Assembly (NCBI RefSeq): GCF_916700565.1
Contig: NZ_CAKAKO010000003.1
Span: 1 to 64,000, forward strand
Direction of reading: 5' to 3'
DNA from: Xenophilus sp. Marseille-Q4582
GTDB lineage: Bacteria; Pseudomonadota; Gammaproteobacteria; Burkholderiales; Burkholderiaceae_C
Length of the DNA stretch: 64,000 nucleotides
The notes under the pieces were generated by a model. It was not told where the DNA came from and did no database searches. It saw only the letters and a program-made list of their open reading frames with translations. The translations under genes and the position numbers were made by a program. This document shows, one piece after another, positions 1 through 64,000 of the stretch (its first letter is position 1; each line of letters begins with the position of its first letter).

Positions 1-2
1 AA

Positions 3-137
3 CAGGCGGCCTGGAATCGGTACTTCACGCCCTCGGCGGCCTGCGCTGCTGATCCTGTCACTGTCGCGTGTGCCAACGAAGCCGCGCGGGCGCGTAAGCT
101 GTTCGAGGTCCAGTACGCGGCCGGCACGCTGCGATGA
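3..137 (+). CDS. C-terminal end of an unknown protein (5' end outside window)
   Basis: An open frame enters from the left edge and stops at a TGA at 135-137. It encodes about 44 residues with two cysteines and ends in LFEVQYAAGTLR. Its stop lies 3 nt from the stop of the convergent helix-turn-helix gene, which is the tight tail-to-tail packing expected of two real genes. A second frame stops at 50-52 and is less convincing. I do not recognise the family, and too little is present to assign a function. Confidence 0.4.
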   Translation, partial: QAAWNRYFTPSAACAADPVTVACANEAARARKLFEVQYAAGTLR

Positions 138-140
138 TCC

Positions 141-491
141 TCAAGCCACCATGAACGGCGAGTTCGCGGCCACCTCGCGGCCGGTGCCGCGCTCGGCTTC
201 CAGCCGCCGCACCACCAGGCGAAGCCGTTTTACTTCGCGCTCGTGCATGCCTGCTGCCTGGAAGTAGTGGCTGACGAGATTCCCGTGCTCGGCGTCGATG
301 GCGGACATACCCCAACGGGACTCCCAGAACAACGCCAGTTGCGCCGCCCGTGGCGCGCCGCGCCGCCGCCATACCCGCAGCGTCCGAGTTGTCACGCCCA
401 GGTGCCGGGCGATCTGGGCATCGGGCAAGCCCAGGTCATTGCACATCAGGTCAAACGGCGGCAGTCGCGCCGGGGAGGGTCCGCGAAACAT
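141..491 (-). CDS. small helix-turn-helix DNA-binding protein
   Basis: This 116-residue protein has a clear helix-turn-helix: LPDAQIARHLGVTTRTLRVW lies at about residues 21-41, followed by basic residues and a WESRWG segment. The C-terminal part (EREVKRLRLVVRRLEAE) looks like a short coiled coil that could dimerise it. An internal Met (MCNDLGLP) is a possible later start. Small proteins of this design are frequent in phages and plasmids of this bacterial group, and it sits beside an unrecognised gene end, so it may be the edge of a mobile segment. That origin is inference. No specific function or target is apparent. Confidence 0.55.
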   Translation of the reverse strand: MFRGPSPARLPPFDLMCNDLGLPDAQIARHLGVTTRTLRVWRRRGAPRAAQLALFWESRWGMSAIDAEHGNLVSHYFQAAGMHEREVKRLRLVVRRLEAERGTGREVAANSPFMVA

Positions 492-536
492 GGGCCAAAG
501 CCGCCATCATGGCCCGGATCATCCGGCGCCCACGAT

Positions 537-564
537 TTGACATAAGATACATTGTATTTATTTG
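537..564 (+). promoter_or_regulatory. candidate sigma-70 promoter for the riboflavin operon
   Basis: A perfect TTGACA lies at 537-542, with TATTTG 16 nt downstream at 559-564. The stretch is far more AT-rich than its surroundings. A small palindrome, ATACA-T-TGTAT, occupies 547-557 within the spacer. It points toward ribE, about 75 nt away. The -10 element is weak, so the exact start is uncertain. No FMN riboswitch (RFN) core sequence is visible between here and the ribE start. Confidence 0.4.
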
Positions 565-638
565 AGGCACAGCCGCCGGAAACCTTCTTTTCAGCTCCAC
601 CCGGAGTGCCGCTGCTTCTCTGCGAAAATGCGCACCCT

Positions 639-1298
639 ATGTTCACCGGCATCATCACCGGCGTGGGGCGCATCGCCGCCGTTCACGACCTTGGCAGTTC
701 CGCCGCCCATGGCAAGCGGCTGCACATTCAAACCCCCGCGGGCTACCTGGACGACGTCGGCCTCGGCGACAGCATCGCGCTCAACGGCGCCTGCATGACG
801 GTCACGTCCTTCGAGCCCGCCGGGCAGACTTTCACCGTCGACATCTCAGCCGAGTCGCTGGACAAGACCGCGGGGCTGGACCGCGCCGACGGCCAGGTCA
901 ACCTCGAGAAGGCGCTGCGCGCGCAGGACCGCCTGGGCGGCCACATCGTGTCGGGCCACGTGGACGGCATCGGCCGCGTCAGCCATTTCGAACCGCTGGG
1001 CGAAAGCTGGGAACTGCGCGTCGTGGCCCCGGCGGCGCTGGCGCGCTTCCTGGCCTACAAGGGCTCGATCACGGTCAATGGCGTCAGCCTGACGGTCAAC
1101 CGCGTTGCCGACCTGCCCGCCGGCGGCAGCGAGATCAGCATCAACCTCATTCCCCACACGGTGCAGAACACGGCCCTGGGCCAGTTGTGCACCGGCAGTT
1201 CGGTCAACCTGGAAATCGACACCGTGGCGCGCTACGTGGAGCGCATGCTCCAGGCCGGCGTGGTCCCGGGCGCCGGCTCCCCTTCCCTCAACGCATGA
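639..1298 (+). CDS. ribE: riboflavin synthase, alpha subunit
   Basis: This enzyme dismutates two 6,7-dimethyl-8-ribityllumazine molecules to riboflavin plus the pyrimidinedione, the last step of riboflavin synthesis. The 219-residue length suits the family. The start is fixed by the conserved N-terminus MFTGIITGVG; the frame is open further upstream but has no family character there. Two lumazine-binding beta-barrel repeats are seen, the first at residues 1-97 and the second beginning near HIVSGHVDGIG at about residue 101. Its stop overlaps the ribBA start (ATGA), so the two are translationally coupled. Note that ribE and ribC names are used inconsistently for this enzyme. Confidence 0.95.
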   Translation: MFTGIITGVGRIAAVHDLGSSAAHGKRLHIQTPAGYLDDVGLGDSIALNGACMTVTSFEPAGQTFTVDISAESLDKTAGLDRADGQVNLEKALRAQDRLGGHIVSGHVDGIGRVSHFEPLGESWELRVVAPAALARFLAYKGSITVNGVSLTVNRVADLPAGGSEISINLIPHTVQNTALGQLCTGSSVNLEIDTVARYVERMLQAGVVPGAGSPSLNA

Positions 1299-2461
1299 AC
1301 GCTTCCGTCACCCCCCTGCCCACGGCCGCTGCGCCGCAGGGCGCTGCTGTGCATCCCGCCCCGATCTCGCCGGTCGAGGACATCGTGGCCGAGCTGCGCG
1401 CCGGCCGCATGGTCATCCTGGTGGACGAGGAGGACCGCGAGAACGAAGGCGACATCGTGATCGCGGCCGACCACATCACGCCGCAGGCGATCAACTTCAT
1501 GGCACGGCATGCGCGCGGGCTGATCTGTCTGACGCTTTCGCGCGAGATGTGCGAACGCCTGAACCTGCCGCCCATGGTGGCGCGCAACGGCGCCAAGCAT
1601 GCAACGGCCTTCACGGTGTCCATCGAGGCCGCCGAAGGCGTGACCACCGGCATCTCGGCCGCCGACCGCGCCCGCACCGTGCAGGCCGCCGTGGCTCCGG
1701 GCGCGGTGGCCGCGGACCTGGTGCAGCCCGGCCACATCTTTCCGCTGCAGGCCGTGGACGGAGGCGTGCTGATGCGCGCGGGCCACACCGAAGCCGGCTG
1801 CGACCTGGCTGCGATGGCCGGCTGCTCGCCGGCTTCCGTGATCTGCGAGGTGATGAACGAGGACGGCACCATGGCGCGCCTGCCCGACCTGCAGATCTTC
1901 GCGGCCGAGCATGGCCTCAAGATCGGCACCATCGCGGCCCTCATCGAGTACCGCAGCCGCACCGAGACCCTGGTCGAGCCCGTGGGCGCGCGCGAGATCC
2001 GCACGGCCCATGGCGACTTCATGCTGCATGCCTTCAAGGACACGCCGAGCGGCGAGGTGCACCTGGCGCTGGTCCGCGGCGAATGGGCGGCCGACGAAGT
2101 GGTGCCCGTGCGCGTGCACGAACCGCTGTCGGTGCTGGACCTGCTCGAGCTCGAACGGCCCATGCATTCCTGGAGCCTGGACGCGGCCCTCGCCCACATC
2201 GCCAAGCACGGCAAGGGCGTGGTGGTGCTGCTCAACTGCGGCGAAAGCGGCGCCGAGCTGCTGGCCCAGTTCGAAGGCACGGCCCGCCCCGCCCAGGCCC
2301 CGGAGCGCGGCCGCATGGACCTGCGCAGCTACGGCGTCGGCGCCCAGCTGCTGCGCGCCTGCGGCGTGCACAGGATGAAGCTGCTGGGCCAGCCCCGGCG
2401 CATGCCGAGCATGGCCGCCGGCTATGGCCTCGAAATCCTCGGCTACATCACCAAAGACTGA
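1295..2461 (+). CDS. ribBA: RibBA-type 3,4-dihydroxy-2-butanone 4-phosphate synthase with degenerate GTP cyclohydrolase II domain
   Basis: The N-terminal half (about residues 25-225) is DHBP synthase, which makes the four-carbon unit of riboflavin from ribulose 5-phosphate. It carries the acidic loop [10 protein letters not shown] and the [12 protein letters not shown] motif. The C-terminal half is a GTP cyclohydrolase II fold but lacks the zinc-binding cysteines (a C-x10-C-x-C pattern) and the QEGRG loop, so it is probably inactive as a cyclohydrolase. The protein is 388 residues. The start overlaps the ribE stop by 4 nt. A separate GTP cyclohydrolase II for riboflavin must lie outside this window, unless the Urc1-like protein near 22 kb fills in, which I think unlikely. 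Confidence 0.92.
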
Positions 2462-2474
2462 GAACAAAGAACGC

Positions 2475-2948
2475 ATGTTTGACGCCAACAAGGGAGCGGC
2501 CGGGCCGCTCGACGGCCAAGGTTTGCGCATCGGCATCGTGCAGGCGCGCTTCAACGAGGACATCACCCACGCCCTCGCCTCGGCCTGCATCGCCGAGCTG
2601 AAGGCGCTGGGCGTGGCCAGCGAACGCATCCATCACGTGCACGTGCCGGGTGCGCTCGAAGTGCCGGTCGCGCTGCAGGCGCTGGCCCTGCGCGGCGGCT
2701 ATGACGCGCTGATCGCGCTGGGCTGCATCATCCGCGGCGAGACCTACCATTTCGAACTGGTGGCCAATGAATCCGGCGCCGGCGTGACGCGCGTGGGCCT
2801 GGACCACCGGCTGCCGATCGCCAATGCCATCCTGACCACCGAGAACCTCGAGCAGGCGGTGGCGCGCCAGACCGAGAAGGGCCGGGACGCCGCCCGGGTG
2901 GCGGTGGAAATGGCCCAGCTGCTGGCGCAGACGAAGGCGGCCCGATGA
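2475..2948 (+). CDS. ribH: 6,7-dimethyl-8-ribityllumazine synthase
   Basis: This enzyme condenses 5-amino-6-ribitylamino-uracil with DHBP to form lumazine, the substrate of RibE. The 157-residue protein shows the family landmarks: a [10 protein letters not shown] segment near residue 20 (aromatic residue stacking on the pyrimidine), [10 protein letters not shown] near residue 58, [14 protein letters not shown] near residue 85 with the conserved histidine, and a [12 protein letters not shown] stretch. It lies 13 nt after ribBA and its stop overlaps nusB by 4 nt, so it is part of the same operon. Confidence 0.95.
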
Positions 2949-3475
2949 GCGAGACGCCCCCCTCTCCTTCGCCCTCCTCCGGCCCGGCCGGCAAGCCCGC
3001 GGCCCGCGGTGCGCGCAAGCCGGCAGCGGCCCGCTCCGGCCGCTCCCGCGCGCGGGAGTTCGCCCTGCAGGCCCTCTACCAGCACCTGGTCGGCCGCAAC
3101 GAGGCCGACTCCATCGACGCGTTCACGCGCGACCTGAGCGGCTTCCACAAGGCCGATTCGGCGCACTACGACGCGCTGCTGCACGGCGCCATCGCCGAGC
3201 AGGCCGACCTCGACGCGCTGATCGCGCCGCTGCTGGACCGCCCCTGGGCCGAGATCTCGCCCATCGAGCACGCGGTGATGTGGATCGGCGCCTACGAATT
3301 CCTGCACTGCCCCGACGTGCCCTGGCGCGTCGTGCTCAACGAGTGCATCGAGCTGGCCAAGGACTTCGGCGGCACCGATGGCCACAAGTACGTGAATGCG
3401 GTGCTCAACGGGCTGGCGCCCCAGTTGCGCAAGCTCGAAGTGGACGCCGACCGCGCGGCGGGCCGCATCCGATGA
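2945..3475 (+). CDS. nusB: transcription antitermination factor NusB
   Basis: NusB pairs with NusE (S10) on boxA RNA and promotes antitermination of rRNA operons. The 176-residue protein has a low-complexity Pro/Ala/Arg N-terminal leader of about 30 residues, then the helical NusB core beginning with [28 protein letters not shown] and [20 protein letters not shown] are the family's conserved C-terminal helices. The rib-nusB linkage is common in proteobacteria. Both ends overlap the neighbouring genes by 4 nt. Confidence 0.95.
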
Positions 3476-4686
3476 GCACGCCGGCCATGGGTCCGCGGAT
3501 CGCCCGCCGCGCACAGCGCATCGAGCCCTTCTACGTCATGGAGGTGGCCAAGGCCGCCGGCGCGCTGGCGCAGGAAGTGGCGCAGGGCGAGCGCCCGATG
3601 ATCTTCCTGAACATCGGCGAGCCCGACTTCACCGCACCGCCGCTGGTGCAGGAGGCCGCCGCGCGCGCCGTGCGCGCGGGCGCCTCGCAGTACACGCAGG
3701 CCACCGGGCTGCCGTGGCTGCGCGAGCGCATCAGCGGCTGGTACGCGCAGCGCTTCGGCATCGACGTGCCGGCGCGCCGCATCGTGGTCACGGCCGGGGC
3801 CTCGGCCGCACTGCAGCTGGCCTGCCTGGCGCTGATCGAGGCCGGCGACGAAGTGCTGATGCCGGATCCGAGCTATCCCTGCAACCGCCATTTCGTGAGC
3901 GCGGCCGAAGGCACGGCGGTGCTGATCCCGACCACGGCCGAGGAGCGCTACCAGCTGAGCGCGGCCAAGGTGGAAGCCGCCTGGACGCCCAAGACGCGTG
4001 GCGTGCTGCTGGCCTCGCCCTCCAACCCGACCGGCACCTCCATCGCGCCCGACGAGCTGCGCCGCATCCACGAGGTGGTGCGCGCGCGCGGCGGCATCAC
4101 GCTGATCGACGAGATCTACCTGGGCCTGTCCCATGACGAGGCCTATGGCCAGAGCGCGCTGGCGATCGACGAGCAGATCATCAGCATCAACAGCTTCAGC
4201 AAGTACTTCAACATGACCGGCTGGCGGCTGGGCTGGCTGGTGGTGCCCGACGCGCTGGTGCCGGTGGTCGAACGCCTGGCGCAGAACCTCTTCATCTGCG
4301 CGAGCACCATTTCGCAGCATGCGGCGCTGGCCTGCTTCGAGCCCGACAGCCTGGCCGAATACGAGCGCCGCCGCGCCGAGTTCCGCGCGCGGCGCGACTG
4401 GTTCATTCCGCAGCTGCAGTCGCTGGGGCTGCACGTGCCCGTGGTGCCCGACGGCGCCTTCTACGCCTGGGCCGACTGCACCGCGGTCGCGCGCGCATGG
4501 GGCATTGGCGGGGCCGACGCGAGCTGGGACTTCGCCTTCGAGCTCATGAAGCGTGCGCACCTGGCCGTCACGCCGGGCCGCGACTTCGGCGCCGACCAGA
4601 CGGGCCGCTTCGTGCGCTTCTCCACCGCCAGCTCCATGGCGCAGCTGGAAGAAGCCGTGGCGCGCCTGAAGGCCTGCGCCGGATGA
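3472..4686 (+). CDS. PLP-dependent class I/II aminotransferase
   Basis: This 404-residue fold-type I aminotransferase transfers an amino group between amino and keto acids with pyridoxal phosphate. The PLP lysine is K244 in [17 protein letters not shown]. Other landmarks are [11 protein letters not shown], the ASPSNPTGT loop that contacts the cofactor, and DEIYLGL. The family includes aspartate, alanine and valine-pyruvate aminotransferases, and the substrate cannot be read from the sequence. It starts within the nusB stop (ATGA), so it is probably co-transcribed. A second ATG five codons later is an alternative start. Confidence 0.88.
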
Positions 4687-4750
4687 GCGCCGCCCGGCTG
4701 TCCCCAGCAGGGTGCCCGCACCCGCAGTGCGCGGCACGGAGGGCCTCGCC

Positions 4751-5296
4751 ATGAGCCCGCCGCGCGCGGCCGACACCGCGAAGACGGCGGGCGACACCTT
4801 CGAGCTGCACCTGCGCGTGTACTGGGAAGACACGGACGCCGGCGGCATCGTCTTCTACGCGAACTACCTCAAGTTCATGGAGCGCGCGCGCACCGAATGG
4901 CTGCGCACGCTTGGCGTGCACCAGCGCGCGCTGCGCGAGCAGACCGGGGGCATGTTCGTGGTGAGCGAGACGCAGCTCAAGTACCACCGCCCGGCGCGCC
5001 TGGACGACGTGCTGTGCATCACGACGCAGATGCAATACCTGGGCACCGCCTCGATGGTGATGGTGCAGCAGGTGTACCGCCAGCCCGCGCAGGCCGGCGC
5101 GCCGCGCGATCTGCTGTGCGGCGGCAGCATCCGCATCGGCTGGGTCGACGCCGAGCGCATGCGGCCGGCCCGCATCCCCGAATCGATCACGGGAACCTTG
5201 AGCGCCGTGCGCGGCTCCATGGGGCTGGTGAACGGCCCGGGCCCGGCTTGCGGCCTGTCCGCCGCGCAGCGCGAAGTCCCATTCCCAGTTCCCTAG
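4751..5296 (+). CDS. ybgC: YbgC-type acyl-CoA thioesterase of the Tol-Pal cluster
   Basis: This hotdog-fold (4HBT) thioesterase hydrolyses acyl-CoA, and family members have been linked to phospholipid metabolism at the Tol-Pal complex. The active-site motif YWEDTDAGGIVFYANYLKFM is near residue 22, followed by a helix with RARTEWLRTLG. It has 181 residues from the chosen ATG; an in-frame ATG 39 nt upstream would add 13 unconserved residues. The C-terminal extension after about residue 150 looks unstructured. Its position directly before tolQ, 81 nt away, supports the assignment. Confidence 0.9.
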   Translation: MSPPRAADTAKTAGDTFELHLRVYWEDTDAGGIVFYANYLKFMERARTEWLRTLGVHQRALREQTGGMFVVSETQLKYHRPARLDDVLCITTQMQYLGTASMVMVQQVYRQPAQAGAPRDLLCGGSIRIGWVDAERMRPARIPESITGTLSAVRGSMGLVNGPGPACGLSAAQREVPFPVP

Positions 5297-5377
5297 GGAC
5301 CGCGGCGGCCGACCGGCGCCGCCCGCGCAGGCGGCGTCGGCGCTCCGCACCGTCCGGACGTTCTTCACTGACACACC

Positions 5378-6100
5378 ATGAATCAAGACCTGTCGATCAC
5401 CACCCTCCTCCTCCATGCCAGCCTGCCCGTGCAGCTCGTGGTTCTGCTGCTGGTCACGGTCTCGGTGGCCAGCTGGGCAGCCATCGTGCGCAAGTACTTC
5501 GCGCTCAAGCGCATGCGGGCCCTGAACGACGAGTTCGAGCGCGACTTCTGGTCGGGCACCAGCCTCAACGAGCTGTTCGCCTCGGCGGCGCAGAACGCCA
5601 AGCACGGCGGCCCCATGGAACGCATCTTCGCCTCGGGCATGCGCGAGTACCAGAAGCTGCGCGAGCGCCGCGTGAGCGACGCCGGCACGCTGCTCGACGG
5701 CGCCCGCCGCGCCATGCGCGCCAGCTTCCAGCGCGAGCTGGACGCGGGCGAATCCAACCTGTCCTTCCTGGCCACGGTGGGCTCGGTCAGCCCCTACGTG
5801 GGGCTGTTCGGCACCGTGTGGGGGATCATGCATGCCTTCACCGGCCTGGCGGCGCTGGAACAGGTGACGCTGTCCACGGTCGCCCCCGGCATCGCCGAGG
5901 CGCTGGTGGCCACCGCCATCGGCCTGTTCGCCGCCATCCCGGCCGTGGTGGGCTACAACCGCTTCGCCCGCGAGATCGACCGCATCGCCATCTCGCTGGA
6001 GACCTTCATCGAGGAGTTCTCCAACATCCTGCAGCGCAACCTGTCGGCGGCCCCGGGCCAGGGTGTCCCGCCGGCCAACCCCGCGGCCTCGGGCCACTGA
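5378..6100 (+). CDS. tolQ: Tol-Pal system inner-membrane protein TolQ
   Basis: TolQ with TolR forms the proton-driven motor that energises TolA to hold and constrict the outer membrane at division. The 240-residue protein belongs to the MotA/TolQ/ExbB family. It has three membrane segments at about 15-37, 127-153 and 178-198, with a long cytoplasmic loop after the first. The glycine-rich VGLFGTVWGIMHAF motif and the TAIGLFAAIPAVVGYNRF segment are typical. tolR follows after 22 nt. Confidence 0.95.
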   Translation: MNQDLSITTLLLHASLPVQLVVLLLVTVSVASWAAIVRKYFALKRMRALNDEFERDFWSGTSLNELFASAAQNAKHGGPMERIFASGMREYQKLRERRVSDAGTLLDGARRAMRASFQRELDAGESNLSFLATVGSVSPYVGLFGTVWGIMHAFTGLAALEQVTLSTVAPGIAEALVATAIGLFAAIPAVVGYNRFAREIDRIAISLETFIEEFSNILQRNLSAAPGQGVPPANPAASGH

Positions 6101-6122
6101 GCCGCGCAAGGAGCACACGCCC

Positions 6123-6565
<443 letters not shown>

Positions 6566-6566
<1 letters not shown>

Positions 6567-7587
6567 TGAGCCTGGCCGCCGACCGCCCCGAGTTCTCGCC
6601 GCCGCCGCAGCGCGGCACCCTGCGCGCCGTGGGCATCGCCTTGCTCGCGCATGCGCTGCTCATCGGCGCCCTGACCTGGGGCGTGCGCTGGAAGCGCGAA
6701 GGTGGCGATGACGACGCCATCGAGGCCGAGCTGTGGACCGCCACCGTGCAGCGCGCCGCGCAGAGCACGGCGGTGACGCCCCCTCCCCCGCCTCGCCCGC
6801 CCCCTGTGCCGGCCCCGAACCCCGCCGCCTCCACCCCCCCGGCGGTGCGCCCCCCCCGCCGGCGCCGCCCGCGCCCGATCCGGACATTGCGCTGGAGCGG
6901 GAGCGGCGCCTGCGCGAGCAGCAGGCCCAGCGCGAGCGCGAACAGGAGCGCCAGCGCCAGCAGGCCGAGCAACGCCGCGAGGAAGAGCAGCGCAAGCAGG
7001 CCGAGGAGAAGAAGCGCGAGCAGCAGCGCCAGGCCGAAGCCCGCAAGCGCGAGCAGGAAGAGCAGCGCCGCGAAGAGGAACAGCGCAAGCTCGCCGAAGA
7101 AAAGAAGCGCGAAGCGGCCGAGAAAGCGAAACAGGCCGCAGCCCAGAAAGAGAAGGAGCGCCAGGCCGCCGCCCAGAAGGCGGCGGCGGACAAGGCCGCT
7201 GCCGCGGCCGCGGAAAAGGCCCGCCAGGACCAGCTGGCGCGCCTGCGCGGCATGGCCGGGGGCTCGGCCGAGCAGAATTCCGGACCGCGTTCCGGGCAGG
7301 GCCAAGGCCAGGGCGGGCCGTCCGCCGGCTATGCGGCACGCATCGCCGCGGCCGTGCGGCCCAACATCACCTTCGATCCGAGCACCGTGGCCGGCAATCC
7401 CTCCGCCGAGTTCGTGGTCAACCTGGCGCCGGACGGCACCATCGTGGGCATCAAGCTCAACAAGTCCAGCGGCAACCCGAGCTGGGACCGCGCGGCCGAG
7501 GGCGGCCTGCGCAAGACCGACCGGCTGCCGCGCGACGTGGACGGCCGCATCATCACGCCGCTGATCGTGGAGTTGCGGCCGAAGTAA
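6566..7587 (+). CDS. tolA: TolA, energy transducer of Tol-Pal; reading frame broken in poly-C tracts
   Basis: TolA spans the periplasm and links TolQR to the outer membrane. The N-terminal frame from 6566 gives a cytoplasmic leader, one membrane helix (about residues 19-36) and a proline-rich linker. The long charged coiled coil and the C-terminal TolA domain (AARIAAAVRPNITFDP onward, ending at the TAA of 7587) lie in a different frame. The switch must occur in or near C7 at 6834-6840 or C8 at 6850-6857; one extra base, or a -1 slip on C8, joins the halves as RPPPPAPPAPDPDIALERE. This may be a homopolymer sequencing error, a real mutation or slippage. Loss of TolA would damage the envelope, so an error or slippage is more likely than a null allele. 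Confidence 0.85.
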
Positions 7588-7795
7588 GCTGGCGGCGGTG
7601 CCTGCGAGGCGCGCGCGCCGGCTTCACTCACACCCGGCGGCTGCGCCGCATCCGCCGCCGGCCGGTCGCCAGCACGGGCGCCGCGCCGCCCCCTCTCGTC
7701 CGGCATTGGTCCCCGTCCAGGCGTGCTCGGCGGCCGGAGGCGCTGCACGGCGCATGTCCGCGGTCAGGCGCCTCGGCCAGCCGGCCGCGGCCTTC

Positions 7796-10700
7796 TCACT
7801 CGTAGACGATCACCGCCTTGCCCGCGTCCGCCTGCGCGGTCCAGCTCGCGAGCGCGGCATCGGCCGGGAAGAAGCGCGCCGCCTCGCCCAGCTGCAGCTC
7901 CACCTGCGCGCCGCCGCGCACCAGCGCCAGACGCACGGGCAGGCCCACGCGCACCTCGCCGGCCTCGGTCTGTTCGCGGCGCGGCTCGAAGTCGCGCACC
8001 ATGCGCGCGATGTCCGGCAGCTTGCCGTTCACGGCCACCCGCAGGTACTTGCCGTAGCGGCAGCGCGCATCGGCCAGCGAATGCACCTGCTGCGCCACAA
8101 AGCGCGGCTCGAAGCCGCCGCGGCCGGGTTGCAGGCGGCCGCTGATGATCACCAGCTCGTCCTCGCGCAGGGCGTCGCGCGCGGCCGTGTAGACGGCTTC
8201 GTCGGCCACCACCTCGATGGTGGCGCTCTTGTCGTCGAGCACGAACAGCGCCAGACGGCCGCGCTGGCCATTGATCATGCGCAGGCCGCTCACGATGCCG
8301 GCGATGGTCTGCGGCTCGCGGCTGTCGATCAGCTCGTCGATCTGGCGCTTGGCGAACATCCGCACCTCGCGCGCCACCTCGTCGAACAGGTGGCCCGACA
8401 GGTAAAAGCCGATGGCCGTCTTCTCGTGCGTCAGCCGCTCCTTCACGCCCCAGGGCGTGACCTCGACCAGCGGCGGCTCCTCGGCGCTGCAGCCGTGCGC
8501 GTCGTCGCCGAACATGTCGAACAGGCCGCCCTGGTTGGCGTTGGCTTCCTGCGCCGCCGCATAGTCGAAGGCGCGGTCCAGCGAGGCGACCAGCGCCGCG
8601 CGGTCGGGGTTCAGGCTGTCGAAAGCGCCGGCCTTGATGAGCGCCTCCACGGTGCGCTTGTTGATGCGCTGGCGGTCCACCCGCGCCGCGAAATCGAACA
8701 GGCTCTTGAAGGGGCCGCCCTCCTCGCGCGCCCGCACGATGGCCTCGATGGCCAGCTGGCCCGTGCCCTTGACGGCACCCAGGCCGTAGCGGATCACCTT
8801 GTCGCTCACGGGCTCGAAGCGGTAGTGGCCGCGGTTCACGTCCGGCAGCTCGAAGCTCATGCCGAAGTTCTTGGTCGCGTCCTCGAACAGCACCTTCAGC
8901 TTGTCGGTGTTGTCCATTTCCACCGTCATGTTGGCGCAGTAGAACTCGGCCGTGTAGTGCACCTTCAGCCAGCCGGTGTGGTAGGCCAGCAGCGAGTACG
9001 CGGCGGCGTGCGACTTGTTGAAGCCGTAGCCCGCGAACTTCTCCATCAGGTCGAAGATCTCGTCGGCCTTCTCCTGGGTGATGCCGTGGGTGGCGAGCGC
9101 ACCCGCGCGGAACTTCTCGCGGTGCTCGGCCATTTCCTCGGCCTTCTTCTTGCCCATCGCGCGGCGCAGCAGGTCGGCGCCGCCCAGGCTGTAGCCGCCC
9201 AGGATCTGCGCGGTCTGCATCACCTGCTCCTGGTAGACCATGATCCCGTAGGTCTCGCTGAGCATCTCGGCCACCGCGGGGTGCGGGTACTCGACCTCCT
9301 CGCGCCCGTGCTTGCGCGCCACGAAGCTGGGGATCAGGTCCATCGGGCCCGGGCGGTACAGCGCGTTCAGGGCGATCAGGTCTTCCAGCCGCGTCGGCTT
9401 GGCGTCGCGCAGCATGCCCTGCATGCCGCGCGATTCGAACTGGAACACCGCTTCGGTCTTGCCTTCGGAGAACAGCCGGTAGGTGGCGCGGTCGTCCAGC
9501 GCGATGTTCTCGTACGCGAAGTTCTCCTGGCCCTTGTGGCGCTTCATGATGAACTCGCGCGCGATCTCCAGGATCGTGAGCGTGGCCAGGCCCAGGAAGT
9601 CGAACTTCACCAGGCCGATGGCCTCCACGTCGTCCTTGTCGTACTGGCTCACGGCCGATTCGCTGCCGGGCTGCTGGTACAGCGGGCAGAAGTCGGTCAG
9701 CTTGCCGGGCGCGATCAGCACACCGCCGGCATGCATGCCGATGTTGCGTGTCATGCCCTCGAGCTTCTGCGCCATCTCCACCAGCGACTTGACCTCTTCC
9801 TCCTGTTCGATGCGCTGCGCCAGCAGCGGCTCGGCCGCGATGGCGTATTTCTCCTTGTCGTCCTCCGACAGGTCGGCCGGCGGGTACTGCAAGGTCACGG
9901 GCTTGCCGGGCTTGTTCGGGATCAGCTTGCTGATGCCGTCACAGAAGCTGTAGCTCATGTCCATCACCCGGCCCACGTCGCGGATGGCGGCGCGCGCGGC
10001 CATGGTGCCGAAGGTGGCGATCTGACTCACGGCGTTGCGGCCGTACTTGTCCTTGACATAGTCGATGACGCGGTCGCGGTTGCCCTGGCAGAAGTCGATG
10101 TCGAAGTCGGGCATCGACACGCGCTCCGGGTTCAGGAAGCGCTCGAACAGCAGGTTGTATTCGAGCGGGTCCAGGTCCGTGATCTTCAGCGCATAGGCCA
10201 CCAGCGAGCCGGCCCCCGAGCCGCGGCCCGGCCCCACCGGGCAGCCGTTGGCCTTGGCCCAGCGGATGAAGTCCCCCACGATCAGGAAGTAGCCCGGGAA
10301 GCCCATCTTGAGGATGGTGCCGATCTCGAACTCCAGCCGCTCCACGTAGCGCGGGCGCTGCGCGTCGCGCTTGGCCGGGTCCGGGAACAGGTGCGCCAGG
10401 CGCTCCTCCAGCCCCTCGAAGGACAGCACGCGGAAGTACTTGTCGATGGGCATCGGCACGCCGTCTTCCAGCGGCGTGGGAAAGTCCGGCAGCTGCGGCT
10501 TGCCCAGCACCAGCGTCAGGTTACAGCGCTTGGCGATCTCCACCGCGTTGGCGACGGCGCTGGGCAGGTCGGCGAAGAGCCGCTCCATCTGCGCCGCGCT
10601 CTTGAAATGCTGCTCGCGCGTGAAGCGCCGCACGCGCCGCTGGTTGCCCAGGATCTCGCCTTCGGCAATGCACACCCGCGCCTCGTGTGCGTCGAACTCG

Positions 10701-11317
10701 TCGGGCTCCAGGAACTGGATCGGGTGCGTGGCCACCACGGGCAGATTCAGGCGTGCGGCCAGCTGCACGGCGGCACGCACGTGCGGCTCGTCCTCGGGCC
10801 GGCCGGCGCGCTGCACTTCCAGGTAGAAGCGATGGGTGAAGATGCCGGCCAGGCGCAGCGCGACCTCGCGCGCGCGCTCGGCGTTGCCCGCGGCCAGCGG
10901 CGCGCCCAACGGCCCGGCCTGCGCGCCCGACAGCGCGATCAGGCCGCCATTGAGCTCCTGCAGCCAGTCCCAGCACAGCAGCGGCTGGGTCTGGCCGCGC
11001 GGCACGTTCTGCGTCCAGCCGCGCGCCAGCAATTCCGACAGGTTCAGGTAGCCCTCGCGGCTTTGCACCAGCAGCAGCATGCGGCTGGGGGCGGCGTCGG
11101 CGTCGATGCCCTCGAGCTGCACTTCGCAGCCCAGCACGGGCTTCACGCCCTTGCCGCGCGCCTGCTTGTAGAACTTGATGGCGCCGAAGAGGTTGTTGAG
11201 GTCGGTGATGGCCAGCGCGGGCTGGCCGTCCTTGGCGGCCGCCTTCACCACTTCATCGATGCGGGTGGTGCCGTCGACGACGGAGAACTCGGTGTGCAGG
11301 CGCAGATGGACGAACAT
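7796..11317 (-). CDS. dnaE: DNA polymerase III subunit alpha
   Basis: This is the replicative polymerase catalytic subunit, 1173 residues, the normal length for DnaE1. Domains in order: an N-terminal PHP domain (RLHTEFSVVDGTTRIDEVV, AITDLNNLFG), a C-family palm with the catalytic PDFDIDF motif near residue 402 and GPGRGSGAGSLVAYAL before it, thumb and fingers, a helix-hairpin-helix region (TVEALIKAGAFDSLN), and a C-terminal OB fold (TIAGIVSGLRMINGQRG). It is convergent with tolA. The 208-bp gap between them (7588-7795) shows no gene or clear terminator. Confidence 0.97.
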   Translation of the reverse strand: MFVHLRLHTEFSVVDGTTRIDEVVKAAAKDGQPALAITDLNNLFGAIKFYKQARGKGVKPVLGCEVQLEGIDADAAPSRMLLLVQSREGYLNLSELLARGWTQNVPRGQTQPLLCWDWLQELNGGLIALSGAQAGPLGAPLAAGNAERAREVALRLAGIFTHRFYLEVQRAGRPEDEPHVRAAVQLAARLNLPVVATHPIQFLEPDEFDAHEARVCIAEGEILGNQRRVRRFTREQHFKSAAQMERLFADLPSAVANAVEIAKRCNLTLVLGKPQLPDFPTPLEDGVPMPIDKYFRVLSFEGLEERLAHLFPDPAKRDAQRPRYVERLEFEIGTILKMGFPGYFLIVGDFIRWAKANGCPVGPGRGSGAGSLVAYALKITDLDPLEYNLLFERFLNPERVSMPDFDIDFCQGNRDRVIDYVKDKYGRNAVSQIATFGTMAARAAIRDVGRVMDMSYSFCDGISKLIPNKPGKPVTLQYPPADLSEDDKEKYAIAAEPLLAQRIEQEEEVKSLVEMAQKLEGMTRNIGMHAGGVLIAPGKLTDFCPLYQQPGSESAVSQYDKDDVEAIGLVKFDFLGLATLTILEIAREFIMKRHKGQENFAYENIALDDRATYRLFSEGKTEAVFQFESRGMQGMLRDAKPTRLEDLIALNALYRPGPMDLIPSFVARKHGREEVEYPHPAVAEMLSETYGIMVYQEQVMQTAQILGGYSLGGADLLRRAMGKKKAEEMAEHREKFRAGALATHGITQEKADEIFDLMEKFAGYGFNKSHAAAYSLLAYHTGWLKVHYTAEFYCANMTVEMDNTDKLKVLFEDATKNFGMSFELPDVNRGHYRFEPVSDKVIRYGLGAVKGTGQLAIEAIVRAREEGGPFKSLFDFAARVDRQRINKRTVEALIKAGAFDSLNPDRAALVASLDRAFDYAAAQEANANQGGLFDMFGDDAHGCSAEEPPLVEVTPWGVKERLTHEKTAIGFYLSGHLFDEVAREVRMFAKRQIDELIDSREPQTIAGIVSGLRMINGQRGRLALFVLDDKSATIEVVADEAVYTAARDALREDELVIISGRLQPGRGGFEPRFVAQQVHSLADARCRYGKYLRVAVNGKLPDIARMVRDFEPRREQTEAGEVRVGLPVRLALVRGGAQVELQLGEAARFFPADAALASWTAQADAGKAVIVYE

Positions 11318-11500
11318 CGGGGAATTCTAGAAGGCCGCCTCCGCCGCGCGGGGGCGCCGACCCGGTTCCGGCCTGCGGCGGCGGTCCATGCGGCCCGCTC
11401 TTGACAAGGCAGGGCCAATGCTGCCCGCTCGGGCCCTGGATGCCGACGAGGCGCTGGCAGATGGACGCCCGGGCCGCGGGCGGCTTTTTACAATCGCCGG

Positions 11501-12289
11501 GTGAACTCCGTGCTGAACATCTCCGCCTATCTCTTCGTGCCGCTCCCCGATCGGGAGCAACTGCGGCCCCGCCTGTTCGAAGCGGCGCAGGCCCGCGACC
11601 TGCGCGGCACGGTGCTGCTGGCGGAAGAAGGCATCAACCTCTTCCTGGCCGGCAGCGCCGAGAGCGTGCGCGGCTTCGTGGAGGAACTGCGCGCCGACCC
11701 GCGCTTCGCGGCGCTCGCGCCCAAGGAAAGCTGGTCCGAGCAGCAGCCCTTCCGGCGCCTTCTGGTCAAGCTCAAGCGCGAGATCATCCGCATGAACCAT
11801 CCGGCCATCCGCCCCGCTGCGGGCCGCGCGCCGGCCGTGGATGCGCCCACGCTCAAGCGCTGGCTGGACCAGGGGCATGACGACGCGGGCAGGCCCGTCG
11901 CGCTGCTGGACGCGCGCAACGCGTTCGAAGTGGACTACGGCACCTTCGACGGCGCCATCGACTGGCGCATCGGCAAGTTCACGGAGTTCCCCCAAGCCGT
12001 GCTCGCGCACCGCCGCGAGCTGGAAGGCAAGACCGTCGTGAGCTTTTGCACCGGCGGCATCCGCTGCGAGAAGGCCGCGATCTACATGCACGACCTGGGG
12101 CTGACCAACGTGCTGCAGCTCGAAGGCGGCATCCTCAAGTATTTCGAGGAAGTGGGCGGCGCCCATTACCACGGCGACTGCTTCGTGTTCGACGGCCGCG
12201 AGGCCCTGGCGCCGGACCTGAGCGCGCGCTCGGCGCATGCCAGCGCGCGCGCGTTCGAGGATCCGGACCTGGCCGTGAAGCAGACCTGA
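11501..12289 (+). CDS. trhO: tRNA uridine(34) hydroxylase TrhO (rhodanese-domain, UPF0176/YceA family)
   Basis: The family introduces a 5-hydroxyl at the wobble uridine of certain tRNAs, independently of prephenate. The 262-residue protein has the N-terminal acylphosphatase-like segment with [16 protein letters not shown], then a rhodanese domain. The active-site loop is [13 protein letters not shown] with C183 as the catalytic cysteine. [19 protein letters not shown] is the other rhodanese landmark. The start is GTG at 11501; no ATG fits the conserved N-terminus. It is divergent from dnaE, with about 180 bp between them. Confidence 0.9.
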
Positions 12290-12344
12290 GGACGCGCGCG
12301 AGGGTCGAACTGCCGTCCGTCCCGTCGGCCCGCAGCCGGCGCGG

Positions 12345-13292
12345 TCAGCCCTGGGCCCGTTTGTCCGGCGCCACGGCGCTGGTGGAGCGCTCGGTCTTGA
12401 AAGGATGGTCGGGCAGCGGAATGAACTCCGTCTCGCCGGGCACGTGGCCCATGCGCTGGGCCTCCCAGTCTTCGCCGGCCTGCAGGATGCGCTCGCGCCG
12501 GCTGGAGACGAAGTTCCAGCTCATGAAGCGCGGCCCGTCCAGCGGCGCGCCGCCGATCACCACCAGCCGCCGCGCGCCCTCGGCCGTGATGCGCACGGGC
12601 GGGCGCTCCGCGCCGTCCTGCGGCGCGTCCGGCAGCACCCCCATGGTGTGCTGCGCCAGCGCCTCGCCATTGAGCGCCACCTCGCCATCGACCGCGTACA
12701 CGGCCATCTCGGGCGCCAGCGCAGGCAGCTCGAAAGCCGCGCCTGCGGGCAGCGTGACGTCGAGGTAGAGCGTGGGCATCAGCGTGGGCACGGGCGAGCG
12801 CAACCCGAAGGCCTCGCCCACCAGCACGCGCACCGCCGCGCCCTGCAGGTCCAGCGCGGGAATGTCCTGGGCGGCGGTGTGCGAGAAGCTGGGCTCCACC
12901 TCCTCGAACTCGCGCGGCAGCGCGCACCACAGCTGCAGGCCGTGGTTCACATAGGTCTCGGTCTTCAGCCCCTCGGGCTTGCGCTCGGAATGCACGATGC
13001 CCTTGCCGGCGGTCATCCAGTTGACGGCGCCGGGGCGGATCTCCTGCGCGGTGCCCAGGCTGTCGCGGTGCATCATCGCGCCCTCAAACAGATAGGTCAC
13101 GGTGGCCAGGCCGATGTGCGGATGGGGCCGCACGTCATGCTGGTCGCCGGGCTTTTCCGTCGCGGGACCGAAATGGTCGAAGAACACGAAAGGGCCCACG
13201 GCGCGCCGCTGCGCGGCAGGCAGCACGCGGCGCACCTGGAAGCCGCCGCCCAGGTCCTTGGCGTGCGGGTAGAGCGTGAGAAGGTCGGGCAT
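12345..13292 (-). CDS. pirin family bicupin protein
   Basis: Pirins are two-cupin, metal-binding proteins; bacterial members include quercetin dioxygenases and regulators. The 315-residue protein carries the N-terminal pirin signature (PHPHIGLATVTYLFEGAMMHRDSLG, cut here: metal ligands H and H in PHPHIG) and MTAGKGIVHSERKP, with further His and Glu ligands, then a C-terminal pirin domain. The ATG at 13292 has a good GGAGAG ribosome site; an upstream ATG at 13328 has none. It is the last gene of a minus-strand group with the flavodoxin-like, DoxX-like and second pirin genes. Confidence 0.88.
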   Translation of the reverse strand: MPDLLTLYPHAKDLGGGFQVRRVLPAAQRRAVGPFVFFDHFGPATEKPGDQHDVRPHPHIGLATVTYLFEGAMMHRDSLGTAQEIRPGAVNWMTAGKGIVHSERKPEGLKTETYVNHGLQLWCALPREFEEVEPSFSHTAAQDIPALDLQGAAVRVLVGEAFGLRSPVPTLMPTLYLDVTLPAGAAFELPALAPEMAVYAVDGEVALNGEALAQHTMGVLPDAPQDGAERPPVRITAEGARRLVVIGGAPLDGPRFMSWNFVSSRRERILQAGEDWEAQRMGHVPGETEFIPLPDHPFKTERSTSAVAPDKRAQG

Positions 13293-13342
13293 GGGGCTCT
13301 CCGGAGGGTTCGCGTGGGCAGTGGGCATCGTGCGGCGGGCTT

Positions 13343-13894
13343 TCAGGCCAGCAGTTGCAGCGCGCCGCGCAGGCGCTCGCCGAAGGCGCGGGCCGTCTGC
13401 AGGTCGCCGGCCGGCATCTCGGCCGGGCTGGCGTCGGCGGGCGAGGTGGTCATCAGGCCGCCAAAGCCGCCCACGTAGTTGAGCGAATCGCGCGTCGAGG
13501 CCTTCTTGTTGCTCGGCACGATGCCCAGGCCGGCCCACAGGCCGCCGTGTTGCATGGCCAACTGCCAGAAGTAGGCGATGGACGCGAACTTGTCGCCGTT
13601 CATGGTCGCGCTGTTGGTGAAGCCCGCGAACAGCTTGTTCTTCCAGCCTTCCACGAACCAGACCTTGGACGAGGCGTCGGCGAATTTCTTGAACTGCCAG
13701 CTCGGCGCGCCCATGTAGGTGGGCGCACCGAAGACGATCAGGCGCGCCGCGGCCAGTGCTTCCCAGCCGCCTTCGGGCAGGTTGCCGTCGGCGTCGATGG
13801 CGATGAGAGGGGCTTCGGCGCCCTCGCCCACGGCCTGCGCCACGCGCTGGGTGTGGCCGTAGCCGGAGTGGTAGACGATGACGATGTCGGACAT
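13343..13894 (-). CDS. flavodoxin/NAD(P)H-quinone oxidoreductase family protein
   Basis: This 183-residue flavodoxin-fold protein probably binds FMN and reduces quinones or similar compounds. The phosphate-binding loop VYHSGYGHTQRVAQAV is at the N-terminus, and the FMN loops VFGAPTYMGAPS (about residue 55) and FTNSATMNGDK follow. It resembles WrbA in size and layout but is too diverged for that name. Grouping with DoxX-like and pirin genes under a divergent LysR regulator suggests a response to electrophiles or quinones, which is inference. Confidence 0.82.
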   Translation of the reverse strand: MSDIVIVYHSGYGHTQRVAQAVGEGAEAPLIAIDADGNLPEGGWEALAAARLIVFGAPTYMGAPSWQFKKFADASSKVWFVEGWKNKLFAGFTNSATMNGDKFASIAYFWQLAMQHGGLWAGLGIVPSNKKASTRDSLNYVGGFGGLMTTSPADASPAEMPAGDLQTARAFGERLRGALQLLA

Positions 13895-14008
13895 GCGATT
13901 CCTTCCTGAGGCTGATGGATGGCTGCGGCGCGGGGCAGGCTGCGGCGCGGGGCGGGCTGCGGCGGGCCGGCCGCCCTGCCCCGCACATGCTGCGGGTGAT
14001 GGGCCTTT

Positions 14009-14431
14009 TTACTTCTTGTCGATGGAGAAGCGGCCCGGGCCGAAGGCCGTGAAGGCCAGCAGGCCGCCGGCGATGGCCAGGTTCTTCCAGAACATCAGCT
14101 GGTTGACCATCACCTTGTCGGCCGGCATGGCCCAGTAGTTGTGGAAGAAGAAGGCGGCGGCCAGCGTGAAGATCGCGATCAGCAGTGCGGCCAGGCGGGT
14201 CTTGAAGCCCACCAGCAGCAGGATGCCCAGGCCCAGTTCCACCACGATGGCGATCACCGCGCCCACCTGCGGCAGCGGCAGCCCGACCGAGCCGATGTAG
14301 CCCACGATGCCGGAGAAGCCGCCGATCTTGGCGAAGCCCGCCGGAATGAACAGCGCCGCCAGCAGGATGCGCCCGACCAGCGCCAGGCCGTCCTGGGTGG
14401 GGGTGGTGGAAGAGGTTTGGGTGATGGCCAT
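14009..14431 (-). CDS. DoxX family membrane protein
   Basis: This 140-residue protein has four predicted membrane helices (GLALVGRILLAALFIPAGFA, then VGLPLPQVGAVIAIVVELGL, TRLAALLIAIFTLAAAFFF and NLAIAGGLLAFTAFGPG). The architecture is that of small DoxX/YqjF-type proteins. A GGAGTC ribosome site precedes the start. Members often neighbour pirins and quinone reductases, as here. No enzymatic residues can be assigned. The gene follows a hairpin and T-rich tract that separates it from the upstream pirin gene. Confidence 0.85.
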   Translation of the reverse strand: MAITQTSSTTPTQDGLALVGRILLAALFIPAGFAKIGGFSGIVGYIGSVGLPLPQVGAVIAIVVELGLGILLLVGFKTRLAALLIAIFTLAAAFFFHNYWAMPADKVMVNQLMFWKNLAIAGGLLAFTAFGPGRFSIDKK

Positions 14432-14449
14432 GACAGACTCCTGAAAAAA

Positions 14450-14517
14450 GCCAAAAAAGAAAAGAAAAACACCAACGACAACCCGCGCCGCCGCGGGTTC
14501 GTTGCCCGCGGCGGCGC
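14450..14517 (-). terminator. hairpin plus T-rich tract between pirin and DoxX genes
   Basis: A perfect 13-bp stem, GCGCCGCCGCGGG at 14485-14497 paired with 14505-14517 around a 7-nt loop, lies about 40 nt after the pirin-like stop. Read on the minus strand it is followed within about 15 nt by a T-rich run (14478-14450). The distance from stem to T run is longer than in textbook terminators, so it could be a partial terminator that lowers expression of the genes downstream. Confidence 0.55.
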
Positions 14518-14556
14518 ATTCAGACCGAAGCTTCGGCCGGTGGGATCACACCGGCC

Positions 14557-15258
14557 TCAGGCTTCCAGATCGAACACCAGCACTTCGGCGTCCTGCCCGC
14601 CGCTCAGCAGCAGCTGCGATTCGCCCGCGATCATCGCCGCATCGCCGCCCGAAAGCGCCTGCCCGTTGACGCTGAGCTGACCGCGCACCAGGTGCACGTA
14701 GCTCTTGCGCTCCGGGTCCAGCGCCAGTTCGGCACTTTCGGCGCCGTCGAACAGGCCCGCATAGAGGCGCGCATCGGCGTTCATCGACACCGAGCCTTCG
14801 GCGCCATCGGGCGAGGCCACCAGGCGCAGCCGGCCGCGCTTGTCGGCCGCCGGGAAGGACTTCTGCGCGTAGCCCGGCTGCACGCCGCGCTGGCGCGGCA
14901 GCAGCCAGATCTGCAGGAAGTGCGTGGTCTTGTCTTTCTCATGGTTGAACTCGCTGTGCATCACGCCGGTGCCGGCGCTCATGCGCTGCACGTCGCCCGG
15001 CGGGATCGATTCGATGTTGCCCATGCTGTCCTTGTGCGCCAGCGCGCCGTCGAGCACGTAGCTGATGATCTCCATGTCCTTGTGGCCATGGGTGCCGAAG
15101 CCGGCGCCCGCGGCCACGCGGTCTTCGTTGATCACGCGCAGGTTGCCCCAGCCCATGAAGGCGGGATCGTAGTAGCCGGCGAAGGAAAAGCTGTGGAAGG
15201 ACTGCAGCCAGCCATGATCGGCATAGCCACGTTCCTGGGACTTGCGGATTTGCAGCAT
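14557..15258 (-). CDS. pirin-like bicupin protein (YhaK/YhhW type)
   Basis: This second, shorter pirin (233 residues) begins MLQIRKSQERGYADHGW, the usual start of the YhhW/YhaK branch. Putative metal ligands are in GTHGHKDMEIISYVLDG and in GTGVMHSEFNHE, so the N-terminal cupin appears catalytically competent. The longer upstream frame is discarded: the chosen ATG has a GGAG site 8 nt away and matches the family start. It is the first gene of the minus-strand group and diverges from the LysR regulator across 164 bp. Confidence 0.9.
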   Translation of the reverse strand: MLQIRKSQERGYADHGWLQSFHSFSFAGYYDPAFMGWGNLRVINEDRVAAGAGFGTHGHKDMEIISYVLDGALAHKDSMGNIESIPPGDVQRMSAGTGVMHSEFNHEKDKTTHFLQIWLLPRQRGVQPGYAQKSFPAADKRGRLRLVASPDGAEGSVSMNADARLYAGLFDGAESAELALDPERKSYVHLVRGQLSVNGQALSGGDAAMIAGESQLLLSGGQDAEVLVFDLEA

Positions 15259-15392
15259 GTTGAAATCTCCTGAACGGTGGGCGGCGGGGGTTCCCGACCC
15301 AGCTCCACCTTGTGGGCCGCACCGGATGTGCAGCGGATGGAGGAACTGTAGGCCTGCACGGGCCGACCGCGGGTGCGCGGATTCGAAGACAT

Positions 15393-15411
15393 CATTCAAA
15401 TCATTTGAATG
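15393..15411. promoter_or_regulatory. perfect inverted repeat, likely operator of the divergent LysR regulator
   Basis: CATTCAAA and TTTGAATG form a perfect 8-bp inverted repeat with a 3-nt centre (TCA). It lies 11 nt before the LysR start and 134 nt from the pirin-like start. It is much more AT-rich than its surroundings and overlaps where the LysR promoter or ribosome site should be. This is the arrangement expected for an autoregulated LysR gene; binding is inferred. Confidence 0.6.
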
Positions 15412-15422
15412 AAAATCTGCGC

Positions 15423-16394
15423 ATGCCCGCCCCCGCCTCCCCCATCCAGCCGCGCGACGTGCTCACGCCCGATTCGCTGGCCATGCTGCAGGCCATCGTG
15501 CGCCACGGCAGCTTTGCCGCCGCGGCCCGCGCCCTCGATCTGGTGCCCAGCGCCCTGAGCTACCGCGTGCGCCAGATCGAGGACGCGCTGGACGTGCTGC
15601 TGTTCGACCGCAGCGCGCGGCAGGCCCGGCTCACGGCGGCCGGCGCGGAGCTGCTGCGCGAGGCCGGCCGGCTGCTGACCGAGATCGACGCGGTGGCCAA
15701 CCGCGTGCGCCGCGTGGGCACGGGCTGGGAGCCGCAGCTGACCTTGGCCGTGGACGGCGTGATCGCCCGCGACCCGCTGTACGAGCTGATCGGCGCCTTC
15801 TACGCCCAGCAGCCGCCCACGCGGCTCAAGCTGCGCGACGAAACGCTGTTCGGCACCGTGGAGGCGCTGGTGCGCGGCGAGGCGGACCTGGCCATCGGCA
15901 GTGTGCTCGACGCCGCCCGGCTCGCGCTCACGGCCTCGGGCATCCAGAGCCGGCCGCTGGGCGAGCTGCCTTTCGTCTACGTGGTGGCGCCGCACCATCC
16001 GCTGGCGCGAGAAGCGCAGCCCTTGCCCGATGCCGTGATCCGCCAGCACCGCGGGGTGGTGGCGGCCGATTCGGCGCGCCAGGGCGAAAGCCTGAGCGTG
16101 AACCTGGTCGGCGGGCAGGACCTGCTCACCGTGCCCACCCTGCAGGCCAAGCTGCATGCCCAGCTGCACGGGCTGGGCGGCGGCTTCCTGCCCGAGCCCA
16201 TGGCCCGCCCCTGGCTGGCGGCCGGCCACCTGGTGGAACTGGCGACCGAGCGCGTGCCCCCGCACGGCACCCTGCACTGCGCCTGGCGCAGCCGCGCGGC
16301 CGGCCAGCCCGGCCTGGCCCTGCAATGGTGGCTGCAGCAGCTGGACCATGCGGGCACGCGGGAGGCCCTGCTCACGCAGCACCGCGGCCGCTGA
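15423..16394 (+). CDS. LysR family transcriptional regulator
   Basis: This 323-residue protein has an N-terminal winged helix-turn-helix (LQAIVRHGSFAAAARALDLV, then PSALSYRVRQIEDALDVLLF) at about residues 20-80. A periplasmic-binding-like effector domain follows (VEALVRGEADLAIGSVLD, LLTVPTLQAKLHAQL). The ATG at 15423 is chosen because upstream codons run into the palindromic operator region. It is divergent from the pirin-like gene, so the pirin/DoxX/flavodoxin group is its most likely target. Confidence 0.9.
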   Translation: MPAPASPIQPRDVLTPDSLAMLQAIVRHGSFAAAARALDLVPSALSYRVRQIEDALDVLLFDRSARQARLTAAGAELLREAGRLLTEIDAVANRVRRVGTGWEPQLTLAVDGVIARDPLYELIGAFYAQQPPTRLKLRDETLFGTVEALVRGEADLAIGSVLDAARLALTASGIQSRPLGELPFVYVVAPHHPLAREAQPLPDAVIRQHRGVVAADSARQGESLSVNLVGGQDLLTVPTLQAKLHAQLHGLGGGFLPEPMARPWLAAGHLVELATERVPPHGTLHCAWRSRAAGQPGLALQWWLQQLDHAGTREALLTQHRGR

Positions 16395-16427
16395 ACGTGC
16401 GCCCGGCCGGCGCGCTGGCGGCCACCT

Positions 16428-16778
16428 TCAGCCGCCGCGGCTGCGCGCATGCGTCCCGGCGTTCACGGGCAGCAGAGGGTCCAGCCGCGTGTCGCCGTAC
16501 ACACGCATGACCTTGGCGATGATGACCTGGTAGCCCGACAGCCAGCGCTCGTGCGCGGCCTTGGCGCGCAGGTGGCTGGGATGCACCATCAGCTGCTGCA
16601 GGTCCTCCAGCGAGTCCCAGTAGAAGACCCGGGAGACCAGCCCGCTCTGGGGGTTCTCCCAGCTTTCCGCACCGAGAAAGCCCGCCAGGCCTTCGGCCAC
16701 CGCCGTGATCTCGGCATCCAGCGCACGGAAGTCGTCGTCGAGTCGGTGGCGGGCAAAAACGAAGGTGGACGAATACAT
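16428..16778 (-). CDS. antibiotic biosynthesis monooxygenase (ABM) superfamily small protein
   Basis: This 116-residue protein has the dimeric alpha/beta barrel look of the ABM superfamily: a beta strand MYSSTFVFARHRLD, a helix DFRALDAEITAVAEGLAGF, and SRVFYWDSLEDLQQLMVHPS with the typical histidine before HLRAKAAHERW. The start at MYSS is chosen because upstream residues are Cys/Arg-rich and unlike the family. Members range from heme-degrading enzymes to proteins of unknown role, and no substrate is implied. Confidence 0.7.
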   Translation of the reverse strand: MYSSTFVFARHRLDDDFRALDAEITAVAEGLAGFLGAESWENPQSGLVSRVFYWDSLEDLQQLMVHPSHLRAKAAHERWLSGYQVIIAKVMRVYGDTRLDPLLPVNAGTHARSRGG

Positions 16779-16921
16779 GAAGACGAGCCGGCGCGCGCAG
16801 TACGCGCAGCAGTAGGAACCAAGCCGCAGTGTGATGCAAGAGGAGCTTCTCCTTGCCTCGCGCGGGCAAAAACGCCCGGGGCAACGGTTAGAGTCGGAGC
16901 GCACCGACTCTCCTGAACACC

Positions 16922-17989
16922 ATGGCACGCCTGTCCCGTCCTTCGCTCTCTCCCGTTCGCGGCGCGCGCCGCATCGCCGTCATCGGTGCCGGCATCGCGG
17001 GGCTGGCTGCGGCCCGCACGCTGGCGCAGGCCGGCTGGGAGGTGGAAGTCTTCGAGGCGCAGGGCAAGGCGGGCGGTCGCCTTGCCGGCGAGGAATCGCG
17101 CCATGGCAGCTTCGACACCGGGGCGCAGTACTTCACGGTGCGCGATGCGCGCTTCCAGCGGGCGCTCGACGCCACCGCCGCGCCCTGCAAGCGCTGGAGC
17201 GCCAATGCGGTGCGCGTGCTCGATGCGATGGGCCGCGTGGTCGAGGCGGCGCTGCCCACGCGCGAGTCGCACTGGGTGGCCGTGCCGCACATGGGCGCGC
17301 TGGCCGCACACTGGGCCGCGCCGCTGGGCGATGCCCTGCACCTGTGCACGCAGGTGGTCGCCCTCGAGGCCGACACGCTGGAGCCCACGCGCTGGCAGCT
17401 GCGCACGCAGGGCGAAGCCGACAGCAGCGCCGTGCATGCGGGCTTCGACGCCGTGCTGTGCGCCGTGCCGCCCGGTGCCGCCCGCCGCCTGCTCGAAGCG
17501 CCCGCCCCCGCCTTGCATGCCGCGCTGGCCGACGTGCGCATCGCACCCTGCTGGTCGCTGCAGATGGCCTTTCCGCAAGCCAGCCAGCCGGGCCTGCCGC
17601 ACCTGGGCCCGCAATGGAACTGCGCGCGCTCCACGCACCACCGCGTGGCCTGGGTGGCGCGCGAATCCTCCAAGCCGGGCCGCGGCAGCATCGAGCGCTG
17701 GACGGTGCAGGCCAGCGCCGACTGGTCGCGCGAGCACCTGAATGACGACGCGGCGCGCGTGCAGGCCAAGCTGCTGCGCGCCTTTGGCGAGATCACCGGC
17801 ATCCGTGTCGAGCCGGCCTGGGCGCAGGCGCGCCTGTGGACCGAGGCCAAGACCGAAACCCCGCTGGGCCGCAGCCACCTGTGGGATGCGAACGCCGGAC
17901 TGGGCGTGGCGGGCGACTGGTGCATCGGCCATCGCGTGGAAGACGCCTTCGTGTCGGGGCTGGAACTGGCTCTGGCCGCAGCCGCCTGA
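16922..17989 (+). CDS. renalase-like FAD/NAD(P)-dependent amine oxidoreductase
   Basis: This 355-residue flavoprotein has an N-terminal Rossmann motif ([19 protein letters not shown]) followed by the FAD ribose glutamate in [26 protein letters not shown] is typical of renalase-like and NAD(P)-binding FAD-dependent proteins. A C-terminal flavin-contact motif appears in [20 protein letters not shown]. The physiological substrate is unknown. The gene is divergent from the ABM-like gene and ends 7 nt before gluQ. Confidence 0.82.
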
Positions 17990-17996
17990 GCGGGGT

Positions 17997-18941
17997 GTGA
18001 ACGCGTCGCACGCGGCCACCCTCTTCCCCGCGCCGGCGGCGGCCACGCGCTACGTCGGCCGTTTCGCCCCCTCGCCCACCGGCCCCCTGCATGCGGGCTC
18101 GCTGGTCGCCGCACTGGCCAGCTGGCTCGATGCGCGCGCGCATGGCGGCCGCTGGCTGGTGCGCATCGAGGACGCCGACACCGAACGCTGCCTGCCGGGG
18201 CTGGGGGAGCACATCCTGGCCCAGCTGGCCGCTTTCGCGCTGGTGCCCGACGCGCCGCCTGTGTGGCAAACGCAGCGCACGGCGCGCTATGACGCTGCGC
18301 TGCAGCGCCTGATCGCCCTCGATCTGGCCTATCCCTGCGGCTGCACGCGCCGCGAGATCGACGATGCCCTGCGCGCCCAGGGCGTGGCGCATGCGCGGCA
18401 TGGCGAACGCGTGTACCCCGGCACCTGCCGCCTGGGTCTGCGGGGCAAGACGGCGCGCGCCTGGCGCTTTGCCACCTGGCGCAGGCCGGGCGGGGTGCAC
18501 TGGCAGGACCGCCGCCTGGGCGCGCAGCAGCAGGACGTGGCGCGGGCCGTGGGCGATTTCGTGCTGCGCCGCGCCGATGGCCCCTGGGCCTACCAGCTCG
18601 CGGTGGTGGTCGACGATGCGGACCAGGGCGTCACGCACGTCGTGCGCGGCGAGGACCTCGCGGACAACACGCCGCGCCAGATCCTGCTGCAGCAGGCGCT
18701 GGGCCTGCCGACGCCGCGCTACCTGCACACGCCGCTGGTGCTGGCGGCCGACGGACAGAAGCTGTCCAAGCAGAACGGCGCGCAGGCGCTGGACACCGGC
18801 TCGCCCGAAGCCGTGCGGGCCCTGCTGCAGGGCGCGCTGCGCGCCCTGGGCCTGCCCGTGCCGGCCGATGCGCAAACGCCCGCGCAGCTGCTGGCCGCGG
18901 GCATCGCGCCCTGGGCCGCTCTCTACAATCCGGCGCTGTGA
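17997..18941 (+). CDS. gluQ: glutamyl-Q tRNA(Asp) synthetase
   Basis: GluQ-RS attaches glutamate to the queuosine at position 34 of tRNA(Asp). The protein is a GluRS catalytic domain without the anticodon-binding domain, 314 residues, as expected. The HIGH-class motif is [14 protein letters not shown] near residue 25 and the KMSKS-class motif is KLSKQ at 255-259. Zinc ligands are visible in [10 protein letters not shown] and YPGTC. The start is GTG at 17997, just after the previous stop; its own stop overlaps the GTG start of trmB. Confidence 0.93.
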
Positions 18942-19729
18942 TCTCCAGCCCTTCCAGCCTTCCCGGCGCGCCCGGCGCCGCCTCTTCTTCCGGCGCCGAA
19001 GCGCCGGTCACCCCTTCCGCCGCCACCGCCGTCCCGTCCACGGATGAAGGCCATCCGCATCGCCGCCTGCGCAGCTTCGTGCGGCGCGCGGGGCGCACCA
19101 CCACGGGCCAGAGCAAGGCCTTCGAGCAATGGGGGCCGCAGTTCCTGCTGCCCTTTCGCGAGGCGCGGCTCGACGTGGACGCGGCTTTCGGCCGCCACGC
19201 GCCCACGGTGCTGGAAATCGGCTTCGGCATGGGCGAGGCCACGGCCCACATCGCGCGCGTGCGCCCCGACGACAACTTCCTGTGCTGCGAAGTGCACGAG
19301 CCCGGCGTCGGCGCCCTGCTCAAGCGCATCGGCGAACAGGACATCCGCAACATCCGCATCTGCGCGCACGACGCGGTGGAAGTGCTGCAGCACATGATCG
19401 CGCCGCAATCGCTGGCCGGCATCCACATCTTCTTCCCCGACCCGTGGCACAAGAAGCGCCACCACAAGCGCCGCCTGATCCAGCCGCCTTTCGTGCGCCA
19501 GCTGGTCGAGCATCTGGCGCCGGGCGGCTACCTGCATTGCGCCACCGACTGGCAGCCCTATGCCGAGCAGATGCTGCAAGTGCTGCGCGCCGAGCCCCTG
19601 CTGGCCAACACCAGCGGCAGCCCCGAAGGCTGGGCGCCCAAGCCCGATTACCGGCCGCTGACCAAGTTCGAGAACCGAGGGCTCCGGCTGGGCCACGGCG
19701 TCTGGGACCTCGTGTTCCGCCGCGCGTGA
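18938..19729 (+). CDS. trmB: tRNA (guanine-N7-)-methyltransferase
   Basis: TrmB methylates G46 in the variable loop of tRNAs using S-adenosylmethionine. The 263-residue protein has an Ala/Ser/Pro-rich N-terminal leader of about 40 residues, then the Rossmann methyltransferase with [15 protein letters not shown] near residue 91 (SAM loop), and the hallmark [18 protein letters not shown] near residue 166. The start is a GTG that overlaps the gluQ stop, so the two tRNA-modification genes are coupled. Confidence 0.95.
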
Positions 19730-19793
19730 GCCCGCTCCGGCGGGTGCTGCCGCCCGCAGGCGGCGCCGTCCCGCTTCTGCCTCGACCGTTTCC

Positions 19794-20810
19794 GTGGACT
19801 CCCTGACCCAGGTCGTTCTGGGCGGCTGCGTGGCGGCCGCCGCAGTCCCGCCCGCGCACCGCCGCAAGGCGCTGCTGGCCGGCGCCGTGCTCGGCACCTT
19901 GCCCGACCTGGACGGCATCCCGCTCGCGCTGATCGGTGCCGATGTGGTGACGGCCGTCACCTGGCACCGCGGCCCTTCGCATTCGCTGCCGGTACTGGCA
20001 CTGTTCGGCTGGCTGGTGTGGGCGCTGCTGCGCCGCATGTGGACGCCGGTGCGCGAGGCGCCGCGGCCCTGGCTTTGGGCCATCTGGCTCGCGCTGCTCA
20101 CGCATCCGCTGCTGGACGCGTTCACGGTCTACGGCACGCAGCTGGGGTGGCCCTGGCCCTCGCCGCCGGTCATGTGGGCCAGCGTGTTCATCATCGACCC
20201 GGCCTACACGCTGCCGCTGCTGCTCGCCTTCATCGGCGCCCTGATCGCGGGACCGCGCCCCCGCGGTGCACGCCTGGTCGCCGGCGGCCTGCTGCTGAGC
20301 AGCCTCTACCTGGGCTGGACCCTGGCGGCCAAGGCGCTGGTGGACCGTGCGGCCGACGAGGCGCTGGCCGCACGCGGCCTGTCGTCGGCGCCGCGCCTGT
20401 CGGTGCCGCTGCCGCTCAACACGCTGGTGTGGCGGGTGGTGGTGATGACGCCCGAAGGCTACCTGGAAGGCGAACGCTCGCTGGTCGCGGACCGCGGGCC
20501 GATGCAGTTCCAGTCCTACGCGAGCGAATCCGCCGCCTTGCAGGCGCTGGCCGCGCAGCCGGCCGTCGCTCGGCTGATGTGGTTCACGCACGGCTTCATG
20601 AAGGCCGAGGTGCGCGGCGGCGCGCTGATCGTTTCCGACCTGCGCATGGGCTCCGAGCCCGACTACAGCTTCCGCTACCGCATTGCCGAGCGCGCGGCCG
20701 ATGGCCGCTGGCAGCCCGTGGCCGTGACCGCCGTCAACGGCCCGCGCAACGCCGGCGCGCAGCTGCGGCGCATGTGGCATCGGCTCTGGCACGAGCCCGC
20801 GGCGCGCTGA
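19794..20810 (+). CDS. membrane-bound metal-dependent hydrolase (YdjM/YbcI, PF04307-like)
   Basis: This 338-residue protein starts with GTG. The N-terminal part has the family's metal motif, with HRRKALLAGAVLGTLPDLDG followed by TWHRGPSHSLPVL and LTHPLLDAFTVYGTQ, giving conserved His and Asp residues among four or five membrane segments. The C-terminal part (after about residue 190) is a soluble, probably periplasmic domain. The substrate of this family is not established; in E. coli the relative YdjM is LexA-controlled. Confidence 0.8.
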   Translation: MDSLTQVVLGGCVAAAAVPPAHRRKALLAGAVLGTLPDLDGIPLALIGADVVTAVTWHRGPSHSLPVLALFGWLVWALLRRMWTPVREAPRPWLWAIWLALLTHPLLDAFTVYGTQLGWPWPSPPVMWASVFIIDPAYTLPLLLAFIGALIAGPRPRGARLVAGGLLLSSLYLGWTLAAKALVDRAADEALAARGLSSAPRLSVPLPLNTLVWRVVVMTPEGYLEGERSLVADRGPMQFQSYASESAALQALAAQPAVARLMWFTHGFMKAEVRGGALIVSDLRMGSEPDYSFRYRIAERAADGRWQPVAVTAVNGPRNAGAQLRRMWHRLWHEPAAR

Positions 20811-20834
20811 GCGCACCTGCGGCGGCGCGGGCCG

Positions 20835-21347
20835 TCAGGGCTGGGCGTGGAACTCGAAGTTCTGCTGCGCCTGGGCCGGCACCGGCCGCCCCGAGGCGTC
20901 GCGCGCCGGCTCGAAGCGCCAGCGCGCCAAGGCGGATCGCACGGCCTGCGCGAACAGCGGATGCGTGGCGCGCACGATGCGCAGGTCCTGCGCACGGCCG
21001 GCCGCGTCGACCGTGAAACGCGCGGTCACGCGCCCCTCCACCCCTTCCCTGCTGAGCGCCGGCGGGTAGTCGGGCGCCGGGCGCACGCGCGGCTGCGGCG
21101 GCGTGACCGCCGGCGCGAAATCGGGCGCGGGCGCACGTGGGGGCCTCGGCACCGGCGCCGCTTCCGGGAGATCGGCCGGCACGGGCGCCGCAGCCCCGGT
21201 GCCGCCGGCTTGCGGGACCATGTCGGCATCGGTGGGCGCCCTCTTCGGCATGGTGCAGGCGGCCAGGTTCAGGCCCAATGCGCCGGCCAGCAGCGCGCGA
21301 CGCACAGCCGTGAAAGAAGCAGAAAAACTGGAAATGGCGGCTCCCAA
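20835..21347 (-). CDS. TonB-like C-terminal domain lipoprotein
   Basis: The C-terminal 80 residues match the TonB/TolA-type domain (DYPPALSREGVEGRVTARFT, then DLRIVRATHPLFAQAVRSAL and WRFEPARDASGRPV). The middle is proline-rich. The N-terminus has a hydrophobic stretch ending in LNLAAC, a plausible lipobox, so it may be a lipoprotein rather than a membrane-anchored TonB. I chose the TTG at 21347 because AAGGA lies 9 nt upstream and the ATG at 21410 adds an untypical Cys/Arg-rich leader. No exbB or exbD is adjacent, so the energy partner is unknown. Confidence 0.7.
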   Translation of the reverse strand: MGAAISSFSASFTAVRRALLAGALGLNLAACTMPKRAPTDADMVPQAGGTGAAAPVPADLPEAAPVPRPPRAPAPDFAPAVTPPQPRVRPAPDYPPALSREGVEGRVTARFTVDAAGRAQDLRIVRATHPLFAQAVRSALARWRFEPARDASGRPVPAQAQQNFEFHAQP

Positions 21348-21478
21348 CGGATCGTTCCTTCGGTTGGGGCCTTGAAGCCCACAGTGGCATCCACACGCGC
21401 GGCGCGGCACGGCGCGGGGCTCGGCCGGCGATGCGATTTTCTACGCCATCCGGCGCAGGCCTGCGGGCGCGTCCGCGC

Positions 21479-21507
21479 TTGTCAGTCCCCGGAGCCCTCG
21501 CTACATT
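21479..21507 (+). promoter_or_regulatory. sigma-70 promoter of the URC operon
   Basis: TTGTCA at 21479-21484 and TACATT at 21502-21507 are separated by exactly 17 nt. Transcription would start near 21514, giving a leader of about 14 nt before the ATG at 21528, with a GAGGGG ribosome site in between. This is one of the clearest promoters in the window. Confidence 0.65.
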
Positions 21508-21527
21508 GTGTTTTTTGAGGGGTCTTC

Positions 21528-22864
<1,337 letters not shown>

Positions 22865-22868
<4 letters not shown>

Positions 22869-24274
22869 CGCGCGGCGACTACGGCATGGACCCGGCACGG
22901 CCGACGCGCGATCCGGCCACGCAAAGCGCCGACGCCCACGGCCACGTGGACCCGGCGATGGAAGGCGTGCCCAACGCCGAGCAGCCCGAAGGCGCGGCCA
23001 GCCTTCTGCGCACCACGGCCGAGATCCGCCGCCGCGCGCAGGCGCTGCTGGCCCGCGCGCGGCGCGGGGAGTCACGCTGGTTCCGCGTCGGCGATGCGGC
23101 CGCGCTCGAAGACGCCGCGCGCGAAGTGGCCGCCGTGACGCGCAACCGCTACGGCTGGCAGCCCATTCCCTACCACAGCCGCTGGCGGCATTTCGAGGCC
23201 GGCGGCGTTGACCGGCTGGGCGAACTGAACCGCCGCCTGGCCGACCAGTCGCCCCATGCGCGCGCCAAGGCGCACATCGACCTCGTGCTGGTCAGCGTGC
23301 TGCTCGATGCCGGCGCCGGCCCGGACTGGAAGTACCACGAAGCGGCGAGCGGCCAGGCTTTCGCGCGTTCCGAAGGCCTGGGCGTGGCCAGCTACCACGC
23401 CTTCATGGCGGGGCTGTTCTCTTCCGACCCGGCACGGCCGCTGCAGGTGGACGGCGCCGGCCTGCGCGGCCTGGTGGCCGACCGGCTGGCCGAGGCCTTC
23501 CAGGTCAGCGAGGCCAATCCGCTGGTCGGCATGGCCGGCCGCACCGGCCTGCTGCGCCGCCTGGGCGAGGTGATGGCCGAGCAGCCGGCCGTTTTCGGCG
23601 TGGACCGGCAGCGGCCCGGCGGCCTGTTCGACCGCCTGGTGTCGCCCGAGGGCGTGGAGGTGCCGCCCACGGCGACCGTGCGCGCGCACGACATCCTCAG
23701 CGAGCTGCTGCATTCGATGTCGCCCATCTGGCCCGCGGCCAACCGCATCGACAGCCGGGCCGGCGACGGCGGCAACCTGCTGCCCGACCCCACCGATCCG
23801 GCGCTGCTGCTGGGCGACTGCTGGCGCCACAGCGCCGTCGACGGCCCGGGCCTCACGAAGGGCTGGATGCCCTTCCACAAGCTCTCGCAGTGGCTCACTT
23901 ATTCGCTGATCGAGCCCTTCGAGGCCGGCGGCGTGCGCGTCGAAGGACTGGAAGAGCTCACCGGCCTGCCCGAATACCGCAACGGCGGCCTGCTGCTCGA
24001 TGCCGGCGTGCTGATCCCGGCCGAGCCGGCGCTGCTGCAACAGCGCTGGCGCGCCGGCGACGAGTTCATCGTCGAATGGCGCGCGCTCACGGTGGCCCTG
24101 CTCGACGAGCTGGCGCCCCTGGTGCGCCACAAGCTGGACGCGACCGAGGCCGAGCTGCCGCTGGCCTGCGTGCTCGAAGGCGGCACCTGGGCCGCGGGCC
24201 GCGTGCTCGCCGCGCGGGCGCGCGAAGGCGGCGGCCCGCCGCTGCAGATCGAGAGCGACGGCACGGTGTTCTGA
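22865..24274 (+). CDS. DUF1688 protein, Urc4-type, uracil catabolism
   Basis: This 469-residue protein belongs to DUF1688, the family of yeast Urc4, which is needed for uracil use as nitrogen source but whose reaction has not been established as far as I know. Typical segments are [54 protein letters not shown] and [15 protein letters not shown]. There is no signal peptide, so it is cytoplasmic. The start at 22865 overlaps the urc1-like stop (ATGA). The first 40 or so residues are poorly conserved in look, so a later start is possible. Confidence 0.87.
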
Positions 24275-24369
24275 CCCCTGGCCGCCCCCGCATGCCGGCG
24301 CCGCATGCCAGCCCCCCGCCCGCGGGCTGGCAAACTCGGCACCAAACCATTTTTTTCCGCCCTCCAGTC

Positions 24370-24999
<630 letters not shown>

Positions 25000-25119
25000 C
25001 CCTGCCGGGCGCTGCGGCCCGGCCCGCGGCGCCCGCCACCTCCCCACGCGCGCCGCGGGTGCCCTGCCCCGGGCACCGTTCCTGCTTGCGCCTGCAGCGT
25101 CCAACCCCGGAGAGAAACA

Positions 25120-26124
25120 ATGATCCAACGCCGTCCCCTGATCCTCGGTGCCGCCGCGCTTGCCGGCCTGTCCACGCTGGGCCTGCCCGCCCTGGCCTTC
25201 GCGCAGGGCGCCAAGCTCAAGGTCGCCGCCGTCTACACGGTGCCCTTCGAACAGCAATGGGTGGGCCGCATCCACAAGGCGCTCAAGGCCGCCGAGGCGC
25301 GCGGCGAGATCGAATACAAGGCCACCGAGAACGTGGCCAACGCCGACTACGAGCGCGTGATGCGCGAGTACGCCAACGCCGGCAACCAGCTGATCGTGGG
25401 CGAGGCCTTCGCCGTGGAGGCGGCGGCCCGCAAGGTGGCGCGCGACTTTCCCAAGACCATGTTCCTCATGGGCAGCTCGGGCAAGCCGCAGGCGCCCAAC
25501 TTCAGCGTGTTCGACAACTACATCCAGGAGCCGGCCTACCTCACGGGCATGATCGCGGGCGGCATGAGCAAGTCCGGCAAGATCGGCCTGGTCGGCGGCT
25601 TCCCGATCCCCGAAGTCAACCGCCTCATGCAGGCCTTCATGGCCGGCGCGAAGGAAGTGAATCCCAAGGTGGAGTTCACCGTCACCTTCATCAACAGCTG
25701 GTTCGACCCGCCCAAGGCCAAGGAAGCCGCCTTCGCCATGGTCGACAAGGGGGTGGACGTGCTCTATGCCGAGCGCTTCGGCGTCAGTGATGCGGCCAAG
25801 GAACGCAAGGTGCTGGCCATCGGCAACGTGATCAACACGCAGGCGCAGTACCCCGACACCGTGGTGGCCTCGGCGCTGTGGAACATGGAGCCGACCATCG
25901 ACCGCGCGCTCAGGCTGGTCAAGGAGGGCCAGTTCAAGGCCGAGGAGTACGGCGTCTATTCGCACATGAAGCACAAGGGCTCCGAGCTGTCGCCGCTGGG
26001 CACCTTCGAGAAGAAGGTGCCCGCCGATCTGGTGGCGCGCGTGAAGGCGCGCGAAGCCGAGATCCTGGCCGGCAAGTTCAGCGTCAGGATCGACGACAGC
26101 CAACCGAAATCCACCGCCCGATGA
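25120..26124 (+). CDS. BMP-family ABC transporter substrate-binding protein (nucleoside type)
   Basis: This periplasmic receptor (334 residues) has a Tat- or Sec-like signal ending at about residue 29 (QRRPLILGAAALAGLSTLGL, then ALAFAQG). It belongs to the basic membrane protein (BMP/PnrA) family, with LIVGEAFAVEAAARKVARDF, GMSKSGKIGLVGGFPIPEVN and the NSWFDPPKAKEAA hinge region. Such receptors bind nucleosides or purines. It opens an importer operon just downstream of the URC genes and is coupled to the next gene by a 4-nt overlap. Uridine, cytidine or nucleobases are plausible ligands; this is inferred from context. Confidence 0.88.
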   Translation: MIQRRPLILGAAALAGLSTLGLPALAFAQGAKLKVAAVYTVPFEQQWVGRIHKALKAAEARGEIEYKATENVANADYERVMREYANAGNQLIVGEAFAVEAAARKVARDFPKTMFLMGSSGKPQAPNFSVFDNYIQEPAYLTGMIAGGMSKSGKIGLVGGFPIPEVNRLMQAFMAGAKEVNPKVEFTVTFINSWFDPPKAKEAAFAMVDKGVDVLYAERFGVSDAAKERKVLAIGNVINTQAQYPDTVVASALWNMEPTIDRALRLVKEGQFKAEEYGVYSHMKHKGSELSPLGTFEKKVPADLVARVKAREAEILAGKFSVRIDDSQPKSTAR

Positions 26125-27071
26125 GCCGCCGCAAGAAGGGGCGTGCCCCCCTGGCCCGGCTGACGGCCGCCCTGCTGCTGGCCGCCGCTCTGAGCGGCTG
26201 CGCCACGTGGGGTCCCGCCGAAGGCGTGCGGCTGGACGCCACGCCCCGCGTGGCCGTGATCTCCGCCTTCGCGCCCGAGCTGGTGCTGCTGCGCCAGAAA
26301 CTGCAGGACGCCCGCACGCACACGCTCAACGGCGTCGAGTTCCACACCGGCACGCTCGAAGGCAAGCCGGTGCTGCTGTTCCTGTCGGGCATCAGCATGA
26401 CTAACGCGACCATGAACACCCAGCTCGCGCTGGACCGCTTCAAGGTCAGCCATGTGGTGTTCAGCGGCATCGCGGGGGGCGTGAATCCGCAGCTGTCCAT
26501 CGGCGACGTGACCGTGCCGGCGCAATGGGGCCAGTACCTGGAAGTGCTGATGGCGCGCGAACCGGCTCCGGGCCAGTACGAGAAGCCGCCCTTTGCGCGC
26601 GACACCTTCCCCGGCTATGGCTTCATGTTCCCGCGCGCGGTGGAGTTCCGCTCCGCCGCGCAGCCGAAGCTCACGCACAAGTTCTGGTTCGAGGTCGATG
26701 CCGGCATGCTGGACGCTGCGCGCCGCCTGAAGGTGGATCTCTCGGCCTGCGTGGCCGGCACCTGCCTCACGCACCCGCCGAAGCTGGTGGTGGGCGGCAA
26801 CGGTGTCTCGGGACAGGCCTTCATGGACAACAAGGCCTTCCGCGAATACACCTTCAAGACCTTCCAGGCCAATGTGGTCGACATGGAAACCGCCGCCGTG
26901 GGCATGGTGGCGCACAGCAACGGCGTGCCCTACCTGGCCTTCCGCTCGCTGAGCGACCTGGCCGGCGGCGGCGACGGCGCCAACGAGATGGGCACCTTCA
27001 TGAAGCTGGCGGCCGACAACTCGGCGCAGGTGCTGCTGACCTTCCTCGCCCAATGGCAGCCGGCGCGTTGA
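26121..27071 (+). CDS. secreted nucleoside phosphorylase/nucleosidase-fold lipoprotein
   Basis: This 316-residue protein has a lipoprotein signal peptide with lipobox LSGC (C27). The rest is the PNP/UDP phosphorylase superfamily fold: VAVISAFAPELVLLRQKL, LFLSGISMTNATMNTQLAL, HVVFSGIAGGVNPQLSIGDV and the ribose-binding VVDMETAAVGMVAH. The family hydrolyses or phosphorolyses nucleosides. Being exported and placed between the receptor and the ATPase genes, it probably releases bases from nucleosides at the membrane for uptake; that role is inference. Its 3' end overlaps the ATPase start by 19 nt. Confidence 0.82.
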   Translation: MSRRKKGRAPLARLTAALLLAAALSGCATWGPAEGVRLDATPRVAVISAFAPELVLLRQKLQDARTHTLNGVEFHTGTLEGKPVLLFLSGISMTNATMNTQLALDRFKVSHVVFSGIAGGVNPQLSIGDVTVPAQWGQYLEVLMAREPAPGQYEKPPFARDTFPGYGFMFPRAVEFRSAAQPKLTHKFWFEVDAGMLDAARRLKVDLSACVAGTCLTHPPKLVVGGNGVSGQAFMDNKAFREYTFKTFQANVVDMETAAVGMVAHSNGVPYLAFRSLSDLAGGGDGANEMGTFMKLAADNSAQVLLTFLAQWQPAR

Positions 27072-28852
27072 CGGCCGACGCCGCGTCGCCGGTCCTGCGG
27101 CTGGCCGGCATCAGCAAGCGCTTCGGCACGCTGCAGGCCAACGACGACATCTCGCTGGCCCTGCACGCGGGCGAGGTGCTCGCCCTGCTGGGCGAGAACG
27201 GCGCCGGCAAGTCCACGCTGATGTCCATCCTCTTCGGCCACTACACGGCCGATGCGGGCCAGGTGGAAGTTTTCGGCGCGCCGCTGCCGCCGGGCAACCC
27301 GCGCGCGGCGCTGGAGGCGGGCGTGGGCATGGTGCACCAGCACTTCACGCTGGCCGACAACCTGAGCGTGCTCGACAACGTGATGCTGGGCAGCGAGCCG
27401 CTGTGGCAGCCCTTCTCGCGCCGGGCCGCCGCACGCCGGAAGCTGCTGGAGGTCGCGCAACGCTTTGGCCTGCCCGTGCAGCCCGAGGCGCGCATCGGCA
27501 GCCTGTCGGTGGGCGAGCGCCAGCGCGTGGAGATCCTCAAGGCCCTGTACCGCGGCGCACGCATCCTGATCCTGGACGAGCCCACGGCCGTGCTCACGCC
27601 GCAGGAAAGCGAGGCCCTGTTCGCCACCCTGGGCCAGATGGTGGCGCAGGGGCTGGCCATCATCTTCATCAGCCATAAGCTGCCCGAAGTGCTGCGCGTG
27701 TCGCACCGCGTGGCCGTGTTGCGCCTGGGCAGGCTGGTCGCGCAGGCGCGCACCGCCGACTGCACGCAGGCCCAGCTCGCGCAATGGATGGTCGGCCATG
27801 CCGTGGCCGTGCCGCAGCGCCGGCCCGCACCCAGCGTCGGCGAGGTGGTGTGCGACCTGCAGGAGGTGCACACCGCGGGCGGCGGCCATGACCGGCTGCG
27901 CGGCCTGTCGCTGCAGCTGCGCGCGGGCGAGATCGTGGCCATCGCGGGCGTGTCCGGCAACGGCCAGGTCGCGCTGGCCGAGCTGCTGAGCGGCACGCGC
28001 CGCGCCGTCGCGGGCCAGGCGCGCCTGCTCGACGAAACGCTGCCGCCCTCGCCCGCCCGGCTCGCGCAGCGCGGCGTGGCGCGCATCCCTGAAGACCGCC
28101 ATGGCATTGGCGTGGTGGGCGACCTGGCCGTGTGGGAGAACGCGGTGTCCGAACGCCTGCGTGGCCCGGCCTTCTCGCGCCCCTTGCTGCCCGGCCTGCG
28201 GCTGCTGCGCCCACGCGCCGCGCGCGCCCATGCGCAAAAGATCATCCAGACCTACGACGTGCGCGGCGGCGGCCTCGAGGCCGCGGCGCGCAGCTTGTCG
28301 GGGGGGAACATGCAGAAGCTGATCCTGGGCCGGGCCTTGATGGCTCCAGAAGCCGACGGCACCGCAACGGCTGAAGCGCCACCCGAGCCGCCGCCGGGCC
28401 GCCCCCAGGCGGCGAGCGCCCCCTCGGGGGGCAGCGAACCTCGCGAAGCGGGGAGCGTGGGGGCACCACCTGAGCCGCCGCCGGGCCGCCCCAAGGCGGC
28501 GAGCGCCCCCTTGGGGGGCAGCGAACCTCGCGAAGCGGGGAGCGTGGGGGCACCACTTCTCATCGTCGCCCATCAACCTACCTGGGGCCTGGACATCGGC
28601 GCCGTCGCCTTCGTGCAGCAGCAGCTGATCGCCGCCCGCGACGCGGGCGCGGCCGTGCTGCTGATCTCCGACGATCTGGACGAAGTGCTGGCCCTGGGCG
28701 ACCGCGTGGCCGTGATGCACGACGGGCAGCTGAGCCCGGCTCGCGCCGCGCACGAATGGACGCGCGAAGCCATCGGCCTGGCCATGGCCGGCAGCGCCGG
28801 CCTGGCTGCCACCGGCAGCGCCGGCCTCCCTGCCACCGGGAGCGCCGCATGA
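27053..28852 (+). CDS. sugar/nucleoside-type ABC transporter ATPase with an in-frame repeat insertion
   Basis: This 599-residue protein contains two ABC ATPase halves, as in NupA/YufO and RbsA. The first half has GENGAGKSTLMS (Walker A), LSVGERQRVEILKAL (signature) and LILDEPTAVLTPQE (Walker B). The second half has a degenerate Walker A (AIAGVSGNGQVALAELL), the signature LSGGNMQKLILGRAL and a late LLIVAHQPTWGLDIGA. Normally these last two directly adjoin; here about 66 residues derived from two 87-bp repeats separate them, explaining the size excess over the usual 510-530 residues. An 8-residue Gly/Ser/Ala repeat ends the protein. Whether the product folds is uncertain. Confidence 0.88.
   Translation: MAAGALTADAASPVLRLAGISKRFGTLQANDDISLALHAGEVLALLGENGAGKSTLMSILFGHYTADAGQVEVFGAPLPPGNPRAALEAGVGMVHQHFTLADNLSVLDNVMLGSEPLWQPFSRRAAARRKLLEVAQRFGLPVQPEARIGSLSVGERQRVEILKALYRGARILILDEPTAVLTPQESEALFATLGQMVAQGLAIIFISHKLPEVLRVSHRVAVLRLGRLVAQARTADCTQAQLAQWMVGHAVAVPQRRPAPSVGEVVCDLQEVHTAGGGHDRLRGLSLQLRAGEIVAIAGVSGNGQVALAELLSGTRRAVAGQARLLDETLPPSPARLAQRGVARIPEDRHGIGVVGDLAVWENAVSERLRGPAFSRPLLPGLRLLRPRAARAHAQKIIQTYDVRGGGLEAAARSLSGGNMQKLILGRALMAPEADGTATAEAPPEPPPGRPQAASAPSGGSEPREAGSVGAPPEPPPGRPKAASAPLGGSEPREAGSVGAPLLIVAHQPTWGLDIGAVAFVQQQLIAARDAGAAVLLISDDLDEVLALGDRVAVMHDGQLSPARAAHEWTREAIGLAMAGSAGLAATGSAGLPATGSAA
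28385..28558 (+). repeat. two tandem 87-bp GC-rich repeats inside the ABC ATPase gene
   Basis: Unit 1 (28385-28471) and unit 2 (28472-28558) differ at only about three positions. The 87-bp period is a multiple of three, so the reading frame is kept. Each unit contains several short self-complementary segments (for example CCGCCCCAAGGCGG and CCCCCTTGGGGG), like the dispersed palindromic elements common in Comamonadaceae intergenic regions. In protein the unit reads PPEPPPGRPxAASAPxGGSE and continues to SVGAP. Confidence 0.85.
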
Positions 28853-29910
28853 GGCTGGAGCGCCGCAACGAGACTTCACGGCTCGCGCTGGTCCTGGCGC
28901 CGCTGGGCGCCATCGCCTTCACGCTGCTGATCAGCAGCCTGCTCGTGCTGGGGGCCGGCGCGCCGGTCGGGCGCACCTACGGCCTGCTGCTGGCCGGCGG
29001 CTTCGGCTCCGTCTTCGCGTGGAGTGAAACGCTCACGCGCGCCATTCCACTGATGCTCACGGGCCTGGCGGTGGCCGTGGCCTTTCGCGCACGCCTCTTC
29101 AACATCGGCGCCGAAGGCCAGCTCTACGCGGGCGCCATCGCAGCCGTGGCCATCGGCGGCCTGCATGGCGGCACGGGCTTCGAATGGCCGCTGTGGCTGC
29201 TGTTCCCGGCCATGATGCTGGCGGCGGCCGTGGCCGGCGCGCTGCTGCTGCTCGGCCCGGCGCTGATGAAGAGCCGCCTGGGCGTGGACGAGGTCGTCAC
29301 CACGCTGCTGCTCAACTTCATCGTGCTGCTGGGGGTGGGCGCGCTGCTCGACGGGCCGATGAAAGACCCGCTGGCCATGGGCTGGCCGCAGAGCGTGGGC
29401 CTGCAGCCCGATCTGGAACTGGGCAAGCTGGTGGCGCAGACGCGCGTGCACACAGGTCTGCTCTGGGCCGTGGCGCTGGCCGTGATCGTGTGGGCGCTGC
29501 TCAGGCACACGGTGCTCGGCTTCGACATCCGCGCGACCGGTGCCAATGCCCGGGCCGCGGCCTTCGCCGGCGTGCCGGTGCCGCGCACCGTGGTGCTCAC
29601 GGCACTGCTGTCGGGCGCGCTGGCCGGCCTGGCCGGCGCGATCGAGGTCGCGGGGCGTGCGAGCTACGTCACGCTCGACATGTCGCCGGGCTATGGCTAC
29701 ACGGGCATCGTGATCGCCATGCTCGCCGGGCTGCATCCGCTGGGCGTGATCGCAGCGGCCGTCTTCGTGGCCGGGGTGCTGGTCGGCGCCGACAGCATGA
29801 GCCGCGCCGTGGGCGTGCCGACCTACATCGCCGACGTGATTGTGGCCACCGCGCTGATCTCGGTGCTGGTGGCAACCTTGCTCGCGCAATGGCGCGTGCG
29901 CTGGAAGTGA
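28849..29910 (+). CDS. ABC transporter permease (YufP-like)
   Basis: This 353-residue inner-membrane permease belongs to the branched-chain/sugar/nucleoside permease family (BPD_transp_2). It has eight to ten membrane segments, the cytoplasmic loop with ATGANARAAAFAGVPVPRTV that contacts the ATPase, and the family N-terminal glycine-rich ARLFNIGAEGQLYAGAI motif. The start overlaps the ATPase stop by 4 nt. It pairs with the next permease to form the heterodimeric channel of the BMP-type importer. Confidence 0.9.
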   Translation: MRLERRNETSRLALVLAPLGAIAFTLLISSLLVLGAGAPVGRTYGLLLAGGFGSVFAWSETLTRAIPLMLTGLAVAVAFRARLFNIGAEGQLYAGAIAAVAIGGLHGGTGFEWPLWLLFPAMMLAAAVAGALLLLGPALMKSRLGVDEVVTTLLLNFIVLLGVGALLDGPMKDPLAMGWPQSVGLQPDLELGKLVAQTRVHTGLLWAVALAVIVWALLRHTVLGFDIRATGANARAAAFAGVPVPRTVVLTALLSGALAGLAGAIEVAGRASYVTLDMSPGYGYTGIVIAMLAGLHPLGVIAAAVFVAGVLVGADSMSRAVGVPTYIADVIVATALISVLVATLLAQWRVRWK

Positions 29911-29994
29911 GGCTGGCATGAGCGCAACACATCGCCGGCCCCGGCCAGCGCGTTCCCGCGCGGCGCGGCAGACCACAGGCCGAAGGGCGCACCC

Positions 29995-30918
29995 GTGACC
30001 GATCTCCTCGACATCCTCGCCAACCCGGCCTACTGGATCGCCGTGTTGCGAATCGCCACGCCGCTGGTGCTGGGCACGCTGGGCGTGCTGCTGTGCGAAC
30101 GCGCGGGCGTGCTGAACCTGGGCATCGAAGGCATCATGGTCGCGGGCGCCTTCGCGGGCTGGCTGGCCGTGTACGCGGGCTGGCCGCTGTGGGTCGGCGT
30201 GGGGGTCGCCGCGCTGGCAGGCGCCCTCTTCGGGCTGCTGCATGCGCTGCTCACCGTCGGGCTGGCGCTGTCGCAGCATGTGGCGGGCCTGGGCATCACC
30301 TTGCTGGCCACCGCGCTGGCCTACTACGGCTACCGCGTGAGCTTCCCGAAGGTCAGCGAGCCGCCGACCATCGCGCCCTTCGCGCCCATGGACTGGCTAC
30401 CCGTGCCCATCCTGAACGCGCAGACGCCGCTGACCCTGCTGGCCCTGGCGCTGGTGCCGCTGCTGGCGTGGCTTCTGTACCGCACCCCCGCGGGCCTGGC
30501 GCTGCGCATGGTGGGCGAGAACCCGCAGGCGGCCGAAAGCCAGGGCGTCTCGGTCGCGGCCATGCGCACGGCAGCCATCGTCGCGGGTTCGGCGCTGATG
30601 GGTGTGGCCGGCAGCTTCCTCACGCTGTCGGCCTTCAACGCCTTCTTCTTCAACATGGTCAACGGGCGCGGCTGGATCTGCGTGGCGCTGGTGGTGTTCG
30701 CCTCCTGGCGGCCCGGCAAGGCCCTGCTGGGCGCCCTGCTCTTCGCCGTGTTCGATGCCCTGCAGCTGCGCCTGCAGCAGTCCGGCGATGCCCTCCTGCC
30801 CTACCAGCTGTACCTGATGCTGCCCTATGCGCTGTCGATCCTGGCGCTGGTGCTGGTGGCGCGCAAGGCGGCCTATCCGCAGGCGCTGATGAAGCCCTAC
30901 CGCAAGGGCGAGCGGTAA
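29995..30918 (+). CDS. ABC transporter permease (YufQ-like)
   Basis: This 307-residue permease starts with GTG and has the paired family motif ERAGVLNLGIEGIMVAGAFA near residue 36 and the coupling helix GENPQAAESQGVSVAAMRTA. It completes the importer with the preceding permease, ATPase, receptor and nucleosidase. The intervening 84 bp hold no gene. The 276 bp after it (30919-31194) contain an AT-rich stretch around 31080-31115 that may carry the promoter of the next gene, but I cannot place clear boxes. Confidence 0.9.
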   Translation: MTDLLDILANPAYWIAVLRIATPLVLGTLGVLLCERAGVLNLGIEGIMVAGAFAGWLAVYAGWPLWVGVGVAALAGALFGLLHALLTVGLALSQHVAGLGITLLATALAYYGYRVSFPKVSEPPTIAPFAPMDWLPVPILNAQTPLTLLALALVPLLAWLLYRTPAGLALRMVGENPQAAESQGVSVAAMRTAAIVAGSALMGVAGSFLTLSAFNAFFFNMVNGRGWICVALVVFASWRPGKALLGALLFAVFDALQLRLQQSGDALLPYQLYLMLPYALSILALVLVARKAAYPQALMKPYRKGER

Positions 30919-32438
30919 GCCATCGCTGGGCGCCTCTTGGCGGCGCTCGCAGCGCCGGCCCTTGGCTCCTGCTCTCTTCGCACCGGCCCGCGCCAAGGCA
31001 GGGCCGGTCGCTTGCGCTGGCCCAGCCGGCGGCCGAGTTCTCCGCGAACGGTGTCCCGTGGACCATCTCGCATGCGGCACGATACGTTTGTTAACTTTTA
31101 GCGTTACGATAGCTTGCGCGAGAATCATGGCGTTACATCCATTGCCAACGGGGACGAATGGCGCTGCGCGCAGGCCTTCCCTCCTCGACTGGACATGCCG
31201 CCATGCAAAAAAACCACCCCTACTAAACTCGCGTTCATCTTCAGCGACGTTCCTGGCCGCGAAGCGCTTGCCAGGGCGCAGCCGGCCGGGGTGCGCCCCA
31301 TCTTCCTGGACGACCATGCGGACGGTCTGCAGCAGATGGCGGCCCATGCCGGCGCCCAGGCCGCGGGTATCGACGCCATCCATGTGCTGAGCCATGGCCG
31401 GCCGGGTGCGCTTCGATGGGGCCACGCCTGGATCGGAGAGGAAGAGCTGGCGCAGCGGACCCCAGAACTGGCCAGCATTGGCGCTTGCCTGTCCGACAGC
31501 GCGAGCATCCTGCTGTACGGATGCGAACTGGATCGAGATGAGAGGGGGCGCGGCTTCATCAGCTTGCTTGCGCAGCGGACCGGTGCGGCGGTGGCCGCGT
31601 CCAGCACGCCCACCGGCAGCACGCAACTCGGCGGCGATTGGCACCTGGACTCCCGCGTGGGTCGGCCGGCCGTGGCCTCGCTGGGCGAGCGTGCGCCAGC
31701 CATGCAGGCGTGGAACCACGTGCTGGCCACCCTGCCGAGCACGCCGAATTCGGTGGTGCATGCCGAGGGTGCCGACATCGAGTCGGTCTACTTCGACTGG
31801 GCAACCGGCTGGGTCACCCCCTGGGAGCTGAAACAGACGGGCTCCTACACCTTCACCGGCTCCGTGAACTTCGCCAGCGACGTGGACAACATCCCGATCT
31901 TCGTGGCCGCGGGCAGCAGCGTCACGAGCTTCACGATCGAGTACCGCAATGTCAGCCTGGGCCTGGATCCGAAAATCCACCTGTCCAGCCTGGAGGCCGG
32001 CACCGACCAGTTCTTCTCCCTGGGATCGCAGACCATCACCCAGACCCTGGGAAGCGGCAACTACATGCTGGGCGTGGCCTTCAACGGCAGCGCCAGGCTG
32101 GATTACACGATCACGTTCCACGTGACCGGGCCCGCGGCGCCGGCCCTGCAGGCGCCCAGCCTCAGCGCCACCGGCGCGTCGGCAAGCTTCATCGAGAACG
32201 GCGTGGCCGTGGACCTTTTCTCGGGCATCAATGCGCAAACGCGGGATGCGGGGCAGACCTTCACCGGCATGACGCTGACGGTGAGCAACATCGGCAGCGC
32301 CAATGGCGCCCTGGAGTCTCTGAACATCGGGGGAACCAGCATCGCGTTGGTGAACGGGAGCAGCGTGCTGGCGCAGGGGGGCAACTACAGCGTGTCGGTG
32401 AACGGCACCACGGCCACGATCACCCTGAGCAACCTTAA

Positions 32439-33759
32439 CAGGCCGTTGAAAAAATGCTCATCGAACGCGCCAGGGTCGTGGATTTCGAAGAAACGGATCG
32501 CCCAAACTGGCCTGCGCAGCGATTGGAGCGGCCATTTCGGCCTGTTTGCAGGCCGTTTTGCCCGTTCCGGGCGCACGTATCCCATGGTTCACGCATGATG
32601 CGCGTCCCACCAGCCGCCCAGACTGCCCATGCGCACCAGGTTGTAGGTGGCAAAGCACAGCAGCGCCTGGCCCGCGAGCTTGGCCTGACCGATCAATTTG
32701 GTCTTGGCCAGACCACCCACTGTCTTGATCCAGCCAAAGGCCTCCTCGATGCGCTTGCGCACTTTGAGGCTGGTCTTGTAGCCCTCGTGGCGCCGGATGC
32801 GGCCATCGACCGCCGAGTGCTTGTCCTTGGCCGCCACGTGTGGCGTGACTTTGAGCTTTCGGCAGCCCTTGATGAAGGCCTGGCTGTCGTAACCTTTGTC
32901 GGCCCCGACCGTGGCCCGCTTGTTCTTGTTTCCCCGGCGTTTGAGCATCGCCAGCGCCGCCTCGCGCTCGGCGGTGCCACTGGCATGTGTGATCTCCACA
33001 TCCACGATCAGCCCGTTGCGGTTCTCCATGAGGATGTGCCCCATGTGGCACAGGCGAGATTTGTCGCCCGCGCTCTTCTTGAACAGCCGGGCATCGGCAT
33101 CGGTGGTGCTGGCGTGGGTGTCGTTGCAGCGCTCCTGCCCTTTGAAGTTCACCTCGGGGTTGCGTCCGGGTGGCGTGCCGCTGTCGTCGTCTTTGCGTTT
33201 GAAACTCTTGTGCGAGGCCCAGGCCTCAATCAGCGTGCCGTCCACGCTGAAGTGTTCGTCGCTGGCAAGCCGGCCCCACTGGGCGCTGAGCTTGACGCGC
33301 TCGAAGAAGGCGCGCGCCAGGTCTTCGTTGAAGAGGCGTTCGCGGTTGGCGCTGAAGGTGGAGTGGTCCCAGACCTTGTCTTCAATGTTCAGGCCCACGA
33401 ACCAGCGGTACAGCAGGTTGTAGTTGACCGCCTCGACCAGCTGGCGTTCGCTGCGGATGGAGAACAGGATTTGCAGCAGCAAGGCCTTGAGCAGCATCTC
33501 CGGCGGCACCGAGGGGCGGCCACGGCGGGCGTACACCGCTTCGAACTCGCTGTTCATGCTCGACAGCAGCGCATCCACCACGGCGCGCAACTTGCGCAGC
33601 GGGTGTGCCGCTGGCACTCTTTCTTCAAGGCTGATGTAGCTAAACATCGCCCCCTGGAAGTCTTGGTTGCCTCTCATCTTTCTTGTCGCAGTTGTTCCGG
33701 GATGGCTTCAGATCGTAGCGGCCGACGCGGACGCTCGCAGGGGATTTTTCAACGGCCTG
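32439..33759. mobile_element. IS5-type insertion sequence (1321 bp)
   Basis: The element has terminal inverted repeats CAGGCCGTTGAAAAA at both ends (the left end has one more A) and is flanked by a TTAA direct repeat (32435-32438 and 33760-33763), consistent with a 4-bp target duplication. It holds a single transposase gene on the minus strand. It interrupts the DUF4347 gene. The ends are well conserved and the transposase is intact, so the insertion looks recent. Confidence 0.93.
32589..33677 (-). CDS. IS5 family transposase
   Basis: This 362-residue DDE transposase has the N-terminal DUF772 domain (FSYISLEERVPAAHPLRKLR, RRGRPSVPPEMLLKALLLQI) and the catalytic region with DEHFSVDGTLIEAWASHKSF (first Asp), VGADKGYDSQAF (second Asp) and RKRIEEAFGWIKTVGGL (Glu). 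The gene fills most of the element and lies opposite to the host gene. It appears full-length and functional. Confidence 0.93.
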   Translation of the reverse strand: MRGNQDFQGAMFSYISLEERVPAAHPLRKLRAVVDALLSSMNSEFEAVYARRGRPSVPPEMLLKALLLQILFSIRSERQLVEAVNYNLLYRWFVGLNIEDKVWDHSTFSANRERLFNEDLARAFFERVKLSAQWGRLASDEHFSVDGTLIEAWASHKSFKRKDDDSGTPPGRNPEVNFKGQERCNDTHASTTDADARLFKKSAGDKSRLCHMGHILMENRNGLIVDVEITHASGTAEREAALAMLKRRGNKNKRATVGADKGYDSQAFIKGCRKLKVTPHVAAKDKHSAVDGRIRRHEGYKTSLKVRKRIEEAFGWIKTVGGLAKTKLIGQAKLAGQALLCFATYNLVRMGSLGGWWDAHHA

Positions 33760-36438
33760 TTAACCGTACCGATGCGCAGATGAATGCGCTCATCGATGCG
33801 ATGAGCTACCGCAACGCCAGCGATGCGCCCACAGCCGGCCTGCGTGTCGTCACGATCACCCAGGTCACCGACAGCGGGGCCAGCAACAACACCACCGCGA
33901 CCTCGATCACCGCGAATGTCTCGGTCGTGCCGGTCAACGACGCGCCCACCGGCTCCGTGACCATCAGCGGCACGGCGGCCCAGCACAGCGTGCTTACGGC
34001 CGCCCACACCCTGAGCGACCCGGACGGCCTGGGCCCCCTCAGCTACCAGTGGCTGCGCGGCGGCCAGGCCATCGACGCCGCCACCGGCGAGACCTACACC
34101 CTGACGCAGGCCGACGTCGGCCAGGCCATCAGCGTGCGCGCCAGCTATGTGGACCTGCAGGGCACGCCGGAAAGCGTGACGTCTTCGTCCACTGCCACGG
34201 TTGCCAATGTCAACGATGCGCCCACCGGGGCGGTCCCATCACCGGAACGGCCACGCAGAACGAAACGCTGCAGGCCTCGAACGACCTGGACGACCTCGAC
34301 GGCCTGGGCACCCTCAGCTACCAGTGGCTGCGCGGCGGCCAGGCCATCGACGGCGCCACCGGCGAGACCTACACCCTGACGCAGGCCGACGTCGGCCAGG
34401 CCATCAGCGTGAGGGCCAGCTACACCGACGGCCAGGGCACTTTGGAGAGCGTGGAGTCGCCCGTGACCGCGGCGGTGGCCAATGTGAACGACGCGCCGAC
34501 CGGCGGCGTGACGGTGGAGGGCGCGGCCACCCAGAAGCAGACGCTGACGGCCTCGAACACCCTGGCAGATGCGGACGGCATGGGCGTCGTGCATTACCAG
34601 TGGCTGCGCGACGGCGAGGAGATCGCCCATGCGACGGCCAGCACCTACACCCTGGACCAGGCCGATGTCGGGCGAGCCATCAGCGTGCGCGCCAGCTATG
34701 TGGACGGACAGGGGACGCCGGAAGCCGTGACCTCTGCCGCCACCGCACGCGTGGCGGATGTCAACGATGCGCCCGAAGGCCGCCCCGGCATCACCGGGAC
34801 GGCGGCGGTGGGACAACACGTCGCCGTGAGCCTGTCCAGCCTGCGGGACCTCGACGGCCTGCCCGGCCCAGAGGGGTACAGCTACCAGTGGCAGCGCGAC
34901 GGCCAGGACATCCCGGGCGCCACGGCGGCCAGCTACCGGGTCGTCTCCGCCGATGCCGGGGCGCAACTGGGCGTGCGTGTGAGCTATGTCGACGGGGGAG
35001 GCTTTGCGCAACAGGTGCAGGCCTCGGCCGTGGCCGTCCCGGCGGGCGGCACGGTCGAGGGCGGCCCGAGCGCCGACGAACTGCGGGGCGGCACTGGCGA
35101 CGACCGCATCGATGGACGCGCTGGCCTGGACACGGTGATCTATGCCGGCGAACGGGCCGACTACCGCATCGAGCGCCAAGCCGATGGCAGCCATGTCGTG
35201 AGCGGCCCGGTCAGCGGCCAAGACACGTTGACGGACATCGAGCGCCTGCGCTTCGACGATGGCGAGGTGGCCCTGGACCTGGGCGCCGATGCGGCGGCGG
35301 GCACCGCGCTGCGGCTGATCACGGTGCTCCTCGGGCCCCAGGCCTCGCGGGACGCTGCGCTGGTGGGCGAAGTGATCGCCTATCTGGACACCGCCGGCGT
35401 CCAGGGAACGCTCCAGCTGCTGTGGGAACAGGGAGTGATTGCCGACCTGGCGGGCGGCGCAGGCAGCGCTGCGCTGCTGAACCTGCTGTTCACGAATGTG
35501 GTCGGACATGCGCCTTCGCCGGCGGAGTTGCAGCAGTTGCAGGCCTTCCAGACCGATGGCGGCTACAGCGGCATCGAGCTGGTGCGCATCGCCGCGGGAC
35601 TGGAGCAGACGGCGCTTCGGGCAGACCTGCCAGCGCTGATGCTGGGCGGACTGCCCTATCAAGCCTACTCGGGGCCGCTGTATGGCACCTCGCAAGCCGA
35701 CGTCTTCCGTGACCGCGCCGGCATCGCCGACCGCATCGAAGGCCTGCAGGGCATCGACACCGTGACCTATGCCGGCGCCGCCAGCAAGTTCACCGTGCAG
35801 CGCTTGAACGACGGCAGCCTCGCGGTGACGAACGAGGCCGGCGTGACGGACCTGCTCAGCGGCATGGAACGCGTGCGCTTCGCAGACGGCGCCCTGGCCT
35901 TCGATGTGCCGGACGGCCCCGCGGGTCAGGCGCTGAGCCTGATGACGGCCCTGGCCGGCAAGGCCTCGCTCGACAACCAGGCCTTGGTCGGCGACGTGCT
36001 GAAGTCCATCGACGAGCATGGTCTGGACAGCACCATCCGCCTGCTGGTCGACCAGGGCGTGACGGCACGGCTGGCCGGCAGCAATTCCGACGAAGCGCTG
36101 GTCCAGCTGCTCTACACCCATGTCACCGGGCAAGCGGCCCAGGCGCTGGAGGTCCAGGCCGCCCTGGGCTTGATGTCCCTGCAGGGCTGGGACCAGGCGG
36201 AGCTGATCGGGTACGCGGCACAGCTGCCGGCCACGGCCGCCGCCGCCGACCTGATCGGCTACGCACAAACCGGCATCGCGTACCTCGACTGGGCCTGAGT
36301 CGCGAGGCGGAGCTCGCGCGGCCGAATGCGGGCCGCAGGCCCCGCGCGCCTTCCGGCGTCACCCAGGCAGCGGCACGGCTCGTGCAGCGGTTATATCCTC
36401 GGGCCTGAATCCAGGCCTTCCACTTCCACCGCTCATCC

Positions 36439-36891
36439 ATGCCCCTGTTCGTCGACACCACGCCCCCCGGCCAATGCATCTTCTGCAAGCTGGTGGCGGG
36501 CGAGATCCCCGCCGCGCGCATCCACGAAGACGAGCTGACCCTCGCCTTCATGGACATCGGCCAGGTCAACCCGGGCCACGTGCTGGTCGCGACCAAGCGC
36601 CATGCAGTCACCGTACTGGACCTGAGCCCCGAGGAGGCCGCGGCCGTGATGCGGACTGCGCAGCGCGTGGCCCGCGCCGCGGAACGGGCTTTCGCGGCCG
36701 AAGGCCTGATGCTGGCGCAGTTCAACGGCCGTGCGGCCGGGCAGACCGTCTTCCACTACCACATGCATGTGGTGCCGCGCCACAGCGATGACGGACTGGC
36801 GCTGAGCTGGCGGCGCCAGGAGCCCGGTGCCGAGGTGCTGCAGGGCTACGCCGCACGGTTGCGCGAGGCGCTGGCCGCATCGCCTGACTGA
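36439..36891 (+). CDS. HIT family hydrolase
   Basis: This 150-residue histidine-triad protein has the active-site motif HYHMHVVPR near residue 113 and the N-terminal metal/structural pattern CIFCKLVAGEIPAARIHED. Bacterial members hydrolyse phosphoramidates such as adenosine 5'-monophosphoramidate or dinucleoside phosphates. It is preceded by a TATATC-like -10 in the 137-bp gap after the broken surface-protein gene. The cytosine deaminase gene follows after 121 nt. Confidence 0.9.
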   Translation: MPLFVDTTPPGQCIFCKLVAGEIPAARIHEDELTLAFMDIGQVNPGHVLVATKRHAVTVLDLSPEEAAAVMRTAQRVARAAERAFAAEGLMLAQFNGRAAGQTVFHYHMHVVPRHSDDGLALSWRRQEPGAEVLQGYAARLREALAASPD

Positions 36892-37012
36892 CACCCACCG
36901 CGCGGCTTTGACCGCCGCATCGCCACCGCAGGCGATGCCCCGGCTGGCACACTGCCTGCACGGCCCGCCACGCCCCCGCAACGCCCGTCCTCAACGCCCT
37001 TCCGCGACGCCC

Positions 37013-38299
37013 ATGCTCGACCTGCTCATCACTCACGCCACCCTGCCCGACGGCCGCACCGGCATGTCGGTCGCCGTGCAAGGCGGCCGCATTGCCGACG
37101 TCGCTCCCGGCCTGTCCCTGCCCGCCCATGAGACCGTGGATGCCGGCGGCCTGCTGCTGAGCCCGCATTTCTGCGATCCGCATTTCCACATGGACGCGAC
37201 GCTGAGCTACGGCCTGCCGCGCGTCAACGAAAGCGGCACGCTGCTCGAGGGCATCGCGCTGTGGGGCGAGCTCAAGCCCCTGCTCACGGCCGAGGCGCTG
37301 ATCGAGCGCGCGCTGGCCTACTGCGACTGGGCCGTGGCCAAGGGCCTGCTGGCGATCCGTACGCACGTGGACACCAGCGACCCGAGCCTGCTGGCGGTGG
37401 ACGCGCTGCTGGAAGTCAAGCGCCGGGTGGCGCCCTATCTGGACCTGCAGCTGGTCGCCTTCCCGCAGGACGGCGTGCTGCGCACGAAGGGAGGGCTGGA
37501 CAGCCTGACCCGCGCGCTCGGCAAGGGCGTGGACGTGGTGGGCGGCATCCCGCATTTCGAGCGCACCCTGGCCGACGGCGCGGCCAGCGTGAAGCTGCTG
37601 TGCGAACTGGCGGCCGAGCGCGGCCTGCGCGTGGACATGCACTGCGACGAGAGCGACGACCCGCTGTCGCGCCACATCGAGACCCTGGCCTTCGAAAGCC
37701 AGCGCCTGGGCCTGCACGGCCGCGTGACGGGCTCGCACTGCACCTCCATGCACAGCATGGACAACTACTACGTGAGCAAGCTGCTGCCGCTGATCGCCGA
37801 GGCGGGCGTCAGCGTGATCGCCAACCCGCTGATCAACATCACGCTGCAGGGCCGCCACGACAGCTACCCCAAGCGCCGCGGCATGACCCGCGTGCCCGAG
37901 CTGCTGGCGGCCGGGGTCAACGTCGCCTTCGGCCACGACTGCGTGATGGACCCGTGGTACGGCATGGGCTCGGGCGACATGCTGGAAGTGGCGCACATGG
38001 GCCTGCACGTGGCGCAGATGACCAGCCAGGCCGGCATTGCCCAGTGCTTCGACGCCGTGACCGGCGCCGCCGCGCGCGTGATGGGCTTGCAGAACTACGG
38101 CCTGGCGCCGGGCTGCGACGCCAGCTTCGTGCTGCTGCAGGCGCGCGACCCGGTCGAAGCCATCCGCCTGCGCGCCGCGCGCCTGAAAGTCTGGCGCCAG
38201 GGCCGGCTGCTGGCCGAGACGCCGGCGGCCACGGCGCAGCTGCAGTTGCCGGGGCGGCCGGCGCAGACCAGCTTCATGCCGGCGCGCGGTCGCGCCTGA
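37013..38299 (+). CDS. codA: cytosine deaminase-type amidohydrolase
   Basis: This 428-residue metal-dependent amidohydrolase matches the cytosine deaminase branch: metal site DPHFHMDATL near residue 58, then THVDTSDPS, DMHCDESDDP (His, Glu and Asp of the active site), GSHCTSMHS and FGHDCVMDPWYG with the catalytic Asp. Its product uracil is the substrate of the upp/URC operon at 21.5-25 kb, so the two may act together despite the intervening surface-protein gene. Isoguanine or creatinine deamination by relatives cannot be excluded. Its stop abuts the stop of the sirtuin gene. Confidence 0.85.
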   Translation: MLDLLITHATLPDGRTGMSVAVQGGRIADVAPGLSLPAHETVDAGGLLLSPHFCDPHFHMDATLSYGLPRVNESGTLLEGIALWGELKPLLTAEALIERALAYCDWAVAKGLLAIRTHVDTSDPSLLAVDALLEVKRRVAPYLDLQLVAFPQDGVLRTKGGLDSLTRALGKGVDVVGGIPHFERTLADGAASVKLLCELAAERGLRVDMHCDESDDPLSRHIETLAFESQRLGLHGRVTGSHCTSMHSMDNYYVSKLLPLIAEAGVSVIANPLINITLQGRHDSYPKRRGMTRVPELLAAGVNVAFGHDCVMDPWYGMGSGDMLEVAHMGLHVAQMTSQAGIAQCFDAVTGAAARVMGLQNYGLAPGCDASFVLLQARDPVEAIRLRAARLKVWRQGRLLAETPAATAQLQLPGRPAQTSFMPARGRA

Positions 38300-39157
38300 T
38301 CACGCGGCGGCGCTGCGCCGCGTCGCCATTGCCGACGCCAGCGCGCTCAGTGCGTCTCCGCAAGGCCGCGCCACCTTGAGCGCCAGCAGATCGTCGGCGC
38401 GCGTGCGGCCCAGGTTGATGGCGGCGACGGGCTTTCCCGCGGCGGCAGCGGCCTGCACGAAGCGAAAGCCCGAATAGACCATCAGCGAGGAGCCGGCCAC
38501 CAGCACGGCGTCGCTGGCCTGCACGGCCGCCAGCGCCGCCTGCACGCGTTCGCGCGGCACGCTTTCGCCGAAGAAGACCACGTCGGGCTTGAGCAGGCCG
38601 CCGCATCGCGCGCAGGCGGGTACGGCGAAACCGCCGAAGTCCGTGTGCTCCAGGTCGGCGTCGCCGTCGGGGGCCACGCTGGCGCTCAGCGCCGCCCAGG
38701 CCGGGTTGGCCGCCAGCAGGCGCTGCTGCAGTTCGGCGCGCGGCGTGCGCGCCTCGCAGGCCATGCAGCGCACGGTGTCGATGCGGCCGTGCAGGTCCAG
38801 CGTGCGGCGGCTGCCGGCCGCGTCATGCAGGCCATCGACGTTCTGGGTCAGCAGCAGCTGCACGCACCCGGCCGCTTCCAGTTGCGCCAGCGCGCGGTGG
38901 GCCGGGCCCGGGCGCGCCTGTCCCATCACGCGCCAGCCGACCATGCTGCGCGCCCAGTAGCGCCGGCGCGTGGCTTCGTCTCCCATGAAAGCCTGGTAGG
39001 TGACGGGCGGCGTGCGCTTCCAGTCGCCGTTGGCGTCGCGGTAGTCGGGAATGCCCGACTCGGTGCTCACACCCGCCCCGGTCAGCACCAACAGGCGCGG
39101 ATGGCGGCGCACGAAGGCGGTCAGGGCATCGGGGGCACTTTGCATAGCTGCCAGCAT
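38300..39157 (-). CDS. NAD-dependent protein deacetylase, sirtuin family
   Basis: This sirtuin removes acyl groups from lysines using NAD+. It shows GAGVSTESGIPDYRD (NAD loop), TQNVDGLHDAAG, the catalytic His in LDLHGRIDTVRC, zinc cysteines in CMAC and CARC, and GSSLMVYSGFRF. About 285 residues result from the ATG at 39157; ATGs at 39190 and 39145 are alternatives and none has a strong ribosome site. It is convergent with the cytosine deaminase gene, with no gap. Confidence 0.9.
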   Translation of the reverse strand: MLAAMQSAPDALTAFVRRHPRLLVLTGAGVSTESGIPDYRDANGDWKRTPPVTYQAFMGDEATRRRYWARSMVGWRVMGQARPGPAHRALAQLEAAGCVQLLLTQNVDGLHDAAGSRRTLDLHGRIDTVRCMACEARTPRAELQQRLLAANPAWAALSASVAPDGDADLEHTDFGGFAVPACARCGGLLKPDVVFFGESVPRERVQAALAAVQASDAVLVAGSSLMVYSGFRFVQAAAAAGKPVAAINLGRTRADDLLALKVARPCGDALSALASAMATRRSAAA

Positions 39158-39225
39158 AGGGGATGCGCCAGCGAGACGCCGGATGAGCACCTACGGCTTA
39201 ATTGACACATGTAGTAACTCCAGAA

Positions 39226-39261
39226 GACAATTTGAAAGTTGTCAGTTCTTTGTTTTCTGAC
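39226..39261. promoter_or_regulatory. AT-rich divergent control region with two small inverted repeats
   Basis: In the 142 bp between the sirtuin and the ATPase-phosphatase gene the GC content drops sharply. GACAA and TTGTC (39226-39230, 39239-39243) and GTCAG and CTGAC (39241-39245, 39257-39261) form overlapping inverted repeats. They could be regulator sites for the divergent pair, but no confident -35/-10 pair can be chosen. Confidence 0.35.
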
Positions 39262-39299
39262 TTGATTCTGATCAACGGGATCGGTGCTCTTCATCGGAC

Positions 39300-40646
39300 A
39301 TGCCCCTGCCTCCTGATTCCGTGACCGCCACGGCGACTTCCCGCGCCGAATGCCTGAGCACCCACGGCTTCGGCGTCGCGTTCGGCGACAAGGTGATCCT
39401 GGCCGAGGTCCATGCCACCCTCCGTCCCCACGCCATCACGGCACTGCTGGGCCCCACGGGGACCGGCAAGTCAACCCTGCTGCGCTCGCTGGCCGGCTTG
39501 AACGACCAGAACCCGCGCTACCGGCGCTGGGGTGAGGTGGAATACATGGGCCGGCCGCTGGCACCCGCGCATCGTCCGGCGCTGGTGCAGCAGCATGTGC
39601 AGCTGATGCAGGCGCCTACGCTGGAGGCGTTGAGCGGCGTGCTGCGCATGCAATCCTCCCATTCGCCCGTGGAACTGCGCGAATGGGCGCGGGATTGGGT
39701 CGGCGATGCCGGCTTTCCGGAACTGGCCGAGCATTTCACGACGCCCACCATCGACCTTCCACCGCTGCTGCAGCGCGTGGTCGCCATCCTGCGCGAGGCG
39801 GCCGGTGAACCCAGGCTGCTGATGATCGACGAACCCACCTTCGGCCTGCCCGACTACGAGGCCTATCTGCTGCTGCAGATGCTGGAGCACCTGCGCAACC
39901 GCTGTGCGCTGCTGCTGGTGCTGCACAACCAGAAGCAGGTGCGCCGCGTGGCCGACGACGTGCTCATGCTGGCTGGCGGGCGCGTGCAGGAGGCCGCTTC
40001 GGCGGAGCGCTTCTTCTCGGCCCCCGAATCCGAGGCGGGGCGCCAGTTCCTGGCCACCGGCAGCTGCGCCCTGCCCGCCCCCGACGCGAAGCCGCAGGAG
40101 CTGGCGGAAGACGCGCCGCTGCCCCCGCCCTTGCCCACGCTGGCGCAGCTGGCGCTGCAGTCCGCCCCCGAGTCGATGGGGCCGCGCGGCTTCATCTGGG
40201 TGGTGCCCGGCAAGCTGGCCGGAACGCCCATGCCGGGCGTGGTGCACGGCATCGACTACGACCTGGCCGCACTCAAGGCCGTCGGCGTGACATGCCTGAT
40301 CACGCTGACCGAAAACGACTTGCCGCAGGACGCCCTGGCCCGCCACGGCCTGCGCAATGTCCACCTGCCCATCCGCGACCGCGAACCGCCGACTGTCGCC
40401 CAGACCACGATGCTGCTAATGCGGATGGATACGCTGCTGCGCCGCGGCGAAGTGCTGGCCGCGCACTGCCTGGCCGGGCTGGGGCGCACCGGCACTCTCC
40501 TGGCCGCATGGCTGGTACGCGAAGGACTCACGGCACCGGAAGCCCTGCGGCGGGTGCGGCGCATCGAGCCCCAATTCGTGCAGAGCCGCGAGCAGGAGGA
40601 GTTCCTGCAGCGCTACGAAGACAACTTGCTGGCGCGGCTGAGCTGA
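39300..40646 (+). CDS. PstB-like ABC ATPase fused to a dual-specificity-type phosphatase
   Basis: The first 240 or so residues of this 448-residue protein are an ABC ATPase close to the PstB phosphate ATPase: Walker A GPTGTGKST (K57), LAGLNDQNPRYRRWGEVEY, and Walker B LLMIDEPTFGLP (E178). The LSGGQ signature is replaced by DLPPLLQRVV, so normal dimer ATP hydrolysis is doubtful. After a proline-rich linker, residues 290-448 form a tyrosine/dual-specificity phosphatase with active site HCLAGLGRTG (C390, R396). No membrane segment is seen, so it is a cytoplasmic switch-like protein rather than a transporter. A roadblock-like gene follows after 71 nt. Confidence 0.82.
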   Translation: MPLPPDSVTATATSRAECLSTHGFGVAFGDKVILAEVHATLRPHAITALLGPTGTGKSTLLRSLAGLNDQNPRYRRWGEVEYMGRPLAPAHRPALVQQHVQLMQAPTLEALSGVLRMQSSHSPVELREWARDWVGDAGFPELAEHFTTPTIDLPPLLQRVVAILREAAGEPRLLMIDEPTFGLPDYEAYLLLQMLEHLRNRCALLLVLHNQKQVRRVADDVLMLAGGRVQEAASAERFFSAPESEAGRQFLATGSCALPAPDAKPQELAEDAPLPPPLPTLAQLALQSAPESMGPRGFIWVVPGKLAGTPMPGVVHGIDYDLAALKAVGVTCLITLTENDLPQDALARHGLRNVHLPIRDREPPTVAQTTMLLMRMDTLLRRGEVLAAHCLAGLGRTGTLLAAWLVREGLTAPEALRRVRRIEPQFVQSREQEEFLQRYEDNLLARLS

Positions 40647-40717
40647 AAATACCGCCACGCACGCTCGCTGGGTTCCCTTGCCAGATTTCCCTTTCATTCA
40701 TCCAACAAGGAGCCCCG

Positions 40718-41122
40718 ATGAGCCTCGACGCCGCCCTCAACAAGGCCGCCGCTTCCGTCCCCGAATGCCTGGCTGCCGGCTACGTGGACGTATCCTCCGG
40801 CATGCTGCTGTCTATCAAGACCGTGGACTCGCACCCGCGCGAAGTCATCGACCTGGTGGCCGCGGCCACAGCCGACCTGTTCAACGGCCCCAACGTGTCG
40901 ATGATCGAGCGCATGTTCAAGAAGTCGCGCGGCCTGTCGGACGACGGCCACCATTACTTCCAGGAAATCATCGTCAACAGCGACAATCTGATCCACGTCT
41001 TCATGCGGGGCAAGCTCAACGCCGAGTACGTGGCGGTCTTCGTGTGCCGGCGCACGGCCAACCTGGGCATGGCGCTGACCAAGGCGCGGCTGGCGCTGCC
41101 GGACCTGGAGGCGGCGGTGTGA
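40718..41122 (+). CDS. roadblock/LC7-like protein
   Basis: This 134-residue protein looks like a roadblock/MglB-type fold: helix LNKAAASVPECLAAGYVDVS, strand-helix LLSIKTVDSHPREVIDLVAA, LIHVFMRGKLNAEYVAVFVC and a C-terminal helix. Roadblock proteins bind or regulate small GTPases and other NTPases. The AAGGAG site at 40707-40712 fixes the start. It follows the ATPase-phosphatase fusion, which suggests a partner role. Its stop (41120-41122) directly abuts the stop of exonuclease I on the other strand. Confidence 0.65.
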   Translation: MSLDAALNKAAASVPECLAAGYVDVSSGMLLSIKTVDSHPREVIDLVAAATADLFNGPNVSMIERMFKKSRGLSDDGHHYFQEIIVNSDNLIHVFMRGKLNAEYVAVFVCRRTANLGMALTKARLALPDLEAAV

Positions 41123-42574
41123 TCATTCAGGCTCCGGAACGACCCACTCGGCGTAGTCGTGCAGCGCGCCGAGGATTTCCTCGGCCCGCTCGTCGGCGTT
41201 TTGCGCCAGCGTGTCGATCTCGGTGAAGTAGGCATCCACGCTGAGCGCCCCGCCTTCGCCTTCCAGCAGCCGCGCCGCGCGCAGCGCCTGCCAGCGCGCC
41301 TGGCCCTCTTCGTCCAGCGTGTCCTCGAAGTTGCGCGCGCGGTAGCGGAACAGCAGCTCCTCCAGGCGTGGGTCGTCGAAGCTCGCGCGCTGCGTGGCCA
41401 GCTTCTCGCCCGACAGCTGGCGCAGGTCGTTCAGCCGCCGGCGGTCGGCGTTGCCGACGAAGCCGCCGTACAGGTCTTCGTCCACGTCCAGCGCGGGTGG
41501 CGCCTCGCGCGCATAGACCTGGGACCAGATCGCGCTCATGTCGGGCAGGCTGGCCGCGATCTCGGCATGGCGCAGCGCCTGCGACACGTCGATCCCCCAG
41601 CGCGCGGCCATCGCGTCGCTGAGCGTGCGCAGGTTGCCCACCACCATCGGCGACTTGTTGAGGTGCACGCCCTTGATGGGCAGGCGCTGCACGCCTTCGG
41701 GCAGGTCGGCGCTGCGCGTGAACAGGCGCTGGCGCAGCGTGGCCACGTCCAGCGTCGCCAGCTCGCCCGGATCGTGCGAGAGATCCCAGGCCAGCAGTTC
41801 GTTCCTGTTGGTCGGATGGCTGGCCAGCGGCCACATCAGCGCCAGGCAACCGCGCTCGGGCGCGAACATGCCCGACACATGCAGGAAGGGCCGCGCCGTC
41901 TCGCGCGTGGCGGGCAAGCCCAGTTCCTGCGCCACGCGGTCCTTCCTGTGCAGCGCGAACGCGAAGTCGAAGAGCCGGGGCTGCCGCGCGCGGATCAGCC
42001 GCGCCAGCGCGATGGTGGCGCGCACGTCGGACAGTGCATCGTGCGCCGCGTCATGCGTCAGGCCGTTGGCGCGCGTGAGGTCTTCGAGCTTGAAGCTGGG
42101 CCGGCCGTCGGCGTGCCTGGGCCATTCGATGCCTTCCGGCCGCAGCGCGTAGGTCAGGCGCACCACGTCCAGCAGGTCCCAGCGGCCGCAGTCGTTCTGC
42201 CATTCGCGCGCATAGGGGTCGATGAGGTTGCGCCAGAACAGGAAGCGCGTGACCTCGTCGTCGAAGCGCAGGGTGTTGTAGCCCACGCCGATGGTGCCGG
42301 GCTTCGAAAACGCGGCTTCGATCTGCGCCGCGAACTCGCGCTCGGGCAGGCCGCGCGCCAGGCACAGCTGCGGCGTGATGCCGGTAATGAGGCAGGACGT
42401 GGGGCTGGGCAGGAAGTCCGGCGCCGGCCGGCAGTAGAGCATCAGCGGCTCGCCGATCTCGTTGAGCTGCGCATCGGTGCGGATGGCCGCGAACTGCGCA
42501 GGCCGGTCGCGTCGCGGGTTGGCGCCGAAGGTTTCGTAGTCGTGCCAGAGGAAGGTGTGGGAGGAGGAAGTCAT
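41123..42574 (-). CDS. sbcB: exodeoxyribonuclease I
   Basis: ExoI degrades single-stranded DNA from the 3' end. The 483-residue protein has the DEDDh exonuclease motifs: FLWHDYETFGANP (residues 8-20), GYNTLRFDDEVTRFLFWRNL, and HDAAHDALSDVRATIALARL with the catalytic His/Asp, then the SH3-like and C-terminal helical domains. Its start lies 3 nt after the stop of the retron reverse transcriptase, so both are probably translated from one transcript. ExoI is a housekeeping repair enzyme, but single-strand exonuclease activity is relevant to msDNA ends. Confidence 0.93.
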   Translation of the reverse strand: MTSSSHTFLWHDYETFGANPRRDRPAQFAAIRTDAQLNEIGEPLMLYCRPAPDFLPSPTSCLITGITPQLCLARGLPEREFAAQIEAAFSKPGTIGVGYNTLRFDDEVTRFLFWRNLIDPYAREWQNDCGRWDLLDVVRLTYALRPEGIEWPRHADGRPSFKLEDLTRANGLTHDAAHDALSDVRATIALARLIRARQPRLFDFAFALHRKDRVAQELGLPATRETARPFLHVSGMFAPERGCLALMWPLASHPTNRNELLAWDLSHDPGELATLDVATLRQRLFTRSADLPEGVQRLPIKGVHLNKSPMVVGNLRTLSDAMAARWGIDVSQALRHAEIAASLPDMSAIWSQVYAREAPPALDVDEDLYGGFVGNADRRRLNDLRQLSGEKLATQRASFDDPRLEELLFRYRARNFEDTLDEEGQARWQALRAARLLEGEGGALSVDAYFTEIDTLAQNADERAEEILGALHDYAEWVVPEPE

Positions 42575-42577
42575 GAA

Positions 42578-44575
42578 CTACAGGATTCCGATGCTGCGCA
42601 GCACAGGCACCAGGACCAGGATGGCCAGCATGGCGAGGCTGAAATGGGACCAGCGCTGGTGCCGCGCCCAGTACGCGCCCAGCAGGTAGATGAGGCCGAA
42701 CACCGTGACGAAGCCGCTGCCGGACAGCGTGCCCGCGAGCCAGACCACGAAAAGCTGCAGCCAGTAGGTCTTGCGGCTGCGGGGCGACGCATCCGCCTTC
42801 CTGCCCCGGCCGGCGGCGCGGGCGTTGCGCGCCTGGCGGGCGGTGTCGACGCTGGCCGGCGCGCCCGAACGGGCCGGCGACCCGTTGCCGGAGCGCCCCG
42901 CAGGTGCGGCAACGGCCGCGCCGGCCTGCGCGGCGCGGCGGGCTTCGGCCGCGGCTTGGCGTTGGGCCGCACGCGCCTCGCGGATCTCGCCGTCGGTGCG
43001 CTGCCGCACGGGCGCCGGCGGCGATGCGGGCTGCCACCAGGGGCCCTGGGCACGCACCGGCGCCTCGCCCTGGGCCGCGCGGATGCGGAAGTCGCCCGCA
43101 GCAGTGCCGGGCGCAGCGGCTGGCGACGCGGCGGCCCGGCTCGCCAACGGCAACGCCTCGGCGGCCCGCACCAGGGCGCGGCCCTGGGCTTCGTTCACGC
43201 CTTGCACGAAATGGGCATAACCCAGCAGGCGCTCGCGGCTGGCGGGTTCGCCCTGCCAGTGCGCCGGCCCGGCGCCCGCGGTGCGCGCGCGGTGCAGCGC
43301 CGCGCGCAGCGCGCGGCGGCTCTGGCGCGACACGCCGGGCTGCGCGGCGTTGACCACGATGCCCGTCACTTCCTGCCGCGCGCCCTTGCGCATCACGCGC
43401 TCCTTGTCGGGATGCGGCTCGAAGCCTTCGTCGCGCAGGATCCAGCGCACACGGCGCAGCAGCGGGCCCACGCGCTGCGCGGCTTCGCCCGAGGCCGAGA
43501 AGCTCAGGTCGTCGGCGTAGCGCGTGTAGGCAAAGCCCAGCGTGCGCGCCAGGCCGGCCAGGCGGCGGTCCAGCCTGCGGCACAGCAGGTTGGTGAGCAT
43601 GGGGCTGGTCGGCGCGCCCTGCGGCAGCACGCGCTGGCCGGCCGCGCCGCCCACGAACCAGCGCTCGCCGTCCACCTGCAGCTCGTCGGCGCGGTTCTCG
43701 CTGCACAGCAGGGCCAGCACCGTGGCCACCGGTTCGGCATAGCCCAGGTGCGTGAACACGCCCTTGATGCGGCCGAAGCCGATGCTCGGGAAGAAGTCCT
43801 TCACGTCGAGGTTGACGACCACCTCCTGCCCGCAATGCGGCTGCGCATTGCCGACGACGGAGCGGCCCGGCAGGAAGCCGTGCGCCGCGTCGTGCGCGGG
43901 CACCTTGGCCAGGATGTTGTCGAGCACCCAGTACTGCGCGCGCTTGAGGCGCGGCATGGGCGCGGAAATCAGCCGCTCGCCGCCGCTCTTCTTGGGCAGC
44001 GTGAAGCGGCGGTAGTGCGTGTGGCGCCCCACCTCGCGGTGGAAGCTCAGGAAGCGCAGCTCGCCCAGCGCCACGCCCATGGCGCGGGCCAGCGCCTGCG
44101 GGCTGTCCAGGGCAGGCAGGCCATGCCGGGCCAGCCGCTCGGAGCGTCCGGCACGCAACGGCACGTGGGCCGCGGGCCGGTCAGCCGGGCGCTCCAGGCC
44201 GGCCGACACGCCCGCGCCCAGGTAGCCGATGCGCTGCTGGCGCTGCGCATGCCACTGCTGCGCGCGTTCGTACTGGCGCTGGGCGCGCTCGCGGGCCCGG
44301 CTGTCGCGCTGGGCGCGCGCGGCCGCCAGGCGCTCCTGGCGCATGGCGCGCAGGGCCTTCTCGGGGTCGCCCCGGAGGTGCAGCTCGGCCTGCAACTCGC
44401 CCAGCTCGCGCATCAGTGCGGCTTCGCGCTCGATCAACTCGGTGGCGGGCGCCGGCCGTGCTTCGTCGCGCGGCCAGAAGCCCAGGCGCTGCATCTCGGC
44501 CAGCACCACGGCGTCCTTGCTGGACGCGCGGATGCGCTCGAGGAGTTCGGCGCGGGTGGGTGCGGGGGCGGCCAT
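42578..44575 (-). CDS. retron-type reverse transcriptase with membrane-spanning C-terminal tail
   Basis: This 665-residue protein has an RT domain at about residues 185-460. The catalytic motif is YADD at 353-356 and the first catalytic Asp is in VNLDVKDFFPSIGF. The retron hallmarks are both present: NAQPH (NAxxH, region X, 243-247) and VTG (region Y, 403-405). The first 170 residues are a charged, probably coiled-coil extension. After the RT comes an Ala/Arg/Pro-rich linker (about 475-600), then hydrophobic segments (LQLFVVWLAGTLSGSGFVTV, FGLIYLLGAYW, LAMLAILVLVPVL), so the protein is probably membrane-anchored. GGAGG precedes the start. No intron maturase domain is present. Confidence 0.92.
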   Translation of the reverse strand: MAAPAPTRAELLERIRASSKDAVVLAEMQRLGFWPRDEARPAPATELIEREAALMRELGELQAELHLRGDPEKALRAMRQERLAAARAQRDSRARERAQRQYERAQQWHAQRQQRIGYLGAGVSAGLERPADRPAAHVPLRAGRSERLARHGLPALDSPQALARAMGVALGELRFLSFHREVGRHTHYRRFTLPKKSGGERLISAPMPRLKRAQYWVLDNILAKVPAHDAAHGFLPGRSVVGNAQPHCGQEVVVNLDVKDFFPSIGFGRIKGVFTHLGYAEPVATVLALLCSENRADELQVDGERWFVGGAAGQRVLPQGAPTSPMLTNLLCRRLDRRLAGLARTLGFAYTRYADDLSFSASGEAAQRVGPLLRRVRWILRDEGFEPHPDKERVMRKGARQEVTGIVVNAAQPGVSRQSRRALRAALHRARTAGAGPAHWQGEPASRERLLGYAHFVQGVNEAQGRALVRAAEALPLASRAAASPAAAPGTAAGDFRIRAAQGEAPVRAQGPWWQPASPPAPVRQRTDGEIREARAAQRQAAAEARRAAQAGAAVAAPAGRSGNGSPARSGAPASVDTARQARNARAAGRGRKADASPRSRKTYWLQLFVVWLAGTLSGSGFVTVFGLIYLLGAYWARHQRWSHFSLAMLAILVLVPVLRSIGIL

Positions 44576-44657
44576 TCAGTGCGCCTCCTGCGGTCGGGCC
44601 GGTGCCGCGGCGGCCCTGGTCGTGTCCATCGCAGAACGCGCGGCCGATGAAAAAGGT

Positions 44658-44884
44658 GATGCAGCGCGCTTCTCGTCGAAGAGCCCGCAGGGCCCTCGGG
44701 ACGGGGGCTGTTCACTCGACGCGGCCCCGCCACCCATGCGCGCATTCGCTTGCAGCAAGCCACTCCGGAATGGCGCATGGGTGGCAGGGGCCGCACAGTG
44801 AAAACGGCACCCGTGTCGCATGGAACGGCAGTTCACAAGGGCGGCGAAACACCACCCGGATGGCAAGAGCCTGCGCGCTGCATC
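44658..44884 (-). ncRNA. retron msr-msd non-coding RNA
   Basis: Read on the minus strand, a1 (GATGCAGCGCGC, 44884-44873) and a2 (GCGCGCTGCATC, 44669-44658) are perfect 12-nt complements. After a1 comes AGGC (possible branching G at 44871). An msr hairpin at 44857-44839 follows, a 6-bp stem (one G-U) around the loop UGUUUCG, very like the Ec86 msr loop. The msd is a very long hairpin (44802-44711): a stem of TTCACT, GCGGCCCC, GCCACCCATGCGC and CATTC with small bulges, capped by GCTTG-CTG-CAAGC. TACACT at 44897-44892 could be a -10 whose start site falls on the first base of a1. It fills the gap between the SWIM and RT genes. Confidence 0.85.
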
Positions 44885-44916
44885 GCGGCGCAGTGTAGTG
44901 CAGCGCGATGACCCGC

Positions 44917-46635
44917 TCATCGTGCATCCTCCTCGGCCACGGCCGCCGGCGCCGGGGCGGCTTCGCGCCGCAGCGCATCGATCTTGGGCTGCGCCACCAG
45001 CCGCAGGGCCAGCATGTGGCTGCACGGCCCGCGGCGCAGCCCGTGCTGCTGGAAATGCGAGCAGCTGCACTGCGCATCGGTCATGCGCTCGTCGGCGTCG
45101 AGCTCCAGCACGGGCCGCTCGGTCCGGCGGCCCTGCTTCACCTCGCCGCGCACGCGCAGGTGGCCTTCGGCCTGGTCGATGCCCTGCAAGCGCACGCCGC
45201 CGGCCAGCACCAGCTGCAGGCCGGCGTTCTCTTCCTCGCTCGCGGCCTGCAGCTGGCGCAGATCCAGCGGCTCGCGCATCAGCTCGCGCCAGGCGAAGCG
45301 GCCGGCGGCGATGTCGTACACGGCGCGGCCGGCCTGCGTCCACAGCGCGAGGGCCGCGCTCACGTCCGCGCGCGGCAGGCCGGTGCGCGCGGCGATCTGC
45401 GCGGGCGTGGCCTGCCAGTGCTGCTGCAGGTCCTGCGCCACGGCCAGCTTGGCGCTCTCGTCGATGGCATGGCGCGGGGCCAGCAGATGAAAGCGCGCGG
45501 CGGCCGACCAGTCGTTGGCCGACCAGCCCGACAGGCCCAGCGTCACCGTCACCTCGCCCATTTCCACCGCCCAGAAGCTGGGCAGGCCCGTGCCCAGCAG
45601 GTGCACGCGCACGCGCGTGGCCAGGGCGATCAGACGCTCGAGCAGCAACAGGCGGCGCCGGCCCCAGAGGCGGATGGTCTGCGGCGCCTTCAGGGCCTCG
45701 CCCACCAGCTGGCTGCGGCGCGTGGGCAGTTCGAGATTCCAGGGCTCGAAGACCAGCTTCGGTGCCGCCTCTGGCGCGAGTTCCACGCGGATGGAGCGCG
45801 GGCCGCCGCGCTCGCGATGCTGGCGCAGGGTGGCGCACAGGCTGTGCAGGTCCATCGGATGCAGCTCCAGCACCGTGGCCGGCAGCGCCATGGCGCTGGA
45901 CACCTGCAGGAAGCCGCGCACCCAGCTGTCGGGCAGATCGATCTTCTCTTCGTGCAGCGCCGGGTCGCTGCCCAGCTGCACGCCGAAGCCGCCCGGGTCC
46001 ACCGTGAGCCGTGTCTCGCGGTAGCCGCGGATCTTCTGGAACTCCTCGTAGAGGCTGGCCGAGTAGTCGATGTTGGTCGTGCCGCAGGCCATCTCGCCCG
46101 TGCGCTCGAACACGTTGTGCGACACGCTCACGGCGCAGTAGCTCGATTCGTCCTGGCTGAAGGCCTCGAAGAGCAGCCGGTCCGGGTGCACGGTGATGAC
46201 CGGGTCGAGCACATACCAAGCGTCGCGGTGGGCCTGGTAGAGCCAGTCGAAGTACTTGCGTTGCGCCCGGTAGAAGGGTTGCAGCAGGGCGGACTTCTTC
46301 TCGCGCAGCACGCCCAGTTCGGTGCGCAGGGCGGCCGCCCGCTCCTTCAGCTCGCCGGCGCGCGCCATGAACTGCGCAAGCAAGCTCTGTTCGTTCGCCT
46401 CCAGCCACTGGCGGTAGGCGCTCTTGTCGCGGCCGCGCGCGCGCATGTCACTCACGACCACCGAATGCAGGGCCGACAGCGCTTCGCGGAACTGCAGGTG
46501 GGCCAGCCCGTCGCGGCGCAAGGTGGCGTCGAAATGGGTGAGCGGGCGCAGCAAGTCGGGCGCGAAGCGGAAGGACTGCGCCGTGGCCGATGCGTCGACC
46601 GCGGTGCTGCCGAAGTACTGGTAGCGAAATTGCAT
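44917..46635 (-). CDS. SWIM zinc-finger protein of the retron cassette
   Basis: This 572-residue protein has a C-terminal SWIM zinc finger, CxC-x12-CxH: C523, C525, C538 and H540 in QCSCSHFQQHG and RGPCSHMLAL. Before it a segment around TPAQIAARTGLPRADVSAAL, WTQAGRAVYDIAAGRFAW looks like a winged helix. The N-terminal 300 residues have no recognised domain. SWIM domains bind DNA or proteins. A winged-helix SWIM protein together with an ARM/HEAT protein and an RT is the composition reported for type XIII retrons. The start MQFRYQYFG lies 20 nt after the HEAT gene stop; the longer open frame upstream is discarded because it overlaps that gene. Confidence 0.85.
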   Translation of the reverse strand: MQFRYQYFGSTAVDASATAQSFRFAPDLLRPLTHFDATLRRDGLAHLQFREALSALHSVVVSDMRARGRDKSAYRQWLEANEQSLLAQFMARAGELKERAAALRTELGVLREKKSALLQPFYRAQRKYFDWLYQAHRDAWYVLDPVITVHPDRLLFEAFSQDESSYCAVSVSHNVFERTGEMACGTTNIDYSASLYEEFQKIRGYRETRLTVDPGGFGVQLGSDPALHEEKIDLPDSWVRGFLQVSSAMALPATVLELHPMDLHSLCATLRQHRERGGPRSIRVELAPEAAPKLVFEPWNLELPTRRSQLVGEALKAPQTIRLWGRRRLLLLERLIALATRVRVHLLGTGLPSFWAVEMGEVTVTLGLSGWSANDWSAAARFHLLAPRHAIDESAKLAVAQDLQQHWQATPAQIAARTGLPRADVSAALALWTQAGRAVYDIAAGRFAWRELMREPLDLRQLQAASEEENAGLQLVLAGGVRLQGIDQAEGHLRVRGEVKQGRRTERPVLELDADERMTDAQCSCSHFQQHGLRRGPCSHMLALRLVAQPKIDALRREAAPAPAAVAEEDAR

Positions 46636-46655
46636 GGATCGGCGGTCTTTCGCGC

Positions 46656-49600
46656 TCAGGCTTCGGTCGGGCACGCGGGCGCGGCACCACGTGCTTCGGG
46701 CGGCACCCAGCGCATGAACGGCAGATTCAGTTGAGGGTGGCGCACCGCGATGTCGCGCAGCCCCGCGATGTACTGCGGCTGGTCGGTGCGGCTCGCGCCC
46801 ACCACCTGGCGCGCGAAGATGGCGGCCACCACCTCGGCGCAGGCGGGCCCGGTGATCTGCCGGCGCAGGAACTGCACGATGCGCGACTTGGCGGCGCGCG
46901 CACGGTGCACCTGGCTCAGCACCATGAGGAAGTACGGCTGCAGCGCGCGCAGGCGCCCGGCCCGCGCTTCGTCGACTTCGTCGGGCAGTTGCAGCAGCCA
47001 CTGCGTGACAAAGAGCTGCACCGAAGGGCCCGGGTGCTGGGCCAGCCGCGTCAGGCACAGCATCGCCTCGGGCGCGTCCATGCGGCCCATCAGGCGCGTG
47101 CGCCCCTGCGCCTGCACCCAGGGTTGCGGGTGGTCCACCCAGGCGATCAGCAGCTCGGGCGTGAGCGCCGCTTCGGGCAGGCGCTCGCCGAAGAGCCGGC
47201 GCACCCAGGGCTGCACGTCCTCGAACACGCTGTCGGCCGCGGGCAGCAGCTCGGCCGCCTCGTCGGGCGTGGCCTGCACGGGGTGGCCCAGGCGCGCGTC
47301 CAGGCCGCGTTGCGCGCGCTGGCGCACCGATGCATCCGCATGGCCGATCAAGCGCGCCCACTGGCGCAGGCTGTAGTCGCCGTCATGCAGCGAGTGCAGC
47401 GCCCAGGCGCCGTAGCGCTGGGCGCCCGTGGCACGCGCCTGCAATGCGCGCCAGCAGCCATCGGCATCGCTCGCGGGGGCCACCGGGGCCAGCGGACCGG
47501 TGAGCCAGCGCAGCAGGTCGTCGTGCACGCCCTCGCCCGCCTCGGCGCGGAACAGGCCGGCATGCAGGTGGGCCGCCAGTTCTTCGGCGGCCGGTGCGTC
47601 GACGGCCAGCCGCTCGATGGCCGGCGAAACCGCGGCGCGCACGCCGGCATCGGCATGCAGCGCGAATTCGCCGAGCAGCGCGGTCTGGCCGCGCAGCACG
47701 GCATCGGGCAGCGCGGCCAGCAGGCGCACGCCGCAGGCACAGCGGCGCGCATCGGCCGACGCCAGCAGCGTGCGCAGGGTGCCCGGCGGCAGCGTGGCCA
47801 GGCCCTGCGGATGGCGCAGCAGCCAGCCGCAGGCCAGCTCGACCAGGGGCACCGCCGGGTGCTGCAGCAACGCGTGCAGCGGCGCCTCGGGCACGCTGGC
47901 GGCCTGCGGCGCCCAGGGGCCGCCGATGAGCGCCTGCAGCTGGCGCACGATCTCGGGCAGCGCCGGCGTGTTCTCATCCAGCAGCGGCAAGGCGTGTTGC
48001 AGCTCGCCCAGCAAGGCGGGCACGTCGGCCTGCAGCGCCAGCCCCTGGCCGTGCATGCGCACCGCCGACTGGGGGGACAGCAGCATGGCGGCCACCAGCG
48101 CTGGATGGCGTGAAGCTTCGGGGCCGCGCCCCACCAGGGTGTCTGACAGCAACCCAGCCGCGCCCGCGTCGCGGCTGGCCGCCAGCGCGATCAGCCAGGG
48201 CAGCTGGGCCTCCAGCGTGTGCAGCCCGGCCAGCACTTCGCGCACTGCCGCCACGGCGACGGCGGCGGTCTGCGCATAGGGGCTGGCCAGCAGCGCGCGC
48301 AAGGTGGGCAACGGCGTGCGGGCCAGGAAAGGCAGGTGGTCGCGCAAGGCGCGCGCCATCACCCATTGCACGAGCGTGGAGCGGCTGCGCAGGGCCAGTT
48401 CGAGCAGCGCCTCGGGGTGCGCGTCCCACAGGGCGGGCTCGCCGTCCACGCGTTCAGGCGGCGGCTGGCTCAGGTCCAGCGGCGCGTCGGTCCACCACGC
48501 GCCGGTGCGCTGGCTGCTGCGCCGCAGGTCGGGAAAGCGCGCCAGCAAAAGGCGCGGCACCAGCAGCCAGTGCGCGGCGCCGTCCAGGTGGCGCATGCGG
48601 CGCTGGTAGCGGCCGTCCACGTGGTTCCAGTGCTCGCGCGAGCGGCGCTCGCCATGCACGGTGTCGTCCAGCTGCAGCAGCAGCGCCACGGCCAGCTTCG
48701 GTGCGTCGCTGTGGCCGATCTGCGCCAGCCGGCGCAGCAGGCGCAGCCCGCGCTGGCGCAGGTAGTTGCGCGTGGGGGGCGCGTAGGCGCTGATCAGGCC
48801 TTTGCCGCCGCGGATGTCCACCGCACGCGTGCGCAGTTCGCCGGTGCGCGGGTCGCGCCAGGCGCGGCGGTCGCGCGCATCGGGCCGCGTGGCTTCGAAG
48901 CGCGCATGCAGCAGAGCCAGGGTGTCGAGGTCGCGCCGCAGCTCGGCCGTCTTGTGGATGGCGCGCACGGCGCCGAACACGCCGGCCTCGAAACGCAGAT
49001 GCCGCAGGCTGGCCCGCACGGCGTGCAGCGCGGCGCCGTCGACCAGTGCCAGGTCGTAGCCCTCGAGCAGCCATTGCGACAGCGCGTCCCGCGCCGGGCC
49101 GTCGAGCGAAGGCTGCGCTGCGTCATCGGCGTCGGCGTCTGCATCGGCGCAGGCCGGCTGCGTGCTGGCGGATGCGCCGGCCCTGCGCAGCATCTCCGCC
49201 TCTTGCGCGTGCCAGCGCGCGCCCAGGCCACCCAGGCGCTCGGCGCGCGCAGGATCGTCGGCGCCCAGCAGCAGCCAGGCCTGGTCGGCGATGCGGCGCG
49301 TGGCGGCCGAGCGCCCGCGCTGTGCAAGCGCAGCCATGGCCTGCCGCGCGCCAGGGTCGCCCAGCCGCGCGATGGCGGCGGCCAGGCAGTAGTCGAGCAG
49401 GTCTTCCCCGCTCTCGATCAGCGACACGAGGCGCGGCACCAGGGCGCGCAGCGCCTGCTGGTCGGCGCTGGCGGCCCGCGCGGGATCGGCACGCTCGGCC
49501 ACGCGCCAGGTGCTGCGGGCCTGGCGGGCGGGCGGCAGCAGCTTCCAGCGCGAAGCCTGGAAGCGCGCCACCAGCGACGCGACCGCCGGCGATGGCGCGG

Positions 49601-49967
49601 GCGGTGCGAAGGCCATGGCGGCCAGGGGCGCAGGGGCCGCGTCGGGCACAGGCGCTGGCGCAGCGATCATCGCCATTCCCAGCTCGTCGAAGCCCGCCTG
49701 CTCGCGCAGCAGGTCGCCGGCGGCCAGACGCCGCTGCAGGTAGTCCAGGGCGCGCGCCCGCGCCACGGCCCGCGTGGCCGGCATCGCGGTGAGCGTGCTC
49801 TCGGACTCCGCCCGCAGCACGCCCTGGTCGAACAGCTGGTCGCGGCGCGTGACGACGTGGCGCGCGGCCTCGTCGCCGCCCGGCAGGTCCAGGGCCACCA
49901 GTTCGATCGTGCACAGGCGCTCCTGCGCCCGGCCCTGCACCAGCACGGCCCAGGCCAGCTTCTTCAT
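46656..49967 (-). CDS. large HEAT/ARM-repeat protein of the retron cassette
   Basis: This 1103-residue cytoplasmic protein consists largely of alpha-helical repeats, for example SRSTLVQWVMARALRDHLPF, YAQTAAVAVAAVREVLAG, HADAGVRAAVSPAIERLAVD and HADASVRQRAQRGLDARLGH, the HEAT/ARM pattern. The first 90 residues (MKKLAWAVLVQGRAQERLCT) may be a diverged WGR-like domain; that is a guess. No nuclease or NTPase motif is visible. It is the first gene of the cassette, 20 nt before the SWIM gene, and probably the sensor or effector of the retron. Confidence 0.82.
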   Translation of the reverse strand: MKKLAWAVLVQGRAQERLCTIELVALDLPGGDEAARHVVTRRDQLFDQGVLRAESESTLTAMPATRAVARARALDYLQRRLAAGDLLREQAGFDELGMAMIAAPAPVPDAAPAPLAAMAFAPPAPSPAVASLVARFQASRWKLLPPARQARSTWRVAERADPARAASADQQALRALVPRLVSLIESGEDLLDYCLAAAIARLGDPGARQAMAALAQRGRSAATRRIADQAWLLLGADDPARAERLGGLGARWHAQEAEMLRRAGASASTQPACADADADADDAAQPSLDGPARDALSQWLLEGYDLALVDGAALHAVRASLRHLRFEAGVFGAVRAIHKTAELRRDLDTLALLHARFEATRPDARDRRAWRDPRTGELRTRAVDIRGGKGLISAYAPPTRNYLRQRGLRLLRRLAQIGHSDAPKLAVALLLQLDDTVHGERRSREHWNHVDGRYQRRMRHLDGAAHWLLVPRLLLARFPDLRRSSQRTGAWWTDAPLDLSQPPPERVDGEPALWDAHPEALLELALRSRSTLVQWVMARALRDHLPFLARTPLPTLRALLASPYAQTAAVAVAAVREVLAGLHTLEAQLPWLIALAASRDAGAAGLLSDTLVGRGPEASRHPALVAAMLLSPQSAVRMHGQGLALQADVPALLGELQHALPLLDENTPALPEIVRQLQALIGGPWAPQAASVPEAPLHALLQHPAVPLVELACGWLLRHPQGLATLPPGTLRTLLASADARRCACGVRLLAALPDAVLRGQTALLGEFALHADAGVRAAVSPAIERLAVDAPAAEELAAHLHAGLFRAEAGEGVHDDLLRWLTGPLAPVAPASDADGCWRALQARATGAQRYGAWALHSLHDGDYSLRQWARLIGHADASVRQRAQRGLDARLGHPVQATPDEAAELLPAADSVFEDVQPWVRRLFGERLPEAALTPELLIAWVDHPQPWVQAQGRTRLMGRMDAPEAMLCLTRLAQHPGPSVQLFVTQWLLQLPDEVDEARAGRLRALQPYFLMVLSQVHRARAAKSRIVQFLRRQITGPACAEVVAAIFARQVVGASRTDQPQYIAGLRDIAVRHPQLNLPFMRWVPPEARGAAPACPTEA

Positions 49968-50002
49968 CGGACAGCCCTCCCCTTGCGTCGCGAACGCGCC
50001 AG

Positions 50003-50008
50003 TTTATA
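50003..50008 (-). promoter_or_regulatory. candidate -10 element for the retron cassette
   Basis: TATAAA on the minus strand lies about 36 nt before the HEAT/ARM gene start, within the only AT-rich bases of the 106-bp gap to the upstream SDR gene. A matching -35 is poor. A purine-rich AGGGGAGGG ribosome site sits between it and the start. A GCCTGC/GCAGGC hairpin at 50048-50065, without a T run, lies between the SDR stop and this element. Confidence 0.35.
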
Positions 50009-50073
50009 GGCGCGGGACCGCGGGGAAATCGGCCGGGCGTGCTTGTTGCCTGCGCCGCGGCAGGCCCCGGTCC

Positions 50074-50985
50074 TCAGGCCGAGCGCAACTGCGCGCGCAG
50101 CTGGGCACCCACCTCGGGCTGCGCCAGGAAGGGGTCGGCCGGATTGCGCATGGCCACGATGTTCTCCATGCGGCTGGTGATGTTGCCCAGCGCCTTCGGG
50201 CTTTCGTGGCTGAACACGTAGAACTGGTTGTCGCTGATGGCCTTGAAGACCTTGTGCGCCACCTCGGCCGCCGTGACCTTGCCGCTGCTCACGGCCTTGT
50301 TGCTCATGGCCTGGCCGATCAGCTGGCTCTTGGTCAGCTCGCTGTTCTTGGGCGCGTTGGGGCGGTTGCGCTCGCTGCTGGTGATGCCGGTGGGCACGAA
50401 ATACGGGCACAGCAGGCTGGCGCCGATCTGGTCCGTGACCAGGTTCAGGTCCTGGTACATGGTTTCGGTCAGGCTCACCACGGCGGCCTTGGCCGCGTTG
50501 TAGATGCCCATGTTGGGCGGCGTGAGCAGGCCGGCCATGCTGGCCGTGTTGGTCACGTGGCCGCGGTAGGCCGGGTCCTTGGCGGCGGCTTCCAGCATCA
50601 TGGGCACGAACAGGCGCACGCCGTGGATCACGCCCCACAGGTCCACGCCCAGCACCCATTCCCAGTCGGCCACGGTGTTCTCCCACACCAGGCCGCCTGC
50701 GCCCACGCCGGCGTTGTTGAACACGAAATGCGGCGCGCCGAAGCGCTCCTTCACGGCCGCGGCCAGCGCTTCCATCTGCGCGGCGTCGGACACGTCCACC
50801 CTGCGCGCCAGCACCTGCGCGCCGGCGGCCTTCATCTCGGCCTCGGCCTTGTCCAGCGCGTCCTGCTGCACGTCGACCAGCACGAGGTTCATGCCGCGCG
50901 AAGCGCCGATGCGTGCGCATTCCAGGCCGAAGCCGGAACCTGCGCCGGTGAGGACGGCGGTCTTGCCGAGGAAATCCTGAATCAT
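50074..50985 (-). CDS. SDR family oxidoreductase
   Basis: This 303-residue classical short-chain dehydrogenase/reductase has the cofactor loop LTGAGSGFGLECARIG, the NNAGVG motif, and the catalytic Ser and YNAAK pair (active Tyr/Lys). The C-terminal extension after about residue 225 is longer than in most SDRs. An acidic DVQQDALDKAE after the second strand suggests NAD preference. Substrate unknown. It is divergent from the hydrolase gene and may be independent of the retron genes downstream. Confidence 0.9.
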   Translation of the reverse strand: MIQDFLGKTAVLTGAGSGFGLECARIGASRGMNLVLVDVQQDALDKAEAEMKAAGAQVLARRVDVSDAAQMEALAAAVKERFGAPHFVFNNAGVGAGGLVWENTVADWEWVLGVDLWGVIHGVRLFVPMMLEAAAKDPAYRGHVTNTASMAGLLTPPNMGIYNAAKAAVVSLTETMYQDLNLVTDQIGASLLCPYFVPTGITSSERNRPNAPKNSELTKSQLIGQAMSNKAVSSGKVTAAEVAHKVFKAISDNQFYVFSHESPKALGNITSRMENIVAMRNPADPFLAQPEVGAQLRAQLRSA

Positions 50986-51143
50986 GGAAAAGGGCCTTTC
51001 GCTTGTCGCTGGTCTCGTCAGGGCCTGCCGGCCCGGAATATGGCCCGCCTATTGGAGCCGCACGGCGGCCGGCTGTCTGTCCGGCGTGCGACCCCGCCCC
51101 GGGGCCACGGCCGGCGCACACGGCGCCGAACGCATGTCGGCGC

Positions 51144-51165
51144 CGTTTTCTCAGAAAACGAGAAG
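51144..51165. promoter_or_regulatory. inverted-repeat operator candidate upstream of the catabolic operon
   Basis: CGTTTTCT and AGAAAACG (51144-51151, 51153-51160) form a perfect inverted repeat around one C, followed by AGAAG. The 18-mer TTCTCAGAAAACGAGAAG (51148-51165) matches 15 of 18 bases of a sequence at 56629-56646 in front of the IclR gene and mobA. It lies 79 nt before the hydrolase start, suiting an activator or repressor site for this operon. Confidence 0.6.
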
Positions 51166-51243
51166 GCCGGTTGCCGCTCGCCAGGGCATCGCGATCATGC
51201 GGGCCATGGCCTCTTCCACAAGGGCGGCGCACCGCAGCACCCC

Positions 51244-52101
51244 ATGACCGAACGCGCATCTCCTGTTCCACCCTTTTTCCTCTTCGTGCACGGTGCCTGG
51301 CACGGGGCCGCGCACTGGGATCGCGTGAGGGCCGTGCTGGCCGCCGCGGGCTGCCGCAGCGCCGCCATCGACCTCCCCGGCAGCGGCCCGGCGGCCGCGC
51401 TGCCGCGCGCCTACGAAACGCAGGACCTGGACGAGCTCGTCCGCGAGCCTTCGCCCCTCGCGCATGTGACGCTCGAAGACCAGGCGGCGGCCATCGTGGC
51501 CGAGATCGAGCGGCAGCAGGCCGCCCATGGTCCGGTCGTCGTGGTCGCGCACAGCGCCGGCGGCCTGCCCGCGACGTCGGCGGTGGAGCGGGTGCCCGAT
51601 CGGGTCAGCCGCATCGTCTACGTGGCCGCGCACTGCCCCGTGGCGCTGGCGACTCTGTCCGGCTACCTGGGCCTGCCCGAGAGCGCCGCGGCGCAGCTGG
51701 GGCCGCTGTTCCTGGGCGAGCCGGGCGTGCTGGGCGCGGTGCGCATCAACCCGCGGGCCGCCGATCCGGGCTACCAGGAAGCGCTGCGCCAAGGCTTCTA
51801 CAGCGACCTCGGCGCGGCCGAGGCCCGGCCCTTCATCGCCCGGCTGACACCGGACCTGCCGCTGCGCGTGGCCACCGACGAGGTGCGGGTCTCGGCGCAG
51901 CGCTGGGGCCGCGTGCGCCGCACCTATGTGCGCACGCTGGCCGACCGGGCGCTGCCGCTGGCCTTGCAGGACCGGCTGATCGCCGAAGCCGATGCGCTGA
52001 CGCCGCACAACCGTTTCGAGGTGCACAGCCTCGACTGCGGCCACTCCCCTTTCGCATCCTGCCCCGGGGCGCTGGCGGCGCTGCTGCATCCGCTGCCCTG
52101 A
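51244..52101 (+). CDS. alpha/beta hydrolase (esterase-like)
   Basis: This 285-residue alpha/beta hydrolase has the oxyanion motif VHGAWHGAAHWDRV at the N-terminus, the nucleophile elbow VVAHSAGG (Ser near residue 104) and a late catalytic His in SLDCGHSPFASCP. The layout resembles the salicylate/methylester esterase-like group. It opens a cluster with a Bug-type receptor, an FAD enzyme, DUF1330, an amidase and an IclR regulator, suggesting hydrolysis of an ester or lactone intermediate; the compound is unknown. Confidence 0.85.
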   Translation: MTERASPVPPFFLFVHGAWHGAAHWDRVRAVLAAAGCRSAAIDLPGSGPAAALPRAYETQDLDELVREPSPLAHVTLEDQAAAIVAEIERQQAAHGPVVVVAHSAGGLPATSAVERVPDRVSRIVYVAAHCPVALATLSGYLGLPESAAAQLGPLFLGEPGVLGAVRINPRAADPGYQEALRQGFYSDLGAAEARPFIARLTPDLPLRVATDEVRVSAQRWGRVRRTYVRTLADRALPLALQDRLIAEADALTPHNRFEVHSLDCGHSPFASCPGALAALLHPLP

Positions 52102-52134
52102 CCCGGCCCTTTCCCCTTGCTCTGGAGTTCCACC

Positions 52135-53112
52135 ATGCCCCACGATCCTTGCCGCCGCCTCCTGCTCCACGCCGGCGCCGCCGGCCTCGCCCTGGCCGCC
52201 GCCGGCGCAGCGGCCCGTCCGGCCTGGCCCGCGCGGCCGGTCACGCTGGTGGTGGGATTCCCCGCCGGCGGCATCACCGACGTGATGGCGCGCCTCGTCA
52301 GCAAGGGGCTTGCCGATGAATTGAAGCAGCCGGTGGTGATCGACAACCGGTCCGGCGCGGGCGGCACCATCGCCGCCGCCGCCGTGGCGGCCGCGCCGAA
52401 GGACGGCTACACCCTGCTGGTGGTCGCCAGCGGCCATGTCCACAATCGCCTGCTGCTCAAGGGCATCCGCTATGACGCGCTGGCGGATTTCGAGCCCATC
52501 GGCGGCATCGCGCAGAACCAGCTGGTGCTGCTGGTCAACCCGGCGTCCGCCCACCAGAAGGTGCAGGACCTGATCGCGGCAGCCAGGACCCGGGAGATCA
52601 CCTACGGCTCGGGCACCATCGGCGGCGTCGACCACCTGCTGATGGAGGAGCTGGCCGTGCGCACGCAGGGGCGCTTCGTGGGCGTGCAGTACCGCGGCGC
52701 GGCGCCGGCCTTCCAGGACCTGCTGGGCGGCCAGATCGACGTCTACGCGGGCCTGGTCCAGGCTGCCGTGCCGTACATCGAAGCCGGCAAGCTGCGGGCG
52801 CTGGCCTTGACCAGCCGCGACCGATCGCCGCTCCTGCCGCAGGTGCCCACCCTGTCCGAAACGGTGCTGTCCGGCTATGACGCGCAGGGCTACTTCGGGC
52901 TGGTCGGCCCGGCCGGGCTGCCCGCGCCGGTGGTGGCCCGGCTGAACCAGGCGCTGAACCAGGTGCTGCAGCGGCCCGAGGTGCTGGCCACGCTGCGCCA
53001 GGGCGGCGCCAGGCCGCTGGCGGGCACGCCTGCCGAGTTCCAGGCCTTCCTGCGCCAGGACGGCCTGCGCTGGAGCGATCTCATCACCCGCCTGCACATC
53101 CAACCCCAATGA
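52135..53112 (+). CDS. tripartite tricarboxylate transporter (Bug family) substrate-binding protein
   Basis: This periplasmic receptor (325 residues) has a signal peptide (CRRLLLHAGAAGLALAAAGA) and the Bug-family motifs PARPVTLVVGFPAGGITDVM, VVIDNRSGAGGTIAAAAVA, and the late PDAP-like GLVGPAGLPAPVVARLNQAL. Bug proteins bind carboxylates or aromatic acids, often working with shared TctAB membrane parts encoded elsewhere; none are in this window. The ATG at 52135 has a CTGGAG site and is preferred over the one at 52117. The stop overlaps the next gene by 4 nt. Confidence 0.9.
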   Translation: MPHDPCRRLLLHAGAAGLALAAAGAAARPAWPARPVTLVVGFPAGGITDVMARLVSKGLADELKQPVVIDNRSGAGGTIAAAAVAAAPKDGYTLLVVASGHVHNRLLLKGIRYDALADFEPIGGIAQNQLVLLVNPASAHQKVQDLIAAARTREITYGSGTIGGVDHLLMEELAVRTQGRFVGVQYRGAAPAFQDLLGGQIDVYAGLVQAAVPYIEAGKLRALALTSRDRSPLLPQVPTLSETVLSGYDAQGYFGLVGPAGLPAPVVARLNQALNQVLQRPEVLATLRQGGARPLAGTPAEFQAFLRQDGLRWSDLITRLHIQPQ

Positions 53113-54860
53113 ACCGAGAACCCCTGCGCATCGAACACGCGCCCGAGCGCCTGCCGGCCACGCGGCTGGAGTGCGACCTGTGCATCGTCGGCGCGGGCGC
53201 CGCCGGCGTCTCCGCCGCGGTCGAAGCGTCCCGGCTCGGCCTGCGGGTCTGCCTGATCGACGGACTGCCCCAACTGGGCGGCCAGTCGGTCAATGGACTG
53301 ATCGGCACGCTGTGCGGCTTCTATTCGGCCGACGCACAGCCCCACCTGCTGCATTACGGCTTCGCGCGCGAACTGCTGGCCGAACTCGACGCGGCCGGCG
53401 CGCTGTCGTACCGGCGCGCGCGCGGCACGCTGATCGCGCTGTACGACGAGGGCGAACTGGCCGCCGCCTACGCGCGGCACCTGAGGCGCGCCGACGTGCG
53501 GCTGGTGCTGGGCGCCCTGCTCACCCGCGTGGAACGCAGCGGCCGGCGCATCGAGCGCGTCCATGTGCAGACCCGCTACGGGGCCGTCGCCGTCACGGCC
53601 GGCTGCTTCCTCGACGCCAGCGGCGACGCCGCGCTGGCCCGCGCAGCCGGCCTGCGCACCCAGTCGGCCGCCCAGCCGGTGTTCGGCACCACGATGTTCA
53701 GCCTGGCCGGCCTGGGCCCGGCACTGCCCGCGCGCGAGGCGGTCGAGCAGCGGCTGGCCGAAGTGGCGGAACAGTACGGGCTCGACCGCCGCGATGGTTT
53801 CGTCTTCGCCTTTCCGGGGCGCGATCTCTGCCTGGTCAACCTGATGCACGTCGAGACCCCGTTGGAGCCGCTGGCGATGTCGCGCCTGGCCCGGGACGGC
53901 CGCGAAGAGGTGGATCGGATCCTGGCGTTTCTGCGCGCCGAGTTTCCCGCGGCCTTTCACGGCGCCCGCGTGCATTCGGTGGGCCAGCCCGGCGTGCGCC
54001 AGACGCGCGGCATCGTCGGCCGCAGCCGCCTCACGACCCGGGCCGTGCGCGACGGCACCCGCGCGCCCGACGCGGTGGCGCGCAGCGCCTGGCCGATCGA
54101 GTTCCACGGCGAGCTGCGCGGGGTGCACTGGGAAACCTTCCGCGCCGGCCACCTGTGCTGGGTGCCGCTGTCCTCGATGGTGGCGGCGGACGCCGACAAC
54201 CTGCTGGCGGCGGGCCGCTGCATCGACGCCGAACCCTACGCCCTGGCCGCCGTGCGCGTCATCGGCCCGTGCATCGCCATGGGGGCGGCCGCCGCGGCGG
54301 CCGCAGCCACCGGGGGCAGCGCGCTGCACGCCCTGGACACCGCGCGGGTGCAGGCGCTGGTGCAGGACAACCTGCAGCGCTGCGAACCCGGCCCGATCCC
54401 CCAACGCCCCCTTCCCCCACCCCCGACAAGGAGCCTGCATGCCTGCCTATTTCGTGATCGAACTCGACGTCGAGGACGGCCCCAGCCTGGCCGAATACGA
54501 ACGGGAGGTCGGCCAGCACGTCGTGGCCGCCGGCGGCCGCTTCCTCGTGCGCGGCAACGACTACCGTCCGATCGAGGGCGGCTGGGCGCCCAAGCGCCTG
54601 GTGATCGTCGAATTCCCCAGCATCGAGGCGATCGAGCGCTACTACCACTCCGAACCCAACCAGCGGCTCAAGCGCAAGCGCCTGGCCGGCACCGCCGGAA
54701 AACCGGCCCGGGCCATCGCGATCCAGGGCCTGGACGCGCCGGCGCACGGATCGCCCAAGGACCTGGGAACCGATGCCAGCGGTGCCGTCATCTGGGGCTG
54801 AGCGCCCGGGCCGGCGCAGGACCGGCGCGGGGCCGCTGCAAGACATGTCCGTGGCGCTGA
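53109..54860 (+). CDS. FAD-dependent oxidoreductase; frame continues through the next gene
   Basis: This flavoprotein has the Rossmann motif [20 protein letters not shown] near residue 24 and the FAD-dependent oxidoreductase (PF12831-like) pattern [14 protein letters not shown], and ends its recognisable domain near [18 protein letters not shown] and NLQRCEP (about residue 428, nt 54390). After that the frame stays open for 460 nt, running through all of the DUF1330 gene in another frame to a stop at 54860, with Arg/Pro-rich sequence unlike a protein. A lost stop or an indel in the C-rich 54400-54423 stretch is likely. The true end is probably close to 54425. Confidence 0.75.
54439..54801 (+). 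CDS. DUF1330 family protein
   Basis: This 120-residue protein is a DUF1330 member of the ABM-like fold: [40 protein letters not shown] and [18 protein letters not shown] are typical. AAGGAG precedes the start by 7 nt. Function of the family is unknown; members often occur in small-molecule catabolic clusters. It overlaps the amidase gene by 29 nt. Confidence 0.88.
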
Positions 54861-56047
54861 AGGACAACATCGCGGTGGCGGGCCTGCCCAACACGGCCGG
54901 AACCCGGGGCCTGCGCGACTGGCGACCGGTGGCGCACGCGCAGGTGGTGCACCGGCTCCGGAGCGCCGGCGCGCGGCTCGCCGGCAAGACGGCGATGCAC
55001 GAACTCGCCATGGGCTGGACCGGCCAGAGCGCCGCCTTCGGCGATACCTGCCATCCGCAAGACCCCGGGCGCATGGCCGGCGGCAGCAGCGGGGGCAGCG
55101 CCTGCGCCGTCGCCACGGGACAGGCTGACGCGGCGCTGGGCACCGACACCAACGGCTCCGTGCGCATCCCGGCCGCCTTCTGCGGCATCGCCGGCCTGCG
55201 GCCCAGCCATGGCCGCTATCCGATGGACGGCGTGATGCCGCTCGCGCCTTCCATGGACACGGTGGGGCCGATGGCGCGGCAGGTTGAGACGCTCGCCCTG
55301 CTGGACGCCGCGCTGGCCGGTGACCCTGCTGCGGCCCGGCCGCTGCGTCCGCGGACCGTGCGCGGCCTGCGCCTGGGCCTGTGCCGGCCCTTCCACTGGG
55401 ACCCGCTCGAAGACGAGGTGGCCGCCGTCTGCATGCGCGCCTTGCGGACCTTCGAAGCCGCCGGCGCCGTCCTCGTCCCCGTCGACCTGCCGGACTGGCC
55501 GGCGCTGACCGAAGGGGCCGCGCGCGCCACGATCGCCCACGAGTCGCGCAGCGCCCTGCCTGCCTTCCTGGCCCGCCAGCCGGGCGCCCCGGCCTGGCCG
55601 GCCGTCGCCGCGCAGGTGGGCGCCGACCTGCGGCCGGCCCTGGCCGCGTGGACGGACGCGGGACTCGAAGCGGCCTACCTGCTCGCCCAGCGGCGGCGCG
55701 CGGCGCTGCGCGCGCGTTGGGCCGCCGCGGCGGCGGCGCAGGGTCTCGATGCGCTGGTCTACCCCGCCGTGCGCGTGGTCGCGCCGCTGCGCACGCAGCC
55801 GCCGGTCTCGCCGGGCCCCGACCTCGAGGTGAACGGGACGCTGTTGCCGGCCAGACTGGCCTTCGCCCACAACCTCGCGCCGGCCTCGCTGGGCGGATGG
55901 CCCAGCCTGGTGATTCCCGCCGGCCGTGGCCCGGCTTCCGGCCTGCCCGTGGCGCTGGCCCTCGATGGCCTGCCGGGCGGCGACCGGGCGCTCCTGGCAC
56001 TGGGCGCGGCGCTGCAGCCGCTGATCGCGCCGGCGTTTACGCCCTAG
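54773..56047 (+). CDS. amidase signature family enzyme
   Basis: This 424-residue amidase has the Ser-Ser-Lys triad: K30 in [11 protein letters not shown], and the two serines in [16 protein letters not shown] near residues 105 and, further on, in [16 protein letters not shown]. The N-terminus is about 40-50 residues shorter than most amidases, which usually have a helix before the KD motif. It would hydrolyse an amide or ester of unknown structure. The start overlaps DUF1330, and it converges with, and overlaps or abuts, the IclR remnant. Confidence 0.88.
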
Positions 56048-56596
56048 GAACCGGTGCCCAGCCGCCGGGCAGCGCGGCGCCAGCGTCCCGGGCCAGCCGG
56101 CACGGCGCAGGCCGTCCGCATCCTCCGCCAGCAGCTGCCGCAGCACGGCCTCGGGCGCATGGGCCAGGATGGCCAGCGACGTGGCACCACGGTAGAGCGC
56201 CATCGCACGCCCGCGCTCGTACCCGGTGATCCGCGGCGCGGCCGTGCCCGCGACGCTGTGCACGCACAGGACCTTCAAACCATGCCGCCGGCACAGCAGC
56301 ACCGTGCCGCGCGTGCGCTCCGACAGCCCCGTGCAGATGTCCGACGCGACGGCGATCAGCGGATCGGCGATGCGGATCTGCCGGTCGAGTTCGACGATCG
56401 CCGGGCCGAGCGCGTATTCGCCCGCGCCGACGGCTTCGACCAGGCCGGCCGCCTCCAGGTCGGCAATGCAGCGGTAGGCCGTCGCCAGCGACGTGCCGAG
56501 ATGGCGCGCCACCTCGGCCGCGCGCAGCACGGGCCGCTGCTCGCCGTAGAGCTGCAGCAGCCGCAGGACCTTGAGCGTGCGTGACATGCCGTCCAT
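56048..56596 (-). pseudogene. IclR family regulator, 3'-truncated
   Basis: The 5' part is a good IclR protein: winged helix with SLATAYRCIADLEAAGLVEA, then the effector domain with DICTGLSERTRGTVLLC, VLCVHSVAG and ERGRAMALYRGATSLAILA. It breaks off near GWPGTLAPRC, about 90 residues short of the usual C-terminus. The frame then remains open far into the antisense of the amidase without family features, so the coordinates mark only the recognisable part. A deletion joining it to the amidase end is likely. The ATG at 56587 (MSRTLK) is a second possible start. It may still bind DNA. Confidence 0.7.
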
Positions 56597-56628
56597 GCTA
56601 GCGCCGCGCCGGCGCGGCGCCTGCCCGG

Positions 56629-56646
56629 TTCGCAGAATCCGAGAAG
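56629..56646. promoter_or_regulatory. second copy of the operator-like motif, between IclR and mobA
   Basis: TTCGCAGAATCCGAGAAG matches the upstream motif at 51148-51165 in 15 of 18 positions, including the TTCnCAGAA and CGAGAAG blocks. It lies 33 nt before the IclR start and 65 nt before the mobA start, where it could control both genes. Confidence 0.6.
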
Positions 56647-56710
56647 TGGGTTTGCGCCGGCCCGCTGGCGCGCGGACCATGGCGGCTCGCGATTCACCAG
56701 AGACAAGGTC

Positions 56711-58642
56711 ATGCAATTCCATCTGAACGGCTTCCGGCCGGGCGATCCTCACCTCCATCCCGCCTCCCCGCAGGCACTGCCGCATGGCGATGCGATTGCC
56801 GCGGAAGTCGACGTGCTCATCGTGGGCTGCGGCCCCGCGGGCCTGACGCTGGCCGCGCAGCTGGCGGCCTTTCCCGACATCCGCACCGCCCTGGTCGAGC
56901 AGAAGGAGGGGCCCCTGCAGCTGGGCCAGGCCGACGGCATCGCCTGCCGGACCATGGAGATGTTCGAGGCCTTCGGCTTCGCCGACCGGGTGCTCCGGGA
57001 AGCCTGCTGGATCAACGAAGTGACCTTCTGGAAGCCCGACGACGCGCAGCCGGCGCGCATCGTGCGCCACGCGAGGGTGCGGGACACCGAGGACGGCCTG
57101 TCCGAGTTTCCGCACGTGGTGCTGAACCAGGCGCGCGTGCACGACTTCTACCTGGAGCTCATGCGCCAGGCGCCGGCGCGGCTGCAGCCGCACTACGCCC
57201 GCCGCCTGCTCGGTCTTTCGGTGGACCGGGCCGCGCCCGAATACCCCGTGACCGCCTTGCTGGAACGCACGGATGGCGTCCATGCGGGCCGGCAGGAACG
57301 CGTGCGCGCCCGCTACGTGGTCGGCTGCGATGGAGCGCGCAGCCAGGTGCGCCGCGCCATCGGCCGGCAGCTTGTGGGCGATTCGGCCAACCAAGCCTGG
57401 GGCGTGATGGACGTGCTGGCCGTCACGGATTTCCCCGACATCCGCTTCAAGGCGGCCATCCAGTCCGCCGAAGGCAACCTGCTGGTGATCCCGCGCGAGG
57501 GCGGCCACCTGATGCGCCTGTACGTCGAGATGGACAAGCTGGGCGAGGACGAGCGGGTGGCCAGCCGGCGGATCTCGCTGGACGATCTGGTGGCCGCCGC
57601 CCGGCGCATCCTGCGGCCCTTCACGCTGGAGGTGAAGGAAGTGCCCTGGTGGTCGGTCTACGAGATCGGCCAGCGCATCTGCGCCGGCTACGACGATTCC
57701 GACGGCCAGGCGCCACCGCATGTCTTCATCGCCGGCGACGCCTGCCACACCCACAGCCCCAAGGCCGGCCAGGGCATGAACTTCTCGATGCAGGACAGCT
57801 TCAATCTGGGCTGGAAGCTGGCGGCCGTCCTGCGCGGCCAGTGCCTGCCCGCCCTGCTGCACAGCTACTCGGCCGAACGCCAGGCGGTGGCCCAGGAACT
57901 GATCGACTTCGACCGCGAGTGGGCCCGGATGTTCAGCGACCGGGCCAGGCAGCGCGCGGATGCGGATTCGGGCGTGGATCCCGAAGCCTTCCGCTCCTAC
58001 TTCGAGCGCCACGGCCGCTTCACGGCCGGCCTGGGCACGCACTACCGGCCTTCCATCATCACCGGCGGCGCCGCGCACCAGGCGCTGGCGCGGGGCTTCG
58101 TGATCGGCACGCGCTTTCATTCCGCGCCCGTGGTGCGCGTCGCCGATGCCCGGCCGCTCCAGCTGGGCCATGTGGCCAGCGCCGATGGCCGCTGGCGCCT
58201 GTATGCCTTCGCCGCCGCCAGCCCGGCCAGCCTCCACGCCCTGTGCCGCTTCCTCGAAGAGTCGCCCGAATCGCCGGTGCGGCGGTTCACGCCCGCGGGG
58301 CAGGACATCGATTCGGTGTTCGACGTGCGCGCCATCTTCCAGCAGCCGCATGCGGCGCTGGACATCGCCCGGGTGCCTCCCCTCCTGCTGCCGCGCAAGG
58401 GCGCCCTGGGCTTGCGCGACTACGAGAAGGCCTATGCGCCGGACTTCAGGAACGCGGCGGACATCTTCGAGCTGCGCGGCATCGACCGCGCCCGGGGCGC
58501 GCTCGTGGTGGTGCGGCCCGACCAGTACGTGGCGCATGTGCTGCCCCTGCAAGCCCATGAGACGCTGGCTGCGTTCTTCGCCGGCTTCATGCGGCCGCAG
58601 GGCCCGGCCCGCGGCGAAAAATCCGCCGCCGCACACGCGTAG
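56711..58642 (+). CDS. mobA: 3-hydroxybenzoate 4-monooxygenase
   Basis: This flavoprotein hydroxylates 3-hydroxybenzoate to protocatechuate with NADPH and oxygen. The 643-residue length and the sequence (MQFHLNGFRPG start, LGQADGIACRTMEMFEAFGF, SANQAWGVMDVLAVTDFPD) agree closely with the Comamonas testosteroni enzyme as I recall it. Motifs: VDVLIVGCGPAGLTLAAQLA (FAD), YVVGCDGARSQVRRAIG (DG motif), FIAGDACHTHSPKAGQGMN (GD motif), and a thioredoxin-like C-terminal domain. It diverges from the IclR gene. No protocatechuate pathway genes follow in this window. Confidence 0.92.
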   Translation: MQFHLNGFRPGDPHLHPASPQALPHGDAIAAEVDVLIVGCGPAGLTLAAQLAAFPDIRTALVEQKEGPLQLGQADGIACRTMEMFEAFGFADRVLREACWINEVTFWKPDDAQPARIVRHARVRDTEDGLSEFPHVVLNQARVHDFYLELMRQAPARLQPHYARRLLGLSVDRAAPEYPVTALLERTDGVHAGRQERVRARYVVGCDGARSQVRRAIGRQLVGDSANQAWGVMDVLAVTDFPDIRFKAAIQSAEGNLLVIPREGGHLMRLYVEMDKLGEDERVASRRISLDDLVAAARRILRPFTLEVKEVPWWSVYEIGQRICAGYDDSDGQAPPHVFIAGDACHTHSPKAGQGMNFSMQDSFNLGWKLAAVLRGQCLPALLHSYSAERQAVAQELIDFDREWARMFSDRARQRADADSGVDPEAFRSYFERHGRFTAGLGTHYRPSIITGGAAHQALARGFVIGTRFHSAPVVRVADARPLQLGHVASADGRWRLYAFAAASPASLHALCRFLEESPESPVRRFTPAGQDIDSVFDVRAIFQQPHAALDIARVPPLLLPRKGALGLRDYEKAYAPDFRNAADIFELRGIDRARGALVVVRPDQYVAHVLPLQAHETLAAFFAGFMRPQGPARGEKSAAAHA

Positions 58643-58958
58643 GCCCTGGCCGCCGGACGCCTGGCGGCGCGAGGCCCGGGCCGGGGCCGGAACGTTCAAG
58701 CAGCGGGCGCTGGCCGCGGAGGGGCCCGCGATGCTACGCCGCCCCGCCCGGGGCGAAGCGCCCGGGCGCCGATGCCCCCACGGCGCCACGGCCGAGCGCC
58801 GGGCCCGTCCTGCGCCGTTTGCTGCACCGCAATAGACTTCGCGGCCGACCGCGCTCGCGGGTCCGCGTGGCGGGCCGTGCGGCAGCGCGGCGGCCGGCCC
58901 TGCAAGTCGCCGCTTCCTTGCGCCGGCCTGCAGCCTTTCCTGTTGTTCGCCAAGCTCC
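58643..58958. other. 316-bp intergenic stretch without a clear gene
   Basis: This is extremely GC-rich sequence with several short CG palindromes (for example GCGCCCGGGCGC near 58768). I see no coding region that fits, no sigma-70 promoter that stands out, and no convincing terminator with a T run. The promoter of the nitroreductase-like gene is presumably here. Confidence 0.5.
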
Positions 58959-59558
58959 ATGACCCGTCAAGCCATCTCCCTGTTCACGCAGCGCCGCACG
59001 CAGTACGCCCTGGGCAAGAACCTGCCGATCGCCGAATCCGACGTGGACGCGCTGATCCGCCAGGCCATCCGCCTCGCGCCCTCCTCCTTCAACTCGCAGA
59101 GCTCGCGCGCCGTGATCCTGTTCGGCGCCGCGCATGAGCGGCTGTGGAACATCACGCGCGAAACGCTGCGCCCCCTGGTGCCGGCGGAAAACTTCGCCTC
59201 CACCGACGCCAAGATGGATGCCTTCGCCGCCGGCGCCGGCACGGTGCTGTTCTACGAGGACCAGGACACGATCCAGGAACTGCAGCAGAAGTACCCCCTG
59301 TACGCCGACAACTTCCCGGTCTTCTCCGAGCATTCGGCCGGGATGGCGCAGTTCGCCGTCTGGACGGCGCTGGCCGAGGCCGGCATCGGCGCCAGCCTGC
59401 AGCACTACGCGCCGCTGATCGATGCCGAGGTGGCGCGCACCTGGGACGTGCCTGCGAGCTGGAAGCTGCGCGCGCAGATGCCCTTCGGCTCCAACGAAAA
59501 GCCCATCGGCGAGAAAACCTTCATCGCCGACGAAGTGCGCTTCAAGACGGTGCGCTGA
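58959..59558 (+). CDS. nitroreductase family protein (Frm2/HBN1-like)
   Basis: This 199-residue FMN-dependent enzyme belongs to the small nitroreductase branch that includes yeast Frm2/Hbn1. It starts with a helix containing RRTQYALGKNLPI, then IRLAPSSFNSQSSRAVILFG (FMN contact), GAGTVLFYEDQDT, SAGMAQFAVWTALAEAGIGA and a C-terminal FGSNEKPIGEKTFI. It is likely to reduce nitro or quinone compounds; natural substrate unknown. Confidence 0.88.
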   Translation: MTRQAISLFTQRRTQYALGKNLPIAESDVDALIRQAIRLAPSSFNSQSSRAVILFGAAHERLWNITRETLRPLVPAENFASTDAKMDAFAAGAGTVLFYEDQDTIQELQQKYPLYADNFPVFSEHSAGMAQFAVWTALAEAGIGASLQHYAPLIDAEVARTWDVPASWKLRAQMPFGSNEKPIGEKTFIADEVRFKTVR

Positions 59559-59616
59559 CGCAGCGCCGGCGCGCGCCCCGGCGCGGCAGCCCGGCGGCCG
59601 CGGCCTGCGCGCCGGT

Positions 59617-61470
59617 TCAGGTGCGCGGCATGAACCCGTCCGCGCTCCAGTCCTCGCTGCCCACCCCGTGGTGCACGAAGAACAGGCCTTCGGGGTCGTA
59701 CTGGCGCTTGGCAGCCCGCAGCCGCGGGTAGTTCGCGCCCCAGAAGGCCTGTTGCCAGTCGGCCTGGAAATAGCTGCTTTCGGCCAGGTAGGTGCTGTGC
59801 CGCGGCAGCAGGCGCCGCAATTCGGCCATCGCCAGGCCGATCCGCTGCGACTGCCGGTGCGCCCGCGCCTCGTCGGGCGTGCGGCCTGCCACGCCGGGAT
59901 AGGCCGGCGGCCCTTCCGCGCCCAGGATGGCCAGGGCGAAGGCATCGAGCACGGCCGGGTTCATGGCCGTGTCGCGCGCCGCCTCCACCACTTCGGCCGG
60001 CGCGCCGGCCAACCCCTTGTTGAGGTGCAGCGACACCGGCCAGTGCCGCGTGGCGGCAAAGAGCGCGTCGGCCAGCGCCTCGCGCCGGTCGGGCTGCAGC
60101 AGCGCGGCGGGCAGCCACGCCGATTCGTAGCCGTGCAGCACCTGGCCCACCTGCCCTTCGTCGCCGGCCCAGTAGACATTCGTCGCCGGCGCGCCGGGCC
60201 GCGGATCGCGGCGGACCAGGCCCAGCACGCGCTTGGGCAGCGTGGGCGCCCAGAAGTCGCGTGCCGGGGTGGTGATGACGGACAGCGGCCCCTCCTCCAC
60301 GTCGAAGTCCTCGCGCTGGCGGGCCAGCGCCTCGCGCAAGGGCTGCCACACGGCCTGCGCCTGCCGGCGCGTGAGGCCCTGGAACACCATCGACACCTGG
60401 AGCGCGAAGTCGCGGGGGAAGCGCAGCTGCTCACCCCAGTGCGGGCTCAGCAGCGCCTGGTGGCAGAAATCCAGTGTCAGGCCGATCAATTGTCGGAAAG
60501 CCGCCGGCGACCGGGCCTGGACCTTGAAGTTGACGGCGCCGAAGGTCGATGGCAGTTCGTGCACGCGCAACGTGAGCCGCGTGACGATGCCCAGGCTGCC
60601 ACCGCCCCTGCCCTTGAGCCCCCAGAACAGTTCGGGGTGCGTGCACGCGTTGGCGACGCGCACCTGGCCGTCGGCCGTGACCACCTCGGCTTCGAGCAGG
60701 CTGGCCGCGGCCAGGCCGTAGCGCCTGGAGAAGCTGCCGAAGCCGCCGCTCTGCACCAGCCCGGCCACGCCCACCGTCATGCAGCCCCCGCCCTGCACGT
60801 AGCCGCCAGCCTGCGTGCTCACGGCGTCATAGGCCTGCGCCCAGAGCGCGCCGGCACCGAGGGACACCGCGCGCTGCGGCGCCACGCGGCCTGCGCAGCC
60901 CTGGGGCACGAAGGCGCCATGCATCGCGATCTCGCGCATGCCGCGCGTCCAGACCAGCAGCGAGTCGGGCGCGTTCGAGGTGCCCTGGTAGCTGTGGCCA
61001 CCGCCCTTGACCACGAGCCGCAGCCGGTGCGCGCGCGCGAAGTTCACGGCCGCGACCACATCCGCGGTCTCGCGCGCGGCGACCGCACGCACGCTGGGCG
61101 ACGAAGTCCAGGCCTGCACCCAGCCCAGGGTCTGCGTGAGGGCCACGTGGTCGCTGACGAAGTAGGGGTTGCGCAGCGACTCGAAGAGCTGCGCGCAGGC
61201 CGCGCCGCCGGGCTCGGTGCGGCAGGCGTCGAAAGGCGATGCCACGGCCTGCAGGCGGCCGCCCACCTGCTGGCCCAGTTGCCGCCATTGCCCCTCGGTG
61301 GGCCAGCCGGGATCGGCCGGTCGTACGCGCGGGTGCCGCTGCGGCGCGGCATCCGGCGGCGGCTGCGCGCCGGCCCCGGCCGGCAGCAGCGGCAGCGCCG
61401 CGGCGGCCTGCAGCACGCGCCGGCGCCCCGGCGCGCGCAGCCTTCCGGGATCCGCGCGGCCCGCCGCCAT
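59617..61470 (-). CDS. berberine-bridge-like FAD-linked oxidase, exported
   Basis: This 617-residue oxidase has a Tat-like signal (GRRRVLQAAAALPLL). The FAD-binding PCMH domain has VVKGGGHSYQGTSNAP, whose histidine is the usual 8-alpha covalent FAD link, and QGGGCMTVGVAGLVQSGGFG, whose cysteine matches the second covalent link in berberine-bridge enzymes. The C-terminal BBE motif lies in NYPRLRAAKRQYDPEGLFFV. It oxidises an unknown alcohol or sugar-like compound in the periplasm. It is 6 nt after the GST gene, so the two are an operon. Confidence 0.88.
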   Translation of the reverse strand: MAAGRADPGRLRAPGRRRVLQAAAALPLLPAGAGAQPPPDAAPQRHPRVRPADPGWPTEGQWRQLGQQVGGRLQAVASPFDACRTEPGGAACAQLFESLRNPYFVSDHVALTQTLGWVQAWTSSPSVRAVAARETADVVAAVNFARAHRLRLVVKGGGHSYQGTSNAPDSLLVWTRGMREIAMHGAFVPQGCAGRVAPQRAVSLGAGALWAQAYDAVSTQAGGYVQGGGCMTVGVAGLVQSGGFGSFSRRYGLAAASLLEAEVVTADGQVRVANACTHPELFWGLKGRGGGSLGIVTRLTLRVHELPSTFGAVNFKVQARSPAAFRQLIGLTLDFCHQALLSPHWGEQLRFPRDFALQVSMVFQGLTRRQAQAVWQPLREALARQREDFDVEEGPLSVITTPARDFWAPTLPKRVLGLVRRDPRPGAPATNVYWAGDEGQVGQVLHGYESAWLPAALLQPDRREALADALFAATRHWPVSLHLNKGLAGAPAEVVEAARDTAMNPAVLDAFALAILGAEGPPAYPGVAGRTPDEARAHRQSQRIGLAMAELRRLLPRHSTYLAESSYFQADWQQAFWGANYPRLRAAKRQYDPEGLFFVHHGVGSEDWSADGFMPRT

Positions 61471-61476
61471 GGCCGG

Positions 61477-62415
61477 TCAACCCTCGGCCTTGCGCAACGC
61501 GTAGCCCAGCCGCGGGAAATGCACGTGCACGAGGCCGGTCGCTTCGCTGTCGCGCGCCACGGTGTAGTGCGTGCGCGTGGCCGCCACCAGCCGGCCGTGC
61601 GTCTCTTCCAGGCCGAAGCTCTCGGCGCGCACGCGCACCGGGCTGCCCAGCGCGATGCCATGGTCGTCCTGGAAGGTGCTGTCGCTGAGCAGCGTGTGCG
61701 GTTGCGCGGCGCGCGCCGCGGCCAGCGCGTCGGCGGCCGTGATCTTGCGGAAGCTGCCGTGGCCGATGCCCTGCATGCGGTCCATCCAGTCCAGCACCGC
61801 CGGGGCCACGTTCAGCACGCCGTGCAGGGCCCGCAGGCGGCGGACGAACCACAGGCAGTGGTAGACCGAGAAGTCGGCAATGCAGGGCTGGCTGCCCAAA
61901 AGGAACGTGCGGTCGTCCAGCATGTCGGACAGCCGGCGCAGATAGGAGCGCAGCGCGCCCGCCGCGTCGCTGGGGTGCATGCGCGGCGGCTGGTTGCCGT
62001 ACATGCCAGCGCGGTCGGCGAGGAAGGCCTGGGCCGTTTCCGGCGGCGCGCCGGCAAAGATCTCGGCCACCCCCTGGGGCTGGAAGCTGTAGGCCATCGC
62101 GGCCGCGAACAGCGTCGTGTCGGCCCATTGCGCCAGCGTGCGCGCCAGGCCCTTCTCGGGCTCGGGGAAGAAGGTGGGCTCGGGCTGCAGGTGCTCCAGC
62201 ACGTCGGCGATCAGGGCCGTGTCGCAGTAGACGTCGGCCCCCACCTGCAGCACCGGCACGCGCCGGTAGCCGCCGGTGAGCGCCACCAGGTCCGGCTTGG
62301 GCATGACCGGCGGCACGATCACCGACTGCCAGGCCAGCTTCTTGCCCCCGAGCATCAGGCGCGCCTTCTCGGCGAAGGGGGACATGGCGTAGTGGTGCAG
62401 GATCAGTTCGGGCAT
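61477..62415 (-). CDS. glutathione S-transferase family protein
   Basis: This 312-residue protein has a thioredoxin-like GST N-terminal domain (LILHHYAMSPFAEKARLMLG, then YRRVPVLQVGADVYCDTALI with the cis-Pro) and an all-helical C-terminal domain (FLADRAGMY, LLGSQPCIADFSVYHCLWFV). A further C-terminal beta-like domain of about 80 residues (SPVRVRAESFGLEETHGRLV) makes it longer than typical GSTs. The start is the ATG of MPELILHHY, as upstream residues are Arg-rich and unlike the family. Confidence 0.85.
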   Translation of the reverse strand: MPELILHHYAMSPFAEKARLMLGGKKLAWQSVIVPPVMPKPDLVALTGGYRRVPVLQVGADVYCDTALIADVLEHLQPEPTFFPEPEKGLARTLAQWADTTLFAAAMAYSFQPQGVAEIFAGAPPETAQAFLADRAGMYGNQPPRMHPSDAAGALRSYLRRLSDMLDDRTFLLGSQPCIADFSVYHCLWFVRRLRALHGVLNVAPAVLDWMDRMQGIGHGSFRKITAADALAAARAAQPHTLLSDSTFQDDHGIALGSPVRVRAESFGLEETHGRLVAATRTHYTVARDSEATGLVHVHFPRLGYALRKAEG

Positions 62416-62605
62416 GGCGGGGTGAAGGTGGAAAGGGGTTCGGCGCCGACGTGCACGAGGCGCACGAGGCGCGGCGATGCCAACCCGCACCCTAACCGGT
62501 CCGGCGCCGCGGCGCCAGTCGGGCGGCGCCGCGCGCGCGTCGGGCCGCCGCAGGGGGCTCCGGCTTCCGGACCCGCTGCGCGGAGCCGGCGCCGGATGCC
62601 GCCTC

Positions 62606-62766
62606 AGAAGGTGTGAATGAATCCCGCGTGGCCGAGCAGACCGTCCAGGGGTGCGCCATCGAGGCGCAAAGCGCAGCCATAGCTCGGGCTATGGCGAGCA
62701 TTTGCAACGATGAGGGCGTGCACCTGGGCGGGATGAGCGGGCATGTGGGGTTCGTTCACACCTTCT
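62606..62766. repeat. 161-bp inverted-repeat-bounded element (MITE- or REP-like)
   Basis: AGAAGGTGTGAATGA (62606-62620) and TCGTTCACACCTTCT (62752-62766) are 15-bp inverted repeats with one mismatch. Inside is GCCATAGCTCGGGCTATGGC (62677-62696), itself a near-perfect palindrome. There is no coding capacity of note. I recall closely similar sequences dispersed in Comamonadaceae genomes, but cannot check that here. It ends exactly at the stop codon of the acyl-CoA dehydrogenase gene. The rest of this 350-bp gap (62416-62605) is featureless GC-rich sequence. Confidence 0.7.
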
Positions 62767-64000
62767 CAGGCCACCGGCATCGCGCGCCGGATGATGGCCT
62801 CCAGGTCGGCGCCACGGCCCAGCATGCCGAAGGCATGGCCCCAGTCGCCCGCGATGCGCGAATCGATGAAGGCGCCGTGGACGGCGGCCGGCGCGTGCTG
62901 CACCAGCAGGCCGGCCTGCAGCGCCAGGGCCACGTCCTGCGCCAGGCGGCGCGCCTCCAGTTCGGTGGCCATCGCCTCCACGCGCGCGGGCAGGGAATCG
63001 ATGAGCCGGTCCAGGGCCGCGTGCTGGCCGCGCGCCGGGGCGAGTTCCTGGGCGAAGGCGGCGGCCGCATCGCCCTTGCGCAGCGCGCGCAGCAGGTCGA
63101 TGGCCATGATGTTGCCGGCGCCTTCCCAGATGGAGTTGAGCGGCATCTCGCGGTAGACGCGTGCCATCACGCCCTGCCCGCCCTCTTCCACGTAGCCGTT
63201 GCCGCCCAGGCATTCCATGGCCTCCTGCGCAAGGTGGCTGCCGCGCTTGCAGATCCAGAACTTGGCCACGGGCGTGAGGATGCGGGCCATCAGGCGTTCG
63301 TGCGCATCGCCGGGCCGGTCGAAGGCGCGCGCCAGGCGCAGCGCCAGCGCCGTGGCGGCCTCGCTTTCCAGCGCGAGGTCGGCCAGCACGTTCTTCATCA
63401 AGGGCTGCTCGATCAGCGGCTTGCCAAAAGCCTGGCGCTGGGCCGTGTGGCTCAGCGCGAGCGCCACCGCCTGGCGCATGAGGCCGCTGGTGCCCAGGGC
63501 GCAGTCCAGCCGGGTCATGGTGCCCATCTCCAGGATCTGCGGGATGCCCCGCCCTTCCTCGCCCACGCGCCAGGCGCTGGCGCCGTGGAATTCCACTTCG
63601 GAACTGGCATTGGCCTTGTTGCCCAGTTTGTCCTTCAGGCGCTGGATGCGCAGCGCGTTGCGGGTGCCGTCGGGCAGCACGCGCGGCAGGAAGAAGCAGG
63701 TCAGCCCGGCCGGCGCCTGGGCCAGCACCAGGAAGGCGTCGCACATGGGCGCCGAGAAGAACCACTTGTGGCCGGTGATCGCATAGCGCTCGCCCCAGGC
63801 ATCGGCCCCTTCGCGCACCGCCTGCGTGGTGTTGGCGCGCACGTCCGAGCCGCCCTGCTTCTCGGTCATGCCCATGCCCATGGTCACGCCGGCCTTGTCG
63901 CTGAACAGGCACAGCCGGGGGTCGTACCAGCGGCTCTGCAGCTTGGGCGACCAGGCGGCGTGCACCGCCGGGTTGTCGCGCAGCGCGGGCGCCACCGCAT
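62766..64000 (-). CDS. AidB-type acyl-CoA dehydrogenase (5' end outside window)
   Basis: The visible part (over 400 residues) covers the middle beta domain (GVTMGMGMTEKQGGSDVRAN, ITGHKWFFSAPMCDAFLVLA) and the C-terminal helices (RQAFGKPLIEQPLMKNVLAD, AMECLGGNGYVEEGG). The MTEKQGGSD motif and size class are those of the AidB/isovaleryl-CoA dehydrogenase-like group, usually 540-600 residues, so the N-terminal domain lies beyond the window. AidB binds FAD and DNA in the adaptive response; many relatives are simple catabolic acyl-CoA dehydrogenases, and I cannot separate these. Confidence 0.88.
   Translation of the reverse strand, partial: AVAPALRDNPAVHAAWSPKLQSRWYDPRLCLFSDKAGVTMGMGMTEKQGGSDVRANTTQAVREGADAWGERYAITGHKWFFSAPMCDAFLVLAQAPAGLTCFFLPRVLPDGTRNALRIQRLKDKLGNKANASSEVEFHGASAWRVGEEGRGIPQILEMGTMTRLDCALGTSGLMRQAVALALSHTAQRQAFGKPLIEQPLMKNVLADLALESEAATALALRLARAFDRPGDAHERLMARILTPVAKFWICKRGSHLAQEAMECLGGNGYVEEGGQGVMARVYREMPLNSIWEGAGNIMAIDLLRALRKGDAAAAFAQELAPARGQHAALDRLIDSLPARVEAMATELEARRLAQDVALALQAGLLVQHAPAAVHGAFIDSRIAGDWGHAFGMLGRGADLEAIIRRAMPVA

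Follow-up and report, generated by a model that had tools for sequence, protein, structure and literature searches.

Retron Ec86 (Eco1), of type II-A, is built on an msr-msd RNA with a1/a2 arms and has a nucleoside deoxyribosyltransferase-like effector, and retron Ec48 (Eco6, type IV) has a separate two-helix membrane effector. Type XIII retrons are already catalogued and little studied: PADLOC-DB 2.0.0 holds a profile set for them (RT_XIII, SWIM_XIII, WGR_XIII and HEAT-ARM_XIII), and our searches of the open-access literature found no study of the type, which fits the remark of an earlier note on this DNA that little or no experimental work exists. The window analysed here is a stretch of 64,000 nucleotides from Xenophilus sp. 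Marseille-Q4582 (contig NZ_CAKAKO010000003.1), whose cassette at 41-50 kb is of interest for a clamp-like partner protein and a membrane-like tail on its reverse transcriptase (RT).

The window RT resembles that of Ec86, its residues 147-430 aligning with Ec86 RT 11-270 (142.1 bits, E 2.3e-40 in a PDB search), and the msr-msd plan with a1/a2 arms is common to both RNAs. Ec86 differs in its partner proteins, and the type XIII RT carries long N- and C-terminal extensions. With Ec48 the type XIII retron of the window shares a membrane-like hydrophobic element, but in the window it forms part of the RT chain itself, and none of the 33 RTs examined from outside the Pseudomonadota has it.

Composition and distribution of the cassette

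The genes concerned are the following.

46656-49967, minus strand: WGR + HEAT-repeat protein, 1103 aa, first cassette gene (PADLOC WGR_XIII, 735.7 bits, residues 11-1090)
44917-46635, minus strand: SWIM zinc-finger protein, 572 aa, second gene (PADLOC SWIM_XIII, 695.1 bits, residues 1-549; Pfam SWIM)
42578-44575, minus strand: retron RT, 665 aa (PADLOC RT_XIII, 562.8 bits, residues 4-515; nearest solved chain Ec86 RT)
41123-42574, minus strand: exonuclease I, 483 aa (666.7 bits as an ordinary exodeoxyribonuclease I)

All four minus-strand genes described in the earlier note are present, with the gaps of 20 nt (WGR/HEAT to SWIM) and 3 nt (RT to exonuclease I) that it gave, whereas the SWIM-RT gap, put there at 281 nt, is in fact 341 nt (44576-44916). 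The note had called the cassette type XIII with exonuclease I as a part of it; the type was upheld by PADLOC and the exonuclease is an ordinary host gene. Each of the three type XIII proteins was matched strongly and near full length by its own profile, and RT_XIII scored 562.8 bits against 334.4 for the next-best PADLOC profile. The WGR/HEAT protein also gave 37.1 bits with HEAT-ARM_XIII. Its earlier description as a HEAT/ARM protein with helical repeats holds for the repeats, since Pfam HEAT_2 matches 14 of 24 aligned members, and is refined to WGR + HEAT, WGR likewise matching 14 of the 24. Besides the WGR and HEAT matches, which predominate, Pfam gave a few isolated weak ones in these members, and it matched neither domain in the window copy; a PDB profile search retrieved only designed alpha-repeat chains as solved relatives. 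An msr-msd RNA with a1/a2 arms adjoins the RT gene. Because three genes match PADLOC profiles, the RT is Ec86-like and the RNA covaries, the sequence makes it almost certain that this cassette is a complete type XIII retron.

The PADLOC type XIII gene set is that of the window cassette, and all three genes occur together in 45 of the 49 SWIM loci on the genome contigs searched, bearing out the co-occurrence that the earlier note had made a check of its reading. Three-gene cassettes are found in Pseudomonadota, Myxococcota, Bacteroidota and Cyanobacteriota. Among the four exceptions, the contig ends inside the cassette in L004 and L044, the single acidobacterial locus (L013) has the SWIM gene, RNA and RT and no WGR gene, and L025 has no RT. 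A further locus from the family survey (L076) holds SWIM and WGR genes with no RT within the 9.8 kb examined. L004, with no RT on its contig, is therefore absent from the gap set, and L067, L069 and L074 were dropped, the SWIM-RT gap of each exactly repeating that of another locus. The label Burkholderiales for relatives rests on kinship with the window sequence, and Alphaproteobacteria denotes one Methylobacterium record and two genomes of one genus grouping with it.

Of the family's 299 genomes only 12 have the cassette, the kind of patchy occurrence that defence genes usually show. Among possible mobile carriers neither a viral contig nor a phage record was found; the one plasmid record is a Methylobacterium replicon. 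A Wadjet JetA gene adjoins the cassette in six loci, all of one clade. We infer that the locus is a working defence system. For the mechanism of a guard we draw on other retrons, as described in two papers (PMC12548924, PMC13405049). By that analogy a role as an abortive-infection guard in general is probable, and the joint claim, that the locus is a type XIII retron and such a guard, is held to be likely to the same degree. Several results count against this explanation: RT is missing in L025 and L076; Pfam recognised no catalytic domain in the window SWIM protein or in the 24 WGR-HEAT members; the six neighbouring ORFs of the window gave weak partial PADLOC matches and no clear defence system; and among ten flanking proteins of relatives two were JetA, one had partial helicase-type matches of 60 bits or less and seven had no match.

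Alternatively, the retron could regulate or repair DNA with no part in phage defence, and its WGR and SWIM proteins would then bind to DNA ends. WGR domains are found in DNA-end-binding PARPs, and conservation of the SWIM protein between phyla is good: its mean pairwise identity is 55%, that of the RT core 52%, and an effector in an arms race would not usually be so conserved. The patchy distribution and the general role of retrons speak against this alternative, which we consider improbable. The window SWIM protein is 40-88% identical to those of 49 loci in five phyla, and the pairwise identities of the RT correlate with those of the SWIM protein (r = 0.918, 52 rows), in favour of the type XIII guard reading.

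The retron RNA

The RNA and its parts lie between the SWIM and RT genes.

44892..44897, minus strand: -10-like hexamer TACACT, candidate promoter of the RNA (TAnACT conserved upstream of the RNA core)
44654..44887, minus strand: retron RNA core (msr-msd), 234 nt (covariation; covariance model R1, 250.8 bits, the window sequence being among those used to build R1)
44873..44884, minus strand: a1 arm, 12 bp with a2 (helix 1, both-side changes in 7 of 12 pairs)
44839..44857, minus strand: msr hairpin, loop region GTGTTTCGCC (helix 3, 100% and 99.3% of cells paired in two alignments)
44701..44814, minus strand: long hairpin, presumed msd template (helices 5-7; helix 6, both-side changes in 20 of 27 pairs)
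44658..44669, minus strand: a2 arm, partner of a1 (helix 1)

The structured RNA that the earlier note saw before the RT pairs far beyond chance. In an alignment of 18 sequences, from which the structure itself was derived, 99.0% of pair cells are formed, whereas shifting one arm by 1-3 columns leaves 33.7-49.3%; 158 pair cells are doubly changed, against 9-25 in the slid-arm controls, and 34 of the 76 pairs show both-side changes. This count is a cleaner test than that from alignment A4, which was fitted to the model's structure, so that its pair counts lean towards the model. Of the analysis's other alignments, A1 omits L029, a near copy, and A3 omits L014, whose chosen range held a stop. The covariance model detects the RNA in 28 loci outside its building set, and its matches reach four other phyla; L088-L092 were found by the model itself and are thus no test of it.

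Of 25 Burkholderiales sequences, 23 have a TAnACT element that starts 8-19 nt upstream of the RNA core, the two exceptions being L014, with TAAAAT, and L089, with TAGACT further upstream. Rfam assigned the window RNA to no family at the family's own cut-off, returned three matches at chance level at E up to 10, and in seven relatives matched nothing but rRNA. The RNA alignments would allow type XIII msr-msd RNAs, which had no Rfam match, to be found and numbered.

The clamp-like region and the RT tail

Four further features lie within the SWIM and RT genes.

45526..46203, minus strand: PCNA/sliding-clamp-like region of the SWIM protein, about residues 145-370 (AlphaFold2 model and Foldseek; the limits are our reading of the secondary structure)
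45001..45099, minus strand: SWIM zinc finger CxC...CxH, residues 513-545 (Pfam PF04434 at 513-544)
43028..43039, minus strand: twin-tryptophan motif WWQP, residues 513-516, in the low-complexity linker of the RT (sequence)
42581..42790, minus strand: hydrophobic tail at the C terminus of the RT, residues 596-665, with predicted membrane helices (Kyte-Doolittle)

The SWIM finger recognised earlier was confirmed by Pfam (25.4 bits, cut-off 19.6), and its ligands C523, C525, C538 and H540 are invariant in 35 aligned sequences. Apart from the finger, Pfam gave the window protein a sub-threshold winged-helix match and nothing else. The middle of the protein, its best conserved part, is predicted to resemble the PCNA sliding clamp at the level of fold only. 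Foldseek with the AlphaFold2 model (mean pLDDT 73.5), from which alone the clamp-like fold comes, returned PCNA in all 50 matches listed (E 3.0e-8, the best among them, to 1.4e-6), with TM by target of 0.51-0.63 in 49 of the 50 and identities of 8-15%. The rmsd, 5.4-9.8 Å in 47 of the 50 and higher in three, counts against the likeness.

The SWIM protein differs from sliding clamps in having no detectable sequence relation to the bacterial beta clamp or to solved clamps. Comparison by hhalign with 13 beta clamps, the usable proteins from 20 loci, gave a probability of 0.15%, both alignments being shallow (Neff about 2.5 and 2.3). A PDB profile search with E up to 1 found neither PCNA nor another solved clamp, and with E up to 0.01 it found no solved relative of any kind, the best E being 0.042. 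It differs also in that its clamp-like region, a likeness drawn from a predicted monomer fold, is fused to winged-helix-like and SWIM parts. A PCNA family search of the window's genome returned nothing, as expected of a bacterium.

The RT tail holds two hydrophobic segments, residues 608-626 (1.75) and 647-665 (2.48), long enough by hydropathy to span a membrane. The PADLOC RT_XIII match ends at residue 515 of 665, so that the tail lies outside the profile. Membrane-like tails occur in 27 of 27 Pseudomonadota RTs (19-residue window hydropathy 1.73-2.70) and in none of 33 other full-length type XIII RTs; these counts leave out L006, L011 and L044, where the RT meets a contig end, and 27 overstates the independent cases since L091/L092 and L093/L097 are near copies. 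Of the 27 tailed RTs, 22 have the twin-tryptophan motif ahead of the tail; in 18 of the 33 others the RT ends with it. The tails of Flavobacteriaceae RTs were considered as membrane-targeting helices: eight have hydrophobic moments of 0.55-0.60, and for one of them 0.26% of shuffles were as high. As a separate conjecture, the RT tail might imitate the acidic tip of SSB.

In the proposed mechanism, the RNA would be made from its own promoter, with the -10 element just past the end of the SWIM gene, and the RT would copy the long hairpin into msDNA. RT and msDNA would bind both partner proteins and keep them inactive until a phage altered or removed the msDNA or a factor with which the host processes DNA; the freed partners would then stop DNA metabolism, and the cell would die or stall before phage release. 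In Pseudomonadota, judging from its sequence, the hydrophobic tail of the RT would reasonably likely seat the complex at the inner membrane. More tentatively, the RT tail may dock on the clamp-like domain of the SWIM protein, gripping it through the twin-tryptophan motif. Carried further, the SWIM subunit would be a domesticated or look-alike DNA sliding clamp whose partner pocket is filled by the twin-tryptophan, PIP-box-like peptide of the RT tail, and RT and msDNA would hold the clamp closed or away from DNA. Infection would free the clamp/WGR-HEAT pair to load on DNA ends or forks and halt replication, and the RT's own tail would tether the assembly to the Pseudomonadota inner membrane, giving a membrane-anchored retron. 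That type XIII retrons are clamp-based guards, membrane-tethered in Pseudomonadota, with every part of this reading holding jointly, is rather unlikely. If true, the clamp-like subunit would link retron sensing directly to replication, a process taken over by phages. As a complete example of type XIII whose RNA is clean, the locus offers three testable features: the RNA, the clamp-like partner and the RT tail.

Between the window and L031, dN/dS was 0.36 for the RT tail, 0.34 for the linker and 0.18 for the RT core; in this pair constraint on the tail is weaker than on the core and no stronger than on the linker, which counts against the mechanism set out above.

A tail so regular in Pseudomonadota could itself be the toxin, a triggered RT-fused hairpin that inserts into the membrane and depolarises it, as a fused counterpart of the two-helix effector of Ec48, and RT-effector fusions do occur in other retron types (the RT-Toprim, RT-TIR and RT-Protease profiles of PADLOC). 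However, 32 of the 33 tailless RTs have both partner genes beside them; the tail, absent from all 33, is thus no general effector, and its distribution requires two changes on the tree. We regard a toxic tail as improbable.

Exonuclease I and the kind of reverse transcriptase

As a fourth cassette member, exonuclease I might, for example, trim the msDNA, and it does lie on the same strand 3 nt from the RT in the window and equally close in L031. Of 49 loci, however, just one has it next to the retron; it is a single-copy host gene in the window genome, and scores as an ordinary exodeoxyribonuclease I. It is also kept in all three same-genus genomes examined that have no SWIM gene, with other sequence upstream there. 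We therefore rejected it as a cassette member: such a role is largely refuted and very improbable, and a functional link in the window lineage alone is possible.

The earlier note had named RT motifs, found here as NAQPH at residue 243, YADD at 353 and VTG at 403, and had asked whether the RT clusters with non-retron RTs; it falls with retron RTs, Ec86 being the nearest solved one. That the RT is not of retron type and the RNA something else, as in a DRT-like or group II-derived element, is hardly credible: the RT does carry about 146 N-terminal and 185 C-terminal residues outside its core (our own split), whereas most solved retron RTs, leaving aside the Ec67 fusion, have 310-381 residues, but it has each of the motifs NAxxH, YADD and VTG, its RNA shows a1/a2 arms as an msr-msd does, no group II-type RT scores above 32.2 bits, and 12 of the first 14 of its 18 PDB matches are named retron RTs, the other two being named only RNA-directed DNA polymerase.

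Composition of the cassette and identity of the reverse transcriptase

Four genes lie on the minus strand between 41123 and 49967, encoding in order two proteins of 1103 and 572 aa, a reverse transcriptase (RT) of 665 aa and an exonuclease I of 483 aa, with intergenic gaps of 20, 341 and 3 nt; the earlier note had wrongly given the gap between the SWIM and RT genes as 281 nt.

46656-49967, minus strand, WGR/HEAT gene
44917-46635, minus strand, SWIM gene
44654-44887, minus strand, retron RNA core, 234 nt
42578-44575, minus strand, RT gene
41123-42574, minus strand, exonuclease I gene

The type XIII retron composition read from the sequence by the earlier note was confirmed with PADLOC, whose type XIII models match the first three proteins (WGR_XIII, 735.7 bits; SWIM_XIII, 695.1 bits; RT_XIII, 562.8 bits), and the locus is an ordinary, well-supported member of this known retron type. 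A Pfam scan of the 1103-aa protein gave no match; WGR was found in 14 of 24 aligned family members and HEAT_2 likewise in 14 of 24. The RT contains NAQPH, YADD and VTG motifs; by our own division of the protein, about 146 extra residues precede the core and about 185 follow it. When searched against solved chains it gave 18 matches, the best being Ec86 (142.1 bits, RT residues 147-430); 12 of the top 14 are named retron RTs, the remaining two are named just RNA-directed DNA polymerase, and group II-type RTs reached at most 32.2 bits, placing the enzyme with the retron RTs. Judged by these sequence comparisons, it is a retron RT.

A single scan of genome contigs with the SWIM protein as query returned 49 loci from Pseudomonadota, Myxococcota, Bacteroidota, Cyanobacteriota and Acidobacteriota. 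The WGR, SWIM and RT genes occur together in 45 of them, bearing out their expected co-occurrence in other genomes. Among the exceptions, two cassettes (L004 and L044) are interrupted by contig ends, an acidobacterial locus (L013) is without a WGR gene within 8 kb, and L025 retains the SWIM and WGR genes and the RNA, with no RT in the sequence retrieved. A further locus, L076 of genome G263, likewise has both partner genes but no RT in the sequence retrieved, and it gives no RNA match above chance level. Pairwise identities of the RT core and the SWIM protein are correlated (0.918 over 52 rows). Counting the window's own genome, the SWIM gene is present in 12 of 299 genomes of the family and 4 of 398 in a phylum sample, and it is absent from the three other same-genus genomes listed. 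The viral contigs and phage records searched gave no such gene; plasmid records gave one (a Methylobacterium plasmid).

Exonuclease I, which the earlier note had added to the cassette, was rejected as a member. It is an ordinary, host-type exodeoxyribonuclease I (666.7 bits against a cut-off of 260), present as a single copy in the genome; its gene is also found, with different upstream DNA, in the three same-genus genomes without the SWIM gene, and of the 49 loci only one (L031) has it next to the retron.

Retron RNA

Across 18 Burkholderiales sequences, the 76 predicted pairs formed in 99.0% of cells, compared with 33.7-49.3% when partners were slid, and double-sided changes were seen in 34 pairs (158 cells), which upholds the proposal of a structured RNA before the RT. 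None of 500 shuffles reached the observed pairing percentage, the counts of pairs and of cells with double-sided changes, or the covariation score; 8 of 500 reached the number of pair types. Seven doubly changed pairs fall in the 12-bp a1/a2 helix, and 20 of 27 pairs of the long hairpin (helix 6) are doubly changed. In 23 of 25 Burkholderiales sequences a TAnACT hexamer begins 8-19 nt before the core, suggesting that the RNA has a promoter of its own.

With the covariance model, copies on the sense strand were recovered at 45 of the 57 other loci (E 1.6e-8 or better), and 28 of these 45 took no part in building it; since the RNA is palindromic, the model also matches its complementary strand, more weakly. 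No match was obtained in L028, L030, L035, L037-L043, L049 and L076 (12 of 57), and the gap sequences of the ten other than L049 and L076 hold similar motifs, as judged by eye. The RNA is also present in the Methylobacterium plasmid and two genomes grouping with it, whose loci were found by protein. In an alignment of 35 matches from 32 sources, fitted to the model, pairing holds in 92.3% of cells and double-sided changes affect 67 of the 76 pairs, with a number of pair types no better than shuffles (125/500). A family matching this RNA was not found in Rfam.

In three Calothrix loci the RNA is duplicated: one copy follows the SWIM gene and the second precedes the RT. Their SWIM-RT gaps of 1.3-3.0 kb contain additional ORFs, most of them on the opposite strand:

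L021, 9654-9878 and 12282-12506, duplicated RNAs
L022, 9655-9879 and 10640-10864, duplicated RNAs
L023, 9649-9885 and 11371-11620, duplicated RNAs

The 1190-nt SWIM-RT gap of L049 (5909-7098) holds a 232-aa ORF, and the model gives no RNA match there.

Predicted fold of the SWIM protein and C-terminus of the RT

The SWIM protein and the RT core are conserved to a similar degree (mean pairwise identity 55% and 52%), residues 145-370 being the best conserved part of the SWIM protein. An AlphaFold2 model from 35 sequences had a mean pLDDT of 73.5 and pTM of 0.71; the residues below 50 include 1-29 and 214-233. Foldseek against the PDB gave 456 matches (E up to 0.001), the best 50 of which are all PCNA (E 3.0e-8 to 1.4e-6, identity 8-15%). 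Of these 50, 49 have a TM by target of 0.51-0.63 and the other, row 6, a 758-residue chain, has 0.20; rmsd is 5.4-9.8 Å in 47 and 10.2, 11.1 and 24.9 Å in the rest. The residue range of the clamp-like part (about 145-370) is our reading of secondary structure rather than Foldseek output; residues 254-304 and 319-368 each form a beta-alpha-beta-beta-beta unit. Sequence profiles, from shallow alignments, reveal no relationship between the protein and beta clamps, so the PCNA-like assignment is a prediction at fold level only.

Hydrophobic RT tails, with a 19-residue window of hydropathy 1.73-2.70, occur in 24/24 Burkholderiales and 3/3 Alphaproteobacteria-like full-length RTs, and the top value among 33 other full-length RTs is 0.93; three truncated RTs were left out of these counts, and some rows are near copies. 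The tail needs two changes on a tree built without it. Between the window and L031, dN/dS is 0.36 for the tail, near the linker (0.34) and above the core (0.18), which counts against a strong tail function. Ahead of the tail, a twin tryptophan is found in 19/24 Burkholderiales (WWQP at residue 513 in the window RT) and 3/3 Alphaproteobacteria-like RTs (WWS or WWI); in five Burkholderiales RTs (L088-L092), WW or WY lies solely inside the tail in three and is missing in two. All 18 full-length RTs from Chitinophagales, Myxococcota and one acidobacterium have a WW pair (WY in L030) among their final six residues; 8 Flavobacteriaceae and 7 cyanobacterial RTs lack the pair. Flavobacteriaceae RTs (L035, L037-L042, L049) end in an amphipathic, basic stretch with a hydrophobic moment of 0.55-0.60 (e.g. 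...SGFIKKVSSFFKK), which may be a further membrane-targeting tail.

Proposed mechanism and neighbouring genes

Mechanistic understanding is missing for most retron types, according to PMC13405049. By analogy with the studied retrons, as described in PMC13405049, PMC12548924 and PMC12887533, the RT and msDNA would restrain the partner proteins until infection. Pfam finds no recognised enzyme domain in either the SWIM or the WGR-HEAT partner. Because the twin tryptophans recall the aromatics of PIP boxes, we suggest that those of the RT would dock on the clamp-like domain of the SWIM protein; restraint, docking and killing in type XIII together form a scheme that we infer. The open-literature matches listed include no type XIII retron paper, membrane-tailed retron RT or clamp-like retron partner; some of these features may already be described in the work that defined the retron types. 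Besides its newly modelled RNA, the locus has two or three features that, if tested, could make type XIII interesting.

Six of the 14 Chitinophagales loci (L016, L027, L043, L046, L047 and L050; tblastn with the L027 copy) have a divergent Wadjet JetA gene next to the cassette, and all six belong to one RT clade. Neighbouring features are:

L016, 2758-4251, and L027, 2906-4372, divergent to the cassette, Wadjet JetA, 638-644 bits
Window, 39300-40646, plus strand, ORF with ABC-transporter ATPase and dual-specificity phosphatase matches in one frame; PADLOC mad3/mad8 matches weak and partial
Window, 38300-39190, minus strand, Sir2-family protein, Pfam 147.4 bits; PADLOC match weak

Downstream of the retron RT of L012, at a distance of about 0.6 kb, lies a single ORF (12471-14651) with VanW and phage-integrase SAM-like domain matches.
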